A DNA stretch of 64,000 nt, taken from an uncultured Oscillospiraceae bacterium (lineage in GTDB: Bacteria > Bacillota > Clostridia > Oscillospirales > Oscillospiraceae). This document shows positions 1 through 64,000 of this stretch, in pieces (position 1 is the first letter of the stretch; the number at the start of each line of letters is the position of its first letter). The stretch lies in assembly GCA_934565655.1 (NCBI GenBank), contig CAKTIE010000003.1:81228-145227 (forward strand), in the 5' to 3' direction. The position numbers and the translations under genes are program-made. Under the pieces are notes generated by a model. The model did no database searches. It had not been told where the DNA came from and saw only the letters and a list, made by a program, of their open reading frames with translations.

Positions 1-229
1 AAGGACGGTTCATGGCGACGATAACGTCAGCCTTGTCCACCAGAGGAGAAGCAACGGGCTCATCGGAAACGATGACGGAGCAGTTGGCCGTGCCGCCGCG
101 CATCTCGGGGCCGTAAGAAGGCAGCCAGGAGACGTGCTTGCCGTCCAGCATGCAGGACATAGCCATGAACTTACCGATCAGGAGCATGCCCTGACCGCCG
201 AAACCGGCAAAAATGAAAGTTTTTTCCAT
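1..229 (-). CDS. 2-oxoacid:ferredoxin oxidoreductase gamma subunit (partial)
   Basis: The first 76 residues of a gamma-type subunit are present; the gene runs off the left edge. It opens with [20 protein letters not shown], and the GFGGQG loop is the hallmark of the pyruvate/2-oxoacid ferredoxin oxidoreductase gamma domain. This subunit packs against the TPP- and CoA-handling subunits in the cytoplasm. The start codon lies one base after the stop of the beta subunit, so the two are translationally coupled in the minus-strand operon. Substrate (branched-chain 2-oxoacids or 2-oxoglutarate) cannot be decided from this fragment. Confidence 0.9.
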
Positions 230-230
230 G

Positions 231-986
231 TTATTCGGCCCCCTTGTCTTTGTAAACGCCCAGAGGATAGTAAGGGATCATGTTCTCTTCCAGCCACTTC
301 ATAGCCTCGACAGGAGACATACCCCAGTTGGTGGGGCAGGTGGACAGAACTTCGACCATGCAGAAGCCCTTGCCTTCCATCTGATACTTGAAGGCCTTCT
401 TGATGGCCTTCTTCGCCTTGACGATATTGGCGGTGGTATCAACGGCCACGCGCTCAATATAGTAAGAACTGGGAACAGCGGACAGCATCTCGCTCATCTT
501 GATGGGCAGACCGCTCCACTCCTCGCTGCGGCCAGCGGGGCAGGTGGTGGCCTTCTGGCCGATCAGGGTGGTGGGAGCCATCTGGCCGCCGGTCATGCCA
601 TAGATGGCATTGTTGACGAAGATGGTGCAGATCTTCTCGCCGCGGTGGGCAGCGTGAACGATCTCAGCGGTACCGATGGAGGCCAGGTCGCCGTCGCCCT
701 GATAGGTGAAGACCAGACGATCCTTGGCGGAACGCTTGATACCGGTAGCGACAGCGGGAGCGCGGCCATGGGCAGCCTCGTACATATCGCAGTTAAAATA
801 ATCGTAAGCAAACACGGAGCAGCCAACGGGGGCCACGCCGACGACCTTGCCGTCCAGGTTCAGCTCATCGCTCAGTTCGTCGATGACCTCGGCCACCAGA
901 CGGTGGATGATACCGTGGTTGCAGCCGGGGCAGTAATGGAACTGCTTGTCGGTCAGATACTTGGTCTTTTCAAACAGAACAGCCAT
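231..986 (-). CDS. 2-oxoacid:ferredoxin oxidoreductase beta subunit, TPP-binding
   Basis: A 251-residue TPP-binding subunit of a ferredoxin-dependent 2-oxoacid oxidoreductase. It has the CPGCNHG motif near residue 20, the TPP/Mg site GDGDLASIG near 95 and NNAIYGMTGGQ near 125. The enzyme decarboxylates a 2-oxoacid to acyl-CoA and passes electrons to ferredoxin. The length is usual for the separate beta subunit of four-subunit VOR/KOR enzymes. It lies between alpha and gamma genes with gaps of one base on each side, so all subunits come from one transcript. Clostridial relatives are named VOR or KOR; substrate is inferred only. Confidence 0.92.
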   Translation of the reverse strand: MAVLFEKTKYLTDKQFHYCPGCNHGIIHRLVAEVIDELSDELNLDGKVVGVAPVGCSVFAYDYFNCDMYEAAHGRAPAVATGIKRSAKDRLVFTYQGDGDLASIGTAEIVHAAHRGEKICTIFVNNAIYGMTGGQMAPTTLIGQKATTCPAGRSEEWSGLPIKMSEMLSAVPSSYYIERVAVDTTANIVKAKKAIKKAFKYQMEGKGFCMVEVLSTCPTNWGMSPVEAMKWLEENMIPYYPLGVYKDKGAE

Positions 987-987
987 C

Positions 988-2067
988 TTATTTACCCTCC
1001 TTCATGCTGAGAATCTTGGTGACGATCTCGGCGGTGGTGGGCATCTGGCTGCCGCAGTGACCGAAGAAATCGACTTCCTTGGTGCCGTTGATGGCCAGCT
1101 TGACATCCTCCAGCATCTGGCCTTCGTTCAGCTCAACGTCCAGGACAGCCTTGACGGAGGGCTGATTCACGACCTTGCTGACAGCGTCATAGGGGAAGGG
1201 CCACACGGTGATGGGGCGCAGCAGACCGACATTGATGCCCTGGGCCTTCAGCTCGGTGATGGCGCTCTTGGCGATACGGGCCACGGTGCCGAACGCGGTG
1301 ATGATGTAATCAGCGTTCTCGCAGTTGAACTCTTCCCACTGCTGCTCGTTTTCAACGACTTCCTTATACATGGCCTGCAGCTCATCGTTATGAACGGCCA
1401 GGCTCTCGGTGTCGATGTAGATAGAGTTGATGATACCGCGCTTTGCGGGATCGTCGCCGGGCTTCCAGCCGGTGCAGGCCCAGGGCTTCTTCTCGGGGTC
1501 GACCTTATAGTCCACCATCTCGGGCAGCTCCACGGGCTCCATCATCTGCGCGATGATACCGTCGGCCAGGAACAGGACGGGAATACGATACTTCTCAGCC
1601 TTGTCATAGGCGATCATCATCAGGTCGATGGCCTCCTGCACGGAAGCGGGAGCGAAGGTCAGCAGGTGATAGTCACCGTTGCCGCCGCCCTTTACGCCCT
1701 GGAAATAGTCGCCCTGGGAAGCCTGGATGTTGCCCAGACCGGGGCCGCCGCGCATCACGTTGATGATAACAGCGGGGACCATGGCGCCTGCGCAGTAGGA
1801 AATACCTTCCTGCTTCAGGGAGACGCCGGGGCTGGAAGAAGAAGTGATGACACGGGCGCCGGTACCGGCAGCGCCGTACACCATGTTGATGGCCGCCACC
1901 TCGGACTCGGCCTGCAGGAAGCAGCCGTCGACCTCGGGCATACGGGCGGACATGTATTCAGGAATCTCCGTTTGCGGAGTGATGGGGTAACCGAAGAAAT
2001 AACGGGCGCCGGCGCGAATAGCGGCCTCCGCAATAGCTTCGCTACCCTTCATAAGAGTCAAAGCCAT
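988..2067 (-). CDS. vorB: 2-oxoacid:ferredoxin oxidoreductase alpha subunit (VorB-like)
   Basis: A 359-residue alpha subunit carrying the pyrimidine-binding and transketolase C-terminal domains. GYPITPQTEIPEYM near residue 25 and MRGGPGLGNIQASQGD near 105 are typical of VorB/KorA proteins. It forms the active site with the TPP subunit and oxidises 2-oxoacids with CoA and ferredoxin in anaerobes. The start follows a strong AGGAGG-type site, 12 bases after the ferredoxin subunit stop. The symbol follows the usual clostridial name (3-methyl-2-oxobutanoate dehydrogenase VorB); 2-oxoglutarate is an alternative substrate. Confidence 0.88.
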   Translation of the reverse strand: MALTLMKGSEAIAEAAIRAGARYFFGYPITPQTEIPEYMSARMPEVDGCFLQAESEVAAINMVYGAAGTGARVITSSSSPGVSLKQEGISYCAGAMVPAVIINVMRGGPGLGNIQASQGDYFQGVKGGGNGDYHLLTFAPASVQEAIDLMMIAYDKAEKYRIPVLFLADGIIAQMMEPVELPEMVDYKVDPEKKPWACTGWKPGDDPAKRGIINSIYIDTESLAVHNDELQAMYKEVVENEQQWEEFNCENADYIITAFGTVARIAKSAITELKAQGINVGLLRPITVWPFPYDAVSKVVNQPSVKAVLDVELNEGQMLEDVKLAINGTKEVDFFGHCGSQMPTTAEIVTKILSMKEGK

Positions 2068-2079
2068 GTTTTTTCCTCC

Positions 2080-2298
2080 TTAGTCTTTTTCGATACGGAT
2101 TACCACATCAGGACAGGTGCGAGCGCAGGAAGTGCAGCCCACGCATGCTTCCATGTTGGTGACCTCCGCAGGGTGATAGCCCTTCGCGTTGATCTTTGCC
2201 TTGGACAGTTCAATGATACCCTTCGGGCAAGCTCTGACGCACAGACCGCAACCCTTGCAAAGGTTTTCATTGATGGTTACTCTAACCACATTTGACAC
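2080..2298 (-). CDS. 2-oxoacid:ferredoxin oxidoreductase delta subunit, 2x[4Fe-4S] ferredoxin
   Basis: A 72-residue dicluster ferredoxin. The two cluster motifs are visible as CKGCGLCVRACPKG (residues about 15-28) and CVGCTSCARTCPDV (about 52-65), each CxxCxxCxxxCP. It is the electron-transfer subunit of the four-subunit oxidoreductase, accepting electrons from the TPP site and passing them to soluble ferredoxin. The first gene of the subunit set; it sits 67 bases after the P-loop gene on the same strand with an AGAGGTG ribosome site. Confidence 0.94.
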   Translation of the reverse strand: MSNVVRVTINENLCKGCGLCVRACPKGIIELSKAKINAKGYHPAEVTNMEACVGCTSCARTCPDVVIRIEKD

Positions 2299-2365
2299 CT
2301 CTTTTCTCTTTTTTTGCTGAATTCTCTACCATATCTCTATCCCTTTTCGGGGGATATACAGGGGA

Positions 2366-3103
2366 TCAATACATTTCCTTTCTGGGATCGGTGGTGTTCA
2401 GACCGTACTCGATGTAAGAATCCCAGTCGCGGTGCATGTACACGTCGATGGCGATGGGCTTACCCACATATTTCGGATCCGGATTCCGGGCCAGGAAGGC
2501 GTCCAGAAATTCTTTCTTTCCGGTGGTATAGGCCACGGGGATGCCGGAAGCGTCAGAGACCTGCCGCAGCAGCTCATAGCCGTCCCACAGCTCCTGTTCC
2601 GTGGTCATGGTGGCAAGATTCGTATTGTTGATCATGCCGGTGATCTGCAGACGGGCGTGAGCCTGCATGCCCTCCTGCAAGCGATGGATCTTGTCCAGCG
2701 TGCTGGCCAGCGGGCGGCGGATATTGACCACATTCAGCACCTCGAGAGCGCCCTCCGGCAGATCCACGAAGTCCTGATGATAGCGGCCCAGCGCCGTGGC
2801 GCCCACATCGTCGCCGCCCACGTCGAAAATGACACTGTCCCAGTCCAGAACGAAAGCGGACTGCACCTCGGCGGGGAGGGAGAGCGTTTCGATACCGGAA
2901 CAGGCGAAGTTGGGGGAGACAAGACGGATCTCCTTCTGCTCCACCATTTTGCCCCGTTCCGTCAGCCGGAAATAGGTGTTCACCATATCCAGATCGATCA
3001 GCTCGGTGCGCTCGCCACGGGCGGCGGACTGCATGGCAAAGTTCAATGCCAGCTCGCTCTTGCCGCTGCCGTAGTTGCCGATCAGTACCTTGACTTTTTT
3101 CAT
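2366..3103 (-). CDS. P-loop ATP-binding protein of unknown function upstream of the oxidoreductase operon
   Basis: A 245-residue protein with Walker A GNYGSGKSELALNFA at residues 8-22, LIDLDMVNTYFR near 35 and a Walker B-like VIFDVGGDDVG near 92. This resembles the MinD/ParA/CobQ-type deviant P-loop fold, with a nucleotide-dependent switch region following. It ends 67 bases before the ferredoxin subunit gene on the same strand and is probably co-transcribed, which suggests a job in cofactor or complex maturation for the oxidoreductase. That link is inferred; no substrate is evident. Confidence 0.75.
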   Translation of the reverse strand: MKKVKVLIGNYGSGKSELALNFAMQSAARGERTELIDLDMVNTYFRLTERGKMVEQKEIRLVSPNFACSGIETLSLPAEVQSAFVLDWDSVIFDVGGDDVGATALGRYHQDFVDLPEGALEVLNVVNIRRPLASTLDKIHRLQEGMQAHARLQITGMINNTNLATMTTEQELWDGYELLRQVSDASGIPVAYTTGKKEFLDAFLARNPDPKYVGKPIAIDVYMHRDWDSYIEYGLNTTDPRKEMY

Positions 3104-3143
3104 CCGCTGTGTTCTCCTTTATGACTCAGGTAATGCTGTAAAG

Positions 3144-3166
3144 ACGAAAAACCGTTGGTTTTTCGT
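3144..3166 (-). terminator. Intrinsic terminator hairpin after the aminotransferase gene
   Basis: Perfect 10-bp inverted repeat ACGAAAAACC/GGTTTTTCGT with a 3-base loop, read on the minus strand after the aminotransferase stop. The U-rich 3' arm and following TCTTT give a plausible termination signal. Confidence 0.55.
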
Positions 3167-3172
3167 GGAATC

Positions 3173-3205
3173 ACAGTATCCCCTCCCCGCGGGAGGGGAT
3201 ACTGT
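3173..3205. repeat. Long GC-rich hairpin between aminotransferase and P-loop gene
   Basis: Perfect 15-bp inverted repeat (arms 3173-3187 and 3191-3205) with a 3-base loop. It lies 18 bases after the aminotransferase stop and just ahead of the terminator-like hairpin at 3144-3166 on the minus strand. There is no U-run directly after it, so it may protect or process the RNA, or work with the second hairpin. Confidence 0.7.
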
Positions 3206-3222
3206 ATCATGCAGTTGGGAAA

Positions 3223-4407
3223 TTACTTCAGGTTCTCCTTGATGGTCTGGCACAGAGCGGTGATACCCTGAACAATCTTCTCCTCGGGCATGCAGGAGTA
3301 GTTCAGACGCAGGGTGTTCTCGTGGCCGCCGTTGGGGAAGAAGGAACCGCCGGGAACGAAGGCGACCTTCTTCTCCAGGCACTTCATCTGCAGCTCCTTG
3401 GCGTCCATGTACTCAGGCAGGACGACCCAGGCAAACAGACCGCCGTCGGGACGGGTGAAGGTGCAGGGAGCGGGCAGCTCCTTGGCAAGGGTGTCCAGCA
3501 TCACGGCGCGGCGCTTCTTGTAGCACTCGCGGATGGTGTTGACGTGAGCGTCCAGATCGAACATGTCGATCCACTTGGAGGTCTCCATCTGGCCGATGGT
3601 GGAAGCCTGCAGAGAGGCGGCCTGCTCCATGAAGTTGTACTTGGCCAGGATCTCATCCTCGGCGCAGACCCAGCCCAGACGGTAGCCGGGAGCCAGGATC
3701 TTGGAGAAGGTGCCCAGATAGACCACCAGGCCCTTGGTGTCCAGGCTCTTCAGAGCGGGCATATACTCGCCCTCGAAGCGCAGCTCACCATAGGGGTTGT
3801 CCTCGATGACGGGGATCTCGTACTTGTTGACGATATCCATGAACTTATGACGGCGATCCAGATCCCAGGTACGGCCGGTGGGATTCTGGAAATCGGGGAT
3901 GACGTAGATCATCTTGACGCGCTCGGTGGTGGCCAGAATCTTCTCCAGCTCCTCCATGATCATGCCGCCGTCATCGGTGGGAACTTCGATAAAGGTAGGC
4001 TCGCAAGCCTTGAAGGCGTTGACAGCGCCCAGATAAGAGGGGCTCTCCAGCAGCACCACGTCGCCGGGATTCAGGAACACGCGGGCGGAGAAATCCAGAC
4101 CCTGCTGAGAACCGGAGGTCACCAGGATGTGATCCTTATCGGTCTTGATGTTGTTCTTTGCCAGCATGCGCTCGGCGATCTGCTCACGCAGACGGGGATA
4201 GCCTTCGGTGGAAGAATACTGCAGGGCCACACGGCCGTTTTCCTTCAGGACGGCCTCGGAAGCCTTCATCATCTGTTCGACGGGGAACAGCTCGGGAGCG
4301 GGCATACCACCGGCAAAGGAGATAATGTCGGGCTGTGCGGTCAGCTTCAGCAGCTCACGGATCTCGGAGCCCTTCAGCAGGTCCATTCTACTTGCAAACT
4401 GTACCAT
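3223..4407 (-). CDS. PLP-dependent aminotransferase, class I/II (LysN/AraT-like)
   Basis: A 394-residue fold-type I aminotransferase. The PLP-binding lysine is in TFSKILAPGYRLGW; IPDFQNPTG and EDNPYGELR are the usual substrate/cofactor segments. Family members are 2-aminoadipate, aromatic or branched-chain aminotransferases, so a role in making or consuming the 2-oxoacids used by the neighbouring oxidoreductase is plausible but inferred. An in-frame start exists 32 codons upstream, but the chosen ATG at 4407 has a clear GGAGGAAAATTTC ribosome site and the protein then begins where family members begin. Confidence 0.9.
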   Translation of the reverse strand: MVQFASRMDLLKGSEIRELLKLTAQPDIISFAGGMPAPELFPVEQMMKASEAVLKENGRVALQYSSTEGYPRLREQIAERMLAKNNIKTDKDHILVTSGSQQGLDFSARVFLNPGDVVLLESPSYLGAVNAFKACEPTFIEVPTDDGGMIMEELEKILATTERVKMIYVIPDFQNPTGRTWDLDRRHKFMDIVNKYEIPVIEDNPYGELRFEGEYMPALKSLDTKGLVVYLGTFSKILAPGYRLGWVCAEDEILAKYNFMEQAASLQASTIGQMETSKWIDMFDLDAHVNTIRECYKKRRAVMLDTLAKELPAPCTFTRPDGGLFAWVVLPEYMDAKELQMKCLEKKVAFVPGGSFFPNGGHENTLRLNYSCMPEEKIVQGITALCQTIKENLK

Positions 4408-4429
4408 GAAATTTTCCTCCTCAAATTTT

Positions 4430-4454
4430 CCGCATGCCCTTGCGCAGCATGCGG
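4430..4454 (-). promoter_or_regulatory. Leader hairpin upstream of the aminotransferase ribosome site
   Basis: Perfect 8-bp inverted repeat CCGCATGC/GCATGCGG (4430-4437, 4447-4454) with a 9-base loop, about 10 bases upstream of the aminotransferase Shine-Dalgarno. It would be in the 5' UTR of the transcript from the promoter at 4486-4514. It could stabilise the RNA, affect initiation or be a protein site. Confidence 0.5.
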
Positions 4455-4485
4455 CATAATGGTTACACCAATTTGTACCCACTAC

Positions 4486-4514
4486 ATTAAAACACACTTT
4501 CACGCTAAAGTAAA
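4486..4514 (-). promoter_or_regulatory. Putative sigma-A promoter for the aminotransferase
   Basis: On the minus strand TTTACT (4509-4514), a 17-base spacer, then TTTAAT (4486-4491). It is in the AT-rich spacer ahead of the aminotransferase. The rest of the gene-free stretch 4408-4730 is AT-rich, with no ORF or RNA gene that I can support. Confidence 0.45.
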
Positions 4515-4730
4515 CAGTAGGTTTTAGTCAAAAGCCACAAAATTTCGGAAGAATTTTCTTTTTGGTAAACTTTACAAAAATGCGGCTTTGATTGATGTGA
4601 TTTCGCCCAATCGCCGTTCGTGCGGCAAAAAAGTGTATATTTGAAGGGGAAAAACGACAAAAATCAACCCATTTTTTAAAAATTTAAATGGCAAAAGTAT
4701 TGGAAAAAATGACAATGGGGAATTGGCAGA

Positions 4731-5477
4731 TTATGGATGTGGTTCATGAGGCGGCTCCGGATCGCCGGAGGGCGCCTCCGGAATGTCCTTTTTCCTGCGC
4801 TGGCAGAGCCGGTCGTAGAACAGCAGGCCCGCCGCGCTGATGGCCAGCGTGACGGCAAAGACCAGAATGGCGCCCCAGTAATTTTTGGTGCCCAGCGCGT
4901 CGCCGCCTACGGTGGAGGTGATGATGGAGGGCAGCCGGCCCAGTGAGCAGATCAGCAGCCACACGGGGAAGCGGATGTTGGTCAGCCCGGCGAAGTAGCA
5001 CAGCAGATCCTTCGGTGTGCCGGGCAGCATGAAGATGATGAGGAACAGCAGATCACGCCGGGGCGTGGCCTGTAAAAAGCGGATGGAGCGCAGCTTTTCC
5101 CGGGAGAAGAATACCTCCGCCAGCCGCGGGCCGAACCGCCGCACCAGCAGAAAGACGCACACGCTGCCCAACGTGGCGGCCAGCATGCACAGGAACGTCC
5201 CTTCTACCGAGCCGAAGGCGTAGCCCGCCGCGATCTCGAAGGGCTCGCCGGGGATCACCGCCACCACCACCTGAAGGATTACCATGCCCATATAGGCAAG
5301 ACGTCCGCCGAAGCCGTGGGAGTTTACCCAGTCCCGGAACCGCTCCGGCTGCGAGGCAAAGCGCACCAGCGGTACGCCTACCAGCCAGATCAGCAGGACG
5401 GAGACCACGATGGCGATGCCGATGGCGATCAGTCCCAGCCGCTTCTGCTGCGTGGCCGTCAGTTCATTTCGTTTCAT
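4731..5477 (-). CDS. TVP38/TMEM64 family (DedA-like) membrane protein
   Basis: A 248-residue polytopic membrane protein. After a short N-terminal segment there is a hydrophobic helix (LGLIAIGIAIVVSVLLIWLV), then the SNARE-associated/VTT domain with PGEPFEIAAGYAFGSVEGTF and the charged VRRFGPRL segment. VTT-domain proteins are implicated in lipid scrambling or small-molecule transport. The C-terminal tail is cytoplasmic, rich in Pro and His. I place the start at the ATG at 5477, where the usual N-terminus begins; the ribosome site is weak, and the frame is open for 46 codons upstream. Confidence 0.85.
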   Translation of the reverse strand: MKRNELTATQQKRLGLIAIGIAIVVSVLLIWLVGVPLVRFASQPERFRDWVNSHGFGGRLAYMGMVILQVVVAVIPGEPFEIAAGYAFGSVEGTFLCMLAATLGSVCVFLLVRRFGPRLAEVFFSREKLRSIRFLQATPRRDLLFLIIFMLPGTPKDLLCYFAGLTNIRFPVWLLICSLGRLPSIITSTVGGDALGTKNYWGAILVFAVTLAISAAGLLFYDRLCQRRKKDIPEAPSGDPEPPHEPHP

Positions 5478-5525
5478 ATTGTATTCTGTATAGCTATCAT
5501 TGTGTGTCCTGGATGGATTATCGAG

Positions 5526-5554
5526 ATTATACCACCGGATGCCCCCGCCTGCAA
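5526..5554 (-). promoter_or_regulatory. Sigma-A promoter for the TVP38 gene
   Basis: On the minus strand TTGCAG (5549-5554), 17 bases, TATAAT (5526-5531), about 50 bases upstream of the chosen ATG. Its position supports starting translation at 5477 rather than at the upstream in-frame codon. Confidence 0.65.
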
Positions 5555-5680
5555 TGTGAATTTTGTGTCCTGTTTGTAAACATTTTGTGCGCAGACGTAC
5601 CGTGGAACGTACCATGTTGACAGACCGGTAAAAGGTGAGAAAATCACCATGCAGAGAAAACAGGGAAGGGGGAGCGCGGC

Positions 5681-5983
5681 ATGAGCAACACGTTTATCGA
5701 CCTGACACCGGAAAATATCGCCCAGGAGCACCTGTGCTGCATCATCCGCACCAGAACGGCCCATCCCGGCGTGGAGGCCAAGCGCCGGTGGCTGTCCCAG
5801 CGGCTGGCGGAGGGCCATGTGTTCCGCAAGCTGGACATCAAGGGCTGCGCTTTCATCGAGTACGCGCCGCAGGCGAAAGCCCTGCCCTGCATGTTCAACA
5901 ACTGGGCGGCCTTTTATGACGGAAAGCTTGTGACCGTCAACCAGCTGGACGGCACGGCTGTGGCAAAGCTGCTGAAAAAGTAA
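5681..5983 (+). CDS. Shortened YoaP/GNAT-like protein, N- and C-terminal parts fused
   Basis: A 100-residue protein. Residues 1-63 (FIDLTPENIAQEHLCCIIR to FIEYAP) read like the start of clostridial GNAT-YoaP proteins, which are usually about 250 residues. Residues about 66-100 (NNWAAFYDGKLVTVNQL and KLLKK) read like the extreme C-terminus of the same family. The acetyl-CoA-binding half, the cysteine-rich linker and the thioredoxin-like YoaP core are absent. This looks like a clean in-frame internal deletion, from memory of the family rather than an alignment. A GGGGGAG ribosome site precedes the ATG. Acetyltransferase activity is unlikely. Confidence 0.6.
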   Translation: MSNTFIDLTPENIAQEHLCCIIRTRTAHPGVEAKRRWLSQRLAEGHVFRKLDIKGCAFIEYAPQAKALPCMFNNWAAFYDGKLVTVNQLDGTAVAKLLKK

Positions 5984-5989
5984 CAGGGA

Positions 5990-6022
5990 AACCGCGCATC
6001 CATCACCGGTGGACGCGCGGTT
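5990..6022. terminator. Bidirectional intrinsic terminator
   Basis: AACCGCGC (5990-5997) pairs with GCGCGGTT (6015-6022), with an inner TCCA/TGGA, followed by TTTTTCT. It lies between two convergent genes and can serve both. Confidence 0.85.
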
Positions 6023-6028
6023 TTTCTA

Positions 6029-6838
6029 TCAATCAACGGTAAGGCGCAGCCCTACGCCGACCTCCTCCACCGGCAGGCACCGCAGCATGCTTGCCTTGGC
6101 CGCCAGCGATACGCAGTGGCAGGGGTACAGCCACCCCACATGGGCCGCGTGCAGCGCCGCCACGGTTTTGTCCAGCTGCGTATTCTGCGCCAGCAGGTGG
6201 AAGCCGCCGATGATCCCGGCAATGCGATCCTCTCCGGTGACCTGCTTCGCGTATTCCATAATGTTGCAGATGCCGCTGTGGGAGCAGCCGGTGATGATGA
6301 ACAGGCCCTCCTGCCCGGTATACACCAGTGCGGTATCGTCCCGCACAGTGTCGCCCTCCCATTGGCCGCCGCACAGCTGTTCACCGATGGGATGCTGCGC
6401 CTCGAAACCGTTGACGCGGGGGATCTCGCCCAGCCACAGCAGCCGCTCCGTCAAGGCGCAGGGCGTGCGGCGGGGCTGATAGCGCAGGTGTTGGGCCGCT
6501 TCCTCGGCGGAGAGCGGCGCACCGATGTCAACGGCGCCGTCCCGCTTGGGGGCGAAGCAGTCGGGATGGGCCACCAGCTCCGCGTGAAGCCGTGGATAGC
6601 GCGCCAGCAGGAACCGCAGACCGCCGGTGTGGTCATTGTGGCCGTGAGACAGGGCGATGTGGGTCAGGCGGGACAGGTCGATGCCCATTTTCTCGGCGTT
6701 GGTCAGAAAGATGTCCGAATAGCCGGTGTCCAGCAGCACCCGCGCGCCGCCGTCCTCTATGTAGTAACTGACGGCAGGCTCGCCCAGATAGTACTGATCG
6801 ATATAGGTGTTGTTGTCCACCAGAACGGTGAGCTTCAT
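6029..6838 (-). CDS. MBL-fold metallo-hydrolase (dihydropterin phosphate synthase-like family)
   Basis: A 269-residue metallo-beta-lactamase-fold protein. The dinuclear metal motif is SHGHNDHTGG near residue 85; a later metal ligand lies in GCSHSGICNI near 205 and a final His in the C-terminal GGFHLL. This arrangement matches the subfamily annotated as 7,8-dihydropterin-6-yl-methyl-4-aminobenzene 5'-phosphate synthase in archaea and clostridia; the real substrate in bacteria is usually unknown. GGAGGAACGGCCC precedes the ATG. It is convergent with the YoaP-like gene and divergent from the gene at 7000. Confidence 0.85.
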   Translation of the reverse strand: MKLTVLVDNNTYIDQYYLGEPAVSYYIEDGGARVLLDTGYSDIFLTNAEKMGIDLSRLTHIALSHGHNDHTGGLRFLLARYPRLHAELVAHPDCFAPKRDGAVDIGAPLSAEEAAQHLRYQPRRTPCALTERLLWLGEIPRVNGFEAQHPIGEQLCGGQWEGDTVRDDTALVYTGQEGLFIITGCSHSGICNIMEYAKQVTGEDRIAGIIGGFHLLAQNTQLDKTVAALHAAHVGWLYPCHCVSLAAKASMLRCLPVEEVGVGLRLTVD

Positions 6839-6925
6839 GGGCCGTTCCTCCTTGCGTGATCTTCTGCGGACTATGATACCATACTATATTTGAAAATGCG
6901 ACAGGAAAGTGCGAATTCTCTCCGC

Positions 6926-6954
6926 TTGACGTTGGTGTCGGTCAATGGTACAAT
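6926..6954 (+). promoter_or_regulatory. Sigma-A promoter for the small membrane-anchored protein
   Basis: TTGACG (6926-6931), 17 bases, TACAAT (6949-6954), 45 bases upstream of the ATG at 7000. Confidence 0.7.
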
Positions 6955-6999
6955 GATTTCCAGAAATATGTAATTACGTCGAATTTGGGGGGAACGCAT

Positions 7000-7353
7000 A
7001 TGGGATGGAGAGAGAAGCTGGCGCGGTACGGGCCCCGGCTGGGGGTTCTTGTGATCGTGCTGTTTGTGCTGGCCGCCAGTGCGTGCGTGGCCGCACGGCA
7101 GCGGCAGCAATACCAACACGACACCTTTGACGTGTATCTGGCGGATACGGCGTCTGCCCGGGCGGAGCGGCAGGCGCAGCTGGAGGCGATCCCCGCGGCG
7201 CAGACGGCGGAGGACGGCCGCATTTATGCCGCCCCGAACGGGAAGCGCTACCACAGCGATCCCCAATGCCCCGGGAAGAACAGCCGGGAGATCACATGGG
7301 ACGATGCGGCGCAGCGCGGGCTGACGCCCTGCAAAAGGTGTGTGAAGCAATAA
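7000..7353 (+). CDS. Membrane-anchored small protein with Cys/His motif
   Basis: A 117-residue protein with one N-terminal transmembrane helix (LGVLVIVLFVLAASACVAA) and a soluble outer part. Its last 45 residues hold YHSDPQCPGKN, then GLTPCKRC. This HxxxxC...CxxC arrangement resembles the small metal-binding modules at the ends of secreted nucleases and Ada-like proteins, so a metal site outside the membrane is likely but unproven. I choose the ATG at 7000 because GGGGGGAA lies just upstream. Function unknown. Confidence 0.75.
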   Translation: MGWREKLARYGPRLGVLVIVLFVLAASACVAARQRQQYQHDTFDVYLADTASARAERQAQLEAIPAAQTAEDGRIYAAPNGKRYHSDPQCPGKNSREITWDDAAQRGLTPCKRCVKQ

Positions 7354-7358
7354 GAAAA

Positions 7359-7376
7359 AGGACGGGTGACCGTCCT
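7359..7376. terminator. Bidirectional intrinsic terminator
   Basis: AGGACGG/CCGTCCT 7-bp stem with GTGA loop, flanked by A5 on the left and CTTTTCTT on the right. It lies between convergent genes. Confidence 0.85.
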
Positions 7377-7390
7377 CTTTTCTTATGCGC

Positions 7391-7999
7391 TTATCCCCGA
7401 CGCGCCCGGTAGACCCGGACGGAGATGAGATAGGAAATAAACAGCGCGAGCACGGCGGCTGCCAGCAGGAGCAGCAGCACGGTGGTGACCATGGCGGTTT
7501 CGATACCGTTGACCGCATCCGCCAGCTTGCCGGCGAAGTTGACGCCCGCCACAACGAATACGCAGGTCAGCAGAATGTAGATCATGCGGCCCTTTTCCAC
7601 GCCGAAATGGAACATAAAGGGCAGGTCGATGGCCATCAGGATCAGGGAGAGACACGCCGTGATCAGCAGCGACATGGTCTCCTCGCTTACGATGGGAGCG
7701 GAATGAACGATCAGCCGGGACAGCATGGACAGCGCCAGCACCGGCAGCACCAGCGTCAGACCCAGCACATACTTGCTGCCCACGATGGCCTTGGCGGTGT
7801 AGGGCATCGTGGCCGCCAGCTCATCCCATTTGGCCCGCTCGTCATAGGCCAGCGCCGTGATAGGCAGCATGGCGGCATAAAACAGCGCGAATGCCGCCAT
7901 ATAAGTACCGGGGATGCAGGCGAACACCACCACGATGACCAGCATGACCTTCATCTGCTTCAGAAGGGTTTTCCAGTCCTTTATCAGTAAGCCTTTCAT
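7391..7999 (-). CDS. ABC-2 type transporter permease
   Basis: A 202-residue membrane protein beginning MKGLLIKDWKTLLKQ, typical of ABC-2 permeases in GntR-linked exporters, with about six hydrophobic helices. It is the membrane half of an exporter whose ATPase is encoded just upstream. The ATG overlaps the ATPase stop by four bases (ATGA), so the frame open further upstream to 8218 is not used. Substrate unknown; similar YtrA/BcrA-type systems respond to cell-wall antibiotics, which is an inference here. Confidence 0.85.
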   Translation of the reverse strand: MKGLLIKDWKTLLKQMKVMLVIVVVFACIPGTYMAAFALFYAAMLPITALAYDERAKWDELAATMPYTAKAIVGSKYVLGLTLVLPVLALSMLSRLIVHSAPIVSEETMSLLITACLSLILMAIDLPFMFHFGVEKGRMIYILLTCVFVVAGVNFAGKLADAVNGIETAMVTTVLLLLLAAAVLALFISYLISVRVYRARRG

Positions 8000-8850
8000 T
8001 TCTGCGTGCCTCCCTTCGCCAGAAACAGGATGATATCCTCCAGATTGGTGTGCTCCAGCGGCAGATCGTGGGGCACCATGTCCCGCCGCACCAAAGCCCG
8101 CACGCCGTAGGGGTCGTTTTCCACGCCCACGACGCTGCCCTCCGGCAGGTCGGCCAGCCGCTGGTGGGACAGCCGCACCAGCGCGTACTCCTCCAGCAGG
8201 CGATCCTTTTCCTCGCACAGCACCAGCTTTCCCTTGTGCAGGAAGGCGATGTAGTCGCAGATCTTCTCCAGATCGCTGACGATGTGGGAGGACAGCAGGA
8301 TGGAACGATCCTCCTGCCGGGTGTACTCGTTGAAGATGTCCAGGATCTCGTCCCGCACCATGGGGTCAAGGCCGCTGGTGGCCTCGTCCAGGATCAGCAG
8401 CTTCGCCTGATGGGACAGTGCCACGGCGATGGCCAGCTTCATCTTCATGCCGCGGGAGAAGTCCTTGAAGTCTTTGTCCCGTGGCAGGCCGAAGCGCCGC
8501 AAATAGCCCTTGTAGGTGTCCGGCTCCCAGTTGCGGTAGGTGTTCGCCATGATGCGGCCCACGTCGCCTGCGTTCAGCACCTCGGGGAAATAGGCCTCGT
8601 CCAGCACCACGCCGATGTCCTCCTTGACGCTGCCGAAGGCGGCGCTCCGGTTATCCGTACCCAGCACGGACACCGTGCCGCCGTCCCTGCGGGCGGCGTT
8701 CATGATCAGCTTGATGGTGGTGCTTTTGCCTGCGCCGTTTTCGCCCACCAGTCCCATGATGCTGCCGGAGGGCAGCGTCAGGTCAAGGCCGTCCAGCCGG
8801 AAGCCGGGGTACGCCTTCACCAGTCCTTTTATCTCGATCGCGTTCAACAT
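7996..8850 (-). CDS. ABC transporter ATP-binding protein (YtrB/BcrA-like)
   Basis: A 284-residue ABC ATPase. Walker A GENGAGKS near residue 38, a degenerate signature FSRGMKMKLAIAVAL near 133 and Walker B LLILDEATSGLDP near 152 are all present. It powers the permease encoded next to it. Its ATG lies inside the end of the YtrA-type regulator gene and is preceded by GGAAAGGA. Regulator, ATPase and permease thus form one tightly overlapping operon driven by the promoter at 9277-9305. Confidence 0.92.
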   Translation of the reverse strand: MLNAIEIKGLVKAYPGFRLDGLDLTLPSGSIMGLVGENGAGKSTTIKLIMNAARRDGGTVSVLGTDNRSAAFGSVKEDIGVVLDEAYFPEVLNAGDVGRIMANTYRNWEPDTYKGYLRRFGLPRDKDFKDFSRGMKMKLAIAVALSHQAKLLILDEATSGLDPMVRDEILDIFNEYTRQEDRSILLSSHIVSDLEKICDYIAFLHKGKLVLCEEKDRLLEEYALVRLSHQRLADLPEGSVVGVENDPYGVRALVRRDMVPHDLPLEHTNLEDIILFLAKGGTQK

Positions 8851-9236
8851 GTTTCATCCTTTCCTTTCATTTCCCACATGAGCCGCAGCATCCCCACGGC
8901 TTCCTCCTCCGTCAGCGAGCAGCCCGCCGCCAGCTCCACGATCTCACTCATGTGATCCTCGATCTGCTTCAGGTGGGCCTCCCGCACCAGCTCCAGATTT
9001 TTCTCCGCCACATAGCAGCCCTTGCCGGGGACGCGGTCGATAAATCCGTCCCGCTCCAGCTCGTCATAGGCCCGCGTGGTGGTGATCACGCTGATGCGCA
9101 GATCCTTGGCCAGCGCCCGGATGGAGGGCAGGGCATCCCCCGGCGACAGCTCGCCGGAGATGATGCTGTTTTTGATCTGGGTGTAGATTTGCTCGTAAAT
9201 GGGTTTTCCGCTGGCGTTGCTGATGATCAGATCCAT
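8844..9236 (-). CDS. GntR family regulator, YtrA subfamily
   Basis: A 130-residue regulator with a GntR winged-helix domain at residues 10-78 (GKPIYEQIYTQIKNSIISGE, then DLRISVITTTRAYDELERDG) and a short C-terminal helical tail instead of a large effector domain. That is the YtrA layout. Such proteins repress their own operon, usually an ABC exporter, as encoded here downstream. The ATG at 9236 has AGAGGTG upstream; the frame is open 23 codons further but those lie in the promoter. Confidence 0.92.
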   Translation of the reverse strand: MDLIISNASGKPIYEQIYTQIKNSIISGELSPGDALPSIRALAKDLRISVITTTRAYDELERDGFIDRVPGKGCYVAEKNLELVREAHLKQIEDHMSEIVELAAGCSLTEEEAVGMLRLMWEMKGKDETC

Positions 9237-9262
9237 ATGGTCACCTCTGTCACAACTGTATA

Positions 9263-9277
9263 TGTTCAATATGAACA
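9263..9277. promoter_or_regulatory. Palindromic operator of the YtrA-type regulator
   Basis: TGTTCA-ATA-TGAACA is a perfect 6-3-6 palindrome that starts at the edge of the -10 box. Binding here would block the promoter. The GntR/YtrA gene follows directly, so autorepression is likely. Confidence 0.7.
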
Positions 9278-9305
9278 GTATATGCACGGCACATGCGTTT
9301 GTCAA
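9277..9305 (-). promoter_or_regulatory. Sigma-A promoter of the YtrA-ABC operon
   Basis: On the minus strand TTGACA (9300-9305), 17 bases, TATACT (9277-9282), upstream of the ATG at 9236. Confidence 0.85.
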
Positions 9306-9324
9306 GGGGGGAAAAAGAAAAAAA

Positions 9325-9351
9325 GTTCCCCGGACGGTTTGTCCGGGGAAC
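9325..9351 (-). terminator. Intrinsic terminator of the NlpC/P60 gene
   Basis: GTTCCCCGGAC (9325-9335) pairs perfectly with GTCCGGGGAAC (9341-9351); on the minus strand the hairpin is followed by TTTTTTTCTTTTTC. Confidence 0.95.
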
Positions 9352-9372
9352 AGGGAAGATATGCGATTACGG

Positions 9373-10461
9373 TCAGAACACGCGGCGGGCCGTCAGATAA
9401 CGGTTGGCGTAATAGCTCTCGCTGAGGCTGGAGATGATGACGCCGCGGCTGGAGGAGGCGTGGATAAACTGTCCGCCGCCGATGTAGATGCCCACATGGC
9501 TGGCCGCGCTGCTGGTGTTATAGGTGCCGAAGAAGAACACCAGGTCACCGGGCTGCAGTTCGCTCTGGGACACATAATAGCCGTTGTTCAGCTGGGGCGT
9601 TGCGCCGTGAGCCAGACTGACGCCGAAATTGGAGAACACATGCATGGTGAAGCCGGAGCAGTCAAAGCCGCCGGAGCCGGTGCCGCCGTAAGCGTAAGGT
9701 GTCCCCAGATACTGCATGGCAAAGGAGACGATATCGCTGCCGGAGCCGCTGCTGACCACGGTGTCGCCGCTGCCCTCAGCAGAGCCGTTCTCCGCGGCGG
9801 CCGTCTGCGTCTTTTTCGCGGCCGTGACCTTGGGCTTGGGGGCTTCCTTCTCCAGCGTCAGATCCAGATCGTCGCCGGTGACGTAGCCGGTATTGTCGCC
9901 GCTCTTGATGGCGAACCAGCCGTTGTCGAAGCCGGTGACCTCCACGCGGTCGCCGTCCTTCAAGGTGGTCAGCACCTCACTGTCGCCGTTTGCCTCTTTC
10001 AGAAGAGGCATTTCCTCGGCGTCTACCACGCCGTAGGTCTCAAAGGACTCGCTGCGCTTCAGCAGCTCCACATATTCCGGGGAGATGAAGCCGGTGCAGT
10101 CGTTATAGCTGATCCGGAACCAGTCGTCCAGATCCTCCATCACCGAAACGATGGCGTCCAGCGGCAGGAGAATGTAGACGTTGCTCTCCTCCGTGGGGTC
10201 GAAATAGAGGGGGATGTCCTTTTCCGTGATCTTGCCCACAGCCTTTACCTTGGTATCGCTGGGCAGCAGGCGGGGCAGGTCGGGCTTCTGGCCCATGGCC
10301 TCCAGTCCGGAGGTCAGCGCCGTCTTGATGGCGGCGGTGTCCTGCGCGGAGGGCGTCACGGTGTTGGATGTGGTGGTGGCCCATGCGGTTACCGTAGTAT
10401 TGCACAGCATCGCCGCGGTCAGCACCACGGCGGCAAGCTTCTGGGGATTGCGTGATCTCAT
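9373..10461 (-). CDS. Secreted NlpC/P60 peptidoglycan hydrolase with two SH3 domains
   Basis: A 362-residue secreted protein. A signal peptide (residues 1-28, basic start then AAVVLTAAMLCNTTVTAWA) is followed by two bacterial SH3-like segments (about 67-135 and 143-205), an Ala/Ser/Gly-rich linker and a C-terminal NlpC/P60 domain. The catalytic cysteine is C268 in FDCSGF, with H322 in SHVGIYIG and H334 in FIHAS completing the triad region. It would cleave gamma-D-Glu-diamino acid bonds in peptidoglycan. It is followed by its own strong terminator and preceded by the 99-residue gene 11 bases upstream. Confidence 0.93.
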   Translation of the reverse strand: MRSRNPQKLAAVVLTAAMLCNTTVTAWATTTSNTVTPSAQDTAAIKTALTSGLEAMGQKPDLPRLLPSDTKVKAVGKITEKDIPLYFDPTEESNVYILLPLDAIVSVMEDLDDWFRISYNDCTGFISPEYVELLKRSESFETYGVVDAEEMPLLKEANGDSEVLTTLKDGDRVEVTGFDNGWFAIKSGDNTGYVTGDDLDLTLEKEAPKPKVTAAKKTQTAAAENGSAEGSGDTVVSSGSGSDIVSFAMQYLGTPYAYGGTGSGGFDCSGFTMHVFSNFGVSLAHGATPQLNNGYYVSQSELQPGDLVFFFGTYNTSSAASHVGIYIGGGQFIHASSSRGVIISSLSESYYANRYLTARRVF

Positions 10462-10472
10462 GGAACGCCCCC

Positions 10473-10772
10473 TTACAGTTTACCGGCCAGCGCGCGCTCC
10501 AGCCAGATGGAGCCCACATCCATGGCCGCGTACAGGCTGTTCTTCTCCGACTTCTTTACCACGCGGTCGCGGGATTTCAGGTCGGGATCGGTCAGCTGCA
10601 GCTGGACGGACACACGGGTGGCCACGTCCATGTCCTGCTCCTTTTTGGATTCCAGGATCTGGAACATGACGATATATTTGTCCGCCATGGAGCCGTAGTA
10701 GATCAGGTTGTCGATCCGCCGCAGGGGATGGTTTTTATAGACAAGGCCTTCGCCTTTTTTCACATCTGCCAT
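10473..10772 (-). CDS. Conserved hypothetical protein, 99 aa
   Basis: A soluble, charged 99-residue protein starting MADVKKGEGLVYKNHPLRR. It contains DNLIYYGSMADKYIVMFQIL in the middle and ends with AMDVGSIWLERALAGKL. AGGAGG precedes the ATG at 10772 with normal spacing, so the open frame reaching 10910 is not the real N-terminus. It ends 11 bases before the NlpC/P60 gene and is likely co-transcribed with it. I do not recognise a family or function. Confidence 0.75.
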   Translation of the reverse strand: MADVKKGEGLVYKNHPLRRIDNLIYYGSMADKYIVMFQILESKKEQDMDVATRVSVQLQLTDPDLKSRDRVVKKSEKNSLYAAMDVGSIWLERALAGKL

Positions 10773-10805
10773 TGGGTTGATTACCTCCTGTTTACAAAAA
10801 TCAAA

Positions 10806-11083
10806 TACCATTGATTGACAAGGGCAAACACGCCTGACAGCGTGTCTTTTCGGCGCTTTTTGCCCTTTTCGCCTTGACGGGCGCCAGCCCGCCTTCGTCT
10901 CAAAAACCAAAAATCACTCGAAAATACATCGCTGGCAGGTGCAAGACAGTTTTGCCGGAGCAGAAATGTGTCCAGACAAGAAAAGGCCCGCAGAGAATAC
11001 TTGCCGTATTGTCAAGGGGCTTGACGCGGTATGGGCGCATTTCTGCCCGCCAAAACCGTGTCTGCCCTTATCAATCAATGGTA
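10806..11083. mobile_element. MITE-like element with 25-bp terminal inverted repeats and TA duplication
   Basis: The ends 10808-10832 and 11057-11081 are inverted copies of each other, matching at 23 of 25 positions and both beginning CCATTGATTGA. TA flanks each end (10806-10807 and 11082-11083). The 274-bp interior has no credible gene. TIRs plus TA duplication are typical of IS630/Tc1-mariner-type miniature elements. The inside holds a small hairpin ACACGC/GCGTGT (10828-10845) and a second imperfect inverted repeat (about 10940-10968 against 11040-11068). It fills most of the gene-free stretch 10773-11197. No matching transposase is in the window. Confidence 0.8.
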
Positions 11084-11146
11084 GGCAGTATACCACAAAA
11101 AACAGCTTCTGTCAAATCGGCCTGTAAAAGGTTGCGGAAAACGACA

Positions 11147-11182
11147 AAAAGCAAGGGAAACAAAACCATTTCCCTTGCTTTT
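11147..11182. terminator. Intrinsic terminator of ireB
   Basis: AAAAGCAAGGGAAA (11147-11160) pairs perfectly with TTTCCCTTGCTTTT (11169-11182); followed by TTTTTGTC on the minus strand. Confidence 0.9.
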
Positions 11183-11197
11183 GTATAACATTTTGTA

Positions 11198-11443
11198 TCA
11201 GATGTCCAGATACCGCTTCACCAGAATCTGCAGCAGCTCGTCCCGGTCGATCTTGCAGATCAGCGTGCGGGCGCCGTTGTGATTGGTGATGTAGGTGGGA
11301 TCCTCTGACAGGATATAGCCCACGATCTGGTTCACGGGATCGTAGCCCTTCTCCTTCAGTGCCTCATATACCGAGGTCAGCACATGATGTATCTGCTCGT
11401 CCCGATCCTCTGCGGCATTGAATTTTCTGGTATAATCGTCCAT
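11198..11443 (-). CDS. ireB: IreB family regulatory phosphoprotein
   Basis: An 81-residue protein with the UPF0297/IreB signature: residues 5-25 around [20 protein letters not shown], then [20 protein letters not shown] and [18 protein letters not shown]. IreB is a small cytoplasmic target of the PASTA kinase IreK/PrkC and affects cell-envelope stress and cephalosporin resistance in Enterococcus. The usual neighbours (yrrK, alaS) are missing here. The ATG at 11443 follows AAAGGCGGTG; its own promoter lies at 11476-11504. Confidence 0.95.
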
Positions 11444-11475
11444 TGAGGCACCGCCTTTCTCTCTGATATAGTACA

Positions 11476-11504
11476 ATTATACGACAGCTGAGGGAAACTG
11501 TAAA
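11476..11504 (-). promoter_or_regulatory. Sigma-A promoter of ireB
   Basis: On the minus strand TTTACA (11499-11504), 17 bases, TATAAT (11476-11481), just after the upp stop codon. Confidence 0.8.
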
Positions 11505-11513
11505 GTGTTATTT

Positions 11514-12155
11514 TTATTTCGTGCCGAAAATACGGTCGCCGGCGTCGCCCAGACCGGGCACGATATAGCCGTTTTCGTTCAGATGATCGTCCAGCGCGGC
11601 ACAGTAGATCTCCACGTCGGGGTGGCGGTCATAGATGAACTGCACGCCCTCGGGCGCGGCCACCAGGATCATCAGCTTGATGTTCTTGCAGCCCAGCTCC
11701 TTCATCTTGGTGATGGCCATGTCGGCGCTGCCGCCGGTGGCCAGCATGGGGTCAACGATCAGCACGTCGCGGTCGGCAATGTCCTTGGGGTACTTCAGGA
11801 AGTAGAAGTGGGGCTCCAGCGTTTCCTCGTCGCGGTACATGCCGATGTGCGCCACGCGGGCGGAGGGGATCAGATTCAGGATGCCGTCCTCAAAGCCCAG
11901 ACCTGCACGGAGGATGGGAACGATGGCCATTTTCTTACCGGCCAGCACGGGCATATCGCAGGTGCACAGGGGGGTCTCGATGGTCTTGAGGGTGGTGGGC
12001 AGGTCGCGGGTGGCCTCGTAGGTCAGCAGCATGGCGATCTCGCCCACCAGCGTGCGGAAGTCCTTGACACTGGTGTTCTTATCGCGCATCACCGTCAGCT
12101 TGTGCTGCACCAGAGGGTGGTTTACGATGTGCAGGGTGGGGAACTTTTCGTTCAT
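11514..12155 (-). CDS. upp: Uracil phosphoribosyltransferase
   Basis: A 213-residue enzyme that converts uracil and PRPP to UMP for pyrimidine salvage. The PRPP-binding loop [14 protein letters not shown] is near residue 132, and the uracil-site segment [20 protein letters not shown] ends the protein, exactly as in Upp. Length is standard. It lies 39 bases after tsaB on the same strand with its own CGGAGGATAAG ribosome site, and is probably the last gene of the tsaE-tsaB-upp transcript. Confidence 0.97.
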
Positions 12156-12194
12156 GATCTTATCCTCCGTATATAAAATTATTCAATTATTCCG

Positions 12195-12914
12195 TTATTG
12201 CGCGTCCAGCGTGATGGGCAGCCCCTTGGCCAGCCGTTCCCGCTCGGCCTGGCTGAGCCGGAGGTACACCGGGCGCAGCTCCTGCGCCGTCACGGTGCGG
12301 CCCTCAGCCGCCATGCGCTCCGCCGCAAGTCCCACACCGGCGGCCTTCTGATACAGGCTGTCAGGCGGCGCGAGACGGCAGGCGATGCCATGCTCCAACA
12401 GATAAGTATAGCACAGCTGTGCGCCGTCGCCAACTATTATTTTCCGGTTATTGTCATTTTTCAGCTCCTCCGCCAGCACCTCCAGCGCCACGGCACGATC
12501 CTCGCACCGGCGCGTCAGTGCGCCGTCACGGCAGTCGAACACCGCGTTGTAGATCTGCTGCCGGCGGGCGTCCATGGCGCAGATCACCGTGCCCTCAAAG
12601 GCGCGGGCGTTTTCCGCCATGGCCTCCAGCGTGGACACACCGCAGCAGGGAAGCTCCAGCGCCCATGCCAGCCCCTTGGCGGCGGATACGCCGATGCGCA
12701 GGCCCGTAAAGCTGCCGGGCCCGGCCGCGGCGGCGATCAGATCCATATCCTTCGCCGTCAGACCGGCGTTTTTCAGCATGCTGTCGATCAGCGGCATCAG
12801 CGTGACGCTGTGGGTCAGACCCATGTTCTGATAGGCGGCGGCCAGCACCGCGCCGTTTTCCACCACGGCGGCGGACACGGACTTGGCCGAGGTCTCCAAA
12901 GCCAGTATTTTCAT
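12195..12914 (-). CDS. tsaB: tRNA threonylcarbamoyladenosine biosynthesis protein TsaB
   Basis: A 239-residue ASKHA-fold protein. MKILALETSAKSVSAAVVEN and GPGSFTGLRIGVSAAKGLAW are the TsaB hallmarks. TsaB is the partner of TsaD that, with TsaE, adds threonylcarbamoyl to A37 of ANN-decoding tRNAs. Its ATG overlaps the tsaE stop by four bases (ATGA). RimI and tsaD, often next in this cluster, are not found nearby. The chosen start is confirmed by the overlap; a frame opening further upstream is coincidental. Confidence 0.95.
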   Translation of the reverse strand: MKILALETSAKSVSAAVVENGAVLAAAYQNMGLTHSVTLMPLIDSMLKNAGLTAKDMDLIAAAAGPGSFTGLRIGVSAAKGLAWALELPCCGVSTLEAMAENARAFEGTVICAMDARRQQIYNAVFDCRDGALTRRCEDRAVALEVLAEELKNDNNRKIIVGDGAQLCYTYLLEHGIACRLAPPDSLYQKAAGVGLAAERMAAEGRTVTAQELRPVYLRLSQAERERLAKGLPITLDAQ

Positions 12915-13336
12915 GCGATGCCGCCTCCCTCCACGGTAATGATCCGCTCGCTGTCGCCTTCGCCCCGTGCGATGGTCACCACCACGGCGTCCGGCGGCAG
13001 GGCGTCCGCCACGTTTTCGCTCCATTCCACCACGCACACGCCGCCGCGATCTAGATAATCCTCCCAGCCGATGTCAAACAGCGCGTCGCTATCGTCCAGG
13101 CGGTACATATCAAAATGGAACAGGGGCGTTTTGCCCAGATACTCGTTGACGATGGTAAAGGTGGGGGAGGTGACCCGGCCCGTATAGCCCAGCCCTCTGG
13201 CGATGCCGCGGGTCAGGGCCGTTTTGCCCATGCCCAGTCCGCCGCGGCAGGCCACCACGGTATTGGGCTGCAGCCGCCCGGCCAGACGGCAGCCGAATTC
13301 CTCCGTATCCGACACACTGTGGGAAATGTACTGCAT
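12911..13336 (-). CDS. tsaE: tRNA threonylcarbamoyladenosine biosynthesis ATPase TsaE
   Basis: A 141-residue P-loop ATPase with Walker A GGLGMGKTAL near residue 33, TSPTFTIVNEY near 57, and FDMYRLDD with the FDIGWEDYL segment. It assists TsaB-TsaD in forming t6A on tRNA. Length matches the family. It is the first gene of the tsaE-tsaB pair. Confidence 0.96.
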   Translation of the reverse strand: MQYISHSVSDTEEFGCRLAGRLQPNTVVACRGGLGMGKTALTRGIARGLGYTGRVTSPTFTIVNEYLGKTPLFHFDMYRLDDSDALFDIGWEDYLDRGGVCVVEWSENVADALPPDAVVVTIARGEGDSERIITVEGGGIA

Positions 13337-13441
13337 GATAAGCGTCCTTTCGGAAAGGAGAAAGGCCCTATTCCGCCATTCTCCATCATAGTCGATTCAG
13401 TATATCACAAATTGTTCAAAAAAGAAAGGGGGTAAGACAGG

Positions 13442-13470
13442 TTTACACGGAAAACTTCTTGTGGTACAAT
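13442..13470 (+). promoter_or_regulatory. Sigma-A promoter of rodA
   Basis: TTTACA (13442-13447), 17 bases, TACAAT (13465-13470), 55 bases upstream of the ATG. Confidence 0.75.
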
Positions 13471-13525
13471 GTACGGGATCATCATGGGGCGATAGGCCCC
13501 GTGGGCTTTTACGGAGGAACCATCC

Positions 13526-14683
13526 ATGCAGCGTGTGCGGGAATTATTGCGGGATATCTTGCGGCAGACAGATCTTGTTCTGCTGGCGCTTTGCTGCGCC
13601 GCCACCGCCTACGGTATCCTGATGATCTATTCCGCCACCCGGTATATGAACTCCATGCGCGAGGTGCTGGTGCAAACCGGCGGCGCGGCCATCGGCATCA
13701 TTCTGTTCTTCCTGCTGTCGCTGGTGGACGTGGGCGAGCTGATGCGGAAGAAGGGCTGGCTGTGGCTGACGCTGTTTGGCCTGGGCCTGATCCTGCTGCT
13801 GAAATCCCCCTTCGGCGTGGAGGGCGACACGGGCAATCTGGCGTGGCTGAAATTCCCGCTGCTGCCGGTGATGGTGCAGCCCTCCGAGATCGTGAAGCTG
13901 ACCTTTATTCTGGTGCTGGCGTGGCAGCTGGTGTGGCTGGAGGAGAACCGCACGCTGCGGCGGCTGCCGGACGTGCTGTTTCTGGGCGCGCACCTGATGG
14001 TGTTTTTCGGCCTGTACTATAAAATATCCTCCGACATGGGCAGCGATCTGGTGCTGCTGGCCATCTTCGTCTGCATGTGCTTCGTGGCCGGTGTGCCGAA
14101 AGGCTGGTTCATCGGCGGCGGTGTCGGCGCGGTGCTGGCCTTTTATATCCTCTGGGAGGAGGATATCATCAAGCCCTATATGAAAAACCGTTTCCTTGTG
14201 GTGCTGGATCACAGCTTCCGCCCGATGAACGAGGGCTGGCATCAGACCCGCAGCCTGCTGACGCTGGGCGGCGGCAAGCTGACGGGCATGGGCCTGTTCA
14301 AGGGCATCCAGACCCAGAGCAAGGACAGCTCCAGCCTGCCTAACCGCCACACGGACTTTATCTTCTCCGTTATTGGCGAGGAGCTGGGCATGGTGGGCTG
14401 CGTGCTGGCGCTGGCCATTCTGGCGGCCATCGTGCTGCGGTGCGTCTATGTGGCCCGCAATGCCAACAACAAGCTGGACGCCTATATCTGTGTGGGCGTG
14501 GTGGGGATGCTGCTGTTCCAGATACTGGCCAACGTGGGCATGTGCCTGTTTGTGATGCCGGTCATCGGCCTGACGCTGCCGTTTTTCAGCTACGGCGGCA
14601 CGTCCATCGTCATCACCTTCGCCACCATGGGCCTGGTATCCGGCGCCCACAGCCGTTCCCGCCCGGAATGGCTGCGGAAATAA
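13526..14683 (+). CDS. rodA: Rod-shape peptidoglycan polymerase, FtsW/RodA/SpoVE family
   Basis: A 385-residue SEDS-family protein with about ten transmembrane helices. The SEDS polymerase segments are visible: LLPVMVQPSEIVKLTFILVL near 115, GWHQTRSLLTLGGGKLTGMG near 240, NRHTDFIFSVIGEELGMVG near 280 and FFSYGGTSIV near the C-terminus. It polymerises lipid II into glycan strands with a class B PBP. A single gene with its own promoter and GGAGG ribosome site; family-level assignment is firm, RodA versus FtsW is inferred from isolation from division genes. Confidence 0.88.
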   Translation: MQRVRELLRDILRQTDLVLLALCCAATAYGILMIYSATRYMNSMREVLVQTGGAAIGIILFFLLSLVDVGELMRKKGWLWLTLFGLGLILLLKSPFGVEGDTGNLAWLKFPLLPVMVQPSEIVKLTFILVLAWQLVWLEENRTLRRLPDVLFLGAHLMVFFGLYYKISSDMGSDLVLLAIFVCMCFVAGVPKGWFIGGGVGAVLAFYILWEEDIIKPYMKNRFLVVLDHSFRPMNEGWHQTRSLLTLGGGKLTGMGLFKGIQTQSKDSSSLPNRHTDFIFSVIGEELGMVGCVLALAILAAIVLRCVYVARNANNKLDAYICVGVVGMLLFQILANVGMCLFVMPVIGLTLPFFSYGGTSIVITFATMGLVSGAHSRSRPEWLRK

Positions 14684-14717
14684 GGATCAGAACTGCCGCT
14701 TTGTGGGCAGAATAGCA

Positions 14718-14748
14718 ACAGCCCCTGCGTCGTTTACGCAGGGGCTGT
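14718..14748. terminator. Hairpin terminator between convergent genes
   Basis: ACAGCCCCTGCGT (14718-14730) pairs perfectly with ACGCAGGGGCTGT (14736-14748) around CGTTT. The U-tracts are weak on both sides, but the stem and position fit a terminator for rodA. Confidence 0.7.
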
Positions 14749-14756
14749 GTGTTATA

Positions 14757-15023
14757 CTATACTTGTGTGGGACCGCCGTACTTCCTTTGATGCTCCACAT
14801 TTTCGGCTTGGATTCTGGCTTTTGCCCGTGCAATGATACCGGGAAGCTGTTCTTTGGGAATGACCATGATCCTGCCGTTAGAATCGTAGCGGGGATACTT
14901 GCCGTTAAAATAAACGACGCCAGTCTCTGTGTCCAATAAAACAACTTTGGTGAGTTCACCATCCTTTACATATACATTACTAATGATGAATCTCTTTGCA
15001 ACATCTATTTGGATCAGTTCCAT
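14757..15023 (-). CDS. Hypothetical protein, 88 aa
   Basis: An 88-residue protein with a beta-rich first half (KRFIISNVYVKDGELTKVVL, then DTETGVVYFNGKYPRYDSNG) and a helical, basic tail (EQLPGIIARAKARIQAENVE). The pattern recalls small DUF6440-like proteins in which a stretch reads DTxTGVxY, but this is weak. It lies 11 bases after the 150-residue gene on the same strand, with a GGAGGG ribosome site. Base composition is visibly more AT-rich than flanking genes. Confidence 0.7.
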   Translation of the reverse strand: MELIQIDVAKRFIISNVYVKDGELTKVVLLDTETGVVYFNGKYPRYDSNGRIMVIPKEQLPGIIARAKARIQAENVEHQRKYGGPTQV

Positions 15024-15034
15024 ATACGCCCTCC

Positions 15035-15487
15035 TTAAAGCCGCTTCAGGCTGTCCTCACGCCGTTTTTTCTCCTGCTCGGCGGCAAGCTGGCGTGGACT
15101 TACGACTTCATATCCAATCGTGCCGTGATTATCCCAGCCACGAATCCGACGGTATTCACTTTCAAAATGTTTGGCAATCTCAGAGGCCAAGGTTATCGCC
15201 ATTCCCTCGCTAACGCTATATCCGTGGACTGCGTAATTGTACTCGAAGCTTTGCCCTCTCAATGATTTGAAACTAACGCAGCCCTTACCTTTGTCAAGAT
15301 CAGAAGAAAAAAAGACCTGTGCACCGTCAAAATCCGGGGCCGTCCGCTGTATGGTGGCGATCACATCCTCGACAAATCCTCTTTCTGAGGCGTTTTTTGG
15401 CCGCGTTTCATTCCTCTTCGATCTGGTCACCAGCATAATGATCACGATCAAAACGATAATACCCGGTAATATACTATTGTTCTCCAT
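15035..15487 (-). CDS. Hypothetical protein with one N-terminal transmembrane helix, 150 aa
   Basis: A 150-residue protein. Residues 7-21 (LPGIIVLIVIIMLVT) form a membrane anchor, followed by a soluble alpha/beta region (GFVEDVIATIQRTAPDFDGA, KGCVSFKSLRGQSFEYNYAV) and a charged C-terminal helix ending KKRREDSLKRL. No family recognised. First gene of a two-gene operon driven by a consensus promoter at 15534-15562 and divergent from the HTH gene at 15643. AT-richer than the surroundings. Confidence 0.75.
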   Translation of the reverse strand: MENNSILPGIIVLIVIIMLVTRSKRNETRPKNASERGFVEDVIATIQRTAPDFDGAQVFFSSDLDKGKGCVSFKSLRGQSFEYNYAVHGYSVSEGMAITLASEIAKHFESEYRRIRGWDNHGTIGYEVVSPRQLAAEQEKKRREDSLKRL

Positions 15488-15533
15488 TTCAACACCCCTT
15501 TTCGTTTATTCTTGCGTCGAATCGACAGTTCGC

Positions 15534-15562
15534 AGTATAGCATATCATAATATATATGTCAA
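15534..15562 (-). promoter_or_regulatory. Sigma-A promoter of the 150-aa/88-aa gene pair
   Basis: On the minus strand TTGACA (15557-15562), 17 bases, TATACT (15534-15539), upstream of the ATG at 15487. Confidence 0.85.
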
Positions 15563-15642
15563 TAATCGCATATACGAAATATAGCAGATATCCAAAAACG
15601 TACATAGTTTTATACTGGTCTGTACGAGAGGGGTGTCTGCGG

Positions 15643-15843
15643 GTGATAAGCTACGAACCACTGTTCAGGACGATGAAGGAAAAGGGTGTGACCTCATACC
15701 GGCTGGGGAAGCTGGGCTTCCCGCTGTCGAACTTCTATGCGATGAAGCGCGGTGACAATGTGTCCACCCATACAATAAATCAGATCTGCAAGCTGCTTGG
15801 CTGCCGCGTGCAGGACGTGATGGAATATATCGACGAGGATTAG
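15643..15843 (+). CDS. Small XRE-type helix-turn-helix regulator
   Basis: A 67-residue protein with a Cro/C1-type HTH of the YozG kind: LFRTMKEKGVTSYRLGKLGF, then NVSTHTINQICKLLGCRVQD and VMEYIDED. I take the GTG at 15643 as start because GAGAGGGG lies 9 bases upstream and the HTH then begins where these regulators normally begin; the frame is open 29 codons further. It probably regulates its own or the divergent gene pair. Preceded by a spacer of about 155 bases with promoter-like TATACT at 15611-15616. Confidence 0.8.
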   Translation: MISYEPLFRTMKEKGVTSYRLGKLGFPLSNFYAMKRGDNVSTHTINQICKLLGCRVQDVMEYIDED

Positions 15844-15879
15844 ACGCCGAAAGCAGTATACAGGACGGTTGTAAAGTGA

Positions 15880-15911
15880 ACCACCCGTACAGCATTTGCT
15901 GTACGGGTGGT
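15880..15911. terminator. Bidirectional intrinsic terminator
   Basis: ACCACCCGTACAGC (15880-15893) pairs perfectly with GCTGTACGGGTGGT (15898-15911), loop ATTT, then TTTAT. It lies between convergent genes. Confidence 0.9.
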
Positions 15912-15915
15912 TTTA

Positions 15916-17160
15916 TCATGCGGCGGCATCGGCCGCGGCGGGAGCCGCGCGCCGGGCGTACAGGGTGTTCAGCCGGGGATACATGTCGGCCTCGCCGTCA
16001 TAGCCTACCGTGACCACGCGATTGCCCAGCCGCAGCACCAGCTTCTGTTGAGACATTTCGGGGGTGTCCGGCAGATTATTGCTGCGGAACTCCTGCCGGA
16101 GATTGGTGGTGTACCGGCGGTACATGGCCTGATCCCAGCCCTTGATCTGCACTTCCTGCCAGTCGTGGGCGGCTTCCTTCTCGGCGTAGTATTTCTCCGC
16201 CAGCGATTCGGTGCGGATGTCCATGACGTTGACCCAGTAGCTGAAGGCGGGATAGCCGATCCCCGCGTGTTCGCCCTCCAGCCAGATGGTGGGGCCGTCC
16301 TGCCGGTAGGTGGCAAAGGAGTACAGCAGATGCTTGCCGCCGGTGCCATGGGTCTCGTTGGGGCGCTGATAGGGCTTCTGTGCCGCTTCCTCCGGGGACA
16401 GGGATTCCAGCCGCACCACGGGGCAGTCGGAGAGCGGTACGTCATAGTAGCTTCCGGAGGAGCCGATGCCGACCACAGCCAGAAACAGTATGCTGAAGCC
16501 GACCAATGTCAGCAGCGCGATACGGACCCGCTTGCGCTTGCGTATCTCCGGGCCGGGGCGGAAGCTTCTGTCCAGCAGATACCGCCGGCGCTGCGCGATG
16601 GAGCGGAGAATGACATATATGCCCAGCACCAGATAGAAGGCGGCCATAAATACCATGGAGGCCGTCAGCAGTGCGGTGCCGTTCAGCAGCATATCGTAAA
16701 AGCCGTCGTAGAACTTCATATTCTGAAGCTCGTTTCGGAGCAGATTGGGGATCAGCAGGATCATCAGGATACCGGCGTACAGCTTGCCCCGGTTGGTGGC
16801 CTCGATGGAATCCCGCAGGGCGTTTTCGTCGGTGTTGATCTCCACCGCGTCGGGCCGCGCGGCACGGTAGATATCCACCCGGTAGTTCAGCTGATCCACA
16901 TACTCCCAGCCCAGCTCCCGCATGGTCTCCCGGTATTCCTCCCGCCGGGTGTAGTAGCCGTCCTTGGGCTTGATGTGGACGCGGTAGCGGGTGGGCGCGT
17001 CCGTGGTCTGCGTAAAGACGGCGTTCTTATAGACAAGACCCCGGATGTTGACCAGCTTCAGGCCCTGCTGAGATTGTTCGTCCAGCCACGCCTCCAGCGC
17101 GTCCACCTCATACCATGCGAAGGGCATCTCTTTTACGGTGTTGTATTTGCTCTTACTCAT
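15916..17160 (-). CDS. DUF2812 domain membrane protein
   Basis: A 414-residue protein. Residues about 10-100 form a DUF2812 domain (WYEVDALEAWLDEQSQQGL, then RYRVHIKPK and MRELGWEYVDQ). Three to four hydrophobic helices follow at about 125-145, 170-200 and 225-250, and the last 160 residues are soluble, probably outside. DUF2812 proteins are usually co-encoded with PadR regulators, as here; their function is unknown. It is the third gene of the PadR operon, 21 bases after the second DUF2812 gene. Confidence 0.85.
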   Translation of the reverse strand: MSKSKYNTVKEMPFAWYEVDALEAWLDEQSQQGLKLVNIRGLVYKNAVFTQTTDAPTRYRVHIKPKDGYYTRREEYRETMRELGWEYVDQLNYRVDIYRAARPDAVEINTDENALRDSIEATNRGKLYAGILMILLIPNLLRNELQNMKFYDGFYDMLLNGTALLTASMVFMAAFYLVLGIYVILRSIAQRRRYLLDRSFRPGPEIRKRKRVRIALLTLVGFSILFLAVVGIGSSGSYYDVPLSDCPVVRLESLSPEEAAQKPYQRPNETHGTGGKHLLYSFATYRQDGPTIWLEGEHAGIGYPAFSYWVNVMDIRTESLAEKYYAEKEAAHDWQEVQIKGWDQAMYRRYTTNLRQEFRSNNLPDTPEMSQQKLVLRLGNRVVTVGYDGEADMYPRLNTLYARRAAPAAADAAA

Positions 17161-17181
17161 AGCGGCGTCTCCTTTCTGACC

Positions 17182-18339
17182 TCAGCGGGCGAATTTGTCC
17201 AGTGCGTCGGCCAGGTCATACGCGGTGTCGTCACCGTAGCCAATCTCCCACACAGTCTTGCCGTTTTGCAGGATCAGCAGCTGGCCGGGCAGTCCGCGGC
17301 TGTTGGTCCAGCTCCGGAACCATGCATGCTCCCAGCCGGAAACGGTGATGGGCGTCATGTCAGCCGTTTTCTCCTTTACATAGCCGTCGGCTACCCATTC
17401 CCACGCAATGTCCAACTGGTCGGCGTTGTAATACCAGGTATTTTCATGAAACCCTTCGGAGGGATCCAGCATATTCTCGCCGCCCCACTGACGCACCATC
17501 GTGCTGCGCATCAGCGGCGCGTAACTGTAAAACAGCATTTCATCCCGATGTACCGGGTCTATGGCCAGCAGCTGGGCCTCATCGTGGCCCGGGAACACCT
17601 GCGTCACGGTAGGCAGAGGAGAATCCGCGACGGGGTAGTTTTTCTCACCCCGTTTGAGACCGATCCACAGGATTGCGCAGATCAGCAGACACACGCCCAG
17701 CATGGCGAGCATTACATAATGGGTATGTATCCGCCGCCGTTCCTGCCCGATGCAGTGATAGTCCCGCGTCAGCAGCAGCCGCTTTTTGGTGGCGGCCGCA
17801 TCCCGCATACCCCGGGAAAAGACGATCAGCCAGTACAGTGCCAGCAAAAGAATGGCAGGGTACAGCAGCACATAGGGGCTGGTGAGAAAATCATAAAGCC
17901 CGGTGATGTCGCGCCCCTGGAGAAGATTCCGGAACATCATCTGATACAGCCATATCGGAATAAAGATGAGACCGATGATCCCCATACGCTGCTCGGAGGT
18001 CAGCTTCTTATCCAGCACCTCGTGGAGCGTTTCCTCGTCGGTGTTCAGCTCCGGCGCGTCGGGATCGGCGCAGCAATAGATGTCCAACTGGGGCGTCAGG
18101 TCGCAGACGTATTCCCAGCCCATTTCGGCATAGGCGGCGATGCGCTCCTTTTCTCCGGCATAGCCCAGATTGCGCTTTACGTCGATGCGATAGCGCATGG
18201 GTCTCGGCGTGTCCTGCTGGAAACACATTATGCTGCCAAAACGGCGCTCCTGCAGGAAAAGTCCTTTGCTGGCCTGATCGTCCAGCCAGCTCTCAATGGC
18301 GTCGATCTGAATCAAATAGTAGGGCAGAAGCTTGATCAT
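17182..18339 (-). CDS. DUF2812 domain membrane protein (paralogue)
   Basis: A 385-residue paralogue of the next gene: IDAIESWLDDQASKGLFLQ, RYRIDVKR and MGWEYVCDLTPQLDIYCCAD form the DUF2812 domain; transmembrane segments lie at about 140-165, 175-200 and 225-250; a soluble C-terminal part of about 130 residues follows. Its ATG at 18339 overlaps the PadR stop (ATGA) and has GAGGAGGAAAA upstream, so the upstream open frame is not used. Two tandem, diverged copies suggest a heteromeric membrane complex, which is an inference. Confidence 0.87.
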   Translation of the reverse strand: MIKLLPYYLIQIDAIESWLDDQASKGLFLQERRFGSIMCFQQDTPRPMRYRIDVKRNLGYAGEKERIAAYAEMGWEYVCDLTPQLDIYCCADPDAPELNTDEETLHEVLDKKLTSEQRMGIIGLIFIPIWLYQMMFRNLLQGRDITGLYDFLTSPYVLLYPAILLLALYWLIVFSRGMRDAAATKKRLLLTRDYHCIGQERRRIHTHYVMLAMLGVCLLICAILWIGLKRGEKNYPVADSPLPTVTQVFPGHDEAQLLAIDPVHRDEMLFYSYAPLMRSTMVRQWGGENMLDPSEGFHENTWYYNADQLDIAWEWVADGYVKEKTADMTPITVSGWEHAWFRSWTNSRGLPGQLLILQNGKTVWEIGYGDDTAYDLADALDKFAR

Positions 18340-18653
18340 ACGTTTTCCTCCTCTCTGTCCGCGTCGCGGATGCAGCGGCGCAGACGGGCACATTCGGCGT
18401 CATACAGGGCGCGTCCCGCGTCGGTCAGCTCATAGGTGCGCTTGCGGCCCTCCACGCTGACCTCCCGGATCATCTGTTCATCCGTCAACTTGGAGAGAAT
18501 GGTATACAGCGTCCCCGGCCCCAGCGCCATGCGGCCGCCGGTGGTCTCACCGATCCAGTGGACGATCTCCACGCCGCACAGCGTCCGGCGGCGCAGGGCC
18601 ATCAGCACATAGAACATCGGCTCCGACAGGGTCTCCAATGACCGTTTCGGCAT
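18336..18653 (-). CDS. PadR family transcriptional regulator
   Basis: A 105-residue PadR-type winged-helix regulator: SEPMFYVLMALRRRTLCGVE, then GPGTLYTILSKLTDEQMI and GRKRTYELTDAGRALYD. It is the first gene of the operon with two DUF2812 proteins and most likely represses it through the tandem palindromes at 18677-18717. The short C-terminal helix for dimerisation (RLRRCIRDADREEENV) is typical. Confidence 0.95.
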   Translation of the reverse strand: MPKRSLETLSEPMFYVLMALRRRTLCGVEIVHWIGETTGGRMALGPGTLYTILSKLTDEQMIREVSVEGRKRTYELTDAGRALYDAECARLRRCIRDADREEENV

Positions 18654-18676
18654 GGTGCTCCGCTCCTTTCTATCAA

Positions 18677-18717
18677 ATATCGTTTTACGATATCACTATA
18701 ACATCGTATTACGATAT
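18677..18717. promoter_or_regulatory. Tandem PadR operator palindromes
   Basis: Two copies of the same palindrome: ATATCGT-TTT-ACGATAT (18677-18693, perfect) and ACATCGT-ATT-ACGATAT (18701-18717, 6 of 7 paired). Centres are 24 bp apart. One copy fills the promoter spacer, the other lies at the start of transcription. Confidence 0.8.
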
Positions 18718-18723
18718 TGTCAA
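18695..18723 (-). promoter_or_regulatory. Sigma-A promoter of the PadR-DUF2812 operon
   Basis: On the minus strand TTGACA (18718-18723), 17 bases, TATAGT (18695-18700). Confidence 0.85.
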
Positions 18724-18761
18724 TGGGTGCAAAAAATATTTCTGAATTGTGAAGAAAATGC

Positions 18762-18790
18762 TTGCAATCGGGAAAAAGCTGTGCTATACT
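18762..18790 (+). promoter_or_regulatory. Sigma-A promoter of the glycine-riboswitch/symporter transcript
   Basis: TTGCAA (18762-18767), 17 bases, TATACT (18785-18790), upstream of the riboswitch. Confidence 0.8.
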
Positions 18791-18800
18791 CCCCTCATCA

Positions 18801-18943
18801 ATTGAACAGCACCCGATGAGCCTTTCAGAATTCCGGCGGAAAACTGAAAGGGGAGGGGACTCTGGAGAATCCCATTGAATTGGGTGCCGAAGGTGTAAGG
18901 CGCGAAAGCGCTGAATCTCTCAGGCAAAAGGACAGAGAAGACA
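18801..18943 (+). ncRNA. Glycine riboswitch, single aptamer with upstream ghost hairpin
   Basis: The conserved glycine aptamer core is at 18859-18943: CTCTGGAGAA, GGGTGCCGAAGGTGTAAGG, then CTCTCAGGCAAAAGGACAGA. No second full aptamer exists. Upstream (18831-18851) CCTTTCAG and CTGAAAGG pair into a hairpin that may be the degenerate ghost partner of a type-2 singlet, a class that mostly controls transporters. The 5' strand CTCTGGAGAA (18860-18869) can also pair with 18962-18971, which overlaps the terminator stem, so switching by attenuation is visible. It occupies the gene-free stretch 18654-19021. Confidence 0.93.
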
Positions 18944-18968
18944 TTTGAGTGTCTGCCTTGTTTCTCCG

Positions 18969-19000
18969 GAGTCGCTGCACAGCAGCGGCTCTATTTTTCT
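18969..19000 (+). terminator. Riboswitch expression-platform terminator
   Basis: GAGTCGCTGC (18969-18978) pairs with GCAGCGGCTC (18982-18991), followed by TATTTTTCT. It lies between the glycine aptamer and the symporter ATG. Confidence 0.8.
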
Positions 19001-19021
19001 GTTGAAAAGGAGAGAATCAAC

Positions 19022-20440
19022 ATGCAAGCCATCGAATCCGTACTGTTCCCCATCGTATGTAAGATCAATGAGTATCTGAGCAACTACATTCTGGTATTCC
19101 TGCTGATCGGCGTAGGTCTGTGGTACACCATCAAGACCCGCTTTGTGCAGGTGCGCTGCTTCGGCGAGGGTATGCGCAAGGTGTTCGGCAACCTGAAGCT
19201 GAAGGGCGGCAAGCACGATTCCGGTATGAGCTCCTTCCAGGCGCTGGCTACCGCCATTGCCGCGCAGGTGGGTACCGGCAACATCGTGGGTGCTTCCGGC
19301 GCCATCCTGACCGGCGGCCCCGGCGCGATCTTCTGGATGTGGGTCATCGCCTTCTTCGGCATGGCCACCATCTACGCTGAAGCCACGCTGGCCCAAAAGA
19401 CCCGTATCGTTGACCCTGACGGCACGGTTCGCGGCGGCCCCGTGTACTACATCACCACCGCGTTCAAGGGCGGCTTCGGTAAGTTCCTTGCAGGCTTCTT
19501 CGCCGTGGCTATCGTGCTGGCGCTGGGCTTCATGGGCTGCATGGTGCAGTCCAACTCCATCGGCTCCACCATGAATACTGCCTTCGGCATTCCCACCTGG
19601 GTGTCCGGCGTGATCCTTGTCATCATCTGCGCGATTATCTTCCTGGGCGGTGTGCAGCGTCTGGCCTCCGTTACTGAGAAGATCGTTCCCATCATGGCCG
19701 CTATCTTCCTGCTGGGCGGTCTGGCCGTCCTGGTGGCCCGCATCACCTACATCCCCGCTACTTTCGCCATGATCTTCAAGTATGCTTTCCAGCCTCAGGC
19801 CATCATCGGCGGCGGCTTCGGCTATGCCATCAAGACCGCCATCAGCCAGGGCGCCAAGCGCGGCCTGTTCTCCAATGAGGCCGGTATGGGCTCTACCCCC
19901 CACGCGCATGCTCAGGCCAACGTGGATCATCCCCACGATCAGGGCGTAGTGGCCATGATCGGCGTGTTTATCGATACCTTCGTGGTGCTGACCCTCAACG
20001 CGCTGGTCATCATTTCCACCCTGTATACCGCCGATGGCCCTCTGGCGGAGTGCGGCGCTGCCGCTGCCAGCACCACGCTGACCAAGGCCAATCTGGCCCA
20101 GACCGCCTTCGGTACCGTGTTCGGCGAGAAGCTCGGCGCCATGTTCGTGGCGGTGTGCCTGTTCTTCTTCGCGTTCTCCACCGTGCTGAGCTGGAACCTG
20201 TTCGGTAAGATCAACGCCAACTATCTGTTCGGCAAGAAGAATCCCCGCCGCTGCACCGTGGTGTACAGCATCATCGCCCTGGTGTTCGTGTTCATCGGCA
20301 CCCTGGCCAGCAACGATCTGGTGTGGGAGCTGACGGATATGTTTAACAACCTGATGGTCATCCCCAACGCCATCGCCCTGTTCGCCCTGACCGGCATGGT
20401 GGTCGCCATGTGCAAGGAGGGCAAGCTGGCCAAGAAGTAA
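19022..20440 (+). CDS. Sodium:alanine/glycine symporter, AGCS family
   Basis: A 472-residue membrane protein with about 11 helices. FQALATAIAAQVGTGNIVGA near residue 75, GPGAIFWMWVIAFFGMAT near 98, and GAKRGLFSNEAGMGSTPHAH near 280 are AGCS signatures. It imports small neutral amino acids with Na+. The upstream glycine riboswitch indicates that glycine is its physiological substrate or signal. A good AAAAGGAGAG ribosome site precedes the ATG; a strong terminator follows. Confidence 0.95.
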   Translation: MQAIESVLFPIVCKINEYLSNYILVFLLIGVGLWYTIKTRFVQVRCFGEGMRKVFGNLKLKGGKHDSGMSSFQALATAIAAQVGTGNIVGASGAILTGGPGAIFWMWVIAFFGMATIYAEATLAQKTRIVDPDGTVRGGPVYYITTAFKGGFGKFLAGFFAVAIVLALGFMGCMVQSNSIGSTMNTAFGIPTWVSGVILVIICAIIFLGGVQRLASVTEKIVPIMAAIFLLGGLAVLVARITYIPATFAMIFKYAFQPQAIIGGGFGYAIKTAISQGAKRGLFSNEAGMGSTPHAHAQANVDHPHDQGVVAMIGVFIDTFVVLTLNALVIISTLYTADGPLAECGAAAASTTLTKANLAQTAFGTVFGEKLGAMFVAVCLFFFAFSTVLSWNLFGKINANYLFGKKNPRRCTVVYSIIALVFVFIGTLASNDLVWELTDMFNNLMVIPNAIALFALTGMVVAMCKEGKLAKK

Positions 20441-20477
20441 GCGATCCTTTGCTTTCTGACATATTCTCCCCAAGGAA

Positions 20478-20506
20478 AACGCCCGATCCTGTTCGGATCG
20501 GGCGTT
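20478..20506 (+). terminator. Intrinsic terminator of the symporter gene
   Basis: AACGCCCGATCC (20478-20489) pairs perfectly with GGATCGGGCGTT (20495-20506), followed by TTCGTT. Confidence 0.9.
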
Positions 20507-20510
20507 TTCG

Positions 20511-20539
20511 TTGACAAGTGCTTGTTGCTGTTATATAAA
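20511..20539 (+). promoter_or_regulatory. Sigma-A promoter of the MBL hydrolase gene
   Basis: TTGACA (20511-20516), 17 bases, TATAAA (20534-20539), 34 bases upstream of the ATG. Confidence 0.85.
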
Positions 20540-20573
20540 TATAGGTAAGATACTACAGAAAAGAGGTGCAGTC

Positions 20574-21455
20574 ATGTACGAATTGAATCATATCACCGGC
20601 AATAGCTACTATATTCAAAGCCCCTCCAAGATGGGCCTTGTGAAGCTGAACGATACGGACGTCTGTCTCGTCGACAGCGGCAACGACAAGGACGCGGGCC
20701 GTAAGGTGCGGCAGCTGCTGGACGCCAACGGCTGGCATCTGACCGCCATCTACAACACCCACTCCAACGCCGACCACATCGGCGGCAACCGCTATCTGCA
20801 GGGCCAGACCAAGTGCAAGATCTACGCCCAGGGCATCGAGTGCGACATCACCCGTCATCCGGTGCTGGAGCCGGCATTTCTGTACGGCGGCTTCCCGCCC
20901 AAGGATCTGCGCCACAAGTTCCTGATGGCGCAGGAGAGCGACGCACAGGAGCTGACGGGAGCCATGCTGCCGGAGGGCTTTGAGCTGCTGCAGTTGCCGG
21001 GCCATTTCTTCCACATGGTGGGCTTCCGCAGCCCGGACGATGTGGTGTATCTGGCGGACTGTCTGTCCAGCCGCGAGACGCTGGACAAGTACCAGATCGG
21101 TTTTCTCTACGATGTGGCCGCCTATCTGGACACGCTGGAGAAGGTCAAGAACATGCAGGCTGCCGCCTTTGTCCCCGCCCACGCCGAGGTCACGGAGGAC
21201 ATCGCGCCGCTGGCCCAGTACAACATCGACAAGGTGCTGGAGATCGCTGACCATATGGTGGACCTCTGCGCCGAGCCTGCTATCTTTGAGGAGCTGCTGA
21301 AGAAGCTGTTTGACGATTACGGCCTGACGCTGACCTTCGAGCAGTATGTGCTGGTGGGCAGCACCGTGAAGTCGTACCTTGCGTGGCTGAAGGACAACGG
21401 ACGGCTGACGGTGCTCTTTGAGGACAACCGTTTGCTGTGGAGGAGAAATGTGTGA
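20574..21455 (+). CDS. MBL-fold hydrolase with altered metal motif
   Basis: A 293-residue metallo-beta-lactamase-fold protein. The usual HxHxDH is replaced by HSNADH (in YNTHSNADHIGG, near residue 62), so the second histidine is Asn; later ligands appear as GHFFHMVGF near 142 and DCLS near 160. The last 80 residues form a separate helical/winged region. Substrate unknown. The ATG has AGAGGTG upstream; an earlier in-frame start falls inside the promoter. Its stop directly abuts the stop of the convergent SDR gene. Confidence 0.85.
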   Translation: MYELNHITGNSYYIQSPSKMGLVKLNDTDVCLVDSGNDKDAGRKVRQLLDANGWHLTAIYNTHSNADHIGGNRYLQGQTKCKIYAQGIECDITRHPVLEPAFLYGGFPPKDLRHKFLMAQESDAQELTGAMLPEGFELLQLPGHFFHMVGFRSPDDVVYLADCLSSRETLDKYQIGFLYDVAAYLDTLEKVKNMQAAAFVPAHAEVTEDIAPLAQYNIDKVLEIADHMVDLCAEPAIFEELLKKLFDDYGLTLTFEQYVLVGSTVKSYLAWLKDNGRLTVLFEDNRLLWRRNV

Positions 21456-22229
21456 TCACGATAGCTTCTGCTGCTTCATCCACACGCCCATAACAAGGCT
21501 GTGGGGCAGGAGCTTCGTCAGCGCGGCCTGACCCCGTGCCACAAAGCCGTAGGTACACACGTCCTTGCCTCGCTTGGCGTCACGCCATGTGCGGCGCACG
21601 ATGTCGTCGGGATCGTACATGGCGACGTACTTCTTCACCACGTCCTCGCCGCCGGAGGAGGTAGCCCGGTCAAAGAAGGCGGTCTTTGTCCAGAAGGGAC
21701 ACACCGCCATAACGCCCACGCCCTGACGGCGCAGCTCCCGGTTCAGGGCGCGGCTGAAGCTGAGGACGAAGGCCTTGGTGGCCCCGTAAACGTCGATGTA
21801 GGGAATGGGCTGGAAGGCCGCCACCGACGCGATGTTGATGATCTGGCTGCCCCGGGGCATGTAGGGGGCGGTCAGCTGGCACATGGCCACCACCGCCTGA
21901 CAGTTCAGGTCGGTCATGTTGAGGTTGACCTCCAGCGGCGTATCCAGCACCGCGCCGAACTTGCCGTAGCCGCTGCAATTCATCAGCAGGCCCACCTGCA
22001 CCGGCTCCTCTGCCAGCGCGGCCCGGTAGGCGTCGAAGCTGGCCCGATCGGTCAGGTCCATGGCCAGCACCCGGACAGGGAAGGGCGCCGTGGCGCGCAG
22101 GGCCTCCAGCTTGTCCTGCTGGCGGGCGATGACCCATATCTCATCGAATGTGCCATACTGATCCACAGTCTCGGCAAAGCGCTTTCCCATACCACTGGAA
22201 GCGCCGGTGATCACGGCGATTTTCTTCAT
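21456..22229 (-). CDS. Short-chain dehydrogenase/reductase
   Basis: A 257-residue SDR oxidoreductase with a Rossmann NAD(P) site TGASSGMGKRFAE at residues 9-21, NCSGYGKFG near 92, INIASVAAF with the catalytic Ser region, and YGATKAF (Tyr-Lys) near 150. The C-terminal 40 residues are longer than minimal SDRs and include a Trp/Tyr-rich end. Substrate unknown. AGGAGGATACC precedes the ATG at 22229; the 21 codons upstream are not used. Confidence 0.92.
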   Translation of the reverse strand: MKKIAVITGASSGMGKRFAETVDQYGTFDEIWVIARQQDKLEALRATAPFPVRVLAMDLTDRASFDAYRAALAEEPVQVGLLMNCSGYGKFGAVLDTPLEVNLNMTDLNCQAVVAMCQLTAPYMPRGSQIINIASVAAFQPIPYIDVYGATKAFVLSFSRALNRELRRQGVGVMAVCPFWTKTAFFDRATSSGGEDVVKKYVAMYDPDDIVRRTWRDAKRGKDVCTYGFVARGQAALTKLLPHSLVMGVWMKQQKLS

Positions 22230-22297
22230 AGGGGTATCCTCCTTTTCTTTGCGCTTATTATGCCATGAGCGGGAGCGATTTGCAAGGGACAAACCCC

Positions 22298-22326
22298 TTG
22301 ACAGGCGGCGCGGCTTTGCCTATAAT
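22298..22326 (+). promoter_or_regulatory. Perfect-consensus sigma-A promoter of the GNAT gene
   Basis: TTGACA (22298-22303), 17 bases, TATAAT (22321-22326), ATG 28 bases later. Confidence 0.92.
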
Positions 22327-22353
22327 ACGAAAAAACACTCAGGAGGGCTTCCT

Positions 22354-22875
22354 ATGATCCGAAAAGGCACCGAACAGGACATCCCGCATATCGCGGCCAT
22401 CTATGAGCATATCCACGACAACGAGGAGAGCGGCAGGTCCACCGTAGGCTGGATCCGGGGCGTATATCCCACGGCGGACACGGCCCGCGCGGCGCTGGAG
22501 GCCGATGACCTGTTCGTGATGGAGGAAAACGGCGCGGTGGTGGCGGCGGCCCGCATCAACAAGATTCAGGTGCCGGTGTACGCCGATGTGCCGTGGCGCT
22601 ATCCGGACGTGCCGGATGAGCAGGTGATGGTGCTGCACACGCTGGTGGTGGAGCCCGCCTGCTCCGGAAAGGGGTACGGCACGGCGTTCGTGAGGTTCTA
22701 TGAGGACTACGCACGGGAAAACGGCTGCCCCTATCTGCGGATGGACACCAACGCCCGCAATCAAACGGCCCGGAAAATGTACGCCGGTCTCGGCTACTGG
22801 GAGGCGGGCATCATGCCCTGCGTCTTTAACGGAATTCCTGGCGTCCAGCTGGTCTGTCTGGAGAAAAAGCTATAA
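22354..22875 (+). CDS. GNAT family N-acetyltransferase
   Basis: A 173-residue GNAT enzyme: MIRKGTEQDIPHIAAIYEHI, LHTLVVEPACSGKGYGTAFV (acetyl-CoA pyrophosphate loop) near 100, and NARNQTARKMYAGLGYWEAG near 135. It would transfer an acetyl group to an unknown small molecule or protein amine. The ATG at 22354 has an AGGAGGG site; single-gene transcript with own promoter and terminator. Confidence 0.92.
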   Translation: MIRKGTEQDIPHIAAIYEHIHDNEESGRSTVGWIRGVYPTADTARAALEADDLFVMEENGAVVAAARINKIQVPVYADVPWRYPDVPDEQVMVLHTLVVEPACSGKGYGTAFVRFYEDYARENGCPYLRMDTNARNQTARKMYAGLGYWEAGIMPCVFNGIPGVQLVCLEKKL

Positions 22876-22885
22876 AAACACACCC

Positions 22886-22911
22886 ACCGGGGCCGTGAAA
22901 GCGGCTCCGGT
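22886..22911 (+). terminator. Intrinsic terminator of the GNAT gene
   Basis: ACCGGGGCCG (22886-22895) pairs with CGGCTCCGGT (22902-22911; one G-U), followed by CTTTTCTT. Confidence 0.85.
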
Positions 22912-22947
22912 CTTTTCTTGCGAAAAATGTCAGTTTCTGCCATATCC

Positions 22948-22981
22948 TTAACGTTCCGTTAACGGCATACGGGCGTATAAT
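22948..22981 (+). promoter_or_regulatory. Palindrome plus -10 box upstream of the MoxR/VWA pair
   Basis: A perfect 6-3-6 palindrome TTAACG-TTC-CGTTAA (22948-22962) lies where the -35 box would be; TATAAT is at 22976-22981. No good -35 hexamer is seen at the right distance, so the palindrome may bind an activator, or a repressor. Confidence 0.5.
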
Positions 22982-23027
22982 ATGCCATCAAAAAAGAATA
23001 TGCCAAATGCAGAAGGGCGGTATGATC

Positions 23028-23948
23028 ATGGATATTTGGAAAGAGCTTCAGGACGAGGGTATCGACAAGGCGCTGCTGGACGAGATACGGCAGTTCCGCG
23101 AAGAACATCCCGCCACGCCGGAGGCGGCGGCACGGATCCCGGTACCGCGCTTTTTATACTACGGCAAGGAGATCTGGGAGAGCGCCGCGGCGGCGCTGCT
23201 GTGCGGCGAGCATCTGCTGCTGGCAGGCCCCAAGGCCACCGGCAAGAACGTGCTGGCGGAGAATCTGGCCGCCGTGTTCGGCCGTCCCAACTGGGACGTG
23301 TCCATGTATGTGAACGTGGACGCCGCGTCCCTCATCGGCGCGGATACGCTGAAGGACGGCAAGGTGGTGTTCCGTGAGGGTCCCATCTGCCAGTGCGCCC
23401 GCATGGGCGGCTTCGGCGTGCTGGATGAGGTGAACATGGCGAAGAACGAGGCGCTGGCGGTGCTGCATGCCACGCTGGACTTCCGCCGGGTCATTGATGT
23501 CCCCGGCTATGAGCGCATCGAGCTGGATCCCGCCACCCGCTTCATCGGCACCATGAACTACGGCTATGCCGGCACCCGTGAGCTGAACGAGGCCCTGGTG
23601 TCCCGCTTCGTGGTGCTGGACATGCCGGTCATTTCCGAGGAAAACCTGCAGAAGCTGCTGCGCCGCGGCTTCCCCGGCCTGAGTGACAAGTGGATCCAGC
23701 AGTTTTCCGCCCTGTTCCGCGACCTGCGGCAGAAGTGCGACAACGGCGAGATTTCCACCAAGGCGCTGGATCTGCGGGGCCTTCTGTCGTCCCTGCACCT
23801 GATCGAAAAGGGCATCACCTCCGGCGAGGCGCTGAGGCTGGGCATCATCAACAAGGCTTTCGATCCCTTCGAGCGGCAGCTGGTGGCGGACGCGGTGTGG
23901 AGCCGTATTCCCAAGGACGCCGACCGGTCGAAGCTGTTTGGCAACTGA
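23028..23948 (+). CDS. MoxR-type AAA+ ATPase
   Basis: A 306-residue AAA+ ATPase of the MoxR/CoxD/NorQ type. Walker A reads GPKATGKN near residue 65, ending in Asn where most have Ser/Thr; Walker B is GFGVLDEVNMAK near 125, sensor segment FIGTMNYGYAGTREL near 168, and an Arg finger region SRFVVLDMP. It works as a chaperone-like ATPase with the VWA protein encoded just downstream, usually in metal-centre insertion or complex assembly. I start at ATG 23028 because AAGGGCGG is spaced 7 bases ahead. Confidence 0.88.
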   Translation: MDIWKELQDEGIDKALLDEIRQFREEHPATPEAAARIPVPRFLYYGKEIWESAAAALLCGEHLLLAGPKATGKNVLAENLAAVFGRPNWDVSMYVNVDAASLIGADTLKDGKVVFREGPICQCARMGGFGVLDEVNMAKNEALAVLHATLDFRRVIDVPGYERIELDPATRFIGTMNYGYAGTRELNEALVSRFVVLDMPVISEENLQKLLRRGFPGLSDKWIQQFSALFRDLRQKCDNGEISTKALDLRGLLSSLHLIEKGITSGEALRLGIINKAFDPFERQLVADAVWSRIPKDADRSKLFGN

Positions 23949-23949
23949 T

Positions 23950-25659
23950 ATGGACAGAGAAGATATACAAAGCCGCCGCGCGGCCAATCAGGTGTGGAAC
24001 GGCGCGGAAAACTACGACGTGCGCCCGGAGTTTCAGGCCTACGATGCCGACGGCGAGGCCCAGCTCTACATGAACACCATCATCGGCCTTGTGTACCGGT
24101 GCTATCAATTCGACAAATTCAAGCCCCTGTTCCATGCCTTTCAGCATCAGCAAAAGGGCGAGCTGTACAGCGACCTGTTCTGGCTGGGACTGGAGGGCGT
24201 GGCCTACGAAAAAGCGCTGAAGGAGCGTCCCGTGCTGGAGGAGCTGCGGCAGGAATATGCCCGCCGGATGCTGGCCCAGTCCCACGCTGCCGATCCCCGC
24301 AGCGCGGAGGGCCTGCGGACGGCGTGGTTCCGCCGCGTGCTGCATGAGCCGCAGGAGGACCCGTGGCAGAAGGAAGTGCTGGACGCCCTGACCTTCGACC
24401 CTGCGTGGGACGAGCAGCAGCTGATGGATAAAATGGAAGCGCTGCTGTTCCGCTATTTCCAGCGTGCCCGCCGCAGCGTCACCGACCGGCAGTGGAGCAT
24501 GTGGGTGGGGCGCTCTATCGGCGGCCGTGGCAGAAAGACCAGCCGTTTCGTGCGGCCCAACGCACTGCGCCGTCTGGAGCAGTCCGGCGGCGGCCCCAAC
24601 GAGGAGGAGACCGGGAAGAAGCGGCCCCACCCCCTGTCCTTTTTGCAGGGAAAGACACCGGAGCCCATCCTGCGGCGCTATGTGGAGGACTGCTTCGGCG
24701 TGTCCATGCTGACGCCGCCGGAGCTGGCGCAGGTGGAGCGTGAGCTGTGCACCGGCGTGCATAAGAACTGCCGTCTCCACTTCACCAAGGGCGTTCCCGT
24801 CAAGCATGAGCTGAGCCGGGAGACCGCATGGGATGTAGGCACTTTCCATCAGCAGCGGGAGAAAAACCGCGCCTACTATCAGGCCCATCTGGTGGAGAAC
24901 AAGCTTATCATCGCCCAGCTGACCCAGAAGCTGCAGAATACCATCCTGCTGCAAAGCGATGTATCCGTCAATCTGGCCCGTGCGGGGCAGCTTTACGCAC
25001 CCATTGTGTGGCGCAGCGCCGTGCTGGACGAGGAAAAGGTGTTTGTCCAGCGGCAGCAGAGCGAGATGGGCGACCTGACGGTGGACATCCTGCTGGATGG
25101 CTCCGCCTCACAGAACCAGCAGCAGGAGAAGCTGTCCACCCAGGCGTACCTCATCGCGGAAAGTCTGGAGCGCTGCCGCATCCCTGTGCGGGTGACGGCC
25201 TTCTGCTCCGTCAGCGGCTGCACGGTGCTGCGCATCCTGCGGGATTATGACCAGACAGGGAAGAATGACGCCATCTTCGACTATGTGGCCGCCGGATGGA
25301 ACCGGGACGGTCTGGCCCTGCGGGCCATGGGATGGCTGATGCGGCGGGGCAGGGCCGATCACCGGCTGCTGATCATCCTGTCCGACGCCAGCCCCAACGA
25401 CGACCAGCGCATCCCCATCGGGGCGCTGCCGCTGGGCGGCTATGTATACAGCGGCAAGCGGGGTATCGAGGATACCGCCGCCGAGGCGGGCATCCTGCGG
25501 CATCAGGGCATCACGCCGGTGTGCGTTTTTACCGGCAGCGACCTGGAGCTGGAGGGTGGCCGCAAGATCTACGGCAAGGCGCTGACCCGCATCCCGACCA
25601 TCGGCTGGTTTGCCGACGCGGTCAGCAAGCTGATACAGGGACAGATACGACAGTTATAG
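23950..25659 (+). CDS. VWA domain protein, partner of the MoxR ATPase
   Basis: A 569-residue protein. The N-terminal 360 residues are helical and charged with no recognised domain; the C-terminal part is a von Willebrand A-like domain with the MIDAS motif DGSAS in TVDILLDGSASQNQQQ near residue 385, and later LIILSDASPND. MoxR-VWA pairs assemble or activate metalloenzymes (CoxD/E, NorQ/D); the client here is not encoded nearby. The ATG starts one base after the MoxR stop, so the two are translationally coupled. Confidence 0.85.
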   Translation: MDREDIQSRRAANQVWNGAENYDVRPEFQAYDADGEAQLYMNTIIGLVYRCYQFDKFKPLFHAFQHQQKGELYSDLFWLGLEGVAYEKALKERPVLEELRQEYARRMLAQSHAADPRSAEGLRTAWFRRVLHEPQEDPWQKEVLDALTFDPAWDEQQLMDKMEALLFRYFQRARRSVTDRQWSMWVGRSIGGRGRKTSRFVRPNALRRLEQSGGGPNEEETGKKRPHPLSFLQGKTPEPILRRYVEDCFGVSMLTPPELAQVERELCTGVHKNCRLHFTKGVPVKHELSRETAWDVGTFHQQREKNRAYYQAHLVENKLIIAQLTQKLQNTILLQSDVSVNLARAGQLYAPIVWRSAVLDEEKVFVQRQQSEMGDLTVDILLDGSASQNQQQEKLSTQAYLIAESLERCRIPVRVTAFCSVSGCTVLRILRDYDQTGKNDAIFDYVAAGWNRDGLALRAMGWLMRRGRADHRLLIILSDASPNDDQRIPIGALPLGGYVYSGKRGIEDTAAEAGILRHQGITPVCVFTGSDLELEGGRKIYGKALTRIPTIGWFADAVSKLIQGQIRQL

Positions 25660-25663
25660 GAAA

Positions 25664-25697
25664 CAAGAGGGGAAAACGCTTGCGTTTTCCCCTCTTG
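25664..25697 (+). terminator. Intrinsic terminator of the MoxR/VWA operon
   Basis: A 16-bp perfect inverted repeat (arms 25664-25679 and 25682-25697) with short loop. The two runs of A/T inside serve as U-tract. Confidence 0.85.
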
Positions 25698-25740
25698 CCG
25701 CTTATAATCTTGACTTAAATATCAGATGGGAGGAGACGCT

Positions 25741-27036
25741 ATGTACCAAAACAAGAAACGCTACGCCCTGACCAACTGCGTGCTGCTGGACGGCACGGAG
25801 CATATGACGCCTCAGACCGGCAGGACCGTCTATATCAGCGGCAGCAGGATCGTGGATATCGGGGACGAGAGCCAGATCGCCGCGGGCTATGAGCGGGTGG
25901 ATCTGAAGGGCAAGTATCTGCTGCCGGGCCTCATCAACCTGCATGTGCATCTGCCGGCCTCCGGCAAGCCCCGGAAAAAGCCCTCCGACCCCAGAAAGCT
26001 GGTAAAGCTGATCACCACCAACAGCGTCACCCGCGGCTTCGGCGTGAAGCTGTGCGAGGGCTACGCCAGAACGGAGCTGCTCAGCGGCGTGACCACCATC
26101 CGCACCGCGGGCGGTGTGGCGGATTTCGATACCATCATCCGGGATCAGGCGGCGGAGGGGAAGATCCTGTCGCCCCGTGTGGTGGCCTCCAACATGGCGG
26201 TGTCCGTTCCCGGCGGCCATATGGCCGGTTCCCTGGCCTATGAGGCCAAAACGCCGGAGGAGGCCGCCGCCTATGTGACCACCATCGCGGCGGAGAAGCC
26301 CGACCTCATCAAGTTGATGATCACCGGCGGCGTCATGGATGCCGAGGTGGTGGGTGAGCCGGGCGTGCTGCGGATGCAGCCGGAGCTGGTAAAGGCCGCC
26401 TGCGACCGCGCCCATGAGCTGGGCATGAAGGTGGCCGCCCATGTGGAGAGCCCGGAGGGTGTCCGTGTGGCGCTGGAGAACGGCGTGGACTCCATCGAGC
26501 ACGGCGCGAAGCCCGACGAGGAGATCATGCGGCTTTTCAGAGAGCGGGGCGCGTTCCAGGTGTCCACCATCTCGCCTGCGGTGCCTTACGCCCTCTTTGA
26601 CCGCAGCATCTCCCACGCCACCTACGAGCAGCAGGAGAACGGCAAGGTGGTGTTCGACGGCATCGTGGCGCTGGCAAAGGCGTGCCTTGCCGCCGGTATC
26701 CCCGTGGGTCTGGGCACCGACACCGGCTGCCCCTTCGTCACCCACTATGACATGTGGCGGGAGCTGTGCTACTTTGTGAGGTTCTGCGATGTGACACCGG
26801 TCTTCGCCCTCCACAGCGCCACGCTGCTGAACGCCCGGCTGGCGGGCATCGACCACCTGACCGGCTCCGTCGAGAAGGGGAAGGCCGCCGACCTGATCAT
26901 CTGTGAGAAAAACCCGCTGGAGGATCTGACGGCATTGCGGAAGCTGGACATGGTCATCAAGGACGGCTGGCGCATCGACCACCCGGCGGTGAAAAAGCTG
27001 CCCCAGGTGGAGCGGGAACTGGACAAATTCCTGTAA
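25741..27036 (+). CDS. Amidohydrolase family protein (imidazolonepropionase/prolidase-like)
   Basis: A 431-residue metal-dependent amidohydrolase: N-terminal beta-sandwich with YISGSRIVDIG, metal ligands HVHLP near residue 71, the bridging Lys in LIKLMITGG near 195, AAHVES near 237, SIEHG near 258 and the catalytic Asp in GLGTDTG near 330. The family hydrolyses cyclic amides, dipeptides or deaminates heterocycles; the substrate cannot be deduced. GGGAGGAG precedes the ATG; flanked by terminators, so it is monocistronic. Confidence 0.9.
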   Translation: MYQNKKRYALTNCVLLDGTEHMTPQTGRTVYISGSRIVDIGDESQIAAGYERVDLKGKYLLPGLINLHVHLPASGKPRKKPSDPRKLVKLITTNSVTRGFGVKLCEGYARTELLSGVTTIRTAGGVADFDTIIRDQAAEGKILSPRVVASNMAVSVPGGHMAGSLAYEAKTPEEAAAYVTTIAAEKPDLIKLMITGGVMDAEVVGEPGVLRMQPELVKAACDRAHELGMKVAAHVESPEGVRVALENGVDSIEHGAKPDEEIMRLFRERGAFQVSTISPAVPYALFDRSISHATYEQQENGKVVFDGIVALAKACLAAGIPVGLGTDTGCPFVTHYDMWRELCYFVRFCDVTPVFALHSATLLNARLAGIDHLTGSVEKGKAADLIICEKNPLEDLTALRKLDMVIKDGWRIDHPAVKKLPQVERELDKFL

Positions 27037-27059
27037 GATCATTTTCTGCAATTTCAGTG

Positions 27060-27088
27060 TTGAAAAATGCGGACTTTTGGGGTATACT
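27060..27088 (+). promoter_or_regulatory. Sigma-A promoter of the DUF1858 gene
   Basis: TTGAAA (27060-27065), 17 bases, TATACT (27083-27088). Confidence 0.8.
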
Positions 27089-27117
27089 ATCCTCAAATAC
27101 TCTTGGAGGTCAAAAAC

Positions 27118-27327
27118 ATGATCGAAATTACCAAAGATACCATTATCGGTGATATTCTGGACATCGCGCCCCAGACGGCGCCCATCTTCCTCTCCATCGG
27201 CATGCATTGCCTGGGCTGCCCCTCTTCCCGCGGCGAGACCGTGGAGGAGGCCTGCGCCGTCCACGGTGTGGACGTTGACAAGCTGCTGGCCGTGGTCAAC
27301 GAGGCTGCCAACGGCAAGGCCGAGTAA
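27118..27327 (+). CDS. DUF1858 domain protein
   Basis: A 69-residue DUF1858 protein with the family pattern: TIGDILD near the start and MHCLGCPSSRGETVEEAC with the CxxC pair. The family may handle hydrogen-transfer or Fe-S chemistry; no function is proven. CTTGGAGG precedes the ATG. Own promoter and terminator. Confidence 0.93.
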   Translation: MIEITKDTIIGDILDIAPQTAPIFLSIGMHCLGCPSSRGETVEEACAVHGVDVDKLLAVVNEAANGKAE

Positions 27328-27342
27328 CCGGTACGATCCAAT

Positions 27343-27372
27343 AAAACGCATACGGCGTGCCGTATGCGTTTT
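27343..27372 (+). terminator. Intrinsic terminator of the DUF1858 gene
   Basis: AAAACGCATACGGC (27343-27356) pairs perfectly with GCCGTATGCGTTTT (27359-27372), followed by ATCC. Confidence 0.85.
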
Positions 27373-27403
27373 ATCCTGTTTATGTATTGTTTACATTAAA
27401 GAG

Positions 27404-28093
27404 ATGAGAGAATTGCAATTACAGCCCCGCCTGCAGCTGCTGGCGGATATGGTGCCGCCGGGCAGCCGTCTGGCCGACGTGGGAACGGATCACGGCTATA
27501 TCCCCGTCTGGCTGCTGCAAAGAGGGCGCATCGCCGCTGCCATTGCGTCGGATATCGGCGCGGAGCCATTGCAGCATGCCAAGCAGACGGCGGCGGAGTA
27601 TGAGGTGAACAGCATCGACTTCCGTCTGTGTCCGGGGCTTGACGCCATCGCGCCGGAGGAGGCGGATACCATCGTTATTGCCGGTATGGGCGGCGAGACC
27701 ATCCAGACCATCCTGGAGGCCGCGTCATGGACGGCAGGGGGGGAGCACTTGCTGCTACTTCAGCCGATGACGAAGGTGGAATACCTGCGAAAATGGGTGG
27801 TTGACAATGGATATTGCTTTACAGAGGAACGGCTGGTTTTGGATAAGAACTACCTCTATCCGGTGTTTGCTGTCCGGGGAGGGACACAGCCGCCCCTGAC
27901 GCCGGCGCAGCAGTATGGCGGCGTTCTGCTGGACGGCGACCCGCTGTATGCCGATTATCTGGACGAGCGGATGGGTAAGCTGCAAAAGGCCATGAACGGC
28001 CTGCGGCGATCCCATACGGCGGAGAATACGGTAAAGGCAGAAGCCTTGTCGGAAATCTGCCGGGCACTGAGAGAAAAGAGGGAGACGCTGTGA
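27404..28093 (+). CDS. trmK: tRNA (adenine(22)-N(1))-methyltransferase TrmK
   Basis: A 229-residue class I SAM methyltransferase of the TrmK type: LADVGTDHGYIPVWLL near residue 27 (SAM motif I), ASDIGAEPL, IAGMGGETIQTIL near 90 and LLLQPMTKVEYLRKW near 115. It methylates A22 N1 in tRNAs. It is followed by a Nif3 gene, its standard partner in Firmicutes. The ATG at 27404 has only a weak ribosome site (AAAGAG). Confidence 0.93.
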   Translation: MRELQLQPRLQLLADMVPPGSRLADVGTDHGYIPVWLLQRGRIAAAIASDIGAEPLQHAKQTAAEYEVNSIDFRLCPGLDAIAPEEADTIVIAGMGGETIQTILEAASWTAGGEHLLLLQPMTKVEYLRKWVVDNGYCFTEERLVLDKNYLYPVFAVRGGTQPPLTPAQQYGGVLLDGDPLYADYLDERMGKLQKAMNGLRRSHTAENTVKAEALSEICRALREKRETL

Positions 28094-28878
28094 CAAGAGT
28101 TTGCAATATCGAGAGCTTCCTGTACGGCTGGGCGCCCCGTGATCTCGCCATGGCGTGGGATAACGTGGGCCTGCTGGTGGGCGACGGCGACGCGGAGGTA
28201 CACAAGGTACTGGTGGCGCTGGATGTGACGGAGGCGGTGGCGGCGGAGGCCGTGACCGTGGGCGCGGAGCTGATCGTGGCCCACCATCCGCTGATGAACT
28301 GCGCGTGGCACAAGGTGCAGCATGTGACCACCGGCGACGCCCAGGGCCGCACCATTACCACGCTGCTGAAAAACGGCGTGTCCGCCATCTGCATGCACAC
28401 CAATCTGGACGCGGCGGAGGGCGGCGTCAACGACGTTCTGGCGGAAAAACTGGGCCTTCATGACACAAAACCCCTGACGGATGAAGAAATTGGCCGGTTT
28501 GGAACGCTAAATTGTGAAAAACCCCTTGTAGAGTTCCTACAAGATGTGATAAAATATTTGGGCTGTAATGGCCTGCGGTATGTAGACGGCGGCAAAGCGG
28601 TGCATCGCGTGGCGGTGGGCGGCGGCGCCTGCGGCGACTATATCGGCCAGGCCATCGCGCTGGGCTGCGACACCTTTGTGACCTCGGATCTCAGCTATCA
28701 TGAGTTCCTGGACACGAAGGGGCTGAACCTGATCGACGCGGGGCATTTTCCCACAGAGAATGTGGTCTGTCCCGTGCTGGCGGAGCGTCTGCAGGCGGCC
28801 TTTCCGCACATAACGGTGGCCCTGTCGGCCGCCCATGACCGAGAGATCATACAATATTGCATAAAGAAGGAGAAGTAA
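28090..28878 (+). CDS. Nif3-like dinuclear metal center protein
   Basis: A 262-residue Nif3/YqfO protein: WDNVGLLVG near residue 24, VAHHPLM near 62, HTNLDAAEGGVND near 98, and HFPTEN plus H/E ligands at the C-terminus. It forms a hexameric ring with a two-metal site; the role is unknown (GTP cyclohydrolase I type 2 has been suggested). Starts at GTG overlapping the trmK stop by four bases (GTGA). It lacks the PII-like insert of longer homologues. Confidence 0.93.
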   Translation: MTRVCNIESFLYGWAPRDLAMAWDNVGLLVGDGDAEVHKVLVALDVTEAVAAEAVTVGAELIVAHHPLMNCAWHKVQHVTTGDAQGRTITTLLKNGVSAICMHTNLDAAEGGVNDVLAEKLGLHDTKPLTDEEIGRFGTLNCEKPLVEFLQDVIKYLGCNGLRYVDGGKAVHRVAVGGGACGDYIGQAIALGCDTFVTSDLSYHEFLDTKGLNLIDAGHFPTENVVCPVLAERLQAAFPHITVALSAAHDREIIQYCIKKEK

Positions 28879-28881
28879 ACT

Positions 28882-29616
28882 ATGTCCGGACATTCCAAGT
28901 GGCACAATATCCAAAAGACCAAGGGCGCGGCTGACGCCAAGCGCAGCGCCGCGTTTACCAAGATCGCCAAGGAGATCATCGTGGCCGTCAAGCAGGGCGG
29001 CAGCGGCGACCCCAACAATAACTCCCGTCTGGCTACCGTGGTGGCCAAGGCCAAGGCGGCCAACATGCCCAACGACAACATCAAGCGCACCATCGACAAG
29101 GCGCTGGGCGCCGGTAACACCGATAACTATGAGTCCGTCACCTATGAGGGCTACGGTCCCTGCGGCGTGGCCGTTATCGTGGAGGCGCTGACCGATAATC
29201 GTCAGCGCACCGCCCCTGAGATCCGTCACTACTTCGATAAGTTCGGCAAGGGCATGGGCGCACAGGGCTGCGTCAGCTGGTCCTTCGACCGCAAGGGCGT
29301 TATCGTCATCAACAACGAGGATGAGGAGCTGGACGAAGAAGCCGTCATGATGGACGCGCTGGAGGCCGGTGCTGAGGACGTGGAGGCTGACGGCCCCGTG
29401 TTTGAGGTCACCACCGATCCCGACAGCTTCAACGACGTGGTCAAGGCGCTGGAGGAGAAGGGCTATTCCTTCGAGAGCGCGGAGATCGAGATGGTTCCCC
29501 AGAACTACATCACCATGACCAGCGAGGACGATGTCCGCAGCATGACCAAGCTTCTGGACATGCTGGAGGATAATGAGGACGTGCAGAACGTCTGGCATAA
29601 CTGGCAGCAGGATTGA
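28882..29616 (+). CDS. YebC/PmpR family DNA-binding regulator
   Basis: A 244-residue protein beginning MSGHSKWHNIQKTKGAADAK, the YebC/TACO1 signature, with domains for RNA/ribosome contact. Other marks are KAKAANMPNDNIKRTIDKAL and YEGYGPCGVAVIVEALTDNR. Family members act as transcription regulators or, as shown more recently, help translation of proline-rich stretches. It starts 3 bases after the Nif3 gene, in the trmK-nif3-yebC operon, and is followed by a strong terminator. Confidence 0.96.
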   Translation: MSGHSKWHNIQKTKGAADAKRSAAFTKIAKEIIVAVKQGGSGDPNNNSRLATVVAKAKAANMPNDNIKRTIDKALGAGNTDNYESVTYEGYGPCGVAVIVEALTDNRQRTAPEIRHYFDKFGKGMGAQGCVSWSFDRKGVIVINNEDEELDEEAVMMDALEAGAEDVEADGPVFEVTTDPDSFNDVVKALEEKGYSFESAEIEMVPQNYITMTSEDDVRSMTKLLDMLEDNEDVQNVWHNWQQD

Positions 29617-29628
29617 TCAAAACAGATA

Positions 29629-29665
29629 AAAAGGACCCCGAAACCAACGGTTTCGGGGTCCTTTT
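29629..29665. terminator. Bidirectional intrinsic terminator
   Basis: A 17-bp stem (29629-29645 with 29649-29665) starting AAAAGGACCCCG, loop AAC. A-run and T-run at the ends serve both strands. Confidence 0.92.
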
Positions 29666-30035
29666 ATTCGTGTATCGGTGTTCCAATGTGCTTTTCCAGC
29701 CGCCAGGCCGGGGCAGGGCCGTCGTCGCCCCAGTATTCGTCAATGCTGCGGATCAGGTCATCCTCAACGCGGATGAAGGAGACAACATGGAAGGACAGCG
29801 CACCGTCCCGGGAATAGACGTGGGTGGCGGTGATAAACAGATCACCGGCCTGCTCGATACGCTTAATAGCGCCGTCCCATGCGCCGGGGTACTCACAGTT
29901 GGCGCGGATGAACTCCTCCACAGTAAAATGTTCGTTGCTGTTGTGCCAGTTCACATAGGCGTCCGGGTGAAAAAATTCCCGCATCCGCGCAGCATCCTGC
30001 GCCAGTGTTGCACGCCAGAATTCATGCAGATCCAT
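29664..30035 (-). CDS. NTF2-like/SnoaL-fold protein
   Basis: A 123-residue cone-fold protein: FWRATLAQDAARMREFFHPD, VEEFIRANCEYPGAWDGAI, FHVVSFIRVEDDLIRSIDEY. This is the pattern of SnoaL-like/NTF2 nuclear-transport-factor domains, which bind or convert small hydrophobic molecules. Last gene of a four-gene minus-strand cluster. Confidence 0.88.
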   Translation of the reverse strand: MDLHEFWRATLAQDAARMREFFHPDAYVNWHNSNEHFTVEEFIRANCEYPGAWDGAIKRIEQAGDLFITATHVYSRDGALSFHVVSFIRVEDDLIRSIDEYWGDDGPAPAWRLEKHIGTPIHE

Positions 30036-30055
30036 ATGCGTATCCTCTCAATCCA

Positions 30056-30625
30056 TCAAACGGAAAGCTCCGGAAACGGCACGAACGGTGCGGGCGGCAC
30101 CGCGTGATCGCCCAGCGGCTTCTCCATCCACGCCATGTTGTACCATGTGCCGAACTTATAGCCGCAGTGGGGGAACCGGCCCACCGTGGTATAGCCCAGA
30201 TGGGTGTGGAAGGCCACGCTGTTGCCGCTCAGATGGGCATCGTCGGCGTCGGGATAGGCGATGCAGGCGTAAAGACTCTGCACATGCTGCGCACGGGAGA
30301 CATCCTCCAGCGCCTGATACAGCCGCTTGCCCAGGCCCCTGCCGCGAATGTCCTGCCGCAGATAGATGCTGGTCTCCACGGCCCAGCTGTAAGCAGCCCG
30401 TTCACCGAAGGGGCCGGTGTAGGCGTAGCCCAGAATTTCGCCGTTTTCCTCCGCCACAAGGTAGGGATAGCGCCGCAGGGTGTGGGCAATGCGGCCCCGG
30501 AATTCCTCCAGCGAGGGGACTTCGTATTCAAAGGTGATGGCGGTCTGCTCCACATAGGGGGCGTAGATAGCCAACAGTGCCGCCGCGTCATCCAGGTTGG
30601 CGGTGCGGATGGTGATGGTATCCAT
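30056..30625 (-). CDS. GNAT N-acetyltransferase, phosphinothricin acetyltransferase-like
   Basis: A 189-residue GNAT protein closest in pattern to PAT-like enzymes: IYAPYVEQTAITFEYEVPSL, ETSIYLRQDIRGRGLGKRLY near 90, HTHLGYTTVGRFPHCGYKFG and WYNMAWMEK near the end. It may acetylate amino-acid-like amines (methionine sulfoximine, phosphinothricin). The Pro-rich C-terminus (VPPAPFVPFPELSV) is longer than usual. Confidence 0.92.
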   Translation of the reverse strand: MDTITIRTANLDDAAALLAIYAPYVEQTAITFEYEVPSLEEFRGRIAHTLRRYPYLVAEENGEILGYAYTGPFGERAAYSWAVETSIYLRQDIRGRGLGKRLYQALEDVSRAQHVQSLYACIAYPDADDAHLSGNSVAFHTHLGYTTVGRFPHCGYKFGTWYNMAWMEKPLGDHAVPPAPFVPFPELSV

Positions 30626-30630
30626 AAAAT

Positions 30631-30948
30631 TTATGCCTTCTTTCGTTTCTTCGGGACGGGTGTAATGGGCTCCAGAACGGCGATGACCTGGGCGGTCAGC
30701 GCCGTGTCATCGATGTCCAGGATGTAGTGCTCTTTTGCGCCCTCATAGGGGCAGCCGACACCGGCGCCCGCCATAAGCTCTGCCAGCTCAGGCAGCTTCT
30801 TGACGAATACCGTGTTGTCACATACCGTCAGCAGGGGCTTGTCGTTGACGTAGACCATATATTCACCGAACATCTTGCGATAGCGCACATCGCCGCACTC
30901 CGGCAAGCGCTCGCAGACGTATTCCATATAATCCTGTGTAGTAGCCAT
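30631..30948 (-). CDS. TfoX/Sxy N-terminal domain protein
   Basis: A 105-residue TfoX/Sxy N-terminal domain: DVRYRKMFGEYMVYVNDKPL, VCDNTVFVKKLPELAEL and a basic KKRKKA tail. In Proteobacteria the fold belongs to a competence regulator; short stand-alone copies in Firmicutes have no known role. It ends 5 bases before the PAT-like gene and has AGGAGATG ahead of its ATG. Confidence 0.9.
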   Translation of the reverse strand: MATTQDYMEYVCERLPECGDVRYRKMFGEYMVYVNDKPLLTVCDNTVFVKKLPELAELMAGAGVGCPYEGAKEHYILDIDDTALTAQVIAVLEPITPVPKKRKKA

Positions 30949-30960
30949 TGGGCATCTCCT

Positions 30961-31446
30961 TTATAAGTCGTATTGCATGAAGATGGTGGTCTCCACCGGG
31001 CTTTCGTTGTAGCGGCCGATCTCATAAAATCCCATCTCTCGGTACAGGCGGATGGCGGCGTGCAGGAAGGGCAGCGTGTCCAGCAGCACATGCCGGTAGC
31101 CGATCTCGCGGGCATCGTCAAGGATGCGGCGGATCAGCGCCTCGCCCATGCGGCGGCCCCGAAACTCCGACCGGACATACAGCCGCTTCAGCTCGCCCCG
31201 TTCTTCGTCCAGCTTCCGCAGGCCGATGCAGCCCGCCGGACGGCCCTCCCAACAGGCCAGATACAGCCGCCCCTCCGGCATGCCGTATTTTTCCTCCGGG
31301 TGTGCCAGCTCCTTTTCATAGTTTTGCAGGATCAGGTACTGCCGCACGATCTCGTCCTGCTCCATCAGCATATTGGTGTACTCGGTGAACAGCGTGACGA
31401 TCTCCTCGCGATGGCCGTAGGCCGGGATCAGCTCCAGCTGCCGCAT
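30961..31446 (-). CDS. GNAT family N-acetyltransferase
   Basis: A 161-residue GNAT protein: MRQLELIPAYGHREEIVTLF, GELKRLYVRSEFRGRRMGEA near 90 (acetyl-CoA site), HAAIRLYREMGFYEIGRYNE near 130. Likely acetylates a small-molecule amine; substrate unknown. First gene of the minus-strand cluster GNAT-TfoX-PAT-NTF2 with gaps of 5 to 20 bases. Confidence 0.92.
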   Translation of the reverse strand: MRQLELIPAYGHREEIVTLFTEYTNMLMEQDEIVRQYLILQNYEKELAHPEEKYGMPEGRLYLACWEGRPAGCIGLRKLDEERGELKRLYVRSEFRGRRMGEALIRRILDDAREIGYRHVLLDTLPFLHAAIRLYREMGFYEIGRYNESPVETTIFMQYDL

Positions 31447-31631
31447 AGCATCGCCTCCCAGGAAGGTTTTCCCCTATTGTATCCCTGCGCGGCAGCTAAA
31501 GCAAGCTTTTTTATGATGGCAGTCCGGTAAAGTTATCACTGGGTAACTGAACAGAGACATAAGAAAATGTTGGGTACGAATGTGACAAAAATAATATGGG
31601 AGAAAATGTAAAAAACAGAGAAAATTTTTCT

Positions 31632-31660
31632 TTTCAACTGAATAAATGTATGGTATACTT
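31632..31660 (+). promoter_or_regulatory. Putative promoter of the nucleoside transporter operon
   Basis: TTTTCA (31632-31637), 17 bases, TATACT (31655-31660), 58 bases upstream of the start. The AT-rich spacer 31447-31717 also has TGAACAG (31549 region) and CTGTTCA (31682 region) as distant inverted copies. No known riboswitch seen. Confidence 0.55.
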
Positions 31661-31717
31661 TTCCCAATATTATTAAAAGTACTGTTCATTATTATGAGAT
31701 CAGGGGAGTGAGAGCGT

Positions 31718-33229
31718 TTGAGTGAGCTGCTGAGAATGGAACATATCAGCAAGCGGTTCGGCAATTTCTATGCCAACAAGGACATCAGCCTGACCGTGAA
31801 CCGGGGCGAGGTGCTGACGCTGCTGGGTGAAAACGGCGCGGGCAAGTCCACGCTGATGAATATTCTGATCGGCCTGTATCAGCCCACCGAGGGTAAGATC
31901 TTTCTGGAGGGCAAAGAGGTTCGGATCGAGTCGCCCAGCCAGGCGGTGAAGCTGGGCATCGGCATGGTGCACCAGCACTTCATGCTGGTGGAGGCCATGA
32001 CGGTGTTTGACAACATCATCCTGGGCGACAAGCACGCCAAGGGCCTGTTTATCGACCGGGCCGCCCGCCGCAAGGAGATCGAGGAGCTGTCCGCCAGATA
32101 CGGTCTGGACGTGCAGCTGGACCGCCTGATCACGGAGATCTCCGTGGGCGAGCAGCAGCGTACCGAGATCCTGAAGGCACTGTATCACGGTGCGGAGCTG
32201 CTGATTTTGGACGAGCCGTCCGCCGCCCTGACGGATATCGAGGTGGAGGGCCTGTTCGCCATCATGCGCAAGCTGGTGTCCGAGGGCAAGAGCATCATCT
32301 TCATCAGCCACAAGATGCGCGAGGTCATGCACATCTCCGACCGCATCACCGTGCTGCGGCTGGGCGAGGTGGTGGGTACCGTCAACTGCGCGGATACCGA
32401 CAGCCAGAAGCTGGCCAGCATGATGATCGGCCGCGAGCTGACCACCTCCCAGTATGAGAAGAAGGACTGCGCCGGTGCGGATGTGGCGGTGCAGCTGTCC
32501 CATGTGGATTATCATAAGGAATCCAAGCACAACGGCCTGAACGATATGTCCCTGACGGTACACCGGGGCGAGATCGTGGGCATCGCCGGTGTGGACGGCA
32601 ACGGTCAGACCCAGCTGGCGCAGCTGATCACCGGCGTGATCGCGCCGGAGAGCGGTAGCGTGGAGTTGTCCGGCGCACGGCCCGCCATATTCGATCCCCA
32701 TGGCTTTATCAAGGACGGCGTCTCCCATGTGCCGGAGGACCGCAATCTGCAGGGCCTGATCGGCGATATGACCATCGCGGAGAATCTGGTGCTGAAAAGC
32801 TGCGACAGTGAGCGCTTCAGCAGCGGCAAGGGCCTGCTGCTGAAAAAGAAGGCCATCCTGGGCTACGCGGGCGACATGGCGAAGAAGTACGATATCCGCT
32901 GCACCTCCGTGGATCAGGATGTGCGCAGCCTGTCCGGCGGCAACCAGCAGAAGGTCATTCTGGCCCGCGAGCTGGAGTCCGACCCAGTGCTGCTGGTGGC
33001 GGCCCATCCCACCCGCGGCCTTGACATCGGCGCCGCCAGCTTCATCCATGACCAGATGATCGCGGCCCGTGACCGGGGCGTGGGCATCCTGCTGATCAGC
33101 GCCGACTTCGACGAGATCCTGGAGATGTCCGACCGGATCCTGGTCTGCTTCGAGGGCCAGATCATGGGCGAGTATTCCGGCAAGAATCCTCCCATCGAGG
33201 AGATCAGCCTTGCCATGACCGGTAAGTAA
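31718..33229 (+). CDS. Nucleoside ABC transporter ATP-binding protein (BMP system)
   Basis: A 503-residue double ABC ATPase. The first half has Walker A GENGAGKST, signature SVGEQQRTEILKAL and Walker B LLILDEPSAALTD; the second half has VDGNGQTQLAQLI (degenerate Walker A) and LSGGNQQKVILARELE with VAAHPTRGLD. This sugar-transporter-like double ATPase is standard for BMP-type purine nucleoside importers. I start at TTG 31718, as GGGGAG is 9 bases ahead; the ATG at 31736 would remove six residues. Confidence 0.94.
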   Translation: MSELLRMEHISKRFGNFYANKDISLTVNRGEVLTLLGENGAGKSTLMNILIGLYQPTEGKIFLEGKEVRIESPSQAVKLGIGMVHQHFMLVEAMTVFDNIILGDKHAKGLFIDRAARRKEIEELSARYGLDVQLDRLITEISVGEQQRTEILKALYHGAELLILDEPSAALTDIEVEGLFAIMRKLVSEGKSIIFISHKMREVMHISDRITVLRLGEVVGTVNCADTDSQKLASMMIGRELTTSQYEKKDCAGADVAVQLSHVDYHKESKHNGLNDMSLTVHRGEIVGIAGVDGNGQTQLAQLITGVIAPESGSVELSGARPAIFDPHGFIKDGVSHVPEDRNLQGLIGDMTIAENLVLKSCDSERFSSGKGLLLKKKAILGYAGDMAKKYDIRCTSVDQDVRSLSGGNQQKVILARELESDPVLLVAAHPTRGLDIGAASFIHDQMIAARDRGVGILLISADFDEILEMSDRILVCFEGQIMGEYSGKNPPIEEISLAMTGK

Positions 33230-33244
33230 GGGAGGAGCGTGTAT

Positions 33245-34312
33245 ATGGAAAAGTTAAAACGCTCTCTGAGCAGCTTTGCTGTGCCGCTGCTGTCGATCCT
33301 GCTGGCCTTCATCATCGGCGGTATCATCATGGCGGCGCTGGGCGCCGATCCCTTTATGGCGATGAAGTACCTGTTCCAGGGCGCCTTCGGCTCCCGGGCC
33401 AGCATCGGTACGACGCTGAATAAATCCACCCCTCTGATGTTCACCGCGCTGTGCGCCTGCTTCGCCTATAAGTGCGGCGTGTTCAACCTGGGCGGCGAGG
33501 GCCAGTTCCTGATGGGCTCCATCGCCGCGTTCCTGACGGCCTTCTTCAGCGGCCTGACCGGCTTTGCGGGCATCCTGCTGGCGCTGCTGGCCGGTACGCT
33601 GGCGGGCGGCATCTGGGGCATGATCCCCGGCGTGCTGAAGATCACCCGCGGCCAGAACGAGATGATCATCTCCATCATGCTGAACTATGTGGCCACGCTG
33701 TTCATGGGCGTGCTCTATACCAGCTGGATCCGGGATGAGAACATTCCCCAGACCCCGGCCGTCTCCAAGCTGGTGCAGCTGCCCCGCGTGGTCTCCGACA
33801 TGCGCTTTACCTGGGGCTTCGTGCTGGCGCTGGCGGTGGGCCTTATTATGTACTATGTGCTGTTCTGGACCAGCGGCGGCTTCAAGCTGCGGGCGGTGGG
33901 CTATAACATGACCGCCAGCCGCTTCAACGGCATCCCCGTCAAGCGCTATATCCTGACCAGCTTCATTATCTCCGGCGCCATCGCCGGACTGGGCGGCGGC
34001 GCGGAGCTGCTGGGTACCCAGTTCCGTCTCATCAACGGCTTCGGCGCGGGCTACGGCTTCGACGGCGTGGCCATGGCCCTGATCGGCCAGCTGCACCCCA
34101 TCGCAACGATCATCGTGGCGCTGTTCTTCGCGGCGCTGCGCGTGGGCTCCACCACCATGCAGGCCGCCAGCGGCGTTCCCACCAGCGTGTCCGACATCAT
34201 TCAGGCGCTGGTGATCGTGTTCTCCGTGGCCGGTATGGCGCTGACGAAGCTGCCGGAATTCGAGTCCTGGAAGAATCGGTTGTTCTCTAAGAGAAAGGCG
34301 GGTGACAAGTGA
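33245..34312 (+). CDS. Nucleoside ABC transporter permease 1
   Basis: A 355-residue permease of the BMP-type importer with about eight to nine helices; CGVFNLGGEGQFLMGSIAA and GQNEMIISIMLNYVA are the family signatures. The ATG 33245 has GGAGGAG 7 bases upstream. Its stop overlaps the start of permease 2 (TGATG). Confidence 0.94.
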   Translation: MEKLKRSLSSFAVPLLSILLAFIIGGIIMAALGADPFMAMKYLFQGAFGSRASIGTTLNKSTPLMFTALCACFAYKCGVFNLGGEGQFLMGSIAAFLTAFFSGLTGFAGILLALLAGTLAGGIWGMIPGVLKITRGQNEMIISIMLNYVATLFMGVLYTSWIRDENIPQTPAVSKLVQLPRVVSDMRFTWGFVLALAVGLIMYYVLFWTSGGFKLRAVGYNMTASRFNGIPVKRYILTSFIISGAIAGLGGGAELLGTQFRLINGFGAGYGFDGVAMALIGQLHPIATIIVALFFAALRVGSTTMQAASGVPTSVSDIIQALVIVFSVAGMALTKLPEFESWKNRLFSKRKAGDK

Positions 34313-35235
34313 TGGATTGGATTTCCAGTTTGCTTCTGGCCACCGTTCGCCTGGCCATCCCTCTGCTGCTGATCTCTCTGGCCGAGCTGTACGGCCAGCG
34401 GGCCGGTATGGTCAACATTGGCCTTGAGGGCCTTGCCGCCATCGGCGCGCTGGTGGGCTTCCTGGCCTGTTACATCACCGGCTCCAACTGGCTGGGCCTG
34501 CTGTGCGGCGCACTGGCCGGACTGTTGGTCAACATGATCTACGCTTTCTCCACGGTGACGCTGTGCGCCGACCATACGGTGTACGGCATGGCCATCAATA
34601 TTTTCGCTCCGGCGCTGGCGTCCTTTATCTACCGCGTGTACTTCGGCACCGGCTCCGACCTGAAGCAGATCACCACCATGTCCAGCATCGCCATCCCCGG
34701 CCTGAAGGACATCCCGGTCATTGGCCCGTTGCTGTTTGACCAGAGCCCCATGGTGTATCTCACCATCGCGCTGGTGGTGTTCACGTCCATTTTCTTCAGC
34801 CGCACCCGCGCGGGTCTCAGCTATAAGGCGGTGGGCGAGCATCCCAAGGCCGCCGCCACGCTGGGCATCAACGTCATCGGCGTGAAGTACATCGCCTGCA
34901 TGATCTGCGGCGCGCTGGCCGGTATGGGCGGCGCGTACCTGACCACCTGCTACTCCAGCACCTATACCGACGGCATCGTGGCCGGACGCGGCTTCATCGC
35001 CCTGGCCGCCGTGATCTTCGGCCGCTGGAACGCTGTGGGCGTGCTGCTGGCCTGCCTGTTCTTCGGCTTCTGCGACGCTTTGCAGATCCGCCTGCAGGTG
35101 TCCGGCATCGGCATCCCGTATCAGTTCTTCCAGATGATCCCCTATGTGGCCACGGTCATCGTGCTGAGCGCCATCGGCACCCGCCAGACCGGCCCCAAGG
35201 CCAACGGCCAGCCCTACCGCAAGGAGCAGCGGTAA
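34312..35235 (+). CDS. Nucleoside ABC transporter permease 2
   Basis: A 307-residue permease, the shorter partner in BMP importers: YGQRAGMVNIGLEGLAAIGA near residue 25, YGMAINIFAPALASFIYRV near 90 and GRGFIALAAVIFGRWNAVG near 230. Translationally coupled to permease 1. Confidence 0.94.
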   Translation: MDWISSLLLATVRLAIPLLLISLAELYGQRAGMVNIGLEGLAAIGALVGFLACYITGSNWLGLLCGALAGLLVNMIYAFSTVTLCADHTVYGMAINIFAPALASFIYRVYFGTGSDLKQITTMSSIAIPGLKDIPVIGPLLFDQSPMVYLTIALVVFTSIFFSRTRAGLSYKAVGEHPKAAATLGINVIGVKYIACMICGALAGMGGAYLTTCYSSTYTDGIVAGRGFIALAAVIFGRWNAVGVLLACLFFGFCDALQIRLQVSGIGIPYQFFQMIPYVATVIVLSAIGTRQTGPKANGQPYRKEQR

Positions 35236-35241
35236 ACCGGT

Positions 35242-35264
35242 AATAACGCGAAACGCGCTATTAT
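35242..35264 (+). other. Intra-operonic hairpin before the binding-protein gene
   Basis: AATAACGCG-AAA-CGCGCTATT forms an 9-bp hairpin with one mismatch between the second permease and the lipoprotein gene. It may be an RNA-processing or stabilising element that raises expression of the binding protein. Confidence 0.45.
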
Positions 35265-35295
35265 AAAAAGATTTCTATTTTAGGAGGAAACAAGA

Positions 35296-36342
35296 ATGAA
35301 GAAGTTTCTTGCGCTGCTGCTGGCGCTGGCTATGACCCTGTCTCTCGTGGCCTGCGGCGGCAACAACAACGCCACCGACGGTGACGACGCCAACGCCAAC
35401 ACTGATGGCGAGAAGGTCTACAAGGTCGCTATGATCTGCGACTCCAGCATCAACGACGGTGGTTGGGGCGCTGCCTGCTACAACGCCATGATCAAGGCCG
35501 CCGAGGCCAAGGGTTGGAAGACCGAGGTCACCGACTCTATCTCTCAGGATCAGTATTATGACTCCATCGCCGCTTTCTGCGCCCTGGGCTATGACATGAT
35601 CTACGCGCCCGGCAACCAGTACACCGACGCTGTCCTGCAGGCTGCAGAGGAGTATCCCGATGTTGCTTTCGCTCTGCTGAACGGCGCTGTGGATACCCCT
35701 GATAAGGCTGTCAACGGCAACGTGTCCTCTCTGCTGCCCAACGCACAGGAGATCGGCTGGATCGCCGGTGCTCTGGCCGGTCTGATGACCGAGAGCGGCA
35801 AGCTGGGCTTCATCGGCGGTATGGAGCTGGATACCACCAAGGGCAAGATCGCCGGTTTTGAAGAGGCTGCCAAGTACGTTGGCGAGCAGGAAGGCAAGAC
35901 TGTTGAGCTGCTGCCCGTCCCCTATGCCAACTCCTTCTCCGATGCCCCCAAGGGCAAGGAGTTCGCCACTGAGCTGATCAGCCAGGGTGCTGACGTGTTC
36001 TTCGGTGACGCTTCCGCTGTTGACTCCGGCGCCCGCGAGGCCATCGACGATGCCAACACCGCTGCCGGTGCCATCAAGATCTACGACATCGGCCAGCCTG
36101 CCGATATCCTGGGTCAGAACCCCTGCATCATCGGCTCTCAGGTCACTGATAACGCCGCGATGATCGAGGTCTGCATGGACGCTGTCGTGGCCGGTACCTT
36201 CGGCGGCAGCACCGTGTTCGGTACCCTGGAGAACGGCGGTCTGTCCGCCGGTGCCATCAACACCGAGCTGGTTCCCGCTGAGAAGGTGGAGAAGTACAAC
36301 GCCTATCTGGAGCAGATGAAGGCCGGTACTTTCATGAAGTAA
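35296..36342 (+). CDS. BMP family nucleoside-binding lipoprotein
   Basis: A 348-residue lipoprotein: signal peptide with lipobox LVAC at residues 17-20, then an Asn/Asp-rich linker and the BMP/PnrA periplasmic-binding fold (VAMICDSSINDGGWGAACYN, GADVFFGDASAVDSGA). It captures purine nucleosides at the cell surface. The gene is last in the operon, opposite to many BMP operons where it is first, and has a very strong TTAGGAGG site. Codon use is visibly biased to optimal codons, suggesting high expression. Confidence 0.95.
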   Translation: MKKFLALLLALAMTLSLVACGGNNNATDGDDANANTDGEKVYKVAMICDSSINDGGWGAACYNAMIKAAEAKGWKTEVTDSISQDQYYDSIAAFCALGYDMIYAPGNQYTDAVLQAAEEYPDVAFALLNGAVDTPDKAVNGNVSSLLPNAQEIGWIAGALAGLMTESGKLGFIGGMELDTTKGKIAGFEEAAKYVGEQEGKTVELLPVPYANSFSDAPKGKEFATELISQGADVFFGDASAVDSGAREAIDDANTAAGAIKIYDIGQPADILGQNPCIIGSQVTDNAAMIEVCMDAVVAGTFGGSTVFGTLENGGLSAGAINTELVPAEKVEKYNAYLEQMKAGTFMK

Positions 36343-36364
36343 TCGCTTTTTCATCAAAAGCAGC

Positions 36365-36397
36365 AGTACCCGCGCACGCATTGCGTGCGCGGGTACT
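36365..36397 (+). terminator. Intrinsic terminator of the nucleoside transporter operon
   Basis: AGTACCCGCGCACGC (36365-36379) pairs perfectly with GCGTGCGCGGGTACT (36383-36397), followed by TTTTT. Confidence 0.95.
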
Positions 36398-36409
36398 TTT
36401 TTACCTTTC

Positions 36410-36437
36410 TTGACATTTTCTGACAGCCGCTTATAAT
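36410..36437 (+). promoter_or_regulatory. Sigma-A promoter of the YczE-like gene
   Basis: TTGACA (36410-36415), 16 bases, TATAAT (36432-36437), 34 bases before the ATG. Confidence 0.88.
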
Positions 36438-36470
36438 AGAAAAGGTCGAAAAACGGAAGGAAAGAAGCAT

Positions 36471-37121
36471 ATGAGGAAAAGCATACGATTTCGATGGAAG
36501 CACTGGCTGCTGCTGTGTGTGGGCCTGTTGGTCATGGCCTTCGGCGTGGCGTTCTCCATAAAGGGAGGGCTGGGCACCTCGCCCATCTCCAGCCTGCCCT
36601 ATGTGATCAGCCGCATCACGCCGCTGACCGTGGGTACGGCCACCATTGCCATGCATGTGACGCTGATCCTGCTGCAGATCCTGCTGCTGCGCCGCCGCTA
36701 TCAGCTGATGCAGCTGCTTCAGCTGCCGGTGGCGCTGCTGTTCGGCATGCTGACGGACGCCGCCGTCAGCGCTTTGCAGGGCATCGTGCCGGGGTCATAT
36801 CCCGCCCAATGGGGCCTGTGCCTTGTGGGCATTGCGCTGGTGGGAATCGGCGTCAGCATGGAGGTCACCGCCAATGTGGTGGTGCTGGCAGGCGAGGGAA
36901 TGGTACTGGCGGTGTGCCAGGTGTTCCCGGTGAAGTTTGCCGCAGGGAAGGTGGGCTTTGATGTAACGCTGGTGCTGCTGGCCACCGCGCTGTCGTTCCT
37001 GTTTCTGGGCCATCTGGAGGGCGTCCGTGAGGGAACAGTCGTGGCGGCCATCTGCGTAGGCATGGTGGTAAAGCTGGTCAACAAACCTATGGGCCGCTTT
37101 GCGGAGAAATATCTTTCCTGA
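36471..37121 (+). CDS. YczE/YitT-like membrane protein
   Basis: A 216-residue membrane protein with five to six helices. VGLLVMAFGVAFSIKGGLGTSPISSLPYVI-type text at residues 17-46 is the mark of the YczE/YyaS (COG2364/DUF6198) family. The family function is unknown. Start is preceded by ACGGAAGGAAAG. Own promoter and shared terminator; convergent with the NCS2 permease gene. Confidence 0.85.
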   Translation: MRKSIRFRWKHWLLLCVGLLVMAFGVAFSIKGGLGTSPISSLPYVISRITPLTVGTATIAMHVTLILLQILLLRRRYQLMQLLQLPVALLFGMLTDAAVSALQGIVPGSYPAQWGLCLVGIALVGIGVSMEVTANVVVLAGEGMVLAVCQVFPVKFAAGKVGFDVTLVLLATALSFLFLGHLEGVREGTVVAAICVGMVVKLVNKPMGRFAEKYLS

Positions 37122-37123
37122 AC

Positions 37124-37160
37124 AAAAAAGGAACCAGTCCGACGGACCGGTTCCTTTTTT
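37124..37160. terminator. Bidirectional intrinsic terminator
   Basis: AAAAAAGGAACCAGTCC and GGACCGGTTCCTTTTTT form a 17-bp stem with one A-C mismatch; A6 and T6 at the ends serve both convergent genes. Confidence 0.92.
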
Positions 37161-37172
37161 ATGATAAATACG

Positions 37173-38603
37173 TTACACTACGGCGAAGAACTTCACCAGG
37201 AACAGCAGCGTGATCACATAGGTCAGCGCGGACACGTCCTTGGCCTTGCCGGAGAACACCTTGATGACGGTGTAGGAGATCATGGCCAGGCCGATGCCGT
37301 GGCCGATGGAGCCGGAGATGGGCATGGCCAGCAGCATGATGAACACGGGAACCACCTGATCCAGATCGTCGAAGTCCACGTTCTTTAGACCCTGCAGCAT
37401 CAGGATGCCCACATAGATCAGCGCGGAGGAGGTGGCGGCGGCGGGGATGATGGCGGCCACAGGGGCGATGAAGATGCAGGCCAGGAACATGAACGCGGAG
37501 GTCAGGGAGGTCAGGCCGGTGCGGCCGCCGGCCTCCACGCCGGAGGCGGACTCCACGAAGGTGGTAACGGTGGAGGTGCCGCAGCAGGCGCCTGCCACAG
37601 TACCCACGGCGTCGGACAGCAGGGCTTCCTTCATCTTGGGCATGTTGCCGTCCTTGTCGGTCATACCGGCGCGGGAGGCGGTGCCCACCAGCGTGCCGAT
37701 GGTGTCGAACATGTCGATCATGCAGAAGGTGATAATCAGGCTGATGGCGGTGAACCAGCCGATGCGGAAGAAGTCGGTGAAGTCAAACTTGAACAGGGTG
37801 GTGCTCACCATATCCTGGAAGGGAGGCAGGAAGGACGCGCCCTGCAGGGAAGCAAAGGGGTTCACCTTCAGGAAGAGGAAGCAGCCTGCCCAGTAAATGA
37901 CGGAGGCTACCAGCATGCCCACCAGAACGGCGGCCTTGACGCCCTTCTTGGCCAGCAGGATGATGACGAACAGGCCGATGAACATGGTGACCACGGTCAG
38001 TACCATGGTGCTGTACTCCGCGCCCATGTGATCCTTGATGACGCTGGGCGTCATGGCGCCGAAGAAGTCACGCAGCACATAGAAGGGGCTGGTGTAGCCG
38101 TTGCCCTCGGCATAGATGCCCACGTTGGAGCCAAGGCCGATGTTCATCAGCATCAGACCGATGGCGGGGCCGATGCCCAGACGGACGCCCAGAGGGATAG
38201 CGTCCACGATCTTGTCGCGGATGTTGAACACGCTCAGCAGCAGGAACACGATGCCCTCCACCAGAATGATGCACAGCACCGCCTGAAAGGCGCTGGTGTA
38301 GTCAGTGTTCAGCATGGCGGCCACATTGCCGGCGATCACGGCGAAAAAGCTGTTCAGACCCATGCCGGGCGCCATGACGAAGGGCTTGTTGGCCAGAAAC
38401 GCCATGCACACCGTGCCGATGGCGCTGGCGATGCAGGTGGCCAGGAAAACGCCGTTCCAGAGGGGAGTGCCAACGGCGAAGTTGGTCAGCAGGTTGGGGT
38501 TCAGGGCGATGATGTACGCCATGGTCATGAAGGTGGTCAGACCGGCAAGAATTTCCGTCTTGACGGTGGTGCCGTTTTCCTTCAGGTGGAAGATGCGTTC
38601 CAT
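37173..38603 (-). CDS. NCS2 family purine permease (PbuG/AzgA-like)
   Basis: A 476-residue transporter with about 13 helices: EILAGLTTFMTMAYIIALNP near residue 18, ANKPFVMAPGMGLNSFFAVI near 70, STVTTFVESASGVEAGGRTG near 345. This is the AzgA-type (hypoxanthine/guanine/adenine) branch. It imports purine bases by proton symport, complementing the nucleoside importer. AAAGGAGAG precedes the ATG. A tandem 21-bp-spaced repeat lies in its leader (38643-38673). Confidence 0.94.
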   Translation of the reverse strand: MERIFHLKENGTTVKTEILAGLTTFMTMAYIIALNPNLLTNFAVGTPLWNGVFLATCIASAIGTVCMAFLANKPFVMAPGMGLNSFFAVIAGNVAAMLNTDYTSAFQAVLCIILVEGIVFLLLSVFNIRDKIVDAIPLGVRLGIGPAIGLMLMNIGLGSNVGIYAEGNGYTSPFYVLRDFFGAMTPSVIKDHMGAEYSTMVLTVVTMFIGLFVIILLAKKGVKAAVLVGMLVASVIYWAGCFLFLKVNPFASLQGASFLPPFQDMVSTTLFKFDFTDFFRIGWFTAISLIITFCMIDMFDTIGTLVGTASRAGMTDKDGNMPKMKEALLSDAVGTVAGACCGTSTVTTFVESASGVEAGGRTGLTSLTSAFMFLACIFIAPVAAIIPAAATSSALIYVGILMLQGLKNVDFDDLDQVVPVFIMLLAMPISGSIGHGIGLAMISYTVIKVFSGKAKDVSALTYVITLLFLVKFFAVV

Positions 38604-38642
38604 GTGATAAGTCTCTCCTTTATAAGTTTTGCAGATACACAG

Positions 38643-38673
38643 TTATCTTAACCGTATATACCCTTATCTTAAC
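38643..38673 (-). promoter_or_regulatory. Tandem 10-bp direct repeats upstream of the purine permease
   Basis: On the minus strand GTTAAGATAA occurs twice (38664-38673 and 38643-38652), exactly 21 bp apart, i.e. two helical turns. A weak promoter (TTGTAA, 17 bases, TAAGAT) overlaps the first copy. The repeats could be a regulator site; no purine riboswitch core is present. Confidence 0.5.
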
Positions 38674-38738
38674 GCACCTTTTGTCAAATTACAAGACTTT
38701 TTGTCAGGAAGGCTGATAAATTTTTTAGATAACAGACA

Positions 38739-39536
38739 TCACCGGTACAGCTCAGTCCGCCGCAGACTGGTATAGGGCCGCACGGCACGGATGCGGGCGG
38801 AAGCGGCCATGTCCACCTCGGCATACAGCAGATCCTCGCCGCTGCCTGCCTGGGCGATGGTGTCGCCGTTGGCATCCGTCACCAGCGAGCGGCCGGAGAA
38901 CACCATATCACCCTCCGTGCCGGTGCGGTTGCACATGGCGACGGCCACGCTGTTCTGGAACGCCTGCACCTTGATCTCCCAGTCGAACATCTCCATGGGC
39001 TCGCTTTCGGTGTTGGCGGTGGGGATCAGGATCAGATCGGCTCCCATCAGCGCCTCGGTGCGGATGCTTTCCGGATAGTGCCGGTCGAAGCACACCACGA
39101 TGCCGATTTTCCCGTGGGGTGTGTCGAACACCAGAAAGCCATCGTCGGAGGGCGTGTAGTAATCCTGCTCATAGAACTGGGCTGCCTGGGCGATATGCAC
39201 CATCTTCTGGCGGCCCAGCAGCGCGCCGTCGCTGCTGATCAGCAGTGTGGCGTCAAAGCAGCCGGAGGGCTCCCGCAGATAGAAGTTGGGGGCCGCCATA
39301 ATGTGGTTTTCCCGGCAGGCCTCCTGAAATTGCCGGATGATGGGCGCATCTGCCGTCAGCAGCTTGCCGGACACGTCGCAGCCCGCGTACTGCGGAAAGA
39401 ACCGGTGCAGCTGCAGCTCCGGATAGACGATCAGGTCAGCGCCGTGAAGGGCGGCCTGCCGCAGGGCGGACAGCTGGCGCTCCAGATTTTCGGTTTCGTT
39501 GTCGCTCATGGCGATCTGGCAAAGGGCAAGCTTCAT
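38739..39536 (-). CDS. Carbon-nitrogen hydrolase (nitrilase superfamily)
   Basis: A 265-residue nitrilase-fold hydrolase. The Glu-Lys-Cys triad is in IVYPELQLH (E40), LGRQKMVHI and VVCFDRHYPES. It resembles N-carbamoylputrescine amidase and omega-amidase, which hydrolyse linear amides. The C-terminal basic tail (YTSLRRTELYR) is typical. Substrate unknown. Confidence 0.92.
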   Translation of the reverse strand: MKLALCQIAMSDNETENLERQLSALRQAALHGADLIVYPELQLHRFFPQYAGCDVSGKLLTADAPIIRQFQEACRENHIMAAPNFYLREPSGCFDATLLISSDGALLGRQKMVHIAQAAQFYEQDYYTPSDDGFLVFDTPHGKIGIVVCFDRHYPESIRTEALMGADLILIPTANTESEPMEMFDWEIKVQAFQNSVAVAMCNRTGTEGDMVFSGRSLVTDANGDTIAQAGSGEDLLYAEVDMAASARIRAVRPYTSLRRTELYR

Positions 39537-39601
39537 GGTGATACCTCCCGAAATGTGTTTTCCCTATTTTACTACTGGGTAAATCCGGATGCAAGAGGTT
39601 T

Positions 39602-39787
39602 TTATACAGCAAAAGGCACGGACAGGGGATCGTCGATCCACTTCCGTGCCTTTCGGCGGTTATAGGCTCTGGGGTTTTCACTTTTGCGGGTCACGGGGTT
39701 CAGCGGGCCCCAAGTGTTCCGCATCATGGCGTCACGCTTCCGCTTCTCCTTCTTGGAGAGCTTTTCGTAGGGAATGAATTTTTCCAT
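39602..39787 (-). CDS. Small basic conserved protein, 61 aa
   Basis: A 61-residue protein, MEKFIPYEKLSKKEKRKRDA, then WGPLNPVTRKSENPRAYNRR and KARKWIDDPLS. I recognise the same small protein in many Firmicutes genomes, always about 60 residues and unnamed. The high Lys/Arg content suggests nucleic-acid binding, which is inferred. AAAGGAGACATG precedes its ATG. Confidence 0.8.
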   Translation of the reverse strand: MEKFIPYEKLSKKEKRKRDAMMRNTWGPLNPVTRKSENPRAYNRRKARKWIDDPLSVPFAV

Positions 39788-39850
39788 ATCATGTCTCCTT
39801 TTTCAATGGTTGGAGAGCATGATAGCAGAAAACGCGGCGTTTGTCAAATA

Positions 39851-40444
39851 TCAGCCTACCGTCTGATAGCGGGCGATGATCTGGTCAGCGATGGCCTTGC
39901 GGGTGACGCAGCGATCCATGGCCTGCTTTTCGATGAAGCGGTGGGCCTCCGCCTCCGTCATACCGGCCTGATCGATCAGCAGCCATTTCGCCCGGTTGAC
40001 AGTGCGGATCTCCATCATCTTTTCCTCGATGGAGGCGGTTTTCTGCTCCATCTTCCGCAGCCGCTCCCGCGTGCCGCACAGCAACTGCAGGGATTGCAGG
40101 ATCAGCTGGGGGGACGTGGGCTTTTGCAGCAGCAAAATCCCATAGGGCGACAGCCGCGCCGAAAGGTCGGCGTAGTGCTCCGCCTTCACCAGCAGCAGCA
40201 CGCCCGCGCTGCTGCCGTCTACCACATGCAGGGCCAGCTTGGTGCCGAATTCATCCGGCAGGGGAGCGCTGATGATCACGATGTCGAAGGTGCGCTCCAG
40301 AAGGCAGCGCCGTGCGCTGGCCACGTCGCTTACGGCGTGCAGCGGCGTATAGCGGTCCTCCGGCAGCAGGTCACGGAGGGACGCGGGGAACTTGCTTCCG
40401 CTGGATACCACCAGCACACTGTATGTCTGCTGAGTCAGCTCCAT
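39851..40444 (-). CDS. ANTAR domain response regulator
   Basis: A 197-residue protein with a divergent receiver domain (residues 1-120: SVLVVSSGSKFPASLRDLL, TFDIVIISAPLPDEFG) and a C-terminal ANTAR domain (about 130-190: SIEEKMMEIRTVNRAKWLLI, then GMTEAEAHRFIEKQAMD). The receiver lacks the clear phosphorylation Asp, so it may be phosphorylation-independent. ANTAR proteins bind paired RNA hairpins and prevent termination. It is the last gene of the glutamate synthase operon; attenuators lie in the leaders of this operon and the divergent gene. AAAGGAGGG precedes the ATG at 40444. Confidence 0.93.
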   Translation of the reverse strand: MELTQQTYSVLVVSSGSKFPASLRDLLPEDRYTPLHAVSDVASARRCLLERTFDIVIISAPLPDEFGTKLALHVVDGSSAGVLLLVKAEHYADLSARLSPYGILLLQKPTSPQLILQSLQLLCGTRERLRKMEQKTASIEEKMMEIRTVNRAKWLLIDQAGMTEAEAHRFIEKQAMDRCVTRKAIADQIIARYQTVG

Positions 40445-40476
40445 ATGCGTCCCTCCTTTCATGGGGTGATCAGGTA

Positions 40477-41685
40477 TTATCGGGTGTAGTAGGCAATGAT
40501 GGTCTGGGGCAGGAGCTGGTGGATAAAGGAGCTGCTTTCCGCGGCGGTCTTTGCCTGCGCCAGCGTGGCGGGCAGCGTGCGGAACTGGGCCTTGACCTGC
40601 TCCGGCGCGCTGAAGAAGTTGATGTCCGCCGCCTCCGGCAGCACCAGCTGGCGGCGGATGCCGTCCAGTCCGGCGTGGATCAGCAGCGTAAAGGCCAGAT
40701 AGGGATTGCACAGCGGGTCGGGGGAGCGCAGCTCCGCCCGGCGGTATTCGCCCTGCGCGGCGGGGATGCGGATCAGCTGGGAGCGGTTCTCGCTGGACCA
40801 GGAGATGTAGCGGGGCGCCTTGCTGCCGCCGAAGCGGTGATAGGAGGCGTCCACCGTGTTGAGGAATGCCGTCAGCTCCGTGATATGGGACAGGATGCCC
40901 GCGATGATGTGGGGCATCACGTCGCCGCCGCCGGCGCTCCGGGCGGAGATGTTGATATGCATGCCGTTGCCGGGCTGGCCGTTCAGAGGCTTGGGGGAGA
41001 AGTCCGCCGCCAGCCCGTTGCGCACCGCCACGGTGTTGACCACCGCCCGGAAGGTGACGGCGTTGTCCGCCGCCGTCAGCGGCTCGGAATACCGGAAGTC
41101 GATCTCGTTCTGGCCTGGACCCTGCTCATGGTGGGAGCACTCCGGCCGGATGCCCATCTGCTCCAGCGTCAGGCAGATCTCCCGCCGGACGTTTTCGCCC
41201 TTGTCCTCCGGGGCGATGTCCATGTAACCGGCGTGGTCATAGGGCTGCTTGGTGGGCTCGCCCAGCTCGTCCCGGTGGAAGAGATAGAACTCCATCTCCG
41301 TGCCGAAGGCGAAGGTAACGCCCATTTCCGCCGCCGCGGCGATGGCCTGCTTCAAAAGCTGGCGGCCGTCCGCCTCGAAGGGGGTGCCGTCCGGCCGCGC
41401 GATGCCGCAGAACATCCGGGCCACCCGTCCGTGATCCGGCCGCCACGGCAGCATGCACAGCGTGCCGCTGTCGGGATGCAGGAACAGGTCGGAGTGTACC
41501 TCGTCTCCGAAGCCGGGAATGGCCGAGGCGTCAAAGGCGATGCCATATTCAAACGCGCGGTCAAGCTCGTCCGGATGGATGGAGATATTCTTCTGCTTTC
41601 CGGACAGGTCGCAGAATGCCAGGCGGATGAACTTCACGTCCTCCTCCGCCACATACTGCTTGATCTCGTCCTTTGAATACTTCAT
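40477..41685 (-). CDS. glnA: Glutamine synthetase, type I-like, short form
   Basis: A 402-residue glutamine synthetase: metal/ATP segments GTEMEFYLF, HHEQGPGQNEIDFRYSEPL, NGMHINIS, and NRSQLIRIP with AELRSPDPLCNPYLA are all present. It makes glutamine from glutamate and ammonia. It is about 40 residues shorter than a typical GSI and I see no adenylylation loop. It stands between the GXGXG gene and the ANTAR gene in the same operon. The ATG at 41685 follows AGGCAGGATCG. Confidence 0.9.
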   Translation of the reverse strand: MKYSKDEIKQYVAEEDVKFIRLAFCDLSGKQKNISIHPDELDRAFEYGIAFDASAIPGFGDEVHSDLFLHPDSGTLCMLPWRPDHGRVARMFCGIARPDGTPFEADGRQLLKQAIAAAAEMGVTFAFGTEMEFYLFHRDELGEPTKQPYDHAGYMDIAPEDKGENVRREICLTLEQMGIRPECSHHEQGPGQNEIDFRYSEPLTAADNAVTFRAVVNTVAVRNGLAADFSPKPLNGQPGNGMHINISARSAGGGDVMPHIIAGILSHITELTAFLNTVDASYHRFGGSKAPRYISWSSENRSQLIRIPAAQGEYRRAELRSPDPLCNPYLAFTLLIHAGLDGIRRQLVLPEAADINFFSAPEQVKAQFRTLPATLAQAKTAAESSSFIHQLLPQTIIAYYTR

Positions 41686-41704
41686 AATGCGATCCTGCCT
41701 TTCG

Positions 41705-42427
41705 TCAGTTTGCCACATACATCTGCTGGTAGGGGGTTTTGCTGTCCGGTGTGATCACGGTATAGGCGCTGCTCAGCATGGAGGCGGCGTCGCAGCCGAA
41801 CAGGCGGCAGTATTCCCGCACATAGGGCGCGAATTCCGCAAAGTCCTCCGCCGTGGCCGGGCGTGAGGTCACCTGGGGCGGAAATTGCACATTGCTCACG
41901 TCGCCCCGGAACACCATCTTTCCGCCGTGCATGCCGGTGCAGGGGAAGAAGCCCACCACGGGCCGCCCGTCGGTGTGCAGCGCCAGCACCAGTATCAGGC
42001 CGCCTGCCTGATACTCGCCCAGAAAGCTGCCGGCCCGCCCGCCGATAACGATCACAGGCTTGTGCTCCTGATAGGCCTTCATATGGATACCGGCCCGGTA
42101 ACCGGCGTTGCCCTGTATATAAATTTCGCCGCCCCGCATGGCATAGCCCGCCGCGTCGCCCGCGCTGCCGTGGATCACGATGCGTCCGGCGCTCATGGTG
42201 TCGCCCACGGCGTCCTGCGCGTTGCCGTTGACGGTGATCTCGGCCCCGTTGAGATACGCGCCCAGCGCGTTGCCGGGGATGCCGTTGATCTCCAGCTTTT
42301 TGCCACTCATACCGGCGGCGATGAACCGCTGGCCCAGGCAGCCGCAGATCCGGCATTCCTTTCCCGCACCGCGTATGGTCTCGTTCAGCGCGGAGAAGGA
42401 GAGGTCGTTGGCCTCAATGAAGTTCAT
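41705..42427 (-). CDS. Glutamate synthase GXGXG (GltB C-terminal) subunit
   Basis: A 240-residue stand-alone GltB C-terminal domain. A right-handed beta-helix of GXG-type turns is visible: IRGAGKECRICGC, INGIPGNALGAYLNGAEI, IHGSAGDAAGYAMRGGEIYI. In whole glutamate synthase this domain supports the FMN domain. It is the third piece of the split enzyme in this operon. The ATG at 42427 has a perfect AGGAGG; an upstream in-frame stretch is not used. Confidence 0.9.
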   Translation of the reverse strand: MNFIEANDLSFSALNETIRGAGKECRICGCLGQRFIAAGMSGKKLEINGIPGNALGAYLNGAEITVNGNAQDAVGDTMSAGRIVIHGSAGDAAGYAMRGGEIYIQGNAGYRAGIHMKAYQEHKPVIVIGGRAGSFLGEYQAGGLILVLALHTDGRPVVGFFPCTGMHGGKMVFRGDVSNVQFPPQVTSRPATAEDFAEFAPYVREYCRLFGCDAASMLSSAYTVITPDSKTPYQQMYVAN

Positions 42428-42492
42428 ATTGTACCACACCTCCTGATGTTTTTCCATGTGTTTTCTCATAAAAAATCGTGATAGCAGCCATT

Positions 42493-43998
42493 TCATTCTC
42501 CCGCGTGGGCGATGCCCAGGATCGCCAGCTCCTTTTCCGTCAGGTGTACGCCCCGCAGCATGACACGGTTGCCCCGCAGGGCCTCAATGGAGTTGATGCC
42601 CATGCCGCCCATCATTTCCTTGATCTCGTGCTTCCACGCGGTCACCAGATTTACCAGCCGCCGGGTGGCCTCGTCGGGATCCAGCCGCTTCACCAGATCG
42701 GGCCGCTGGGTGGCGATGCCCCAATTGCAGCGCCCCGTCTGGCAGCTGCGGCACAGGTGGCAGCCCATGGCCAGCAGTGCGGCCGTGGCGATATAGCAGG
42801 CGTCCGCGCCCAGCGCGATGGCCTTTACCACATCCGCCGCCGAGCGGATGCTGCCGCCCGCGATCAGGGAGACGCTATTGCGGATGCCCTCGTCACGGAG
42901 CCGCTGATCCACCGCCGCCAGCGCCAGCTCGATGGGGATGCCCACATTGTCCCGGATGCGGGTAGGCGCCGCGCCGGTGCCGCCCCGGAAGCCGTCGATG
43001 GCGATGATGTCCGCGCCGCTACGGGCGATGCCGCTGGCGATGGCGGCAATGTTGTGGACAGCCGCCACCTTGACGATCACGGGCTTTTTGTACTGAGTGG
43101 CCTCCTTCAGGGAGTAGACCAGCTGCCGCAGATCCTCAATGGAGTAGATATCGTGGTGGGGAGCGGGGGAAATGGCATCCGCGCCCTCCGGGATCATGCG
43201 GGTGCGGGACACGTCGGCTGTGATCTTGGCGCCGGGCAGATGGCCGCCGATGCCGGGCTTTGCGCCCTGTCCCATCTTGATCTCGATGGCCGCGCCGGTG
43301 TTCAGGTATTTTTCCTGTACGCCGAACCGGCCTGAGGCCACCTGTACGATGGTGTTTTCCCCGTAGCAGTAGAAGTCCTCATGCAGGCCGCCCTCGCCGG
43401 TGTTGTAATAGATGCCCAGCTCACGGGCGGCGCGGGCCAGGCTCTCATGGGCGTTGTAGCTGATGGAGCCGTAGCTCATGGCGGAGAACAGGATGGGCAC
43501 CGACAGCTCCAGCTGGGGCGGCAGATCGGTACACAGGCTGCCGTCGGCATTGCGCCGGATGGCGGAGGGCTTTTTCCCCAGGAATACCCGTGTTTCCATG
43601 GGCTCCCGCAAGGGATCGATGGGCGGGTTCGTCACCTGGGAGGCGTTGATGAGAATGTTGTCCCAGTACACCGGCAGGGGCTTGGGGTTGCCCATGGAGC
43701 TGAGCAGCACGCCGCCGGTATCCGCCTGCTTGTAGATCTCCTTGATGGTATCGCTCTGCCAGTTGGCATTTTCCCGGAGACAACAGTCGTTCTTCACGAT
43801 CTTCAGCGCGTGTGTGGGACAGAAGGAAACGCAGCGCTGACAGTTGACACACTTTGTCTCGTCGCTGAGCATTCGCTTGCCCTCGCTGTCATAGGTGTGT
43901 ACGCCGTTGGCGCACTGGTTTTCGCAGACGCGGCAGCAGGTGCAGCGGGCGTCATTGCGGATCACCTCAAATTCCGGTATGATGTAGTGGATGGACAT
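42493..43998 (-). CDS. Glutamate synthase FMN subunit with N-terminal ferredoxin domain
   Basis: A 501-residue protein. Residues 18-65 are a 2x[4Fe-4S] ferredoxin module (CTCCRVCENQC, CVNCQRCVSFCP); the rest is the TIM-barrel FMN domain of GltB with AMSYGSISYNAHESLARAA, GAKPGIGGHLPG and IDGFRGGTGAAPT, and CHLCRSCQTGRCNWGIATQ near residue 430 for another cluster. It converts 2-oxoglutarate plus ammonia from glutamine to glutamate, using ferredoxin-type electrons. Its ATG overlaps the amidotransferase stop (TGATG). Confidence 0.93.
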   Translation of the reverse strand: MSIHYIIPEFEVIRNDARCTCCRVCENQCANGVHTYDSEGKRMLSDETKCVNCQRCVSFCPTHALKIVKNDCCLRENANWQSDTIKEIYKQADTGGVLLSSMGNPKPLPVYWDNILINASQVTNPPIDPLREPMETRVFLGKKPSAIRRNADGSLCTDLPPQLELSVPILFSAMSYGSISYNAHESLARAARELGIYYNTGEGGLHEDFYCYGENTIVQVASGRFGVQEKYLNTGAAIEIKMGQGAKPGIGGHLPGAKITADVSRTRMIPEGADAISPAPHHDIYSIEDLRQLVYSLKEATQYKKPVIVKVAAVHNIAAIASGIARSGADIIAIDGFRGGTGAAPTRIRDNVGIPIELALAAVDQRLRDEGIRNSVSLIAGGSIRSAADVVKAIALGADACYIATAALLAMGCHLCRSCQTGRCNWGIATQRPDLVKRLDPDEATRRLVNLVTAWKHEIKEMMGGMGINSIEALRGNRVMLRGVHLTEKELAILGIAHAGE

Positions 43999-45089
43999 CA
44001 ATAGGCACCTTCTTTCACTTTTACGATGAAGGGTTCGCCGCCCATGGGCGCGTAGAAATGCTCCGCGTTGGGCTCCATGACGCGGATGGCGGCCTCCTCG
44101 CTGGCGATGAACACCCGGTCGTCCTTCTCCGCCGTTACCATGGAGCGCAGCTTCAGGCGGTCATTCAGGGCCATCAGTCCGCCGTTGAAGCCCAGAATGA
44201 TGGAGAACGGCCCCGTGATCAGCAGGCTGGGGTACATGGTGCGCAGATACGTCAACTGCCGCGCCACCGGCGCGGCCTTGCCCCGGATGGTGCTCCAGAA
44301 GGGGGCGGCGATCACCGAAGCCGTTTCCTCCAGCGTCAGCCCCTGACGCCGCAGGAGATAGTCAGCGATGTAGGTGATGACCTCCGTATCCGTTTGCAAA
44401 GTGCATTTATAACCGAACATCTCGATATACCGGCGGTTGGCGTCGTAGGAGGATATCTCGCCGTTGTGGACGATGGACCAGTCCAGCAGGGTAAAGGGAT
44501 GCGCGCCGCCCCACCAGCCGGGGGTGTTGGTAGGATAGCGGCCATGGGCCGTCCAGCTGTACGCCTCGTACTCCTCCAGACGGTAGAACCGCCCCACATC
44601 CTCCGGATAGCCCACGGCCTTGAAGGTGCCCATGTTCTTGCCGCTGGAGAACACATACGCGCCCTTTAATTTGGTGTTGATCTCCATGACGGTGCGGGCC
44701 ACGAATTCCTTCTCATCCAATTGCAGACGGGAAAGCACGGATTTCAGCGGCGATACGAAGTACCGCCAGATCAGCGGCACGTCGGTGATCTCCGGAATGA
44801 TCCGGATGGGGATCACCTCCGCCTGCACGATCTCGAAGCCCTCTTTTAATAATGTCTCACACTCCCGGCGGGTAGTGTTGTCCTCAAAGAAGATGTGGAA
44901 TGCGTAAAAGTCCCGGTATTCCGGATAGATGCCATAGGCGGCAAACCCGCCGCCCAGACCGTTGGAGCGGTCATGCATGGGAACCATACTGTTTATCACG
45001 GCCTCGCCGGTCATACGTTTTCCCTCGCGGGAAATGACGGCGGAAATAGCGCATCCGGACGGGATACGGACTTGTCCCTCCAGCTTCAT
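43998..45089 (-). CDS. Glutamate synthase glutaminase (class II amidotransferase) subunit
   Basis: A 363-residue class II glutamine amidotransferase, the first domain of the split enzyme. It has a candidate nucleophile Cys13 in SGCAISAV, HGRYPTNTPGWWGGAHPF near residue 185 and VHNGEISSYDANRRYIE near 215. The nucleophile is internal, so N-terminal processing would be required, or the Cys acts after trimming. I choose the ATG at 45089, because AGAAAGG lies 9 bases upstream; two earlier in-frame ATGs are poorly spaced. First gene of the operon, behind an attenuator. Confidence 0.88.
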   Translation of the reverse strand: MKLEGQVRIPSGCAISAVISREGKRMTGEAVINSMVPMHDRSNGLGGGFAAYGIYPEYRDFYAFHIFFEDNTTRRECETLLKEGFEIVQAEVIPIRIIPEITDVPLIWRYFVSPLKSVLSRLQLDEKEFVARTVMEINTKLKGAYVFSSGKNMGTFKAVGYPEDVGRFYRLEEYEAYSWTAHGRYPTNTPGWWGGAHPFTLLDWSIVHNGEISSYDANRRYIEMFGYKCTLQTDTEVITYIADYLLRRQGLTLEETASVIAAPFWSTIRGKAAPVARQLTYLRTMYPSLLITGPFSIILGFNGGLMALNDRLKLRSMVTAEKDDRVFIASEEAAIRVMEPNAEHFYAPMGGEPFIVKVKEGAY

Positions 45090-45106
45090 AGCGTTCATCC
45101 TTTCTG

Positions 45107-45168
45107 AAAAAAACGCAAAGGCGTTCACTTACACAGGACAAATGTACCTGGTAAATGAACGTCTTTGC
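45107..45168 (-). terminator. Leader attenuator of the glutamate synthase operon
   Basis: On the minus strand GCAAAG.CGTTCATTTAC...CAGG loop CCTG...GTAAGTGAACG..TTTGC forms a long stem, followed by GTTTTTTTC. It ends 18 bases before the start codon and begins about 10 bases after the predicted transcript start. It would stop transcription unless an antiterminator acts. Confidence 0.85.
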
Positions 45169-45183
45169 TCATCTTGGTTGGGG

Positions 45184-45212
45184 ATTATAGCACGGCTGCA
45201 TCATAAAGTCAA
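45184..45212 (-). promoter_or_regulatory. Sigma-A promoter of the glutamate synthase operon
   Basis: On the minus strand TTGACT (45207-45212), 17 bases, TATAAT (45184-45189). Confidence 0.9.
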
Positions 45213-45246
45213 TCGACGAAACGGCAAAAATTGTGGAAAACGGAGA

Positions 45247-45275
45247 TTGACAAATTCGTATAGGGCGTATATAAT
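45247..45275 (+). promoter_or_regulatory. Perfect-consensus sigma-A promoter of glutamine synthetase III
   Basis: TTGACA (45247-45252), 17 bases, TATAAT (45270-45275). The -35 box lies only 35 bases from the -35 box of the divergent promoter, so one regulator could reach both. Confidence 0.93.
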
Positions 45276-45291
45276 TTCGCCCATCGAAGGC

Positions 45292-45330
45292 AAAGGCGTC
45301 TTGGAGGTTGGTCTCCTTGACGCCTTTTTT
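45292..45330 (+). terminator. Leader attenuator of glutamine synthetase III
   Basis: GGCGTC (45295-45300), UU mismatch, GGAG, hexaloop GUUGGU, CTCC, UU, GACGCC (45319-45324), then TTTTTT. It begins about 13 bases after the predicted transcript start and ends 30 bases before the ATG. Confidence 0.88.
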
Positions 45331-45359
45331 GCATTATTTTGAAAGAAAAGGAGTGGATC

Positions 45360-47459
45360 ATGATGAGCACAGTACCGGAATACTTCGGCAGTTTGGTTTT
45401 TGACGACCGCGTCATGAAAGCACGGCTTCCCTATGAAGTCTACACCTCGCTGAAAAAAACGATCGATGAGGGCGGCAGCCTGAATAACGAAGTGGCCAAC
45501 GCTGTGGCAGACGCCATGAAGGATTGGGCCGTCGAGCATGGCGCCACCCACTTTACCCATTGGTTCCAGCCCCTGACCGGCATCACCGCCGAAAAGCACG
45601 ACAGCTTTATCGCTCCGTCTCCTGATGGCGGCGTCATCATGGAGTTCTCAGGCAAGGAGTTGATCCAGGGCGAGCCGGATGCCTCCAGCTTCCCCTCCGG
45701 CGGCCTGCGCGCCACCTTTGAGGCCCGCGGCTATACCGCATGGGATCCCACCTCATATGCCTTTATCAAGGATAAGGCACTGTGCATCCCCACGGCGTTC
45801 TGTTCCTACGGCGGCGAAGCGCTAGATAAGAAAACGCCGCTGCTGCGCTCCATGCAGGCCCTGAACAAGCAGGCCATGCGCATCCTTGAGCTGTTCGGCA
45901 ACGAGGATGTGAAATGCGTCCGTACCTCCGTGGGCCCGGAGCAGGAGTATTTCCTGGTGGACCGCGAGATGTTCGACAAGCGCAAGGATCTGATCTTCTG
46001 CGGCCGCACCCTGTTCGGCGCGAAACCTCCCAAGGGTCAGGAGATGGACGACCACTACTTCGGCGCCATCAAGCCCCGTGTGGCGGCCTACATGGCCGAC
46101 CTGAACGAGGAGCTGTGGAAGCTGGGCATTCTGGCCAAGACCGAGCATAACGAGGTGGCTCCCGCCCAGCATGAGCTGGCGCCCATCTACACCACCACCA
46201 ACGTGGCCACCGACCACAACCAGCTGACCATGGAGATCATGCAGAAGGTGGCCGCCCGCCACGGTCTGGTGTGTCTGCTCCATGAGAAGCCCTTTGACGG
46301 CGTCAACGGCTCCGGCAAGCACAACAACTGGTCCATCGCCACCGATACCGGCGTGAACCTGCTGACCCCCGGCGAGACGCCCTATCAGAACGCCCGGTTC
46401 CTGCTGTTCCTGTGCGCCGTCATTCAGGCGGTGGACGATTATCAGGATCTGCTGCGGCTGTCCGTGGCCACCGCCGGCAACGATCACCGTCTGGGCGCCA
46501 ACGAAGCGCCTCCCGCCGTGGTGTCCATCTTCCTGGGCGACGAGCTGACCGCCATTCTGGACGCCATCGAGAAGGATGAGCCGTACAGCGGCACGGAGAA
46601 GCGGGTCATGAAGCTGGGCGTCCATGTGCTGCCCAAGTTTATCCGCGACACCACCGACCGCAACCGCACCTCGCCCTTCGCCTTCACCGGCAATAAGTTC
46701 GAGTTCCGTATGCTGGGCTCCTCCAACTCCATTGCCTGCACCAATATCATGCTGAACGCCGCCGTGGCGGAGTCCCTGAAGCAGTATGTCGACATTCTGG
46801 AGAAGGCCGACGACTTTGAGTCCGCCCTCCATGATCTGATCCAGAAGACCATCAAGGAGCACAAACGCATCATCTTCAACGGCAACGGCTATGACGATGC
46901 CTGGATCAAGGAGGCCACCGAGGAGCGGGGCCTGCTGAACCTGAAGACCACCCCCGACGCGTTGCCCTGCCTGCTGGAGAAGAAGAACGTGGACATGCTG
47001 ACCTCCCTGAAGGTCATGTCCGAGGCGGAGATCCGCTCCCGCTATGACATCACGCTGGACAACTACCGCAAGGCCGTCAATATCGAGGCCCAGACCATGG
47101 TGGACATGGCCCGCAAGGAGATCCTGCCTGCTGTGGAGGACTACACCGCCTCTCTGGCGGAGAGCCTGGCCGCCAAGAAGGCCGCCGTTCCCACCCTCAG
47201 CGGCAAGTATGAGACGGGCCTCATCGAGAAGCTGTCCGGCCTGACCGACCAGATCGCGCTGGCCGTCGAGGAGCTGGAGACCGCCCTGAGCGACTATCAC
47301 AAGATCGACGATGTGACCGACGCCGCTTTCGTCATCCGGGATGTGGTCATTCCTAAGATGGAGGCCCTCCGTGTTCCCTGCGATCAGGCAGAGCAGTATA
47401 CCGCCGCCGACTTCTGGCCGTTCCCCACCTATGGTGATCTGCTGTTCGGCGTGAAGTAA
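45360..47459 (+). CDS. glnN: Glutamine synthetase type III
   Basis: A 699-residue type III glutamine synthetase: [20 protein letters not shown] near residue 62, [14 protein letters not shown] near 195, [12 protein letters not shown] near 320 and [18 protein letters not shown] near 380. This is the dodecameric GSIII class common in Bacteroidetes and Clostridia. AAAAGGAG precedes tandem ATGs (45360 and 45363); either may be used. It is divergent from the operon that holds the type I enzyme and has its own leader terminator. The symbol follows Bacteroides/Clostridium usage. Confidence 0.95.
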
Positions 47460-47520
47460 ATACCACCCAAAGCCACAACCATAAAAACCATATAACCACA
47501 TTATATATAAACCACATTTT

Positions 47521-47790
47521 ATCAACAAAGGCGTTGGAGCCGGAAAAAGTATCCGGGAAACGCGGGCACAGCGAGCATGGGACGGTGGAAGCCATGCGCC
47601 CGACGCCCCGGCGAAGAACATCCGGCAAGCCGCAAGCCCAACAGGGGAGACACTCAGTAAGCGCGCCGGAGCTGCCGCCCGTTATCGCGGCAAGGCTTTG
47701 TTGGAAGCCTGAATGAGTTCAAAGATAGGTGGCACCGCGGGTCACAGCAGCTCGCCCTATCACATTGCTGATCTTATTTTACAAGATCTG
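47521..47790 (+). ncRNA. T-box riboswitch, asparagine-specific
   Basis: The T-box core GGTGGCACCGCGG is at 47729-47741, ending with the UGGC bulge (47730-47733), whose C would pair with a G discriminator as in tRNA-Asn. The Stem I specifier candidate is AAC at 47617-47619. The start AACAAAGGCGTTGGAG (47524 on) is typical of T-box leaders. A terminator alternative can form between GATAGG (47724) and CCTATC (47756 region), followed by U-rich sequence. It occupies the gene-free stretch 47460-47802 and precedes asnB. Confidence 0.92.
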
Positions 47791-47802
47791 GAGGATCATA
47801 AA

Positions 47803-49383
47803 ATGTGTTCTATTATGGGTTATTGTGACGTTTGTACCGATACCGCCGCATTTGCCGACGGCTTTATGGAAACGGTCTCCCGCGGCCCCGACGACAGCCG
47901 CATCGTGGACACCGGCCACGGCCTGCTGGGCTTCCACCGCCTGGCCATCATGGGCCTGACGCCGGAGGGGATGCAGCCCTTCCAGATGGATGGCAGCTAT
48001 GTGGTCTGCAACGGCGAGATCTACGGCTATGAGGCCTGCAAGGCCAAGCTGCTGAAGAAGGGCTATACCTTCCGCAGCGGCTCCGACTGCGAGATCCTGC
48101 TGCCGCTGTACAAGGAGTACGGCGTGGAGATGTTCAAAATGTTGGATGCGGAGTATGCCCTGATCCTGTTCGACGGCGAGACGAAGCAGTTCATCGCCGC
48201 CCGCGATCCCATCGGCATCCGCCCGCTGTACTACGGCTATGACAAGAAGGGCGTGATCGTCTTTGCCAGCGAGCCGAAGAACCTGGTGGGCATGTGCGAT
48301 AAGGTCATGCCGTTCCCTCCGGGACATTACTACAAGGACGGTCAGTTCGTCTGCTACGATGATATCGCAAAGGTAAAGCAGTTCTGCTATGACGATCTGG
48401 ATACCGTGTGCGCCAACATCCACGACAAGCTGGTGGCCGGCGTGAAGAAGCGGCTGGTGGCCGACGCCAAGGTGGGCTTCCTGCTGTCCGGGGGTCTGGA
48501 TTCCTCGCTGGTGTGCGCCATCGCCGCCCGCGAGAGCAAAGCGCCCATCCGCACCTTTGCCATCGGCATGCGGGAGGACGCCATCGACCTGAAATACGCC
48601 CGCATCGTGGCCGACTACATCGGCAGTGACCATACCGAGGTCATCATGACCAAGGAGCAGGTGCTGGACTCTCTTGATTTCGTCATCAAAATGCTGGGCA
48701 CCTTTGACATCACCACCATCCGGGCCAGCATGGGCATGTACCTGATGTGCAAGTGGATCCATGAGAACACCGACATCCGCGTGCTGCTGACCGGCGAGAT
48801 CTCCGACGAGCTGTTCGGCTATAAGTACACCGACTTCGCGCCCTCTCCGGAGGCGTTTCAGGAGGAAGCGGAGAAGCGTATCCGGGAGCTGCACATGTAC
48901 GATGTGCTCCGCGCCGACCGCTGCATCTCTGTCAACTCGCTGGAGGCCCGCGTACCCTTCGGTGATCTGGACTTCGTCCGCTATGTGCTGGCCATCGACC
49001 CGGCCAAGAAGGTCAACATTTACAGCAAGGGCAAGTACCTGCTGCGCCACGCTTTTGAAGGAGACTATCTGCCTTATGAAATTCTTTACCGGGAAAAGGC
49101 AGCCTTCTCCGACGCGGTGGGCCACTCCATGGTGGATCACCTGAAGGCCTTTGCCGAGGATTGCTATTCCGACGAGCAGTTCCAGCAGCGCCGCAAGCGC
49201 TTTTCCCATGCCCAGCCCTTTACCAAGGAATCCCTCCTTTACCGCGAGATATTTGAAAAATACTACCCCGGTCAGTCTGAGATGATCGTGGACTTCTGGA
49301 TGCCCAACAAGAGCTGGAAGGGCTGCGACGTCAACGACCCCTCCGCCCGTGTGCTGTCCAACTACGGCGCCAGCGGGCAATAA
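47803..49383 (+). CDS. asnB: Asparagine synthase (glutamine-hydrolysing)
   Basis: A 526-residue AsnB: N-terminal class II amidotransferase with Cys2 (MCSIMGYCD), SRGPDD, GFHRLAIMG and CNGEIYGYE; C-terminal ATP-pyrophosphatase domain with SGGLDSSLV near 236 and LTGEISDELFGYKY near 330. It forms asparagine from aspartate, glutamine and ATP. I choose the ATG at 47803 because Cys must be residue 2 and GGAGGATCATAAA precedes it. The T-box upstream makes it respond to uncharged tRNA-Asn. Confidence 0.96.
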   Translation: MCSIMGYCDVCTDTAAFADGFMETVSRGPDDSRIVDTGHGLLGFHRLAIMGLTPEGMQPFQMDGSYVVCNGEIYGYEACKAKLLKKGYTFRSGSDCEILLPLYKEYGVEMFKMLDAEYALILFDGETKQFIAARDPIGIRPLYYGYDKKGVIVFASEPKNLVGMCDKVMPFPPGHYYKDGQFVCYDDIAKVKQFCYDDLDTVCANIHDKLVAGVKKRLVADAKVGFLLSGGLDSSLVCAIAARESKAPIRTFAIGMREDAIDLKYARIVADYIGSDHTEVIMTKEQVLDSLDFVIKMLGTFDITTIRASMGMYLMCKWIHENTDIRVLLTGEISDELFGYKYTDFAPSPEAFQEEAEKRIRELHMYDVLRADRCISVNSLEARVPFGDLDFVRYVLAIDPAKKVNIYSKGKYLLRHAFEGDYLPYEILYREKAAFSDAVGHSMVDHLKAFAEDCYSDEQFQQRRKRFSHAQPFTKESLLYREIFEKYYPGQSEMIVDFWMPNKSWKGCDVNDPSARVLSNYGASGQ

Positions 49384-49459
49384 ATCACAGGCACCGCCTT
49401 GACGGGGCCCTATCCCCGTTACGGCGTTTCTTTCGCCATAATCTCTCCTCAAATAAGCG

Positions 49460-49493
49460 CAGCACCGCATCTCCGTCTGGAAATGCGGTGCTG
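49460..49493 (+). terminator. Intrinsic terminator of asnB
   Basis: CAGCACCGCAT (49460-49470) pairs perfectly with ATGCGGTGCTG (49483-49493), followed by TGCTGTTTATTT. The rest of 49384-49636 shows nothing else I can support. Confidence 0.65.
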
Positions 49494-49636
49494 TGCTGTT
49501 TATTTCCGGAGAACAGGGGCGTCTCCGCTGTGGTCGAATTCGTAATGCCATGACCGGGCAAGACCGGGGTTGCGCATTTCAGCGGGATTTGATAGAATAG
49601 CGGCACAGGGAGAATATATGGCAGGGGAGTGGCGTT

Positions 49637-50389
49637 ATGAGAGAAAAGTCAGAGGTATCGCTCCGCATGGACCGGATCGAGAACAACATATACCAAGACC
49701 TGAAGCAGCTGGGATTCCGGAAGCATGGGCGGACACTGCACCGCTTCTTTCGGGATGACATTTCGCAGGTTATCCATTTTCAATGCGGGCAGGCGTATCG
49801 GGACGAGACGCACCTGATGTGCGTCAGCCTGGGGATCCGTGTCCCGGAATGTGACAGCGTTGCCATCTTTGGAGGAAAACCGCCGAAAAAATACTACCAT
49901 GATTACGAATGCAATATCCGTTCCAGCCTTGGCGACATAGATGGTGAAGCTGTAAAGTGCTTTGATCTTCGCGGCGATATAGACGCAATTGAGGAAGAGA
50001 TCTACGATGATATCTTCGACAAGGTGCTTCCGGTATTCAATGTGCTGTCCACGCGGGAGGGAATCCTTGCCCACAGAAGAGAATATCCTGATTTTGACAG
50101 AACCGGCGGCGTCCCGATGGTGGATGAGGCGCTGATCTACCGGCGTCTTGGCGACGAGGAAATGGCACAGGCGCGGTTCCGGGCGTATTATCAGAAGGCG
50201 GTTGACCGCTATCGGGATGAGCAGATCAACGGACAAAAGATTTACCTGAAAAAGGGACAGAGGGTGATCAGCGGCGGACAGGATATCACGGCGCAGGAGG
50301 ATGGCTTTGTGACACTGTATGCTGCGAATCACGGTCACATTGACTATTTGGATCAGCTGGCAAAAAAACTGGGCTTTTCTGTTGTGTGA
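49637..50389 (+). CDS. DUF4304-like protein
   Basis: A 250-residue soluble protein. MDRIENNIYQDLKQLGFRKH and GRTLHRFFRDDISQVIHFQC near the start match the DUF4304 pattern (a helix, GFRKKGRTxHR, then a beta-rich stretch). The C-terminal 90 residues form a separate helical part (RFRAYYQKAVDRYRDEQING). Function unknown. AGGGGAG precedes the ATG. Base composition is somewhat AT-richer than its neighbours, which may point to transfer. Confidence 0.7.
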   Translation: MREKSEVSLRMDRIENNIYQDLKQLGFRKHGRTLHRFFRDDISQVIHFQCGQAYRDETHLMCVSLGIRVPECDSVAIFGGKPPKKYYHDYECNIRSSLGDIDGEAVKCFDLRGDIDAIEEEIYDDIFDKVLPVFNVLSTREGILAHRREYPDFDRTGGVPMVDEALIYRRLGDEEMAQARFRAYYQKAVDRYRDEQINGQKIYLKKGQRVISGGQDITAQEDGFVTLYAANHGHIDYLDQLAKKLGFSVV

Positions 50390-50441
50390 TCCACTGATTC
50401 GACGTTTCTGCGAGAGCCTGCGTGCTGGCCCAACGTGAACT

Positions 50442-50489
50442 GTAAAGGGGATATCTTTGCATGATACTTTGCAAGGATATCCCCTTTAC
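50442..50489. terminator. Long inverted repeat, bidirectional terminator
   Basis: GTAAAGGGGATATC (50442-50455) pairs perfectly with GATATCCCCTTTAC (50476-50489), with a further TTGCA/TGCAA inside. It lies between convergent genes. Confidence 0.75.
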
Positions 50490-50492
50490 ATA

Positions 50493-51371
50493 TTATAGCG
50501 TTACACGTACACAGAGACTTTCGTTCTGATAATCCGCCGTGATCTGTCCGCCCATTTTCTCCGTCAGCTGCCGGGCGATGGACAGGCCCAGTCCGGTGGA
50601 ACCGTTGGCGCTCTCCACGGTGAAAAAGCGGTCAAAGAGCCGTTCCGCCTGCACCCGGCCGAGACCGCGGGCGTGATTGGTAAAGGTCACCGTGCCCTCC
50701 GGTGTCAGATTTACGGTCAGATCGCCGTCGGAGTATTTGGCGGCGTTGCTGAGGATGTTGCCGAACACCCGCCGCAGCCCGGCGGCGTCCAGCGTCCGGA
50801 TCACCGGCTGCTCCGGCATCTGAATGGCCGGCGCGATGCCGCGTCCGGAGAACACGCCGTAAAATCCCGCAAGGCTTTGCTCCAGAATGTCGTTCACACT
50901 GACCGGCTCACAGTTCAGCGTGTCCGGCACGGAGGTGACAACGGAGTATTGCAGCAGCTCCTCCGTCAGGGCGCGCATGGCCTCCGTGCGCTCACGGATC
51001 ACCGCCAGATAGCGGCGGCTGTTTTCCGAGTGGTACTCCTGCTCCAGCAGGTCGAGATAGCCGCAGATGGCCGTCAGCGGCGTGCGCAGATCGTGGGAGA
51101 CATTGGTGACGGCGGCCTTCAGCTGCGCGTCGCCGTTCTGCAGCCGCAGGCGCTCCCTGCGGAGCGCCCGAAGCTGCGTATTGATCCGGGCGGCCAGTGC
51201 CCGGACGGCCCGGTCACCGGTGGAAATGGCGATCAGCGTATTGGTGTCCGTCTGCAGCTTTTCCTCCAGCTCATCGGCCACCTCGCGGATAGCGCGGCGC
51301 AGGGACAGCAGATACAGCGCCAGCACGGCCAGTGCCAGCACAGCGACAGCCACGATCCACCAGATCATCAT
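50493..51371 (-). CDS. Sensor histidine kinase, intramembrane type
   Basis: A 292-residue kinase. A single N-terminal transmembrane segment (WWIVAVAVLALAVLALYLLS) is followed by a HAMP-like stretch, DHp with phospho-His in NVSHDLRTPLTAICGYLDLL near residue 93, and the ATPase domain with NILSNAAKYSDG and GSTGLGLSIARQL. No extracellular sensor domain is seen, so it probably senses through the ABC transporter encoded in the same operon, as in Bce/lantibiotic systems. Last gene of the operon. Confidence 0.93.
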   Translation of the reverse strand: MMIWWIVAVAVLALAVLALYLLSLRRAIREVADELEEKLQTDTNTLIAISTGDRAVRALAARINTQLRALRRERLRLQNGDAQLKAAVTNVSHDLRTPLTAICGYLDLLEQEYHSENSRRYLAVIRERTEAMRALTEELLQYSVVTSVPDTLNCEPVSVNDILEQSLAGFYGVFSGRGIAPAIQMPEQPVIRTLDAAGLRRVFGNILSNAAKYSDGDLTVNLTPEGTVTFTNHARGLGRVQAERLFDRFFTVESANGSTGLGLSIARQLTEKMGGQITADYQNESLCVRVTL

Positions 51372-51381
51372 GATCGACTCC

Positions 51382-52197
51382 TTACTTTAAGTCTTTGCGT
51401 TTGAAAACCGCCATGCCGATGGCGCTGACCAGCAGTGTGATGCCGACAGAAGCGCACAGGGAAACGACGGGATGGGTCAGCTCCTGATTGGCCAGCAGGA
51501 TCGCCTGACCGGAGGGCAGCGCATCCACGGCGAACTGGTACACAGTCCGCAGCGTGCCGGAGATGTAGTAGGGGTTGGGCTCCGGCTCGCCGATCTCAAA
51601 GCCGTTCGCCGTCATGACGGCGGCGGAGGTCGTTTCCGGCTCGCACAGGGCGTTATAGAAGCTGCTGCCCAGAAGGAGCAGGGCAAACGCCAGCAGGATG
51701 GCCGCCACGCCGGACACGGCGCGGTTGGTGACCAGCAGGCACAGCAGCGTCAGAATGGCGGCCTCGGCCATGGTCAGCAGCAGGATGGCGGCGGCGCACA
51801 GCAGCAGCGTGCCTGCCGGCGCGGCAAACCAACCAAATTTGATCACGCCGATCACCACGCTGGCCGCCCACGCCAGCAGAATGGCGAAGCAGCCGATGAC
51901 AGCGGTGATCAGATAGGCGCCGTACACCTTGCCGCGGGAATGACCGGCGATCAGCTTGTTGCGCATGGTGCCGTCCTGATATTCGATCCCCAGGAAAAGC
52001 CCGATGAAGGCCGCGTGCAGGATAGAGAGGAAGGGGAGCAACTGTAAAAACGCGGCATCCAGTGTACGCATGTTTTCGTTGTCCGTACTGAGCCGCAGCA
52101 GGAAGAGGGCGGAAATGACGAAGGCCGCCGCCATGCACAGCCACAGCACGCGGTTCCTGCGCAGACAGAAAAGGTCAGCTCTCAGCAGCTTACGCAT
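51382..52197 (-). CDS. ABC-2 type transporter permease
   Basis: A 271-residue membrane protein with six helices: MRKLLRADLFCLRRNRVLWL, GIEYQDGTMRNKLIAGHSRG near 90 and three Ala/Leu-rich segments. The GxxxGTxRNK motif is usual for ABC-2 permeases of lantibiotic-immunity/bacitracin exporters. The ATG 52197 lies in the end of the ATPase gene, with GGGAGGTGAG upstream. Confidence 0.9.
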   Translation of the reverse strand: MRKLLRADLFCLRRNRVLWLCMAAAFVISALFLLRLSTDNENMRTLDAAFLQLLPFLSILHAAFIGLFLGIEYQDGTMRNKLIAGHSRGKVYGAYLITAVIGCFAILLAWAASVVIGVIKFGWFAAPAGTLLLCAAAILLLTMAEAAILTLLCLLVTNRAVSGVAAILLAFALLLLGSSFYNALCEPETTSAAVMTANGFEIGEPEPNPYYISGTLRTVYQFAVDALPSGQAILLANQELTHPVVSLCASVGITLLVSAIGMAVFKRKDLK

Positions 52198-53104
52198 GGC
52201 GCTCACCTCCCATCAGATCCATATAGAAGCTTTCCAGACTTTCGTCCCGCTCCTTGATGCTGAGGACGGTGCAGTTCTCCCGTGCCAGCGCCTCCACCAG
52301 CGCCGTGACCTGCACTTCGGTATAGATATCCCCGTGGGAGGCGTCCGCGATGCTGTATGCCGCGCCCATGGCGTCCAGCACTCTGGCCAGCGCGCCGGTG
52401 TCGCTGACCGCCACGCGGATGCATTTGCGGCAATGGGTCTCCAGCTCCGCGGCGCTGATCTCCTTTACCATGTATCCGCCGTCAATAAAGCCGTAGTGGG
52501 TGGCCAGCCGGGACAGCTCGTCCAGAATATGGCTGGAGATCAGCACGGTGATGCCGTGCTCCCGGTTGAGCTTCAGGATCAGCTCACGCATTTCAATGAT
52601 GCCCTGGGGGTCGAGGCCGTTGACCGGCTCATCCAGCACCAGAAAGTCCGGGCTGCCCGCCAGCGCCACGGCGATCCCCAGCCGCTGGCGCATGCCCAGC
52701 GAGAAATGCCGCACTTTCTTTTTCCCGGTGTTCTCCAGTCCCACCAGCCGCAGCAGGTCGGAAACGCCGTCGTCCGACGGGATGCCCAGCACCCGGTACT
52801 GCTGGAGGATGTTCTCCGCCGCCGTCATATCCATGTAGATGGACGGCATTTCCACCACCGCGCCCATGCGGCGGCGGGCGCGGTTGATTCTGGCGTCCGT
52901 GTTTCTGACGCCGTAGAGGGCATAGCTTCCGCCCGTAGGCTCCTGCAGGCCGCAGATCAGACGGATCAGCGTGGTCTTGCCTGCGCCGTTTTTTCCCACA
53001 AAGCCGTAGATGGCTCCCTTGGGAATATGCATGGTAAGGCCGTTCAGCGCCGTGAAATCCCGATAGCGCTTTGTCAGCCCGTTTGCTTCAAGCACATATT
53101 CCAT
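52190..53104 (-). CDS. ABC transporter ATP-binding protein (BcrA-like)
   Basis: A 304-residue ABC ATPase: Walker A FVGKNGAGKTTLIR near residue 35, signature HFSLGMRQRLGIAVAL near 132, Walker B DFLVLDEPVNGLDP near 153. It pairs with the ABC-2 permease and probably exports or resists a cell-envelope-active peptide; inferred from the adjacent two-component system. Confidence 0.93.
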   Translation of the reverse strand: MEYVLEANGLTKRYRDFTALNGLTMHIPKGAIYGFVGKNGAGKTTLIRLICGLQEPTGGSYALYGVRNTDARINRARRRMGAVVEMPSIYMDMTAAENILQQYRVLGIPSDDGVSDLLRLVGLENTGKKKVRHFSLGMRQRLGIAVALAGSPDFLVLDEPVNGLDPQGIIEMRELILKLNREHGITVLISSHILDELSRLATHYGFIDGGYMVKEISAAELETHCRKCIRVAVSDTGALARVLDAMGAAYSIADASHGDIYTEVQVTALVEALARENCTVLSIKERDESLESFYMDLMGGERHA

Positions 53105-53193
53105 GTTGCATTACCTCCTTTTGCTCGATGCACACAGTCTACCGGGCAAAAGTCAAGAAAGCGGTTAAGGAAACGGTTGAGAAATGGTTGAGA

Positions 53194-53856
53194 TCACACC
53201 CGCAGACGGAAGCCGATCCCCCAGACCGCTTCGATATGATCCTGACCGGATACCTCCCGCAGCTTGCTTCGCAGGTGGCTGACGTGGGTTTTCAGCGAGC
53301 TTTCCGTGCAGTCCGGCGTATCCATGCTGAGCCGGTCCAGCAGGACGGATTTGGCAAGGACCTGTCCCGGATTCTGCATCAGAAGCTTCAGAATGGCGAA
53401 TTCCGTCCGGGTCAGCATGACCAGCGTTCCCATCACGGATACGGAGCGGGACGCGGTGTCCAGCGTCAGGCTGCCGCAGGTATAGACGGCGGAGAGGGGA
53501 GAGCGGGAATACTCCCGCAGCCGTACCGCCACGCGGGCCAGCAGTTCCTTGGTGTCAAAGGGCTTGGTGAGATAATCCGCCGCGCCGCCCAGCAGCAGGC
53601 CCACCTTGTCCTGTACGGCAGTCCTGGCGCTGACCACGATGACGGGAATATCCTGTATCCGGGACAGCACCTCCTCGCCAGACAGCCCCGGCAGCATCAG
53701 ATCCAGCAGCACTAGATCGGGGCGTTGTTCCTTGAGAAGCAGCAGCGCCTCCGTGCCGGAATAGGCCCGCTGCACGGCGTAGCCCTCCCGCTCCAGCACC
53801 TCCTGCTCCAGATCGCCGATGGCGGCGTCATCATCAATAATGAGGATCGTCTGCAT
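53194..53856 (-). CDS. OmpR-family response regulator
   Basis: A 220-residue regulator with a receiver domain (IIDDDAAIGDLEQEVLEREG, phospho-Asp in LVLLDLMLPGLSG, Lys in YLTKPFD) and a winged-helix output domain (LTRTEFAILKLLMQNPGQVL, VSHLRSKLRE, VWGIGFRL). First gene of the regulator-ATPase-permease-kinase operon. The ATG at 53856 follows GGAAGGAG. Confidence 0.95.
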   Translation of the reverse strand: MQTILIIDDDAAIGDLEQEVLEREGYAVQRAYSGTEALLLLKEQRPDLVLLDLMLPGLSGEEVLSRIQDIPVIVVSARTAVQDKVGLLLGGAADYLTKPFDTKELLARVAVRLREYSRSPLSAVYTCGSLTLDTASRSVSVMGTLVMLTRTEFAILKLLMQNPGQVLAKSVLLDRLSMDTPDCTESSLKTHVSHLRSKLREVSGQDHIEAVWGIGFRLRV

Positions 53857-53890
53857 GATTATCTCCTTCCTGTATGATGCGCGAGAAAAG

Positions 53891-53923
53891 CGGAGCCTTT
53901 GGGCCAAACGGCCATTGGCTCCG
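53891..53923 (-). terminator. Terminator of the TetR gene
   Basis: CGGAGCC (53891-53897) pairs with GGCTCCG (53917-53923) with an inner GGCC/GGCC; on the minus strand followed by CTTTTCTC. Confidence 0.7.
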
Positions 53924-53928
53924 TTTCG

Positions 53929-54528
53929 TCATGGTACGTTCTTGCTGTACCGCAGTCTGGCGCCCTGTACCTGATCCATCAGGGTGTGGTCGGCAAAGGA
54001 GATCAGCTCCTCCGGCGTGCGGTCGATCTCGCCCAGCAGCCAACTCTCCAGCATGCCCGTCAGGGCCACCACATAAAAGTGCGTGGTCAACTCGATATCC
54101 GCCTCTGTAGCGCCGACGCTGATGGCGCCTACCTCATGGCCGAACTGCTCCACCGTGCGGTGGATGATGGCGTGGATATCCGTTTCAAAAAAGCGCTTGA
54201 GGTGCTCGCGGCCCACTGAACGCAGGGCGCACAGACACACGGCCTTGTTCTCCTCAATGTACCGGAACAGCTGCAGGAGCCCCTCCTGCCACAGCAGCGT
54301 CCCCTCATGCTGGCGCAGCAGGGACACGGCCTCCTCCTGGAACATCCAGCGCATCAGGTCATAGACGTCCTCAAAATGGTAATAGAAGTTCTGCCGCCGG
54401 ATGCCGCAGCGCTCGGTGATGTCATGAATGGTGATCTTGTCGATGGGCCTTTGGGCCATCAGCTCCTTCAGCGCCGCCGCCAGCGCATGCTTGGTCTGAT
54501 CGGATGCGGCATAGGTGCGCTTCTCCAC
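53929..54528 (-). CDS. TetR/AcrR family regulator
   Basis: A 199-residue TetR protein: N-terminal HTH (TKHALAAALKELMAQRPIDK, ITIHDITERCGIRRQNFYYH) and a helical ligand-binding domain of the DhaS-like type (TetR_C-type with FRYIEENKAVCLCALRSVGR). Divergent from the 110-residue gene and exporter, which it most likely represses in response to an unknown lipid or drug ligand. Confidence 0.93.
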   Translation of the reverse strand: MEKRTYAASDQTKHALAAALKELMAQRPIDKITIHDITERCGIRRQNFYYHFEDVYDLMRWMFQEEAVSLLRQHEGTLLWQEGLLQLFRYIEENKAVCLCALRSVGREHLKRFFETDIHAIIHRTVEQFGHEVGAISVGATEADIELTTHFYVVALTGMLESWLLGEIDRTPEELISFADHTLMDQVQGARLRYSKNVP

Positions 54529-54695
54529 AGCAGATGCCTCCTTCTATCGAGAGTAGTGGCATTATACCATAGAATCCCTTTCAGGTCAAACGGCGCACGG
54601 TGTCAGAATTGTGACACGGACAAGCCCTTTGACCTTTGCATTTCCGGGGCATTTCCGGTATCCTTTCACCGTTATTGTGAAATGGGAGGTGCCTT

Positions 54696-55028
54696 ATGGC
54701 CCGATATCATGTGATCGTGGAAAGTCCGCTGGGGGAACGCAGCGGTACGCTGACGCTGTACGAGCGCGGCGGCATCATTACCGGCATGCTGTCGCTGCTG
54801 GGAACAGATAACCCGGTTGAAGGCAGCAGGGAGGGGACGGAGCTGTCCCTGCACCACACGCTGAAAACCTGTATCAGCGCTTTGGAATGTCATACACAGC
54901 TGCATGAGACCGGCGGCGGATTGCAGGGTACTGTCAGTGTCGGTGTTGTCCGCATGCCGCTGCATGGCACAAGGATCGAAGAAACGGAAAAGGAGCATCA
55001 AGAGCATGTCACAGCAGACCACCCATAA
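54696..55028 (+). CDS. Hypothetical protein, 110 aa, first gene of the exporter operon
   Basis: A 110-residue protein: MARYHVIVESPLGERSGTLT, LYERGGIITGMLSLLGTDNP, LHHTLKTCISALECHTQLHE. The beta-rich pattern resembles short conserved proteins found beside MMPL exporters in Oscillospiraceae, which I know only as unnamed. GGGAGG precedes the ATG. Its 3' end overlaps the exporter start by 23 bases, so the two are translationally coupled. Confidence 0.7.
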   Translation: MARYHVIVESPLGERSGTLTLYERGGIITGMLSLLGTDNPVEGSREGTELSLHHTLKTCISALECHTQLHETGGGLQGTVSVGVVRMPLHGTRIEETEKEHQEHVTADHP

Positions 55029-57492
55029 GAAATCCTTCATGGAAACGCTGGCAATGTTTATCGTGGATAAGCGGAACCTGTTTTTCCTGCTTACCATCAT
55101 TGGTCTTGTTTTCTCGATTTTTTCCCGTAACTGGGTGCAGGTGGAAAACGACCTGATCGCCTTCCTGCCGGAGGAGTCGGAAACGAAGCAGGCCCTGAAC
55201 GTGATGGAGGTGGAGTTCACCACCTACGGCACGGCAGAGGTCATGGTGGACAACATCACCTATGACGAGGCGCTGAAGCTCAGCGATACCCTCTCTGAGG
55301 TGAAGGGCGTACAGAGCGTAGCCTTCGACGAGACCACCGACCACTATAACAACGCCGCGGCGCTGTACAGCGTCACCTTCGACTATGACGAGACGGACGA
55401 CGCCTGCCTGACGGCGCTGGACGCGGTGAAGGAAGCGCTGGCGGACTATGACCTGTATGTTTCCACCGATCTGGGCAACACCCTGCAGGAGACCATCGCC
55501 AGCGAGGTCAGCGTCGTCATGGTGTATGTGGCGGTGATCGTGATCGTGGTGCTGCTGTTCACCTCCCAGACCTATGGCGAGGTGCCGGTGCTGCTGCTGA
55601 CCTTCGTGATCGCCATGATCCTGAACCAGGGCAGCAACTTCCTGCTGGGCAAGATCTCCTTCGTGTCCAACTCCGTCAGCAGTATCTTGCAGCTGGCCCT
55701 GTCGCTGGACTACGCGGTGATCCTGTGCAACCACTTCAAGGAGCAGCGGGAGACTATGCCTGTCCGGGAGGCGGCCATTGCCGCCCTCAGCCGGGCCATC
55801 CCGGAGATCAGCGCCAGCTCCCTGACCACCGTGGGCGGTCTGGCGGCCATGCTGTTCATGCAGTTCAAGATCGGCCCCGACATGGGCATCTGCCTCATCA
55901 AGGCCATCCTGTATGCGCTGCTTTCGGTGTTCGTGGTGATGCCGGGCCTGCTGGTGCTGTTCGGGCCGCTGATCGAAAAAACGAAGCACAAGAACTTTGT
56001 CCCCAAGGTGGATTTCATCGGCAAATACGATTTCAGGACCCGCCGCATCGTTCCCGTGATCTTTGCGGTGTTCGTGGTGTTCGGCATTTTCTTCTCCAGC
56101 AAATGCCCCTATGCCTACGGCTACTCCAATCTGGTGACGCCCAAGCTCAACGAGACCCAGATCGCTGAGAACAAGATCAAGGATACCTTCACCAGCAGGA
56201 ACATGGTGGCGCTGGTGGTGCCCTCCGGCGACTATGAGAAGGAGGCGCAGCTGCTGCGCGAGCTGGAGGCGCAGGACGAGATCGACTACACCATGGGCCT
56301 TGCCAATGTGGAGGCCATGGATGGCTATATGCTGGCCGACAAGCTGACGCCCCGTCAGTTCTCCGAACTGGCGGATGTGGATTATGAGATGGCCCAGCTT
56401 CTCTATGCCGCCTATGCCACCGAGCAGGGCGATTACGGCAAGCTGGCGGGCAACATCGCCTCCTATAAGGTGCCGCTGATGGATATTTTCCTGTTTGTAT
56501 GCGACCAGGTGGACGCCGGCATCGTCACCATGAGCGATGAGCAGACCCAGACCCTCAACGACGCCAAGGGCCAGATCGAAAGCGCCAAGGCGCAGCTGGA
56601 GGGCGAGGAATACAGCCGCATGCTGCTGTACCTGACGCTTCCGGTAGGCGGCGATGAGACCTACTCCTTTATTGATACCATCCGGGATATGGCCAGCAGC
56701 TACTATCCCGACGGCAATGTGTATGTGGCGGGCGACTCCACCAACGAGTATGACTTCAAGAAGTCCTTTTCCCGCGACAACACGGTGGTCAGCGTTGTGT
56801 CCATTCTGATCGTGCTGGTGGTGCTGCTGTTCACCTTCAAGTCGGTGGGCATGCCGCTGCTGCTGATCATGGTGATCCAGGGCAGTATCTGGATCAACTT
56901 CTCCATCCCGGCCTTTACGGGAAGCGAGCTGTTCTTCATGAGCTATCTGGTGGTCAGTTCTATCCAGATGGGCGCCAACATCGACTACGCCATCGTGATC
57001 GCCAGCCGGTATCAGGAGCTGAAGGACAGCATGGATCACCAGCAGGCCATCATCGACACCCTGAACTTTGCCTTCCCCACGGTGCTGACATCCGGCACCA
57101 TCCTGACGGTGGCGGGTACGCTGATCGGCCAGATGACCTCCGAGGCGACCATCGCCGGTATCGGCCAGAGCCTGGGCCGCGGCACCATCATCTCCATGTT
57201 CCTGGTGCTGTTCGTGCTGCCCCAGATCCTGCTGATCGGCAGCGGTATCGTGGATAAGACATCCTTCGCCGTGCCCAAGGTCATCCGTAAGCGGGAGGCC
57301 AGCGGCCGCGTGTTCATGGACGGTGTGGTCACCGGCGAGATCAACGGCAGCGTCAGCGGCATCATGCGGGCCAGCGTGGACGGCGACATCAATCTGAACT
57401 TGCTCTCCGGCAGCATCGGCGAGCAGTCATTGCCGGCGCATATCGAACCGGAGCACACGGAAAAGGAGGCGGATACTCATGAAGAAGCATAA
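55006..57492 (+). CDS. MMPL/RND family exporter
   Basis: An 828-residue RND exporter with the classical two halves, each with a large outer loop and about six helices. The first helix is FFLLTIIGLVFSIF; LALSLDYAVILCNHFKEQRE and SSIQMGANIDYAIVIASRYQ are the paired helix-4 motifs with the proton-relay Asp. A C-terminal tail of about 70 residues carries repeated G-x-V/I-x-G turns (GRVFMDGVVTGEINGSVSGI). It probably exports lipids or hydrophobic compounds. I choose the ATG at 55006 as an AAAAGGAG lies ahead. Confidence 0.93.
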   Translation: MSQQTTHKKSFMETLAMFIVDKRNLFFLLTIIGLVFSIFSRNWVQVENDLIAFLPEESETKQALNVMEVEFTTYGTAEVMVDNITYDEALKLSDTLSEVKGVQSVAFDETTDHYNNAAALYSVTFDYDETDDACLTALDAVKEALADYDLYVSTDLGNTLQETIASEVSVVMVYVAVIVIVVLLFTSQTYGEVPVLLLTFVIAMILNQGSNFLLGKISFVSNSVSSILQLALSLDYAVILCNHFKEQRETMPVREAAIAALSRAIPEISASSLTTVGGLAAMLFMQFKIGPDMGICLIKAILYALLSVFVVMPGLLVLFGPLIEKTKHKNFVPKVDFIGKYDFRTRRIVPVIFAVFVVFGIFFSSKCPYAYGYSNLVTPKLNETQIAENKIKDTFTSRNMVALVVPSGDYEKEAQLLRELEAQDEIDYTMGLANVEAMDGYMLADKLTPRQFSELADVDYEMAQLLYAAYATEQGDYGKLAGNIASYKVPLMDIFLFVCDQVDAGIVTMSDEQTQTLNDAKGQIESAKAQLEGEEYSRMLLYLTLPVGGDETYSFIDTIRDMASSYYPDGNVYVAGDSTNEYDFKKSFSRDNTVVSVVSILIVLVVLLFTFKSVGMPLLLIMVIQGSIWINFSIPAFTGSELFFMSYLVVSSIQMGANIDYAIVIASRYQELKDSMDHQQAIIDTLNFAFPTVLTSGTILTVAGTLIGQMTSEATIAGIGQSLGRGTIISMFLVLFVLPQILLIGSGIVDKTSFAVPKVIRKREASGRVFMDGVVTGEINGSVSGIMRASVDGDINLNLLSGSIGEQSLPAHIEPEHTEKEADTHEEA

Positions 57493-60400
57493 CATCATCC
57501 AGCGCATCGTGTCCCTCCTGCTGGCGGCGATCCTGCTGCTGTCCCTGTGCCCGCTGGCCTTTGCCGACGAGGCTAAGACCCTGTCCATCGGCACCCAGGA
57601 GGAGCTGCTGGAATTTGCGAAAAGCTGCGCCTCGGACACCTATTCCAAGGGGCTGACGGTGCGGCTGACCGCCGATATCGACGCGGGCGGCCAGTCCATC
57701 TCCATCCCGGTGTTCTACGGCACCTTTGACGGCCAGGGCCATCACATTTACAGTCTTTCCCTGACGGACAGCGCCTCCGGCTACGGCTTTTTCAGCCGCA
57801 TTGAGACCGGCGCGGCGGTGCAGAACCTGTCTCTCAGCGGCGATGTTACCCCCTCCGGTACACAGAGCCAGGTAGGCGGCATTGCCGGGACAAACGCAGG
57901 CAAAATCGAAAACTGCACATTTTCCGGTATCGTCATGGGCGGCGACTATGTGGGCGGCATCGCCGGAAAGAATGAGACCGGCGGCACCATTTCCCAGTGT
58001 CAGGCCACCGGTGTGGTGCGGGGCACCTGCTTTACCGGAGGCATCGCCGGACAGAATTCGGGTACGATCCTGAACGCCACCAACAAGGCGGCGGTGAACA
58101 CCGCCGTCAGCGAGGAGGATATGGATCTGGAGAATGTGGAGAGCACCCTGTATAACCTCCTGAAAAAGGAGGACGTGACGGAAAGCGCCGTGACCACCGA
58201 CACCGGCGGCGTGGCAGGGTATTCCAACGGCATCCTGCAAAGCTGCACCAATATCGGCGCGGTGGGCTATCCCCATGTGGGCTACAATGTAGGCGGCATC
58301 GCGGGCCGCCAGAGCGGCTACATGGCCAGCTGCATCAACCGCGGCACCGTGCAGGGCCGCAAGGATGTGGGCGGCGTTGTGGGCCAGATGGCCCCGGATA
58401 TCACGCTGCAATTCTCCTCCGATGGGCTGGAGGAGCTGCAAAGCGAGCTGAACGGCCTGCATAATCTGATCGACAGTACGCTGGACGATGCCCAGTCGGC
58501 GTCCGACACCGTGTCAGGCCGCATCACCCGTATCTCCGGCTATGCCGACACCGCCCGTGACAGTGCCCATTCCATGACCGGGCAGCTGGGCGATTTCGTG
58601 GACAGCAACGTGGATACGGTCAACAATATCATGCTGCTGGTGGAGCGGTATCTGTCCAAGGCGGTTCCCATCATGGAGAATCTGGCGGCCGCCTCCGACA
58701 GCACCACCCAGGCCATTGCCGCCATGCGGCAGCTGCTGGATACACTGGACGGCATGGAGGAGTACAACGACCAGCTGCTGGCCCAGCTGCAGGAGACATG
58801 CCGTGAGATCGCGCAGGGCTGCGATGATCTGGAAAGCGGCCTGACCGCTTTGGAAAACGCCTTCGCCCTGATGGAGGGCGGCGTGGCCAAGCCGGACACC
58901 CAGCCGGTGCGGGACGATATCGCCGCGCTGCGCGAGGCGGTGCTGACGCTGGAGACCACCATCGGCCGCGCCATGGAGGAGCTCGGCATCAGCGGCGCGG
59001 TGACGCCGGACACCAAGGCGCAGCTGAAGGCCGACCTGAAAAACGTGCTGGACTGCTATGGCACGACGATCCGCGATCTGGTGGATCTGCTGGTCCACAC
59101 CAATTTCAGCGCCCTGCGTGAGCAGAATCTGGAGACGCTGAGGAAGATCCTCAGCAGTCTGCGCAGCGCCATGGGCAGCTTTGCCGACGCTTCGGGCCAT
59201 TTCAGCAATGCCATGAACGCGCTGGCCGACGCCATGGGCACGCTGCGGGAGATCAATGCCCAGATGGGTACGGTGTTTGACCAGCTGGACGTGGTGCTGG
59301 CCAACGCGGAGCAGGCCTCCGCGTCCCTGAGCAGCGCATTTACCAAGCTGGCCCAGTGGGCAGAGGAGCTGTCCGGCGAAAACCCCGGCTCCTTCAGCGG
59401 ACTGGGCAGCGAGTTCGGTGACAGCTCCGACGCGCTGAACACCGCCCTGAGCGGCATCAGCAACGAGCTGACCGCCCTGAACGGCGAGATGTCCAGCGCC
59501 ACGACGACGCTGTTGTCCGACGTGCGGGCCATCAACAACCAGTTCATGAAGGTCATGAACCTGTTCCTGAACGTGCTGAACAACACCCGGAACATAGACT
59601 ATACCGACGTATACGAGGATGTGTCCGAGGAGAGCCTGCAAAGCGCCACACGGGGCAAGGTGCTGGAATGTACCAACTACGGCCGCGTGGAGGCTGACCG
59701 GAACGTGGGCGGTCTGGCGGGCGCCATGGCCATCGAGTATGACCTGGATCCGGAGGACGATCTGCTGTCCTCTGAAAACCGTACCACCCGCTTTACCTAC
59801 CAGACCCGCGCCATCCTGCTCTCCAGCGACAACTACGGCACGGTGCAGGCCAAGAAGAGCTGCGCCGGAGGTCTGGTGGGCCGCATGGATCTGGGCACGG
59901 TGTCCGGCTGCGGCGGCTACGGCGCGGTCTCTAGCGAAAACGGCGACTATGTATGCGGCGTGTGCGGCCTGTCCCTGTCCTCCGTCCGCCGCAGCTATGC
60001 CAAGTGCACGCTGGAGGGGCGCAAGTATGTGGGCGGCATCGTCGGCTCAGGCAGCCGCGTGTCCGACTGCCTGTCCATGGTGGAGATCGCCGGGCTTACC
60101 CAACTGGGCGGCGCGGTGGCCGGTGAGATCACCGGCGATTACAGCGGCAACTGCTTCGTGTCCGATACGCTGGCCGGTGTCGACCGCGTCACCTATGCCG
60201 CCCTGCTGGAGAGGGAGGATGTCCCTGAGCAGTTTCGCAGCCTGACACTCCGCTTCGTATCCGACGGCAAGACGGTGAAGTCCCAGACCTTCGCCTATGG
60301 CAGCTCCTTCGGCGACGACGCCTATCCGGAGATGCCGGAGAAGGAGGACAGCTATGTCCATTGGGATAGAAGTGAGCTGAAGGACCTGCGTTTTGATACG

Positions 60401-60871
60401 GATGTAACGGCGGTCTATGAGCCATATGTGATCACCCTGTCCTCGAACCGGAAGCGCGGCGGTCATTCCGTCCTGCTGGTGCAGGGAAAATTCCGGGAGG
60501 GCGACGCCCTGCTGGCCAACGAAACGGAAGCCGCCATGGACGATGCCGTGGAGGCATGGTCGCTCCAGATCCCAGATGACGGGCAGGAGAGCCACGCGGT
60601 ACGCTGGCTGATACCTGACAAGGAAAAGCACTATACAGCATATACGGATAACGGCACCGGCGTGGAGAAGGCCGACTGCCAGGTCAACGGCAGCTATCTG
60701 TGCTTCACCATGGATGGCAGCGGCACGGTCACCATCGTGTCCGCATCGCAGCTGAGCTGGTGGATCTGGGCCGCAGGCGGCGGCGCGGTGATCGCGGCGG
60801 CTGTGGTCGTGCTGCTGGCGCGGCGGAAAAAGCGCACCGCCGGAAAGCGCTGCGCTTCGGAAACGAAATAA
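57479..60871 (+). CDS. Large cell-surface protein with GLUG repeats and coiled coil
   Basis: A 1130-residue exported, membrane-anchored protein. A signal peptide (residues 1-29) precedes GLUG-type repeats (VGGIAGTNAGKI, VGGIAGKNETGG, TGGIAGQNSGTI, VGGIAGRQSGYM) at about 60-300. A long helical/coiled-coil region (about 320-700) follows, then GLUG repeats resume (VGGLAGAMAIE, AGGLVGRMDLG, VGGIVGSGSRV) at about 740-900. A last domain and a transmembrane anchor (WWIWAAGGGAVIAAAVVVLL) end with a basic tail. It overlaps the exporter stop by 14 bases, so it probably works with it. Confidence 0.9.
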   Translation: MKKHNIIQRIVSLLLAAILLLSLCPLAFADEAKTLSIGTQEELLEFAKSCASDTYSKGLTVRLTADIDAGGQSISIPVFYGTFDGQGHHIYSLSLTDSASGYGFFSRIETGAAVQNLSLSGDVTPSGTQSQVGGIAGTNAGKIENCTFSGIVMGGDYVGGIAGKNETGGTISQCQATGVVRGTCFTGGIAGQNSGTILNATNKAAVNTAVSEEDMDLENVESTLYNLLKKEDVTESAVTTDTGGVAGYSNGILQSCTNIGAVGYPHVGYNVGGIAGRQSGYMASCINRGTVQGRKDVGGVVGQMAPDITLQFSSDGLEELQSELNGLHNLIDSTLDDAQSASDTVSGRITRISGYADTARDSAHSMTGQLGDFVDSNVDTVNNIMLLVERYLSKAVPIMENLAAASDSTTQAIAAMRQLLDTLDGMEEYNDQLLAQLQETCREIAQGCDDLESGLTALENAFALMEGGVAKPDTQPVRDDIAALREAVLTLETTIGRAMEELGISGAVTPDTKAQLKADLKNVLDCYGTTIRDLVDLLVHTNFSALREQNLETLRKILSSLRSAMGSFADASGHFSNAMNALADAMGTLREINAQMGTVFDQLDVVLANAEQASASLSSAFTKLAQWAEELSGENPGSFSGLGSEFGDSSDALNTALSGISNELTALNGEMSSATTTLLSDVRAINNQFMKVMNLFLNVLNNTRNIDYTDVYEDVSEESLQSATRGKVLECTNYGRVEADRNVGGLAGAMAIEYDLDPEDDLLSSENRTTRFTYQTRAILLSSDNYGTVQAKKSCAGGLVGRMDLGTVSGCGGYGAVSSENGDYVCGVCGLSLSSVRRSYAKCTLEGRKYVGGIVGSGSRVSDCLSMVEIAGLTQLGGAVAGEITGDYSGNCFVSDTLAGVDRVTYAALLEREDVPEQFRSLTLRFVSDGKTVKSQTFAYGSSFGDDAYPEMPEKEDSYVHWDRSELKDLRFDTDVTAVYEPYVITLSSNRKRGGHSVLLVQGKFREGDALLANETEAAMDDAVEAWSLQIPDDGQESHAVRWLIPDKEKHYTAYTDNGTGVEKADCQVNGSYLCFTMDGSGTVTIVSASQLSWWIWAAGGGAVIAAAVVVLLARRKKRTAGKRCASETK

Positions 60872-60874
60872 AAA

Positions 60875-60903
60875 AGAGGCACACGGGAAAACCGTGTGCC
60901 TCT
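60875..60903. terminator. Bidirectional intrinsic terminator
   Basis: AGAGGCACACGG (60875-60886) pairs perfectly with CCGTGTGCCTCT (60892-60903), flanked by A5 and CTTTTC. Confidence 0.92.
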
Positions 60904-60909
60904 CTTTTC

Positions 60910-62424
60910 TTATATGACGCGATAATCGCCGTGGATCTCGGGAATGTCGCCGCCGTGCTGCTTGAAGTAGTCCAGGATCAGGTCGGACATCTCTGTGCCG
61001 ATCTCCCGTACCACAGGGCAGCCCACATAGCAGTCATACCCGCCGGTGCCGCTGGCCCGGTAGCTGTTCAGGCAGATGGTGAACACATCCCCGTCCGCCA
61101 CAGGCTTTCCGCCGACGGTCATTTCGGTCACCCGTTGGCCTACTGGGCGGGAGATATCATAGGTGTAGGATACTCCCGCATAGTAGTCGTAGTTGTAATG
61201 CTCCACCTTCGGCTCAAGGAAGCAGTTCGAGACCCGTACCGTGCCGTCGCTGTTCCGGGTGAAATACTCGGCGCTGCGCTCCAGAGCCTGCCGTAGAACG
61301 GCCCCAGTGATCTCCAGCACCGACAGAGTGTTGGTGTAGGGGTAGGCGATCAGCAGATCCCGCCGCCGCACCACTTGAGGGAGCCCCGCCACATCGTTGG
61401 CAAGGCTGGAGGCGGACAGCTGCGCGCCGGTGGCCCAGAGCTGCACCGCGTTGAACAGGTCGGCAAGGCCGCTGCCCTCCGCCGCCATCCGCAGTGGTGT
61501 GTCCGGCAGCAGGGGATAGGGGAGATTCCCCACCACCTGATCCAGCCAGTCCTGCGCGCCGTGCTCCATTTCCGCGAATTCAGCCAGCCATTCCCGGCGG
61601 CAGACGCCGCCTGCACGGATGGTCTCGCTTATGAAGCATTTCTCCTTGTCAGATACTGCCGCGTCAATGCGCAGGAACTCCTGCCCCCGGTCGGTGGGCT
61701 GCACCACGAAGGTGCCGCATACCGTCTGGCCGTGGACGGTCATGTGCTGGTGACCCGTCAGTAGGATGTCGAAATCCAGCTCCTGACACAGCCGGTAGGC
61801 CACATTCTCGTGGGTGGTGGACAGCACCCGGCCCGTGGCCAGATCCCGCTCGAAGCCGCCGTGATAGATGCACAGCGTCACATCCACCTGGCCCTTCAGC
61901 GTTTCCAGCGCCGCCCGCGCGGCGGGGATGGGATCGTTGATGGTAACGCCGGACAGGTGCTCCGGACGCTCCCAGATGTTCACATAGTCGGTGACGGTGC
62001 CCACGATGCCGATCCGCAGACCATTTTCCAGCGTGTGGATGCGGGCGGGGAAGCGTACCCCCGCGCCGTCCCAGCGGACATTTTCGCAGACGCAGCGGGC
62101 ATGGAGGGCGTTGAGATAGGTATCCAGATACGCCATGCCGTAGTTGAAGTCGTGGTTGCCCAGCGTCACATAGTCATAGCCGCAGCGGTTCATCATCTTG
62201 GCAAACCGGCTGGCGTCGCCCAGTGTGTCGTGGCAGTAAGCACCCAGCGGGGAGCCTTGCAGAATATCGCCGCCGTCGATGATCAGGGTGTTGCCGTCCT
62301 TGCGGAACTGGCTGGCGCATTTGAACAGGCCGATATCCCGCTCCTCACGGCTGCGGTAGTCGGTGGGATAGATATAGCCGTGGAGGTCTGAGGTGAAATA
62401 GATGGTAAAGCTTCTCGTCGCCAT
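60910..62424 (-). CDS. 5'-nucleotidase/2',3'-cyclic phosphodiesterase-like metallophosphatase
   Basis: A 504-residue protein with the calcineurin-like metallophosphatase core (TSDLHGYIYP near residue 12, GGDILQGSP near 51, LGNHDFNYG near 92, LTGHQHMTV near 222) and a C-terminal 5'-nucleotidase substrate domain (NCFLEPKVEHYNYDYYAGVS). Secreted relatives have a signal peptide and this one does not, so it is probably cytoplasmic. It lies 4 bases after a PhnE-type permease, so it may release phosphate from organophosphates the transporter brings in; that is an inference. Confidence 0.9.
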   Translation of the reverse strand: MATRSFTIYFTSDLHGYIYPTDYRSREERDIGLFKCASQFRKDGNTLIIDGGDILQGSPLGAYCHDTLGDASRFAKMMNRCGYDYVTLGNHDFNYGMAYLDTYLNALHARCVCENVRWDGAGVRFPARIHTLENGLRIGIVGTVTDYVNIWERPEHLSGVTINDPIPAARAALETLKGQVDVTLCIYHGGFERDLATGRVLSTTHENVAYRLCQELDFDILLTGHQHMTVHGQTVCGTFVVQPTDRGQEFLRIDAAVSDKEKCFISETIRAGGVCRREWLAEFAEMEHGAQDWLDQVVGNLPYPLLPDTPLRMAAEGSGLADLFNAVQLWATGAQLSASSLANDVAGLPQVVRRRDLLIAYPYTNTLSVLEITGAVLRQALERSAEYFTRNSDGTVRVSNCFLEPKVEHYNYDYYAGVSYTYDISRPVGQRVTEMTVGGKPVADGDVFTICLNSYRASGTGGYDCYVGCPVVREIGTEMSDLILDYFKQHGGDIPEIHGDYRVI

Positions 62425-62428
62425 TGCT

Positions 62429-63238
62429 TCACCCCCGTGCCAGCTTGACGCGGATCTTAGAGGAGATCCACTCGATGATCAGTACCAGAACGATCAGCCC
62501 CAGCAGGATGGCGCCCACCTCGTTCCAGCGGTAGGAGCTCATGGCGAAGATCAGCGGCGCGCCGATACCGCCAGCGCCCACCAGACCCAGCACCGTGGCG
62601 TCACGCAGGTTCATGTCGAAGCGGTAGATGATGGTGGAGGTGAAATCCGCCGTCAGCTGGGGCAGAATGCCGTAGCGGATCTTCTGGAAGGTGGTGCAGC
62701 CCGCGGCGTCCAGGGATTCCAGAATACGCTTGTCCAGATCCTCGATGCTCTCGATGAACATCTTGGACACCATGCCGATGGAGCACAGCGACATGGTGAG
62801 CAGTCCCGCAAAGGGGCCGGGGCCGGTGACGCGGATGAACATCAGACCATAGACAAAGGCAGGGATGGTGCGGATGGCGGCAATGACCACCCGGCCGATC
62901 AGGGCGATGGGCCGCGGCACCAGATTGCTGGCGGAGATAAAGGACAGGGGCAGCGAGATCACCGCGCCCACGATGGTGCCCAGAAAGGCGATGCAGAAGG
63001 TCTCCAGCAGCAGATAGGGCACACCGTTGGTGCCCAGGGTGAACAGCAGCTTGCCGGAGGGGTGGAAGATGCCGGCGATGATGTTCTTTGCCACCTCAAG
63101 GCCGTTGCTGGTAGGGGTGCTGACCCGTACCGCCGTGCCGGACCACGCCAGCAGGCAGGCAATGATAAAGGCGGCCAGCAGCTGCCACAGCCAGGTTTTC
63201 GGCGCGGAGGCGTAGGCTTTTTGAATTTTCTGTTCCAT
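62429..63238 (-). CDS. phnE: Phosphonate/phosphate-ester ABC transporter permease PhnE
   Basis: A 269-residue PhnE-type permease with six helices: VVIAAIRTIPAFVYGLMFIR and LESLDAAGCTTFQKIRYGIL carry the PhnE/EAA loop. It forms the membrane channel with a second PhnE and a PhnC ATPase outside the window. AGGAGGCAGT precedes the ATG. Ends 4 bases before the phosphoesterase gene. Confidence 0.9.
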   Translation of the reverse strand: MEQKIQKAYASAPKTWLWQLLAAFIIACLLAWSGTAVRVSTPTSNGLEVAKNIIAGIFHPSGKLLFTLGTNGVPYLLLETFCIAFLGTIVGAVISLPLSFISASNLVPRPIALIGRVVIAAIRTIPAFVYGLMFIRVTGPGPFAGLLTMSLCSIGMVSKMFIESIEDLDKRILESLDAAGCTTFQKIRYGILPQLTADFTSTIIYRFDMNLRDATVLGLVGAGGIGAPLIFAMSSYRWNEVGAILLGLIVLVLIIEWISSKIRVKLARG

Positions 63239-63247
63239 ACTGCCTCC

Positions 63248-64000
63248 TTATGTCAAACGCTTGCGCAGGCCATGGCTGATGCCCTCGATGACCATAACGG
63301 CCACGAACAGGACGATCAGGATCATGCCAAGGCTGTCGTACTCACGCCAGCCGATCTTTTCATTCATGATAAGGCCCAGACCGCCCGCGCCCACATAGCC
63401 CAGGATGGAGGCGTAACGCACGTTGCCCTCCAGGCAGAACAGGGACACGGACAGATAGGTGGGCAGCACCTGCGGGAAAACGGCGGTGGTAAAGGCCTGC
63501 AGACGGGTGGCGCCCAGCGCCTCCATGGCCTCATAGGGGCCCATGTCCACGGTCTCGATGATCTCGAAAAGCTGCTTGCCCACATAGGCGAAGGTGAACA
63601 CCGCGATGGCGCAGGTGCCCGCCATGGTGCCAAGGCCGAAAATATAGGTGGCGATCAGGGCGCACACCAGCGTGGGCAGCGTCCGCACCAGACTGAGGAA
63701 CAGCCGGACGATGAATACCACCACGCGGTTGGTCACGATATTGCTGGCGGCGGCAATGGCAAAGGGGATGGCCAGCACCGCGCCCACAAAGGAGCCCAGG
63801 AAGGACATCTTGATGGTGTCCCACAGCGGCTGCCAGATCTTGGCCAGATACCCGGTGTTGGGCGGGAACATGGCCGTAAGGATATCGAAGAATTTGCTGC
63901 CCTTTTTCACCAGCACCGCGAAATTGAAGCCGGTGATATGCACGGACAGCGCGCCCAGCGCCAGCACGATCAGGATGACCAGCGGCGCGCGGCTGCGCTT
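63248..64000 (-). CDS. phnE: Phosphonate ABC transporter permease PhnE (5' partial)
   Basis: The last 250 residues of a second PhnE permease. TLWDTIKMSFLGSFVGAVLA-type text, LVRTLPTLVCALIATYIFGL and EALGATRLQAFTTAVFPQVL mark the family. The reading frame stays open to the right edge of the window, so the true start lies beyond 64000; a methionine at 63967 is inside the first helix and is not the start. Two different PhnE proteins in tandem are common in PhnCDEE systems. Confidence 0.9.
   Translation of the reverse strand, partial: KRSRAPLVILIVLALGALSVHITGFNFAVLVKKGSKFFDILTAMFPPNTGYLAKIWQPLWDTIKMSFLGSFVGAVLAIPFAIAAASNIVTNRVVVFIVRLFLSLVRTLPTLVCALIATYIFGLGTMAGTCAIAVFTFAYVGKQLFEIIETVDMGPYEAMEALGATRLQAFTTAVFPQVLPTYLSVSLFCLEGNVRYASILGYVGAGGLGLIMNEKIGWREYDSLGMILIVLFVAVMVIEGISHGLRKRLT

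What the first reader, a model, noticed from the sequence alone, without database searches (positions are those of the whole stretch)
45107..45360. Divergent promoters for glutamate synthase and glutamine synthetase III, both with leader terminators, with an ANTAR regulator in the locus
Seen: two consensus-like promoters face away from each other with -35 boxes 35 bases apart. Each transcript begins with an intrinsic terminator within about 15 bases of its start: a long stem plus U7 on the minus side and a stem plus U6 on the plus side. The two leaders share GCAAAG followed by RCGT. The operon also encodes an ANTAR-domain protein, a class known to antiterminate by binding paired RNA hairpins, including on nitrogen genes in Firmicutes. 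Inference: one ANTAR protein controls both sides and balances GS with GOGAT. The GSIII hexaloop GUUGGU has G at position 4 as in ANTAR sites but G instead of A at position 1, so the canonical match is incomplete and the RNA may be a variant.
Basis: partly seen in the sequence, partly recalled or inferred. Interest (0 to 1): 0.7.

Follow-up and report, generated by a model that had tools for sequence, protein, structure and literature searches.

The report
One-hairpin RNA switch for nitrogen genes
In this gut bacterium and many relatives, genes that capture nitrogen begin with an RNA stop signal that one small protein-binding hairpin seems able to undo, and the likely binding protein is made next to a look-alike of glutamine synthetase that may act as its nitrogen sensor.

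Summary
Both leaders are strong intrinsic terminators. The 5' arm of each can instead form a 5-8 bp hairpin with a complete ANTAR-type hexaloop (A1, G4): AGATGAGC[AAAGAC]GTTCATTT for GOGAT and AAGGC[AAAGGC]GTCTT for GSIII. The hairpin starts 9-11 bases after the -10 box, so there is no room for the upstream second hexaloop of EutV-type sites. It is found in 65 of 77 GOGAT and 43 of 54 GSIII leaders (0.5 and 0.33 expected), its stems covary, and it co-occurs with this ANTAR gene. The same element precedes gdhA, asnB, glnA, glmS, pyrG, purF, purC and purA: a nitrogen/glutamine regulon. The ANTAR protein's receiver lacks the phosphorylatable Asp (56 of 56). The gene just upstream is a shortened glutamine synthetase that lost the catalytic flap Glu (65 of 65; 27 of 29 in a wider sample). 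Best reading: antitermination through a single hexaloop, possibly gated by a pseudo-glutamine-synthetase instead of a kinase. ANTAR control of GS/GOGAT in Clostridium is already known; the single-hexaloop layout, regulon breadth and pseudo-GS partner were not found in print. Nothing was tested at the bench.

The parts
45184..45212 (-). promoter of the GOGAT operon, TTGACT-17-TATAAT
   Evidence: in relatives the hairpin lies a fixed short distance after this box
45153..45174 (-). single ANTAR-type hexaloop hairpin AGATGAGC[AAAGAC]GTTCATTT, 8 bp, starting 9 nt after the -10 box (antiterminator)
   Evidence: model R1 match 45189-45152, 38.8 bits (site was in the training set)
45107..45168 (-). 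intrinsic terminator of the GOGAT leader with U7; its 5' arm contains the hexaloop and the 3' strand of the hairpin, so the two folds exclude each other
45247..45275 (+). promoter of GSIII, TTGACA-17-TATAAT
45287..45302 (+). single ANTAR-type hexaloop hairpin AAGGC[AAAGGC]GTCTT, 5 bp, starting 11 nt after the -10 box (antiterminator)
   Evidence: model R1 match 45270-45306, 35.2 bits (site was in the training set)
45292..45330 (+). intrinsic terminator of the GSIII leader with U6; apical loop GUUGGU
45360..47459 (+). glutamine synthetase type III (start ATG 45360 or 45363)
   Evidence: PF12437 and PF18318
47713..49383 (+). asparagine synthase B (asnB)
   Evidence: PF00733 and PF13537
43998..45098 (-). 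glutamate synthase, glutaminase domain (gltGAT; start ATG 45098 or 45089)
   Evidence: PF00310
42493..44001 (-). glutamate synthase, FMN / 4Fe-4S domain
   Evidence: PF01645
41705..42496 (-). glutamate synthase GXGXG domain
   Evidence: PF01493
40477..41718 (-). shortened type-I glutamine synthetase, 413 aa, flap Glu replaced by Lys (proposed sensor, here called pseudo-GS or GS413)
   Evidence: PF00120/PF03951; 338.7 bits against the GlnA equivalog cut-off of 429.15; residues
39851..40444 (-). ANTAR protein with pseudo-receiver (no phosphoacceptor Asp)
   Evidence: PF03861; residues; model resembles EutV-RNA 6WW6, TM 0.74

Best explanation
The two leaders are ANTAR-controlled transcription attenuators of a single-hexaloop type. 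RNA polymerase starts at or within a few bases of a 5-8 bp hairpin whose loop has the pattern R-A-N-G-R-Y (A1 and G4 in the window). If the ANTAR protein holds this hairpin, the 5' arm of the terminator is unavailable and transcription goes on into GSIII-asnB on one side and GOGAT-pseudoGS-ANTAR on the other. If not, the far more stable terminator forms and the transcript ends near +60. Because the ANTAR gene is last in the GOGAT operon, the circuit feeds back on itself. The same element in front of gdhA, asnB, glnA, glmS, pyrG and purine genes makes this a nitrogen/glutamine regulon. The receiver domain cannot be phosphorylated on the usual Asp, so the signal probably comes from a partner protein; the best candidate is the glutamine-synthetase-like protein encoded directly upstream. 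Shown here: sequence, alternative folds, conservation, covariation, co-occurrence, gene order, residue losses. Inferred: transcription start, protein binding, sense of regulation (on when nitrogen or glutamine is short), the sensor role.
For: Promoter-anchored test that did not fix the loop sequence: among 77 GOGAT leaders with a scored promoter, 66 have a hexaloop hairpin of 5 bp or more 4-13 nt after the -10 box (8.4 expected by dinucleotide shuffling), and 65 of the 66 are A1/G4 (0.50 expected); among 54 GSIII leaders 45 (6.2) and 43 (0.33); the window's two leaders are in these sets. Hairpin plus pairing downstream arm plus U-tract: 76 of 81 GOGAT and 52 of 60 GSIII leaders, 0 of 705 mononucleotide shuffles. 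Specificity: of 101 strong promoter-like sites elsewhere in the 80 loci 13 have the A1/G4 hairpin, and all 13 precede gdhA (9), purC (3) or purA (1) (8 of the 13 named by NCBIfam, the other five gdhA by their N-termini). Covariation over 106 leaders: 93.5% of cells paired against 36-50% for slid partners; 137 cells with both sides changed against 5-24. Co-occurrence with the ANTAR gene in 291 genomes of the class: 30 of 45 element-positive genomes against 47 of 246 others (Fisher p 6e-10); with two or more elements 18 of 19. Key G4-contact residues of EutV (Lys149, Glu160 and the aromatic at 164, Walshe 2022, passages seen) correspond to K 56/56, E 56/56 and H 55/56. Downstream genes of 55 of 66 further matches are nitrogen, glutamine-using or purine genes.
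Against: No expression, start-site or binding data. Misses: 12 of 77 and 11 of 54 leaders fail the scripted test (most of these show the motif at another spacing, some do not); 7 of 131 leaders have no core hairpin at all by the looser test. In a less biased sample of 24 GOGAT leaders the script found it in 17 of the 22 with a scored promoter; L160 and L162 seem to lack it. 15 of 45 element-positive genomes had no ANTAR match at E 1e-20, though the genomes may be incomplete. Most double changes are between the GOGAT and GSIII leader classes; within each class they are few. The window's GSIII hairpin is weak (-2.6 kcal/mol). In EutV the first hairpin is needed for antitermination (Ramesh 2012, passages), so a single site might not suffice. 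In 22 of 60 GSIII leaders there are two or three modules, so these are not strictly single. 25 of 81 loci showed no ANTAR match in the stretch held: some contigs end early, but L006, L013, L037, L051, L059 and L062 do not.
Confidence: 0.8

Rival explanations
1. The leaders are plain terminators. The A-rich 5' arm only pairs with the U-tract (as in two-way terminators), and the hexaloop hairpin is a by-product.
For: AAAGGC in the loop is complementary to GCCUUU at the foot of the terminator, so A1-A3 could be explained by terminator strength alone; both leaders fold best as terminators.
Against: A terminator does not need the bases upstream of its 5' arm (ATGAGC or AAGGC) to pair back into that arm, yet they do so in 65 of 77 and 43 of 54 leaders against 0.5 and 0.33 by chance, with compensating changes. 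It also does not explain the co-occurrence with ANTAR or the restriction to nitrogen and purine genes.
Confidence: 0.06
2. The conserved inverted repeat at the transcript start is a DNA operator for a repressor or activator, not an RNA structure.
For: It sits at a fixed distance after the -10 box, as an operator would.
Against: The second pair from the loop is G-U in 94 of 106 leaders, a mismatch in DNA but a pair in RNA. The half sites differ between GOGAT and GSIII leaders while the single-stranded loop is kept. In tandem modules 61-122 nt apart (one 422) the later copies are not at a promoter start.
Confidence: 0.04
3. Classic phospho-dependent, dual-hexaloop ANTAR control as in EutV, with the second hexaloop or the kinase simply overlooked.
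For: The protein belongs to the same domain family and its model resembles RNA-bound EutV. Tandem modules exist in 22 of 60 GSIII leaders.
Against: Only 9 and 11 nt separate the -10 box from the hairpin in the window. Terminator apical loops of six bases are never A1/G4 (0 of 10) and a downstream A1/G4 hexaloop hairpin of 4 bp or more occurs in 1 of 75 and 4 of 49 leaders. The phosphoacceptor is Asn in 53 and Ser in 3 of 56 proteins. Tandem modules are much further apart than the EutV linker, where +20 nt abolishes antitermination (Walshe 2022, passages).
Confidence: 0.07
4. Leader-peptide attenuation: the GOGAT transcript starts almost at an ATG (ATG AGC AAA GGC GTT CAT), so a short leaderless peptide could govern the terminator.
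For: ATGAGC is the commonest stem start in GOGAT leaders (54 of 65 with TGAGC/GTTCA).
Against: GSIII leaders have no ATG there (AAGGC, GAGAC and others), and GOGAT leaders with GTGAGC, ATAAAC or AGAAC keep the hairpin.
Confidence: 0.02
5. The glutamine-synthetase-like gene is an active ligase for another amine, or a low-activity GS, and has no role in signalling.
For: It keeps the other metal, ATP and glutamate ligands in nearly all copies; two diverged copies keep the flap Glu; it is also cotranscribed with GOGAT in many genomes.
Against: It sits directly in front of the ANTAR gene even where GOGAT is absent (11 of the 14 ANTAR stretches taken from genomes without a GOGAT match) and in 29 of 29 class-level ANTAR loci. 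In G106 the two genes alone form the unit behind an element. It lacks the C-terminal part of GS, and the window copy scores below the GlnA cut-off.
Confidence: 0.35

Closest known systems
EutV/EutW dual-hexaloop antitermination (Enterococcus faecalis; Ramesh 2012 PMC3369931 and Walshe 2022 PMC8934654, passages seen)
   Same: ANTAR domain, hexaloop with A1 and G4, hairpin overlapping an intrinsic terminator, nitrogen-related genes
   Different: one hexaloop per terminator instead of P1 plus P2; hairpin at the transcript start; receiver not phosphorylatable on the usual Asp; no kinase gene adjacent
NitR of Clostridium saccharobutylicum / acetobutylicum (via the review PMC6316151 and PMC4676874, passages; the original Stutz 2007 paper was not read)
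   Same: ANTAR protein next to GS and GOGAT genes, said to induce GS/GOGAT genes by antitermination upon nitrogen limitation
   Different: the layout of its leaders and any GS-like partner could not be checked here; the wider regulon (gdhA, purines, pyrG, glmS) was not mentioned in the passages seen
AmiC-AmiR and NasS-NasT partner-controlled ANTAR systems (PDB title of 1QO0; abstract of PMC3795266)
   Same: ANTAR protein controlled by a ligand-binding partner protein rather than by a kinase (in AmiC-AmiR with a receiver-like domain)
   Different: the proposed partner here is a glutamine-synthetase-like protein, not an amide- or nitrate-binding protein; the interaction is not shown
Bacillus GS controlling TnrA (PMC6316151, passage)
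   Same: glutamine synthetase used as a nitrogen signal to a regulator
   Different: there the GS is an active enzyme and the target is a DNA-binding protein
ANTAR sites near glutamate synthase genes in Desulfotomaculum (PMC3369931, passage)
   Same: glutamate and glutamine genes under ANTAR RNA motifs
   Different: found with a dual-hairpin model

Membership tests
ANTAR-target RNA as defined in 2012 (dual hexaloop) | hexaloop with A at 1 and G at 4 | tested here: met
   AAAGAC and AAAGGC in the window; 65 of 66 and 43 of 45 unconstrained hexaloop hairpins in relatives
ANTAR-target RNA as defined in 2012 (dual hexaloop) | two hairpins P1 and P2 with a short linker | tested here: not met
   no room upstream (9 and 11 nt after the -10 box); no consistent second A1/G4 hexaloop downstream
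ANTAR-target RNA as defined in 2012 (dual hexaloop) | hexaloop hairpin overlaps an intrinsic terminator | tested here: met
ANTAR-target RNA, minimal single-hexaloop definition (Walshe 2022) | one hexaloop hairpin able to bind an ANTAR dimer | not testable with these tools
   sequence and fold fit; binding needs the bench
ANTAR-target RNA (either definition) | genome encodes an ANTAR protein | tested here: met
   same operon in the window; 30 of 45 element-positive genomes of the class against 47 of 246 others
ANTAR proteins | PF03861 above the gathering score | tested here: met
   52.4 bits against 27.3
phosphorylated response regulators (EutV type) | phosphoacceptor Asp in the receiver | tested here: not met
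   Ser in the window; Asn 53 and Ser 3 of 56
active type-I glutamine synthetase (GlnA) | NCBIfam TIGR00653 equivalog score | tested here: not met
   338.7 against 429.15; a GlnA behind another element, L118, scores 542.5
active type-I glutamine synthetase (GlnA) | catalytic flap Glu (E304 in the 4S0R numbering; its role is recalled) | tested here: not met
   Lys in the window; K59 N2 R2 I1 A1 of 65 aligned; wider sample of 29: K23 E2 S1 D1 C1 N1
AmiC-AmiR-like sensor pair | direct complex between the sensor and the ANTAR pseudo-receiver | not testable with these tools
   only gene adjacency was shown: 56 of the 56 loci with an ANTAR match and 29 of 29
NitR system | ANTAR gene linked to GS and GOGAT genes | tested here: met
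   window gene order; conserved order
NitR system | induction upon nitrogen limitation | not testable with these tools
   reported for NitR in the review passage

The most novel reading that the evidence does not exclude
A glutamine-synthetase relative that has lost its catalytic flap Glu is a dedicated nitrogen (probably glutamine) sensor. It gates a kinase-independent ANTAR pseudo-receiver, which controls a genome-wide regulon of glutamine-making and glutamine-using genes through single-hexaloop attenuators placed at the transcript start.
Probability: 0.5. Interest if true: 0.82.

Novelty: new variant of a known kind. Interest (0 to 1): 0.68.

Why it matters
Walshe and colleagues (2022, passages) reduced the minimal ANTAR target to one hexaloop, but suggested that single sites would matter where a moving polymerase sets no time limit, and asked for bioinformatics to find out. 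Here is a conserved single-hexaloop class used on a moving polymerase, with the hairpin at the transcript start. It gives a compact RNA-protein switch (about 20 nt plus a terminator) to test the minimal mechanism, a way to read the nitrogen regulon of many uncultured gut Clostridia from sequence, and a candidate case of a retired enzyme reused as the sensor of its own product.

Tried and rejected
Rfam gave nothing above its gathering score in the leaders and only chance-level hits at a relaxed threshold. A second hexaloop was sought upstream (no room) and downstream. A DNA operator and a leader peptide were weighed and rejected. Whole-genome work on the window's own genome was not possible. 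A single-sequence structure model of the ANTAR protein was poor (mean pLDDT 60.0) and was replaced by one from a 40-row alignment (85.9). (pseudo-GS search in 4 genomes of an order) was not used further. The scripts that looked for downstream genes mis-centred five short loci (L107, L124, L125, L196, L197), which are counted as unassigned; L109 was mis-centred too but its gene was found. Alignment A1 holds 106 of the 124 leaders with a core hairpin; duplicates and those with more than 13 nt between -10 box and hairpin were dropped. G4 and A-or-G at position 1 were imposed when the 124 leaders (and so A1 and R1) were picked; the loop statistics quoted as evidence come, where the loop was free. 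Papers: passages only were seen of PMC3369931, PMC8934654, PMC6316151 and PMC4676874; all others were seen in search listings or abstract starts. That no paper describes this single-hexaloop class or a pseudo-GS/ANTAR pair rests on nine searches of a library that lacks most subscription papers; the original NitR paper was not read.
Full report
WHAT IS THERE. The intergenic stretch 45099-45359 holds two divergent, consensus-like promoters, 34 bases apart at their -35 boxes, and two short leaders that each fold into a strong terminator-like hairpin with U7 or U6. To the right lie GSIII and asnB. To the left lie three glutamate synthase domains, a 413-aa glutamine-synthetase-like gene and an ANTAR gene.

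THE LOOP THAT MATTERS. I fetched 80 loci encoding a relative of the glutaminase domain (the best 80 of a capped list, so close relatives). Right after the -10 box nearly all carry RATGAGCAAAGGCGTTCAT or a variant, then a terminator. This sequence folds back on itself: ATGAGC pairs with GTTCAT around the hexaloop AAAGGC. The divergent GSIII leaders do the same with other stems, commonly AAGGC[AANGGC]GTCTT. The hairpin uses the 5' arm of the terminator, so the two folds exclude each other. Positions 1 and 4 of the hexaloop are A and G, the ANTAR consensus (Ramesh 2012, passages; Walshe 2022, passages). In the window the loops are AAAGAC (GOGAT) and AAAGGC (GSIII).

IS IT MORE THAN CHANCE. With leaders anchored on the best promoter and the loop left free, 66 of 77 GOGAT leaders have a hexaloop hairpin of at least 5 bp 4-13 nt after the -10 box (8.4 expected from dinucleotide shuffles) and 65 are A1/G4 (0.50 expected). 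For GSIII the figures are 45 and 43 of 54 (6.2 and 0.33 expected). Four GOGAT and six GSIII upstream regions had no promoter scoring 9 of 12 and were left out. The window is included in both sets. Requiring hairpin, pairing terminator arm and U-tract gives 76 of 81 GOGAT and 52 of 60 GSIII leaders, and 0 of 705 mononucleotide shuffles. As a control I took all promoter-like sites of 11 of 12 or better in the 80 loci: 104 of 119 in the GOGAT/GSIII leader zones have the hairpin; of 101 elsewhere 13 do, and every one of those 13 stands before gdhA (9), purC (3) or purA (1) (eight confirmed by NCBIfam). The other 88 have none.

COVARIATION. On 106 of the 124 leaders with a core hairpin, 93.5% of cells pair, against 36-50% when partners are slid; 137 cells have both sides changed, against 5-24. 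The closing C-G never varies; the next pair is G-U in 94 of 106. Most double changes separate GOGAT from GSIII leaders; within each class there are few, so the events are fewer than the cells. Leaders of the wider samples add further compensated stems, for example CAGAGC/GCTCTG (L149), GTAAAC/GTTTAC (L175) and AATGAC/GTCATT (L171).

ONE HEXALOOP, NOT TWO. In the window 9 and 11 nt separate the -10 box from the hairpin, and 6-11 nt is the common range in relatives, so the transcript must start at or just before the hairpin (inferred; no start site is mapped). No second A1/G4 hexaloop is consistently present downstream: 1 of 75 GOGAT and 4 of 49 GSIII leaders, and 0 of 10 six-base terminator loops. 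Some GSIII leaders (22 of 60) carry two or three complete modules, each with its own terminator, 61-122 nt apart and once 422; the window's leaders have one each. In EutV, deletion of the first hairpin reduces induction and lengthening the linker abolishes it (passages), so the layout here differs from the EutV model. Walshe and colleagues found that each isolated hexaloop binds EutV and left open how widely single sites are used (passages).

WHO CARRIES IT. In 101 genomes drawn from the family of the closest relative, 20 had a match to model R1 (E 0.1) and 35 an ANTAR match (E 1e-15); 16 of the 20 have both, against 19 of 81 others (Fisher p 5e-6). In 291 genomes of the class, 45 had an R1 match (E 0.05); 30 of these have the ANTAR gene at E 1e-20, against 47 of 246 others (p 6e-10); with two or more elements, 18 of 19. 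Relatedness was not corrected for, and R1 misses weak sites under the filters used for large sets. In 24 GOGAT leaders of the family sample the script found the hairpin in 17 of 22 with a scored promoter. By eye L146 and L154 (no scored promoter) also have it, L143 and L159 have it with 4 bp, L161 has it further downstream, and L160 and L162 seem to lack it.

REGULON. I looked at the genes behind 66 matches: 30 of the 32, 7 chosen from the 25, and 29 that laid out. 55 precede GOGAT glutaminase (27), GSIII (12), gdhA (3), pyrG (2), purF (2), glmS (2), purC (2), and one each of glnA, pseudo-GS, asnB, large-subunit gltB and a GatD-like amidotransferase that scores below its NCBIfam cut-off. The other 11 are an ATP synthase subunit a, a TRAP-type solute-binding protein, one protein without an NCBIfam name, three without a convincing gene and five mis-centred short loci. 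With the gdhA, purC and purA leaders the theme is making or using glutamine and ammonia.

THE PROTEIN. The 195-aa query (two residues short at its start) matches Rv1626, AmiR and EutV among solved structures. Its model from 40 sequences has mean pLDDT 85.9, and among the top Foldseek matches RNA-bound EutV has the highest TM-score for a full-length ANTAR protein, 0.74. Residues that contact G4 in EutV correspond to K (56 of 56), E (56 of 56) and H (55 of 56); Arg142 corresponds to Ile (the numbering offset of 2 is my inference). The phosphoacceptor position is Asn in 53 and Ser in 3 of 56 copies. So this is a pseudo-receiver, and a kinase acting on that residue is unlikely.

THE PARTNER. In every one of the 56 loci (of 81) with an ANTAR match, the pseudo-GS gene lies 29-109 bases upstream on the same strand. 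Of 14 stretches around ANTAR genes of family genomes without a GOGAT match, 11 still have it directly upstream, one of them in pieces. In the 29 ANTAR loci of the class sample that I examined (the best-scoring ones), all 29 do, with gaps of 37-141. In G106 the pair has its own element. Against an active GS of known structure, metal, ATP and substrate residues are mostly kept, although E196 is Lys in 11 of 65, while the flap Glu is replaced in 65 of 65 (Lys 59) and in 27 of 29 of the wider sample; the two that keep it (L235, L237) are among the most diverged, and L237 also scores below the GlnA cut-off. The protein is shorter at its C-terminus. I infer a sensor that binds substrate or product but turns over poorly or not at all, and that holds or releases the ANTAR protein as AmiC does AmiR. 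An active enzyme with another amine remains possible.

SENSE OF REGULATION. The review PMC6316151 (passage) reports that NitR of C. saccharobutylicum induces GS/GOGAT genes on nitrogen limitation by antitermination. By analogy I expect read-through when glutamine or ammonia is short. This is inference.

AGAINST THE READING. Apart from the misses above, 25 of 81 loci show no ANTAR match in the stretch held; in some the contig ends, but L006, L013, L037, L051, L059 and L062 reach far enough, so there the regulator must lie elsewhere, if present. A few leaders have G at loop position 1 (3 of 106; more in the family sample), a weaker fit to the consensus. The hairpins are weak beside the terminators (medians -5.2 and -3.6 kcal/mol), as expected if protein is needed.

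VERDICT. A real, widespread, sequence-predictable ANTAR attenuator class with one hexaloop at the transcript start, controlling both sides of this locus and a nitrogen/glutamine regulon. It is a new variant of a known kind. The pseudo-GS as sensor is the most novel part and is not yet shown.

Noticed in passing
window 18852-18945 (+): Glycine riboswitch aptamer (RF00504, 59.3 bits) just ahead of an ORF at 19022-20440 that looks like a sodium:alanine/glycine symporter (the name is recalled from the sequence).
   Followed up: no
GSIII leaders of 22 of 60 loci, e.g. L072 (three modules), L047, L064: Two or three complete hexaloop-terminator modules in tandem, 61-122 nt apart (one pair 422), before GSIII.
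   Followed up: partly
L235 and L237 (genomes G307 and G263): The GS next to the ANTAR gene keeps the flap Glu and has a longer C-terminus; in the same two genomes a single-hexaloop element precedes glmS (L205, L207). This may be an earlier stage, in which an active GS was the partner.
   Followed up: partly
L104 (G012), L133 (G096), L115 (G095): Elements in front of an ATP synthase subunit a gene, a TRAP-type TAXI solute-binding protein gene and a gene without an NCBIfam name.
   Followed up: no
L039, L050, L054, L077 and family sample L143, L151-L153: Hexaloops with G instead of A at position 1 (GAAGAT, GATGAT, GAGGAT, GAGGAC, GAAGGT, GAAGGC, GACGGC), with the stems kept.
   Followed up: partly
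L006, L013, L037, L051, L059, L062: GOGAT loci with long flanks but no ANTAR match beside the operon; L006 has the pseudo-GS without a detected ANTAR gene.
   Followed up: no
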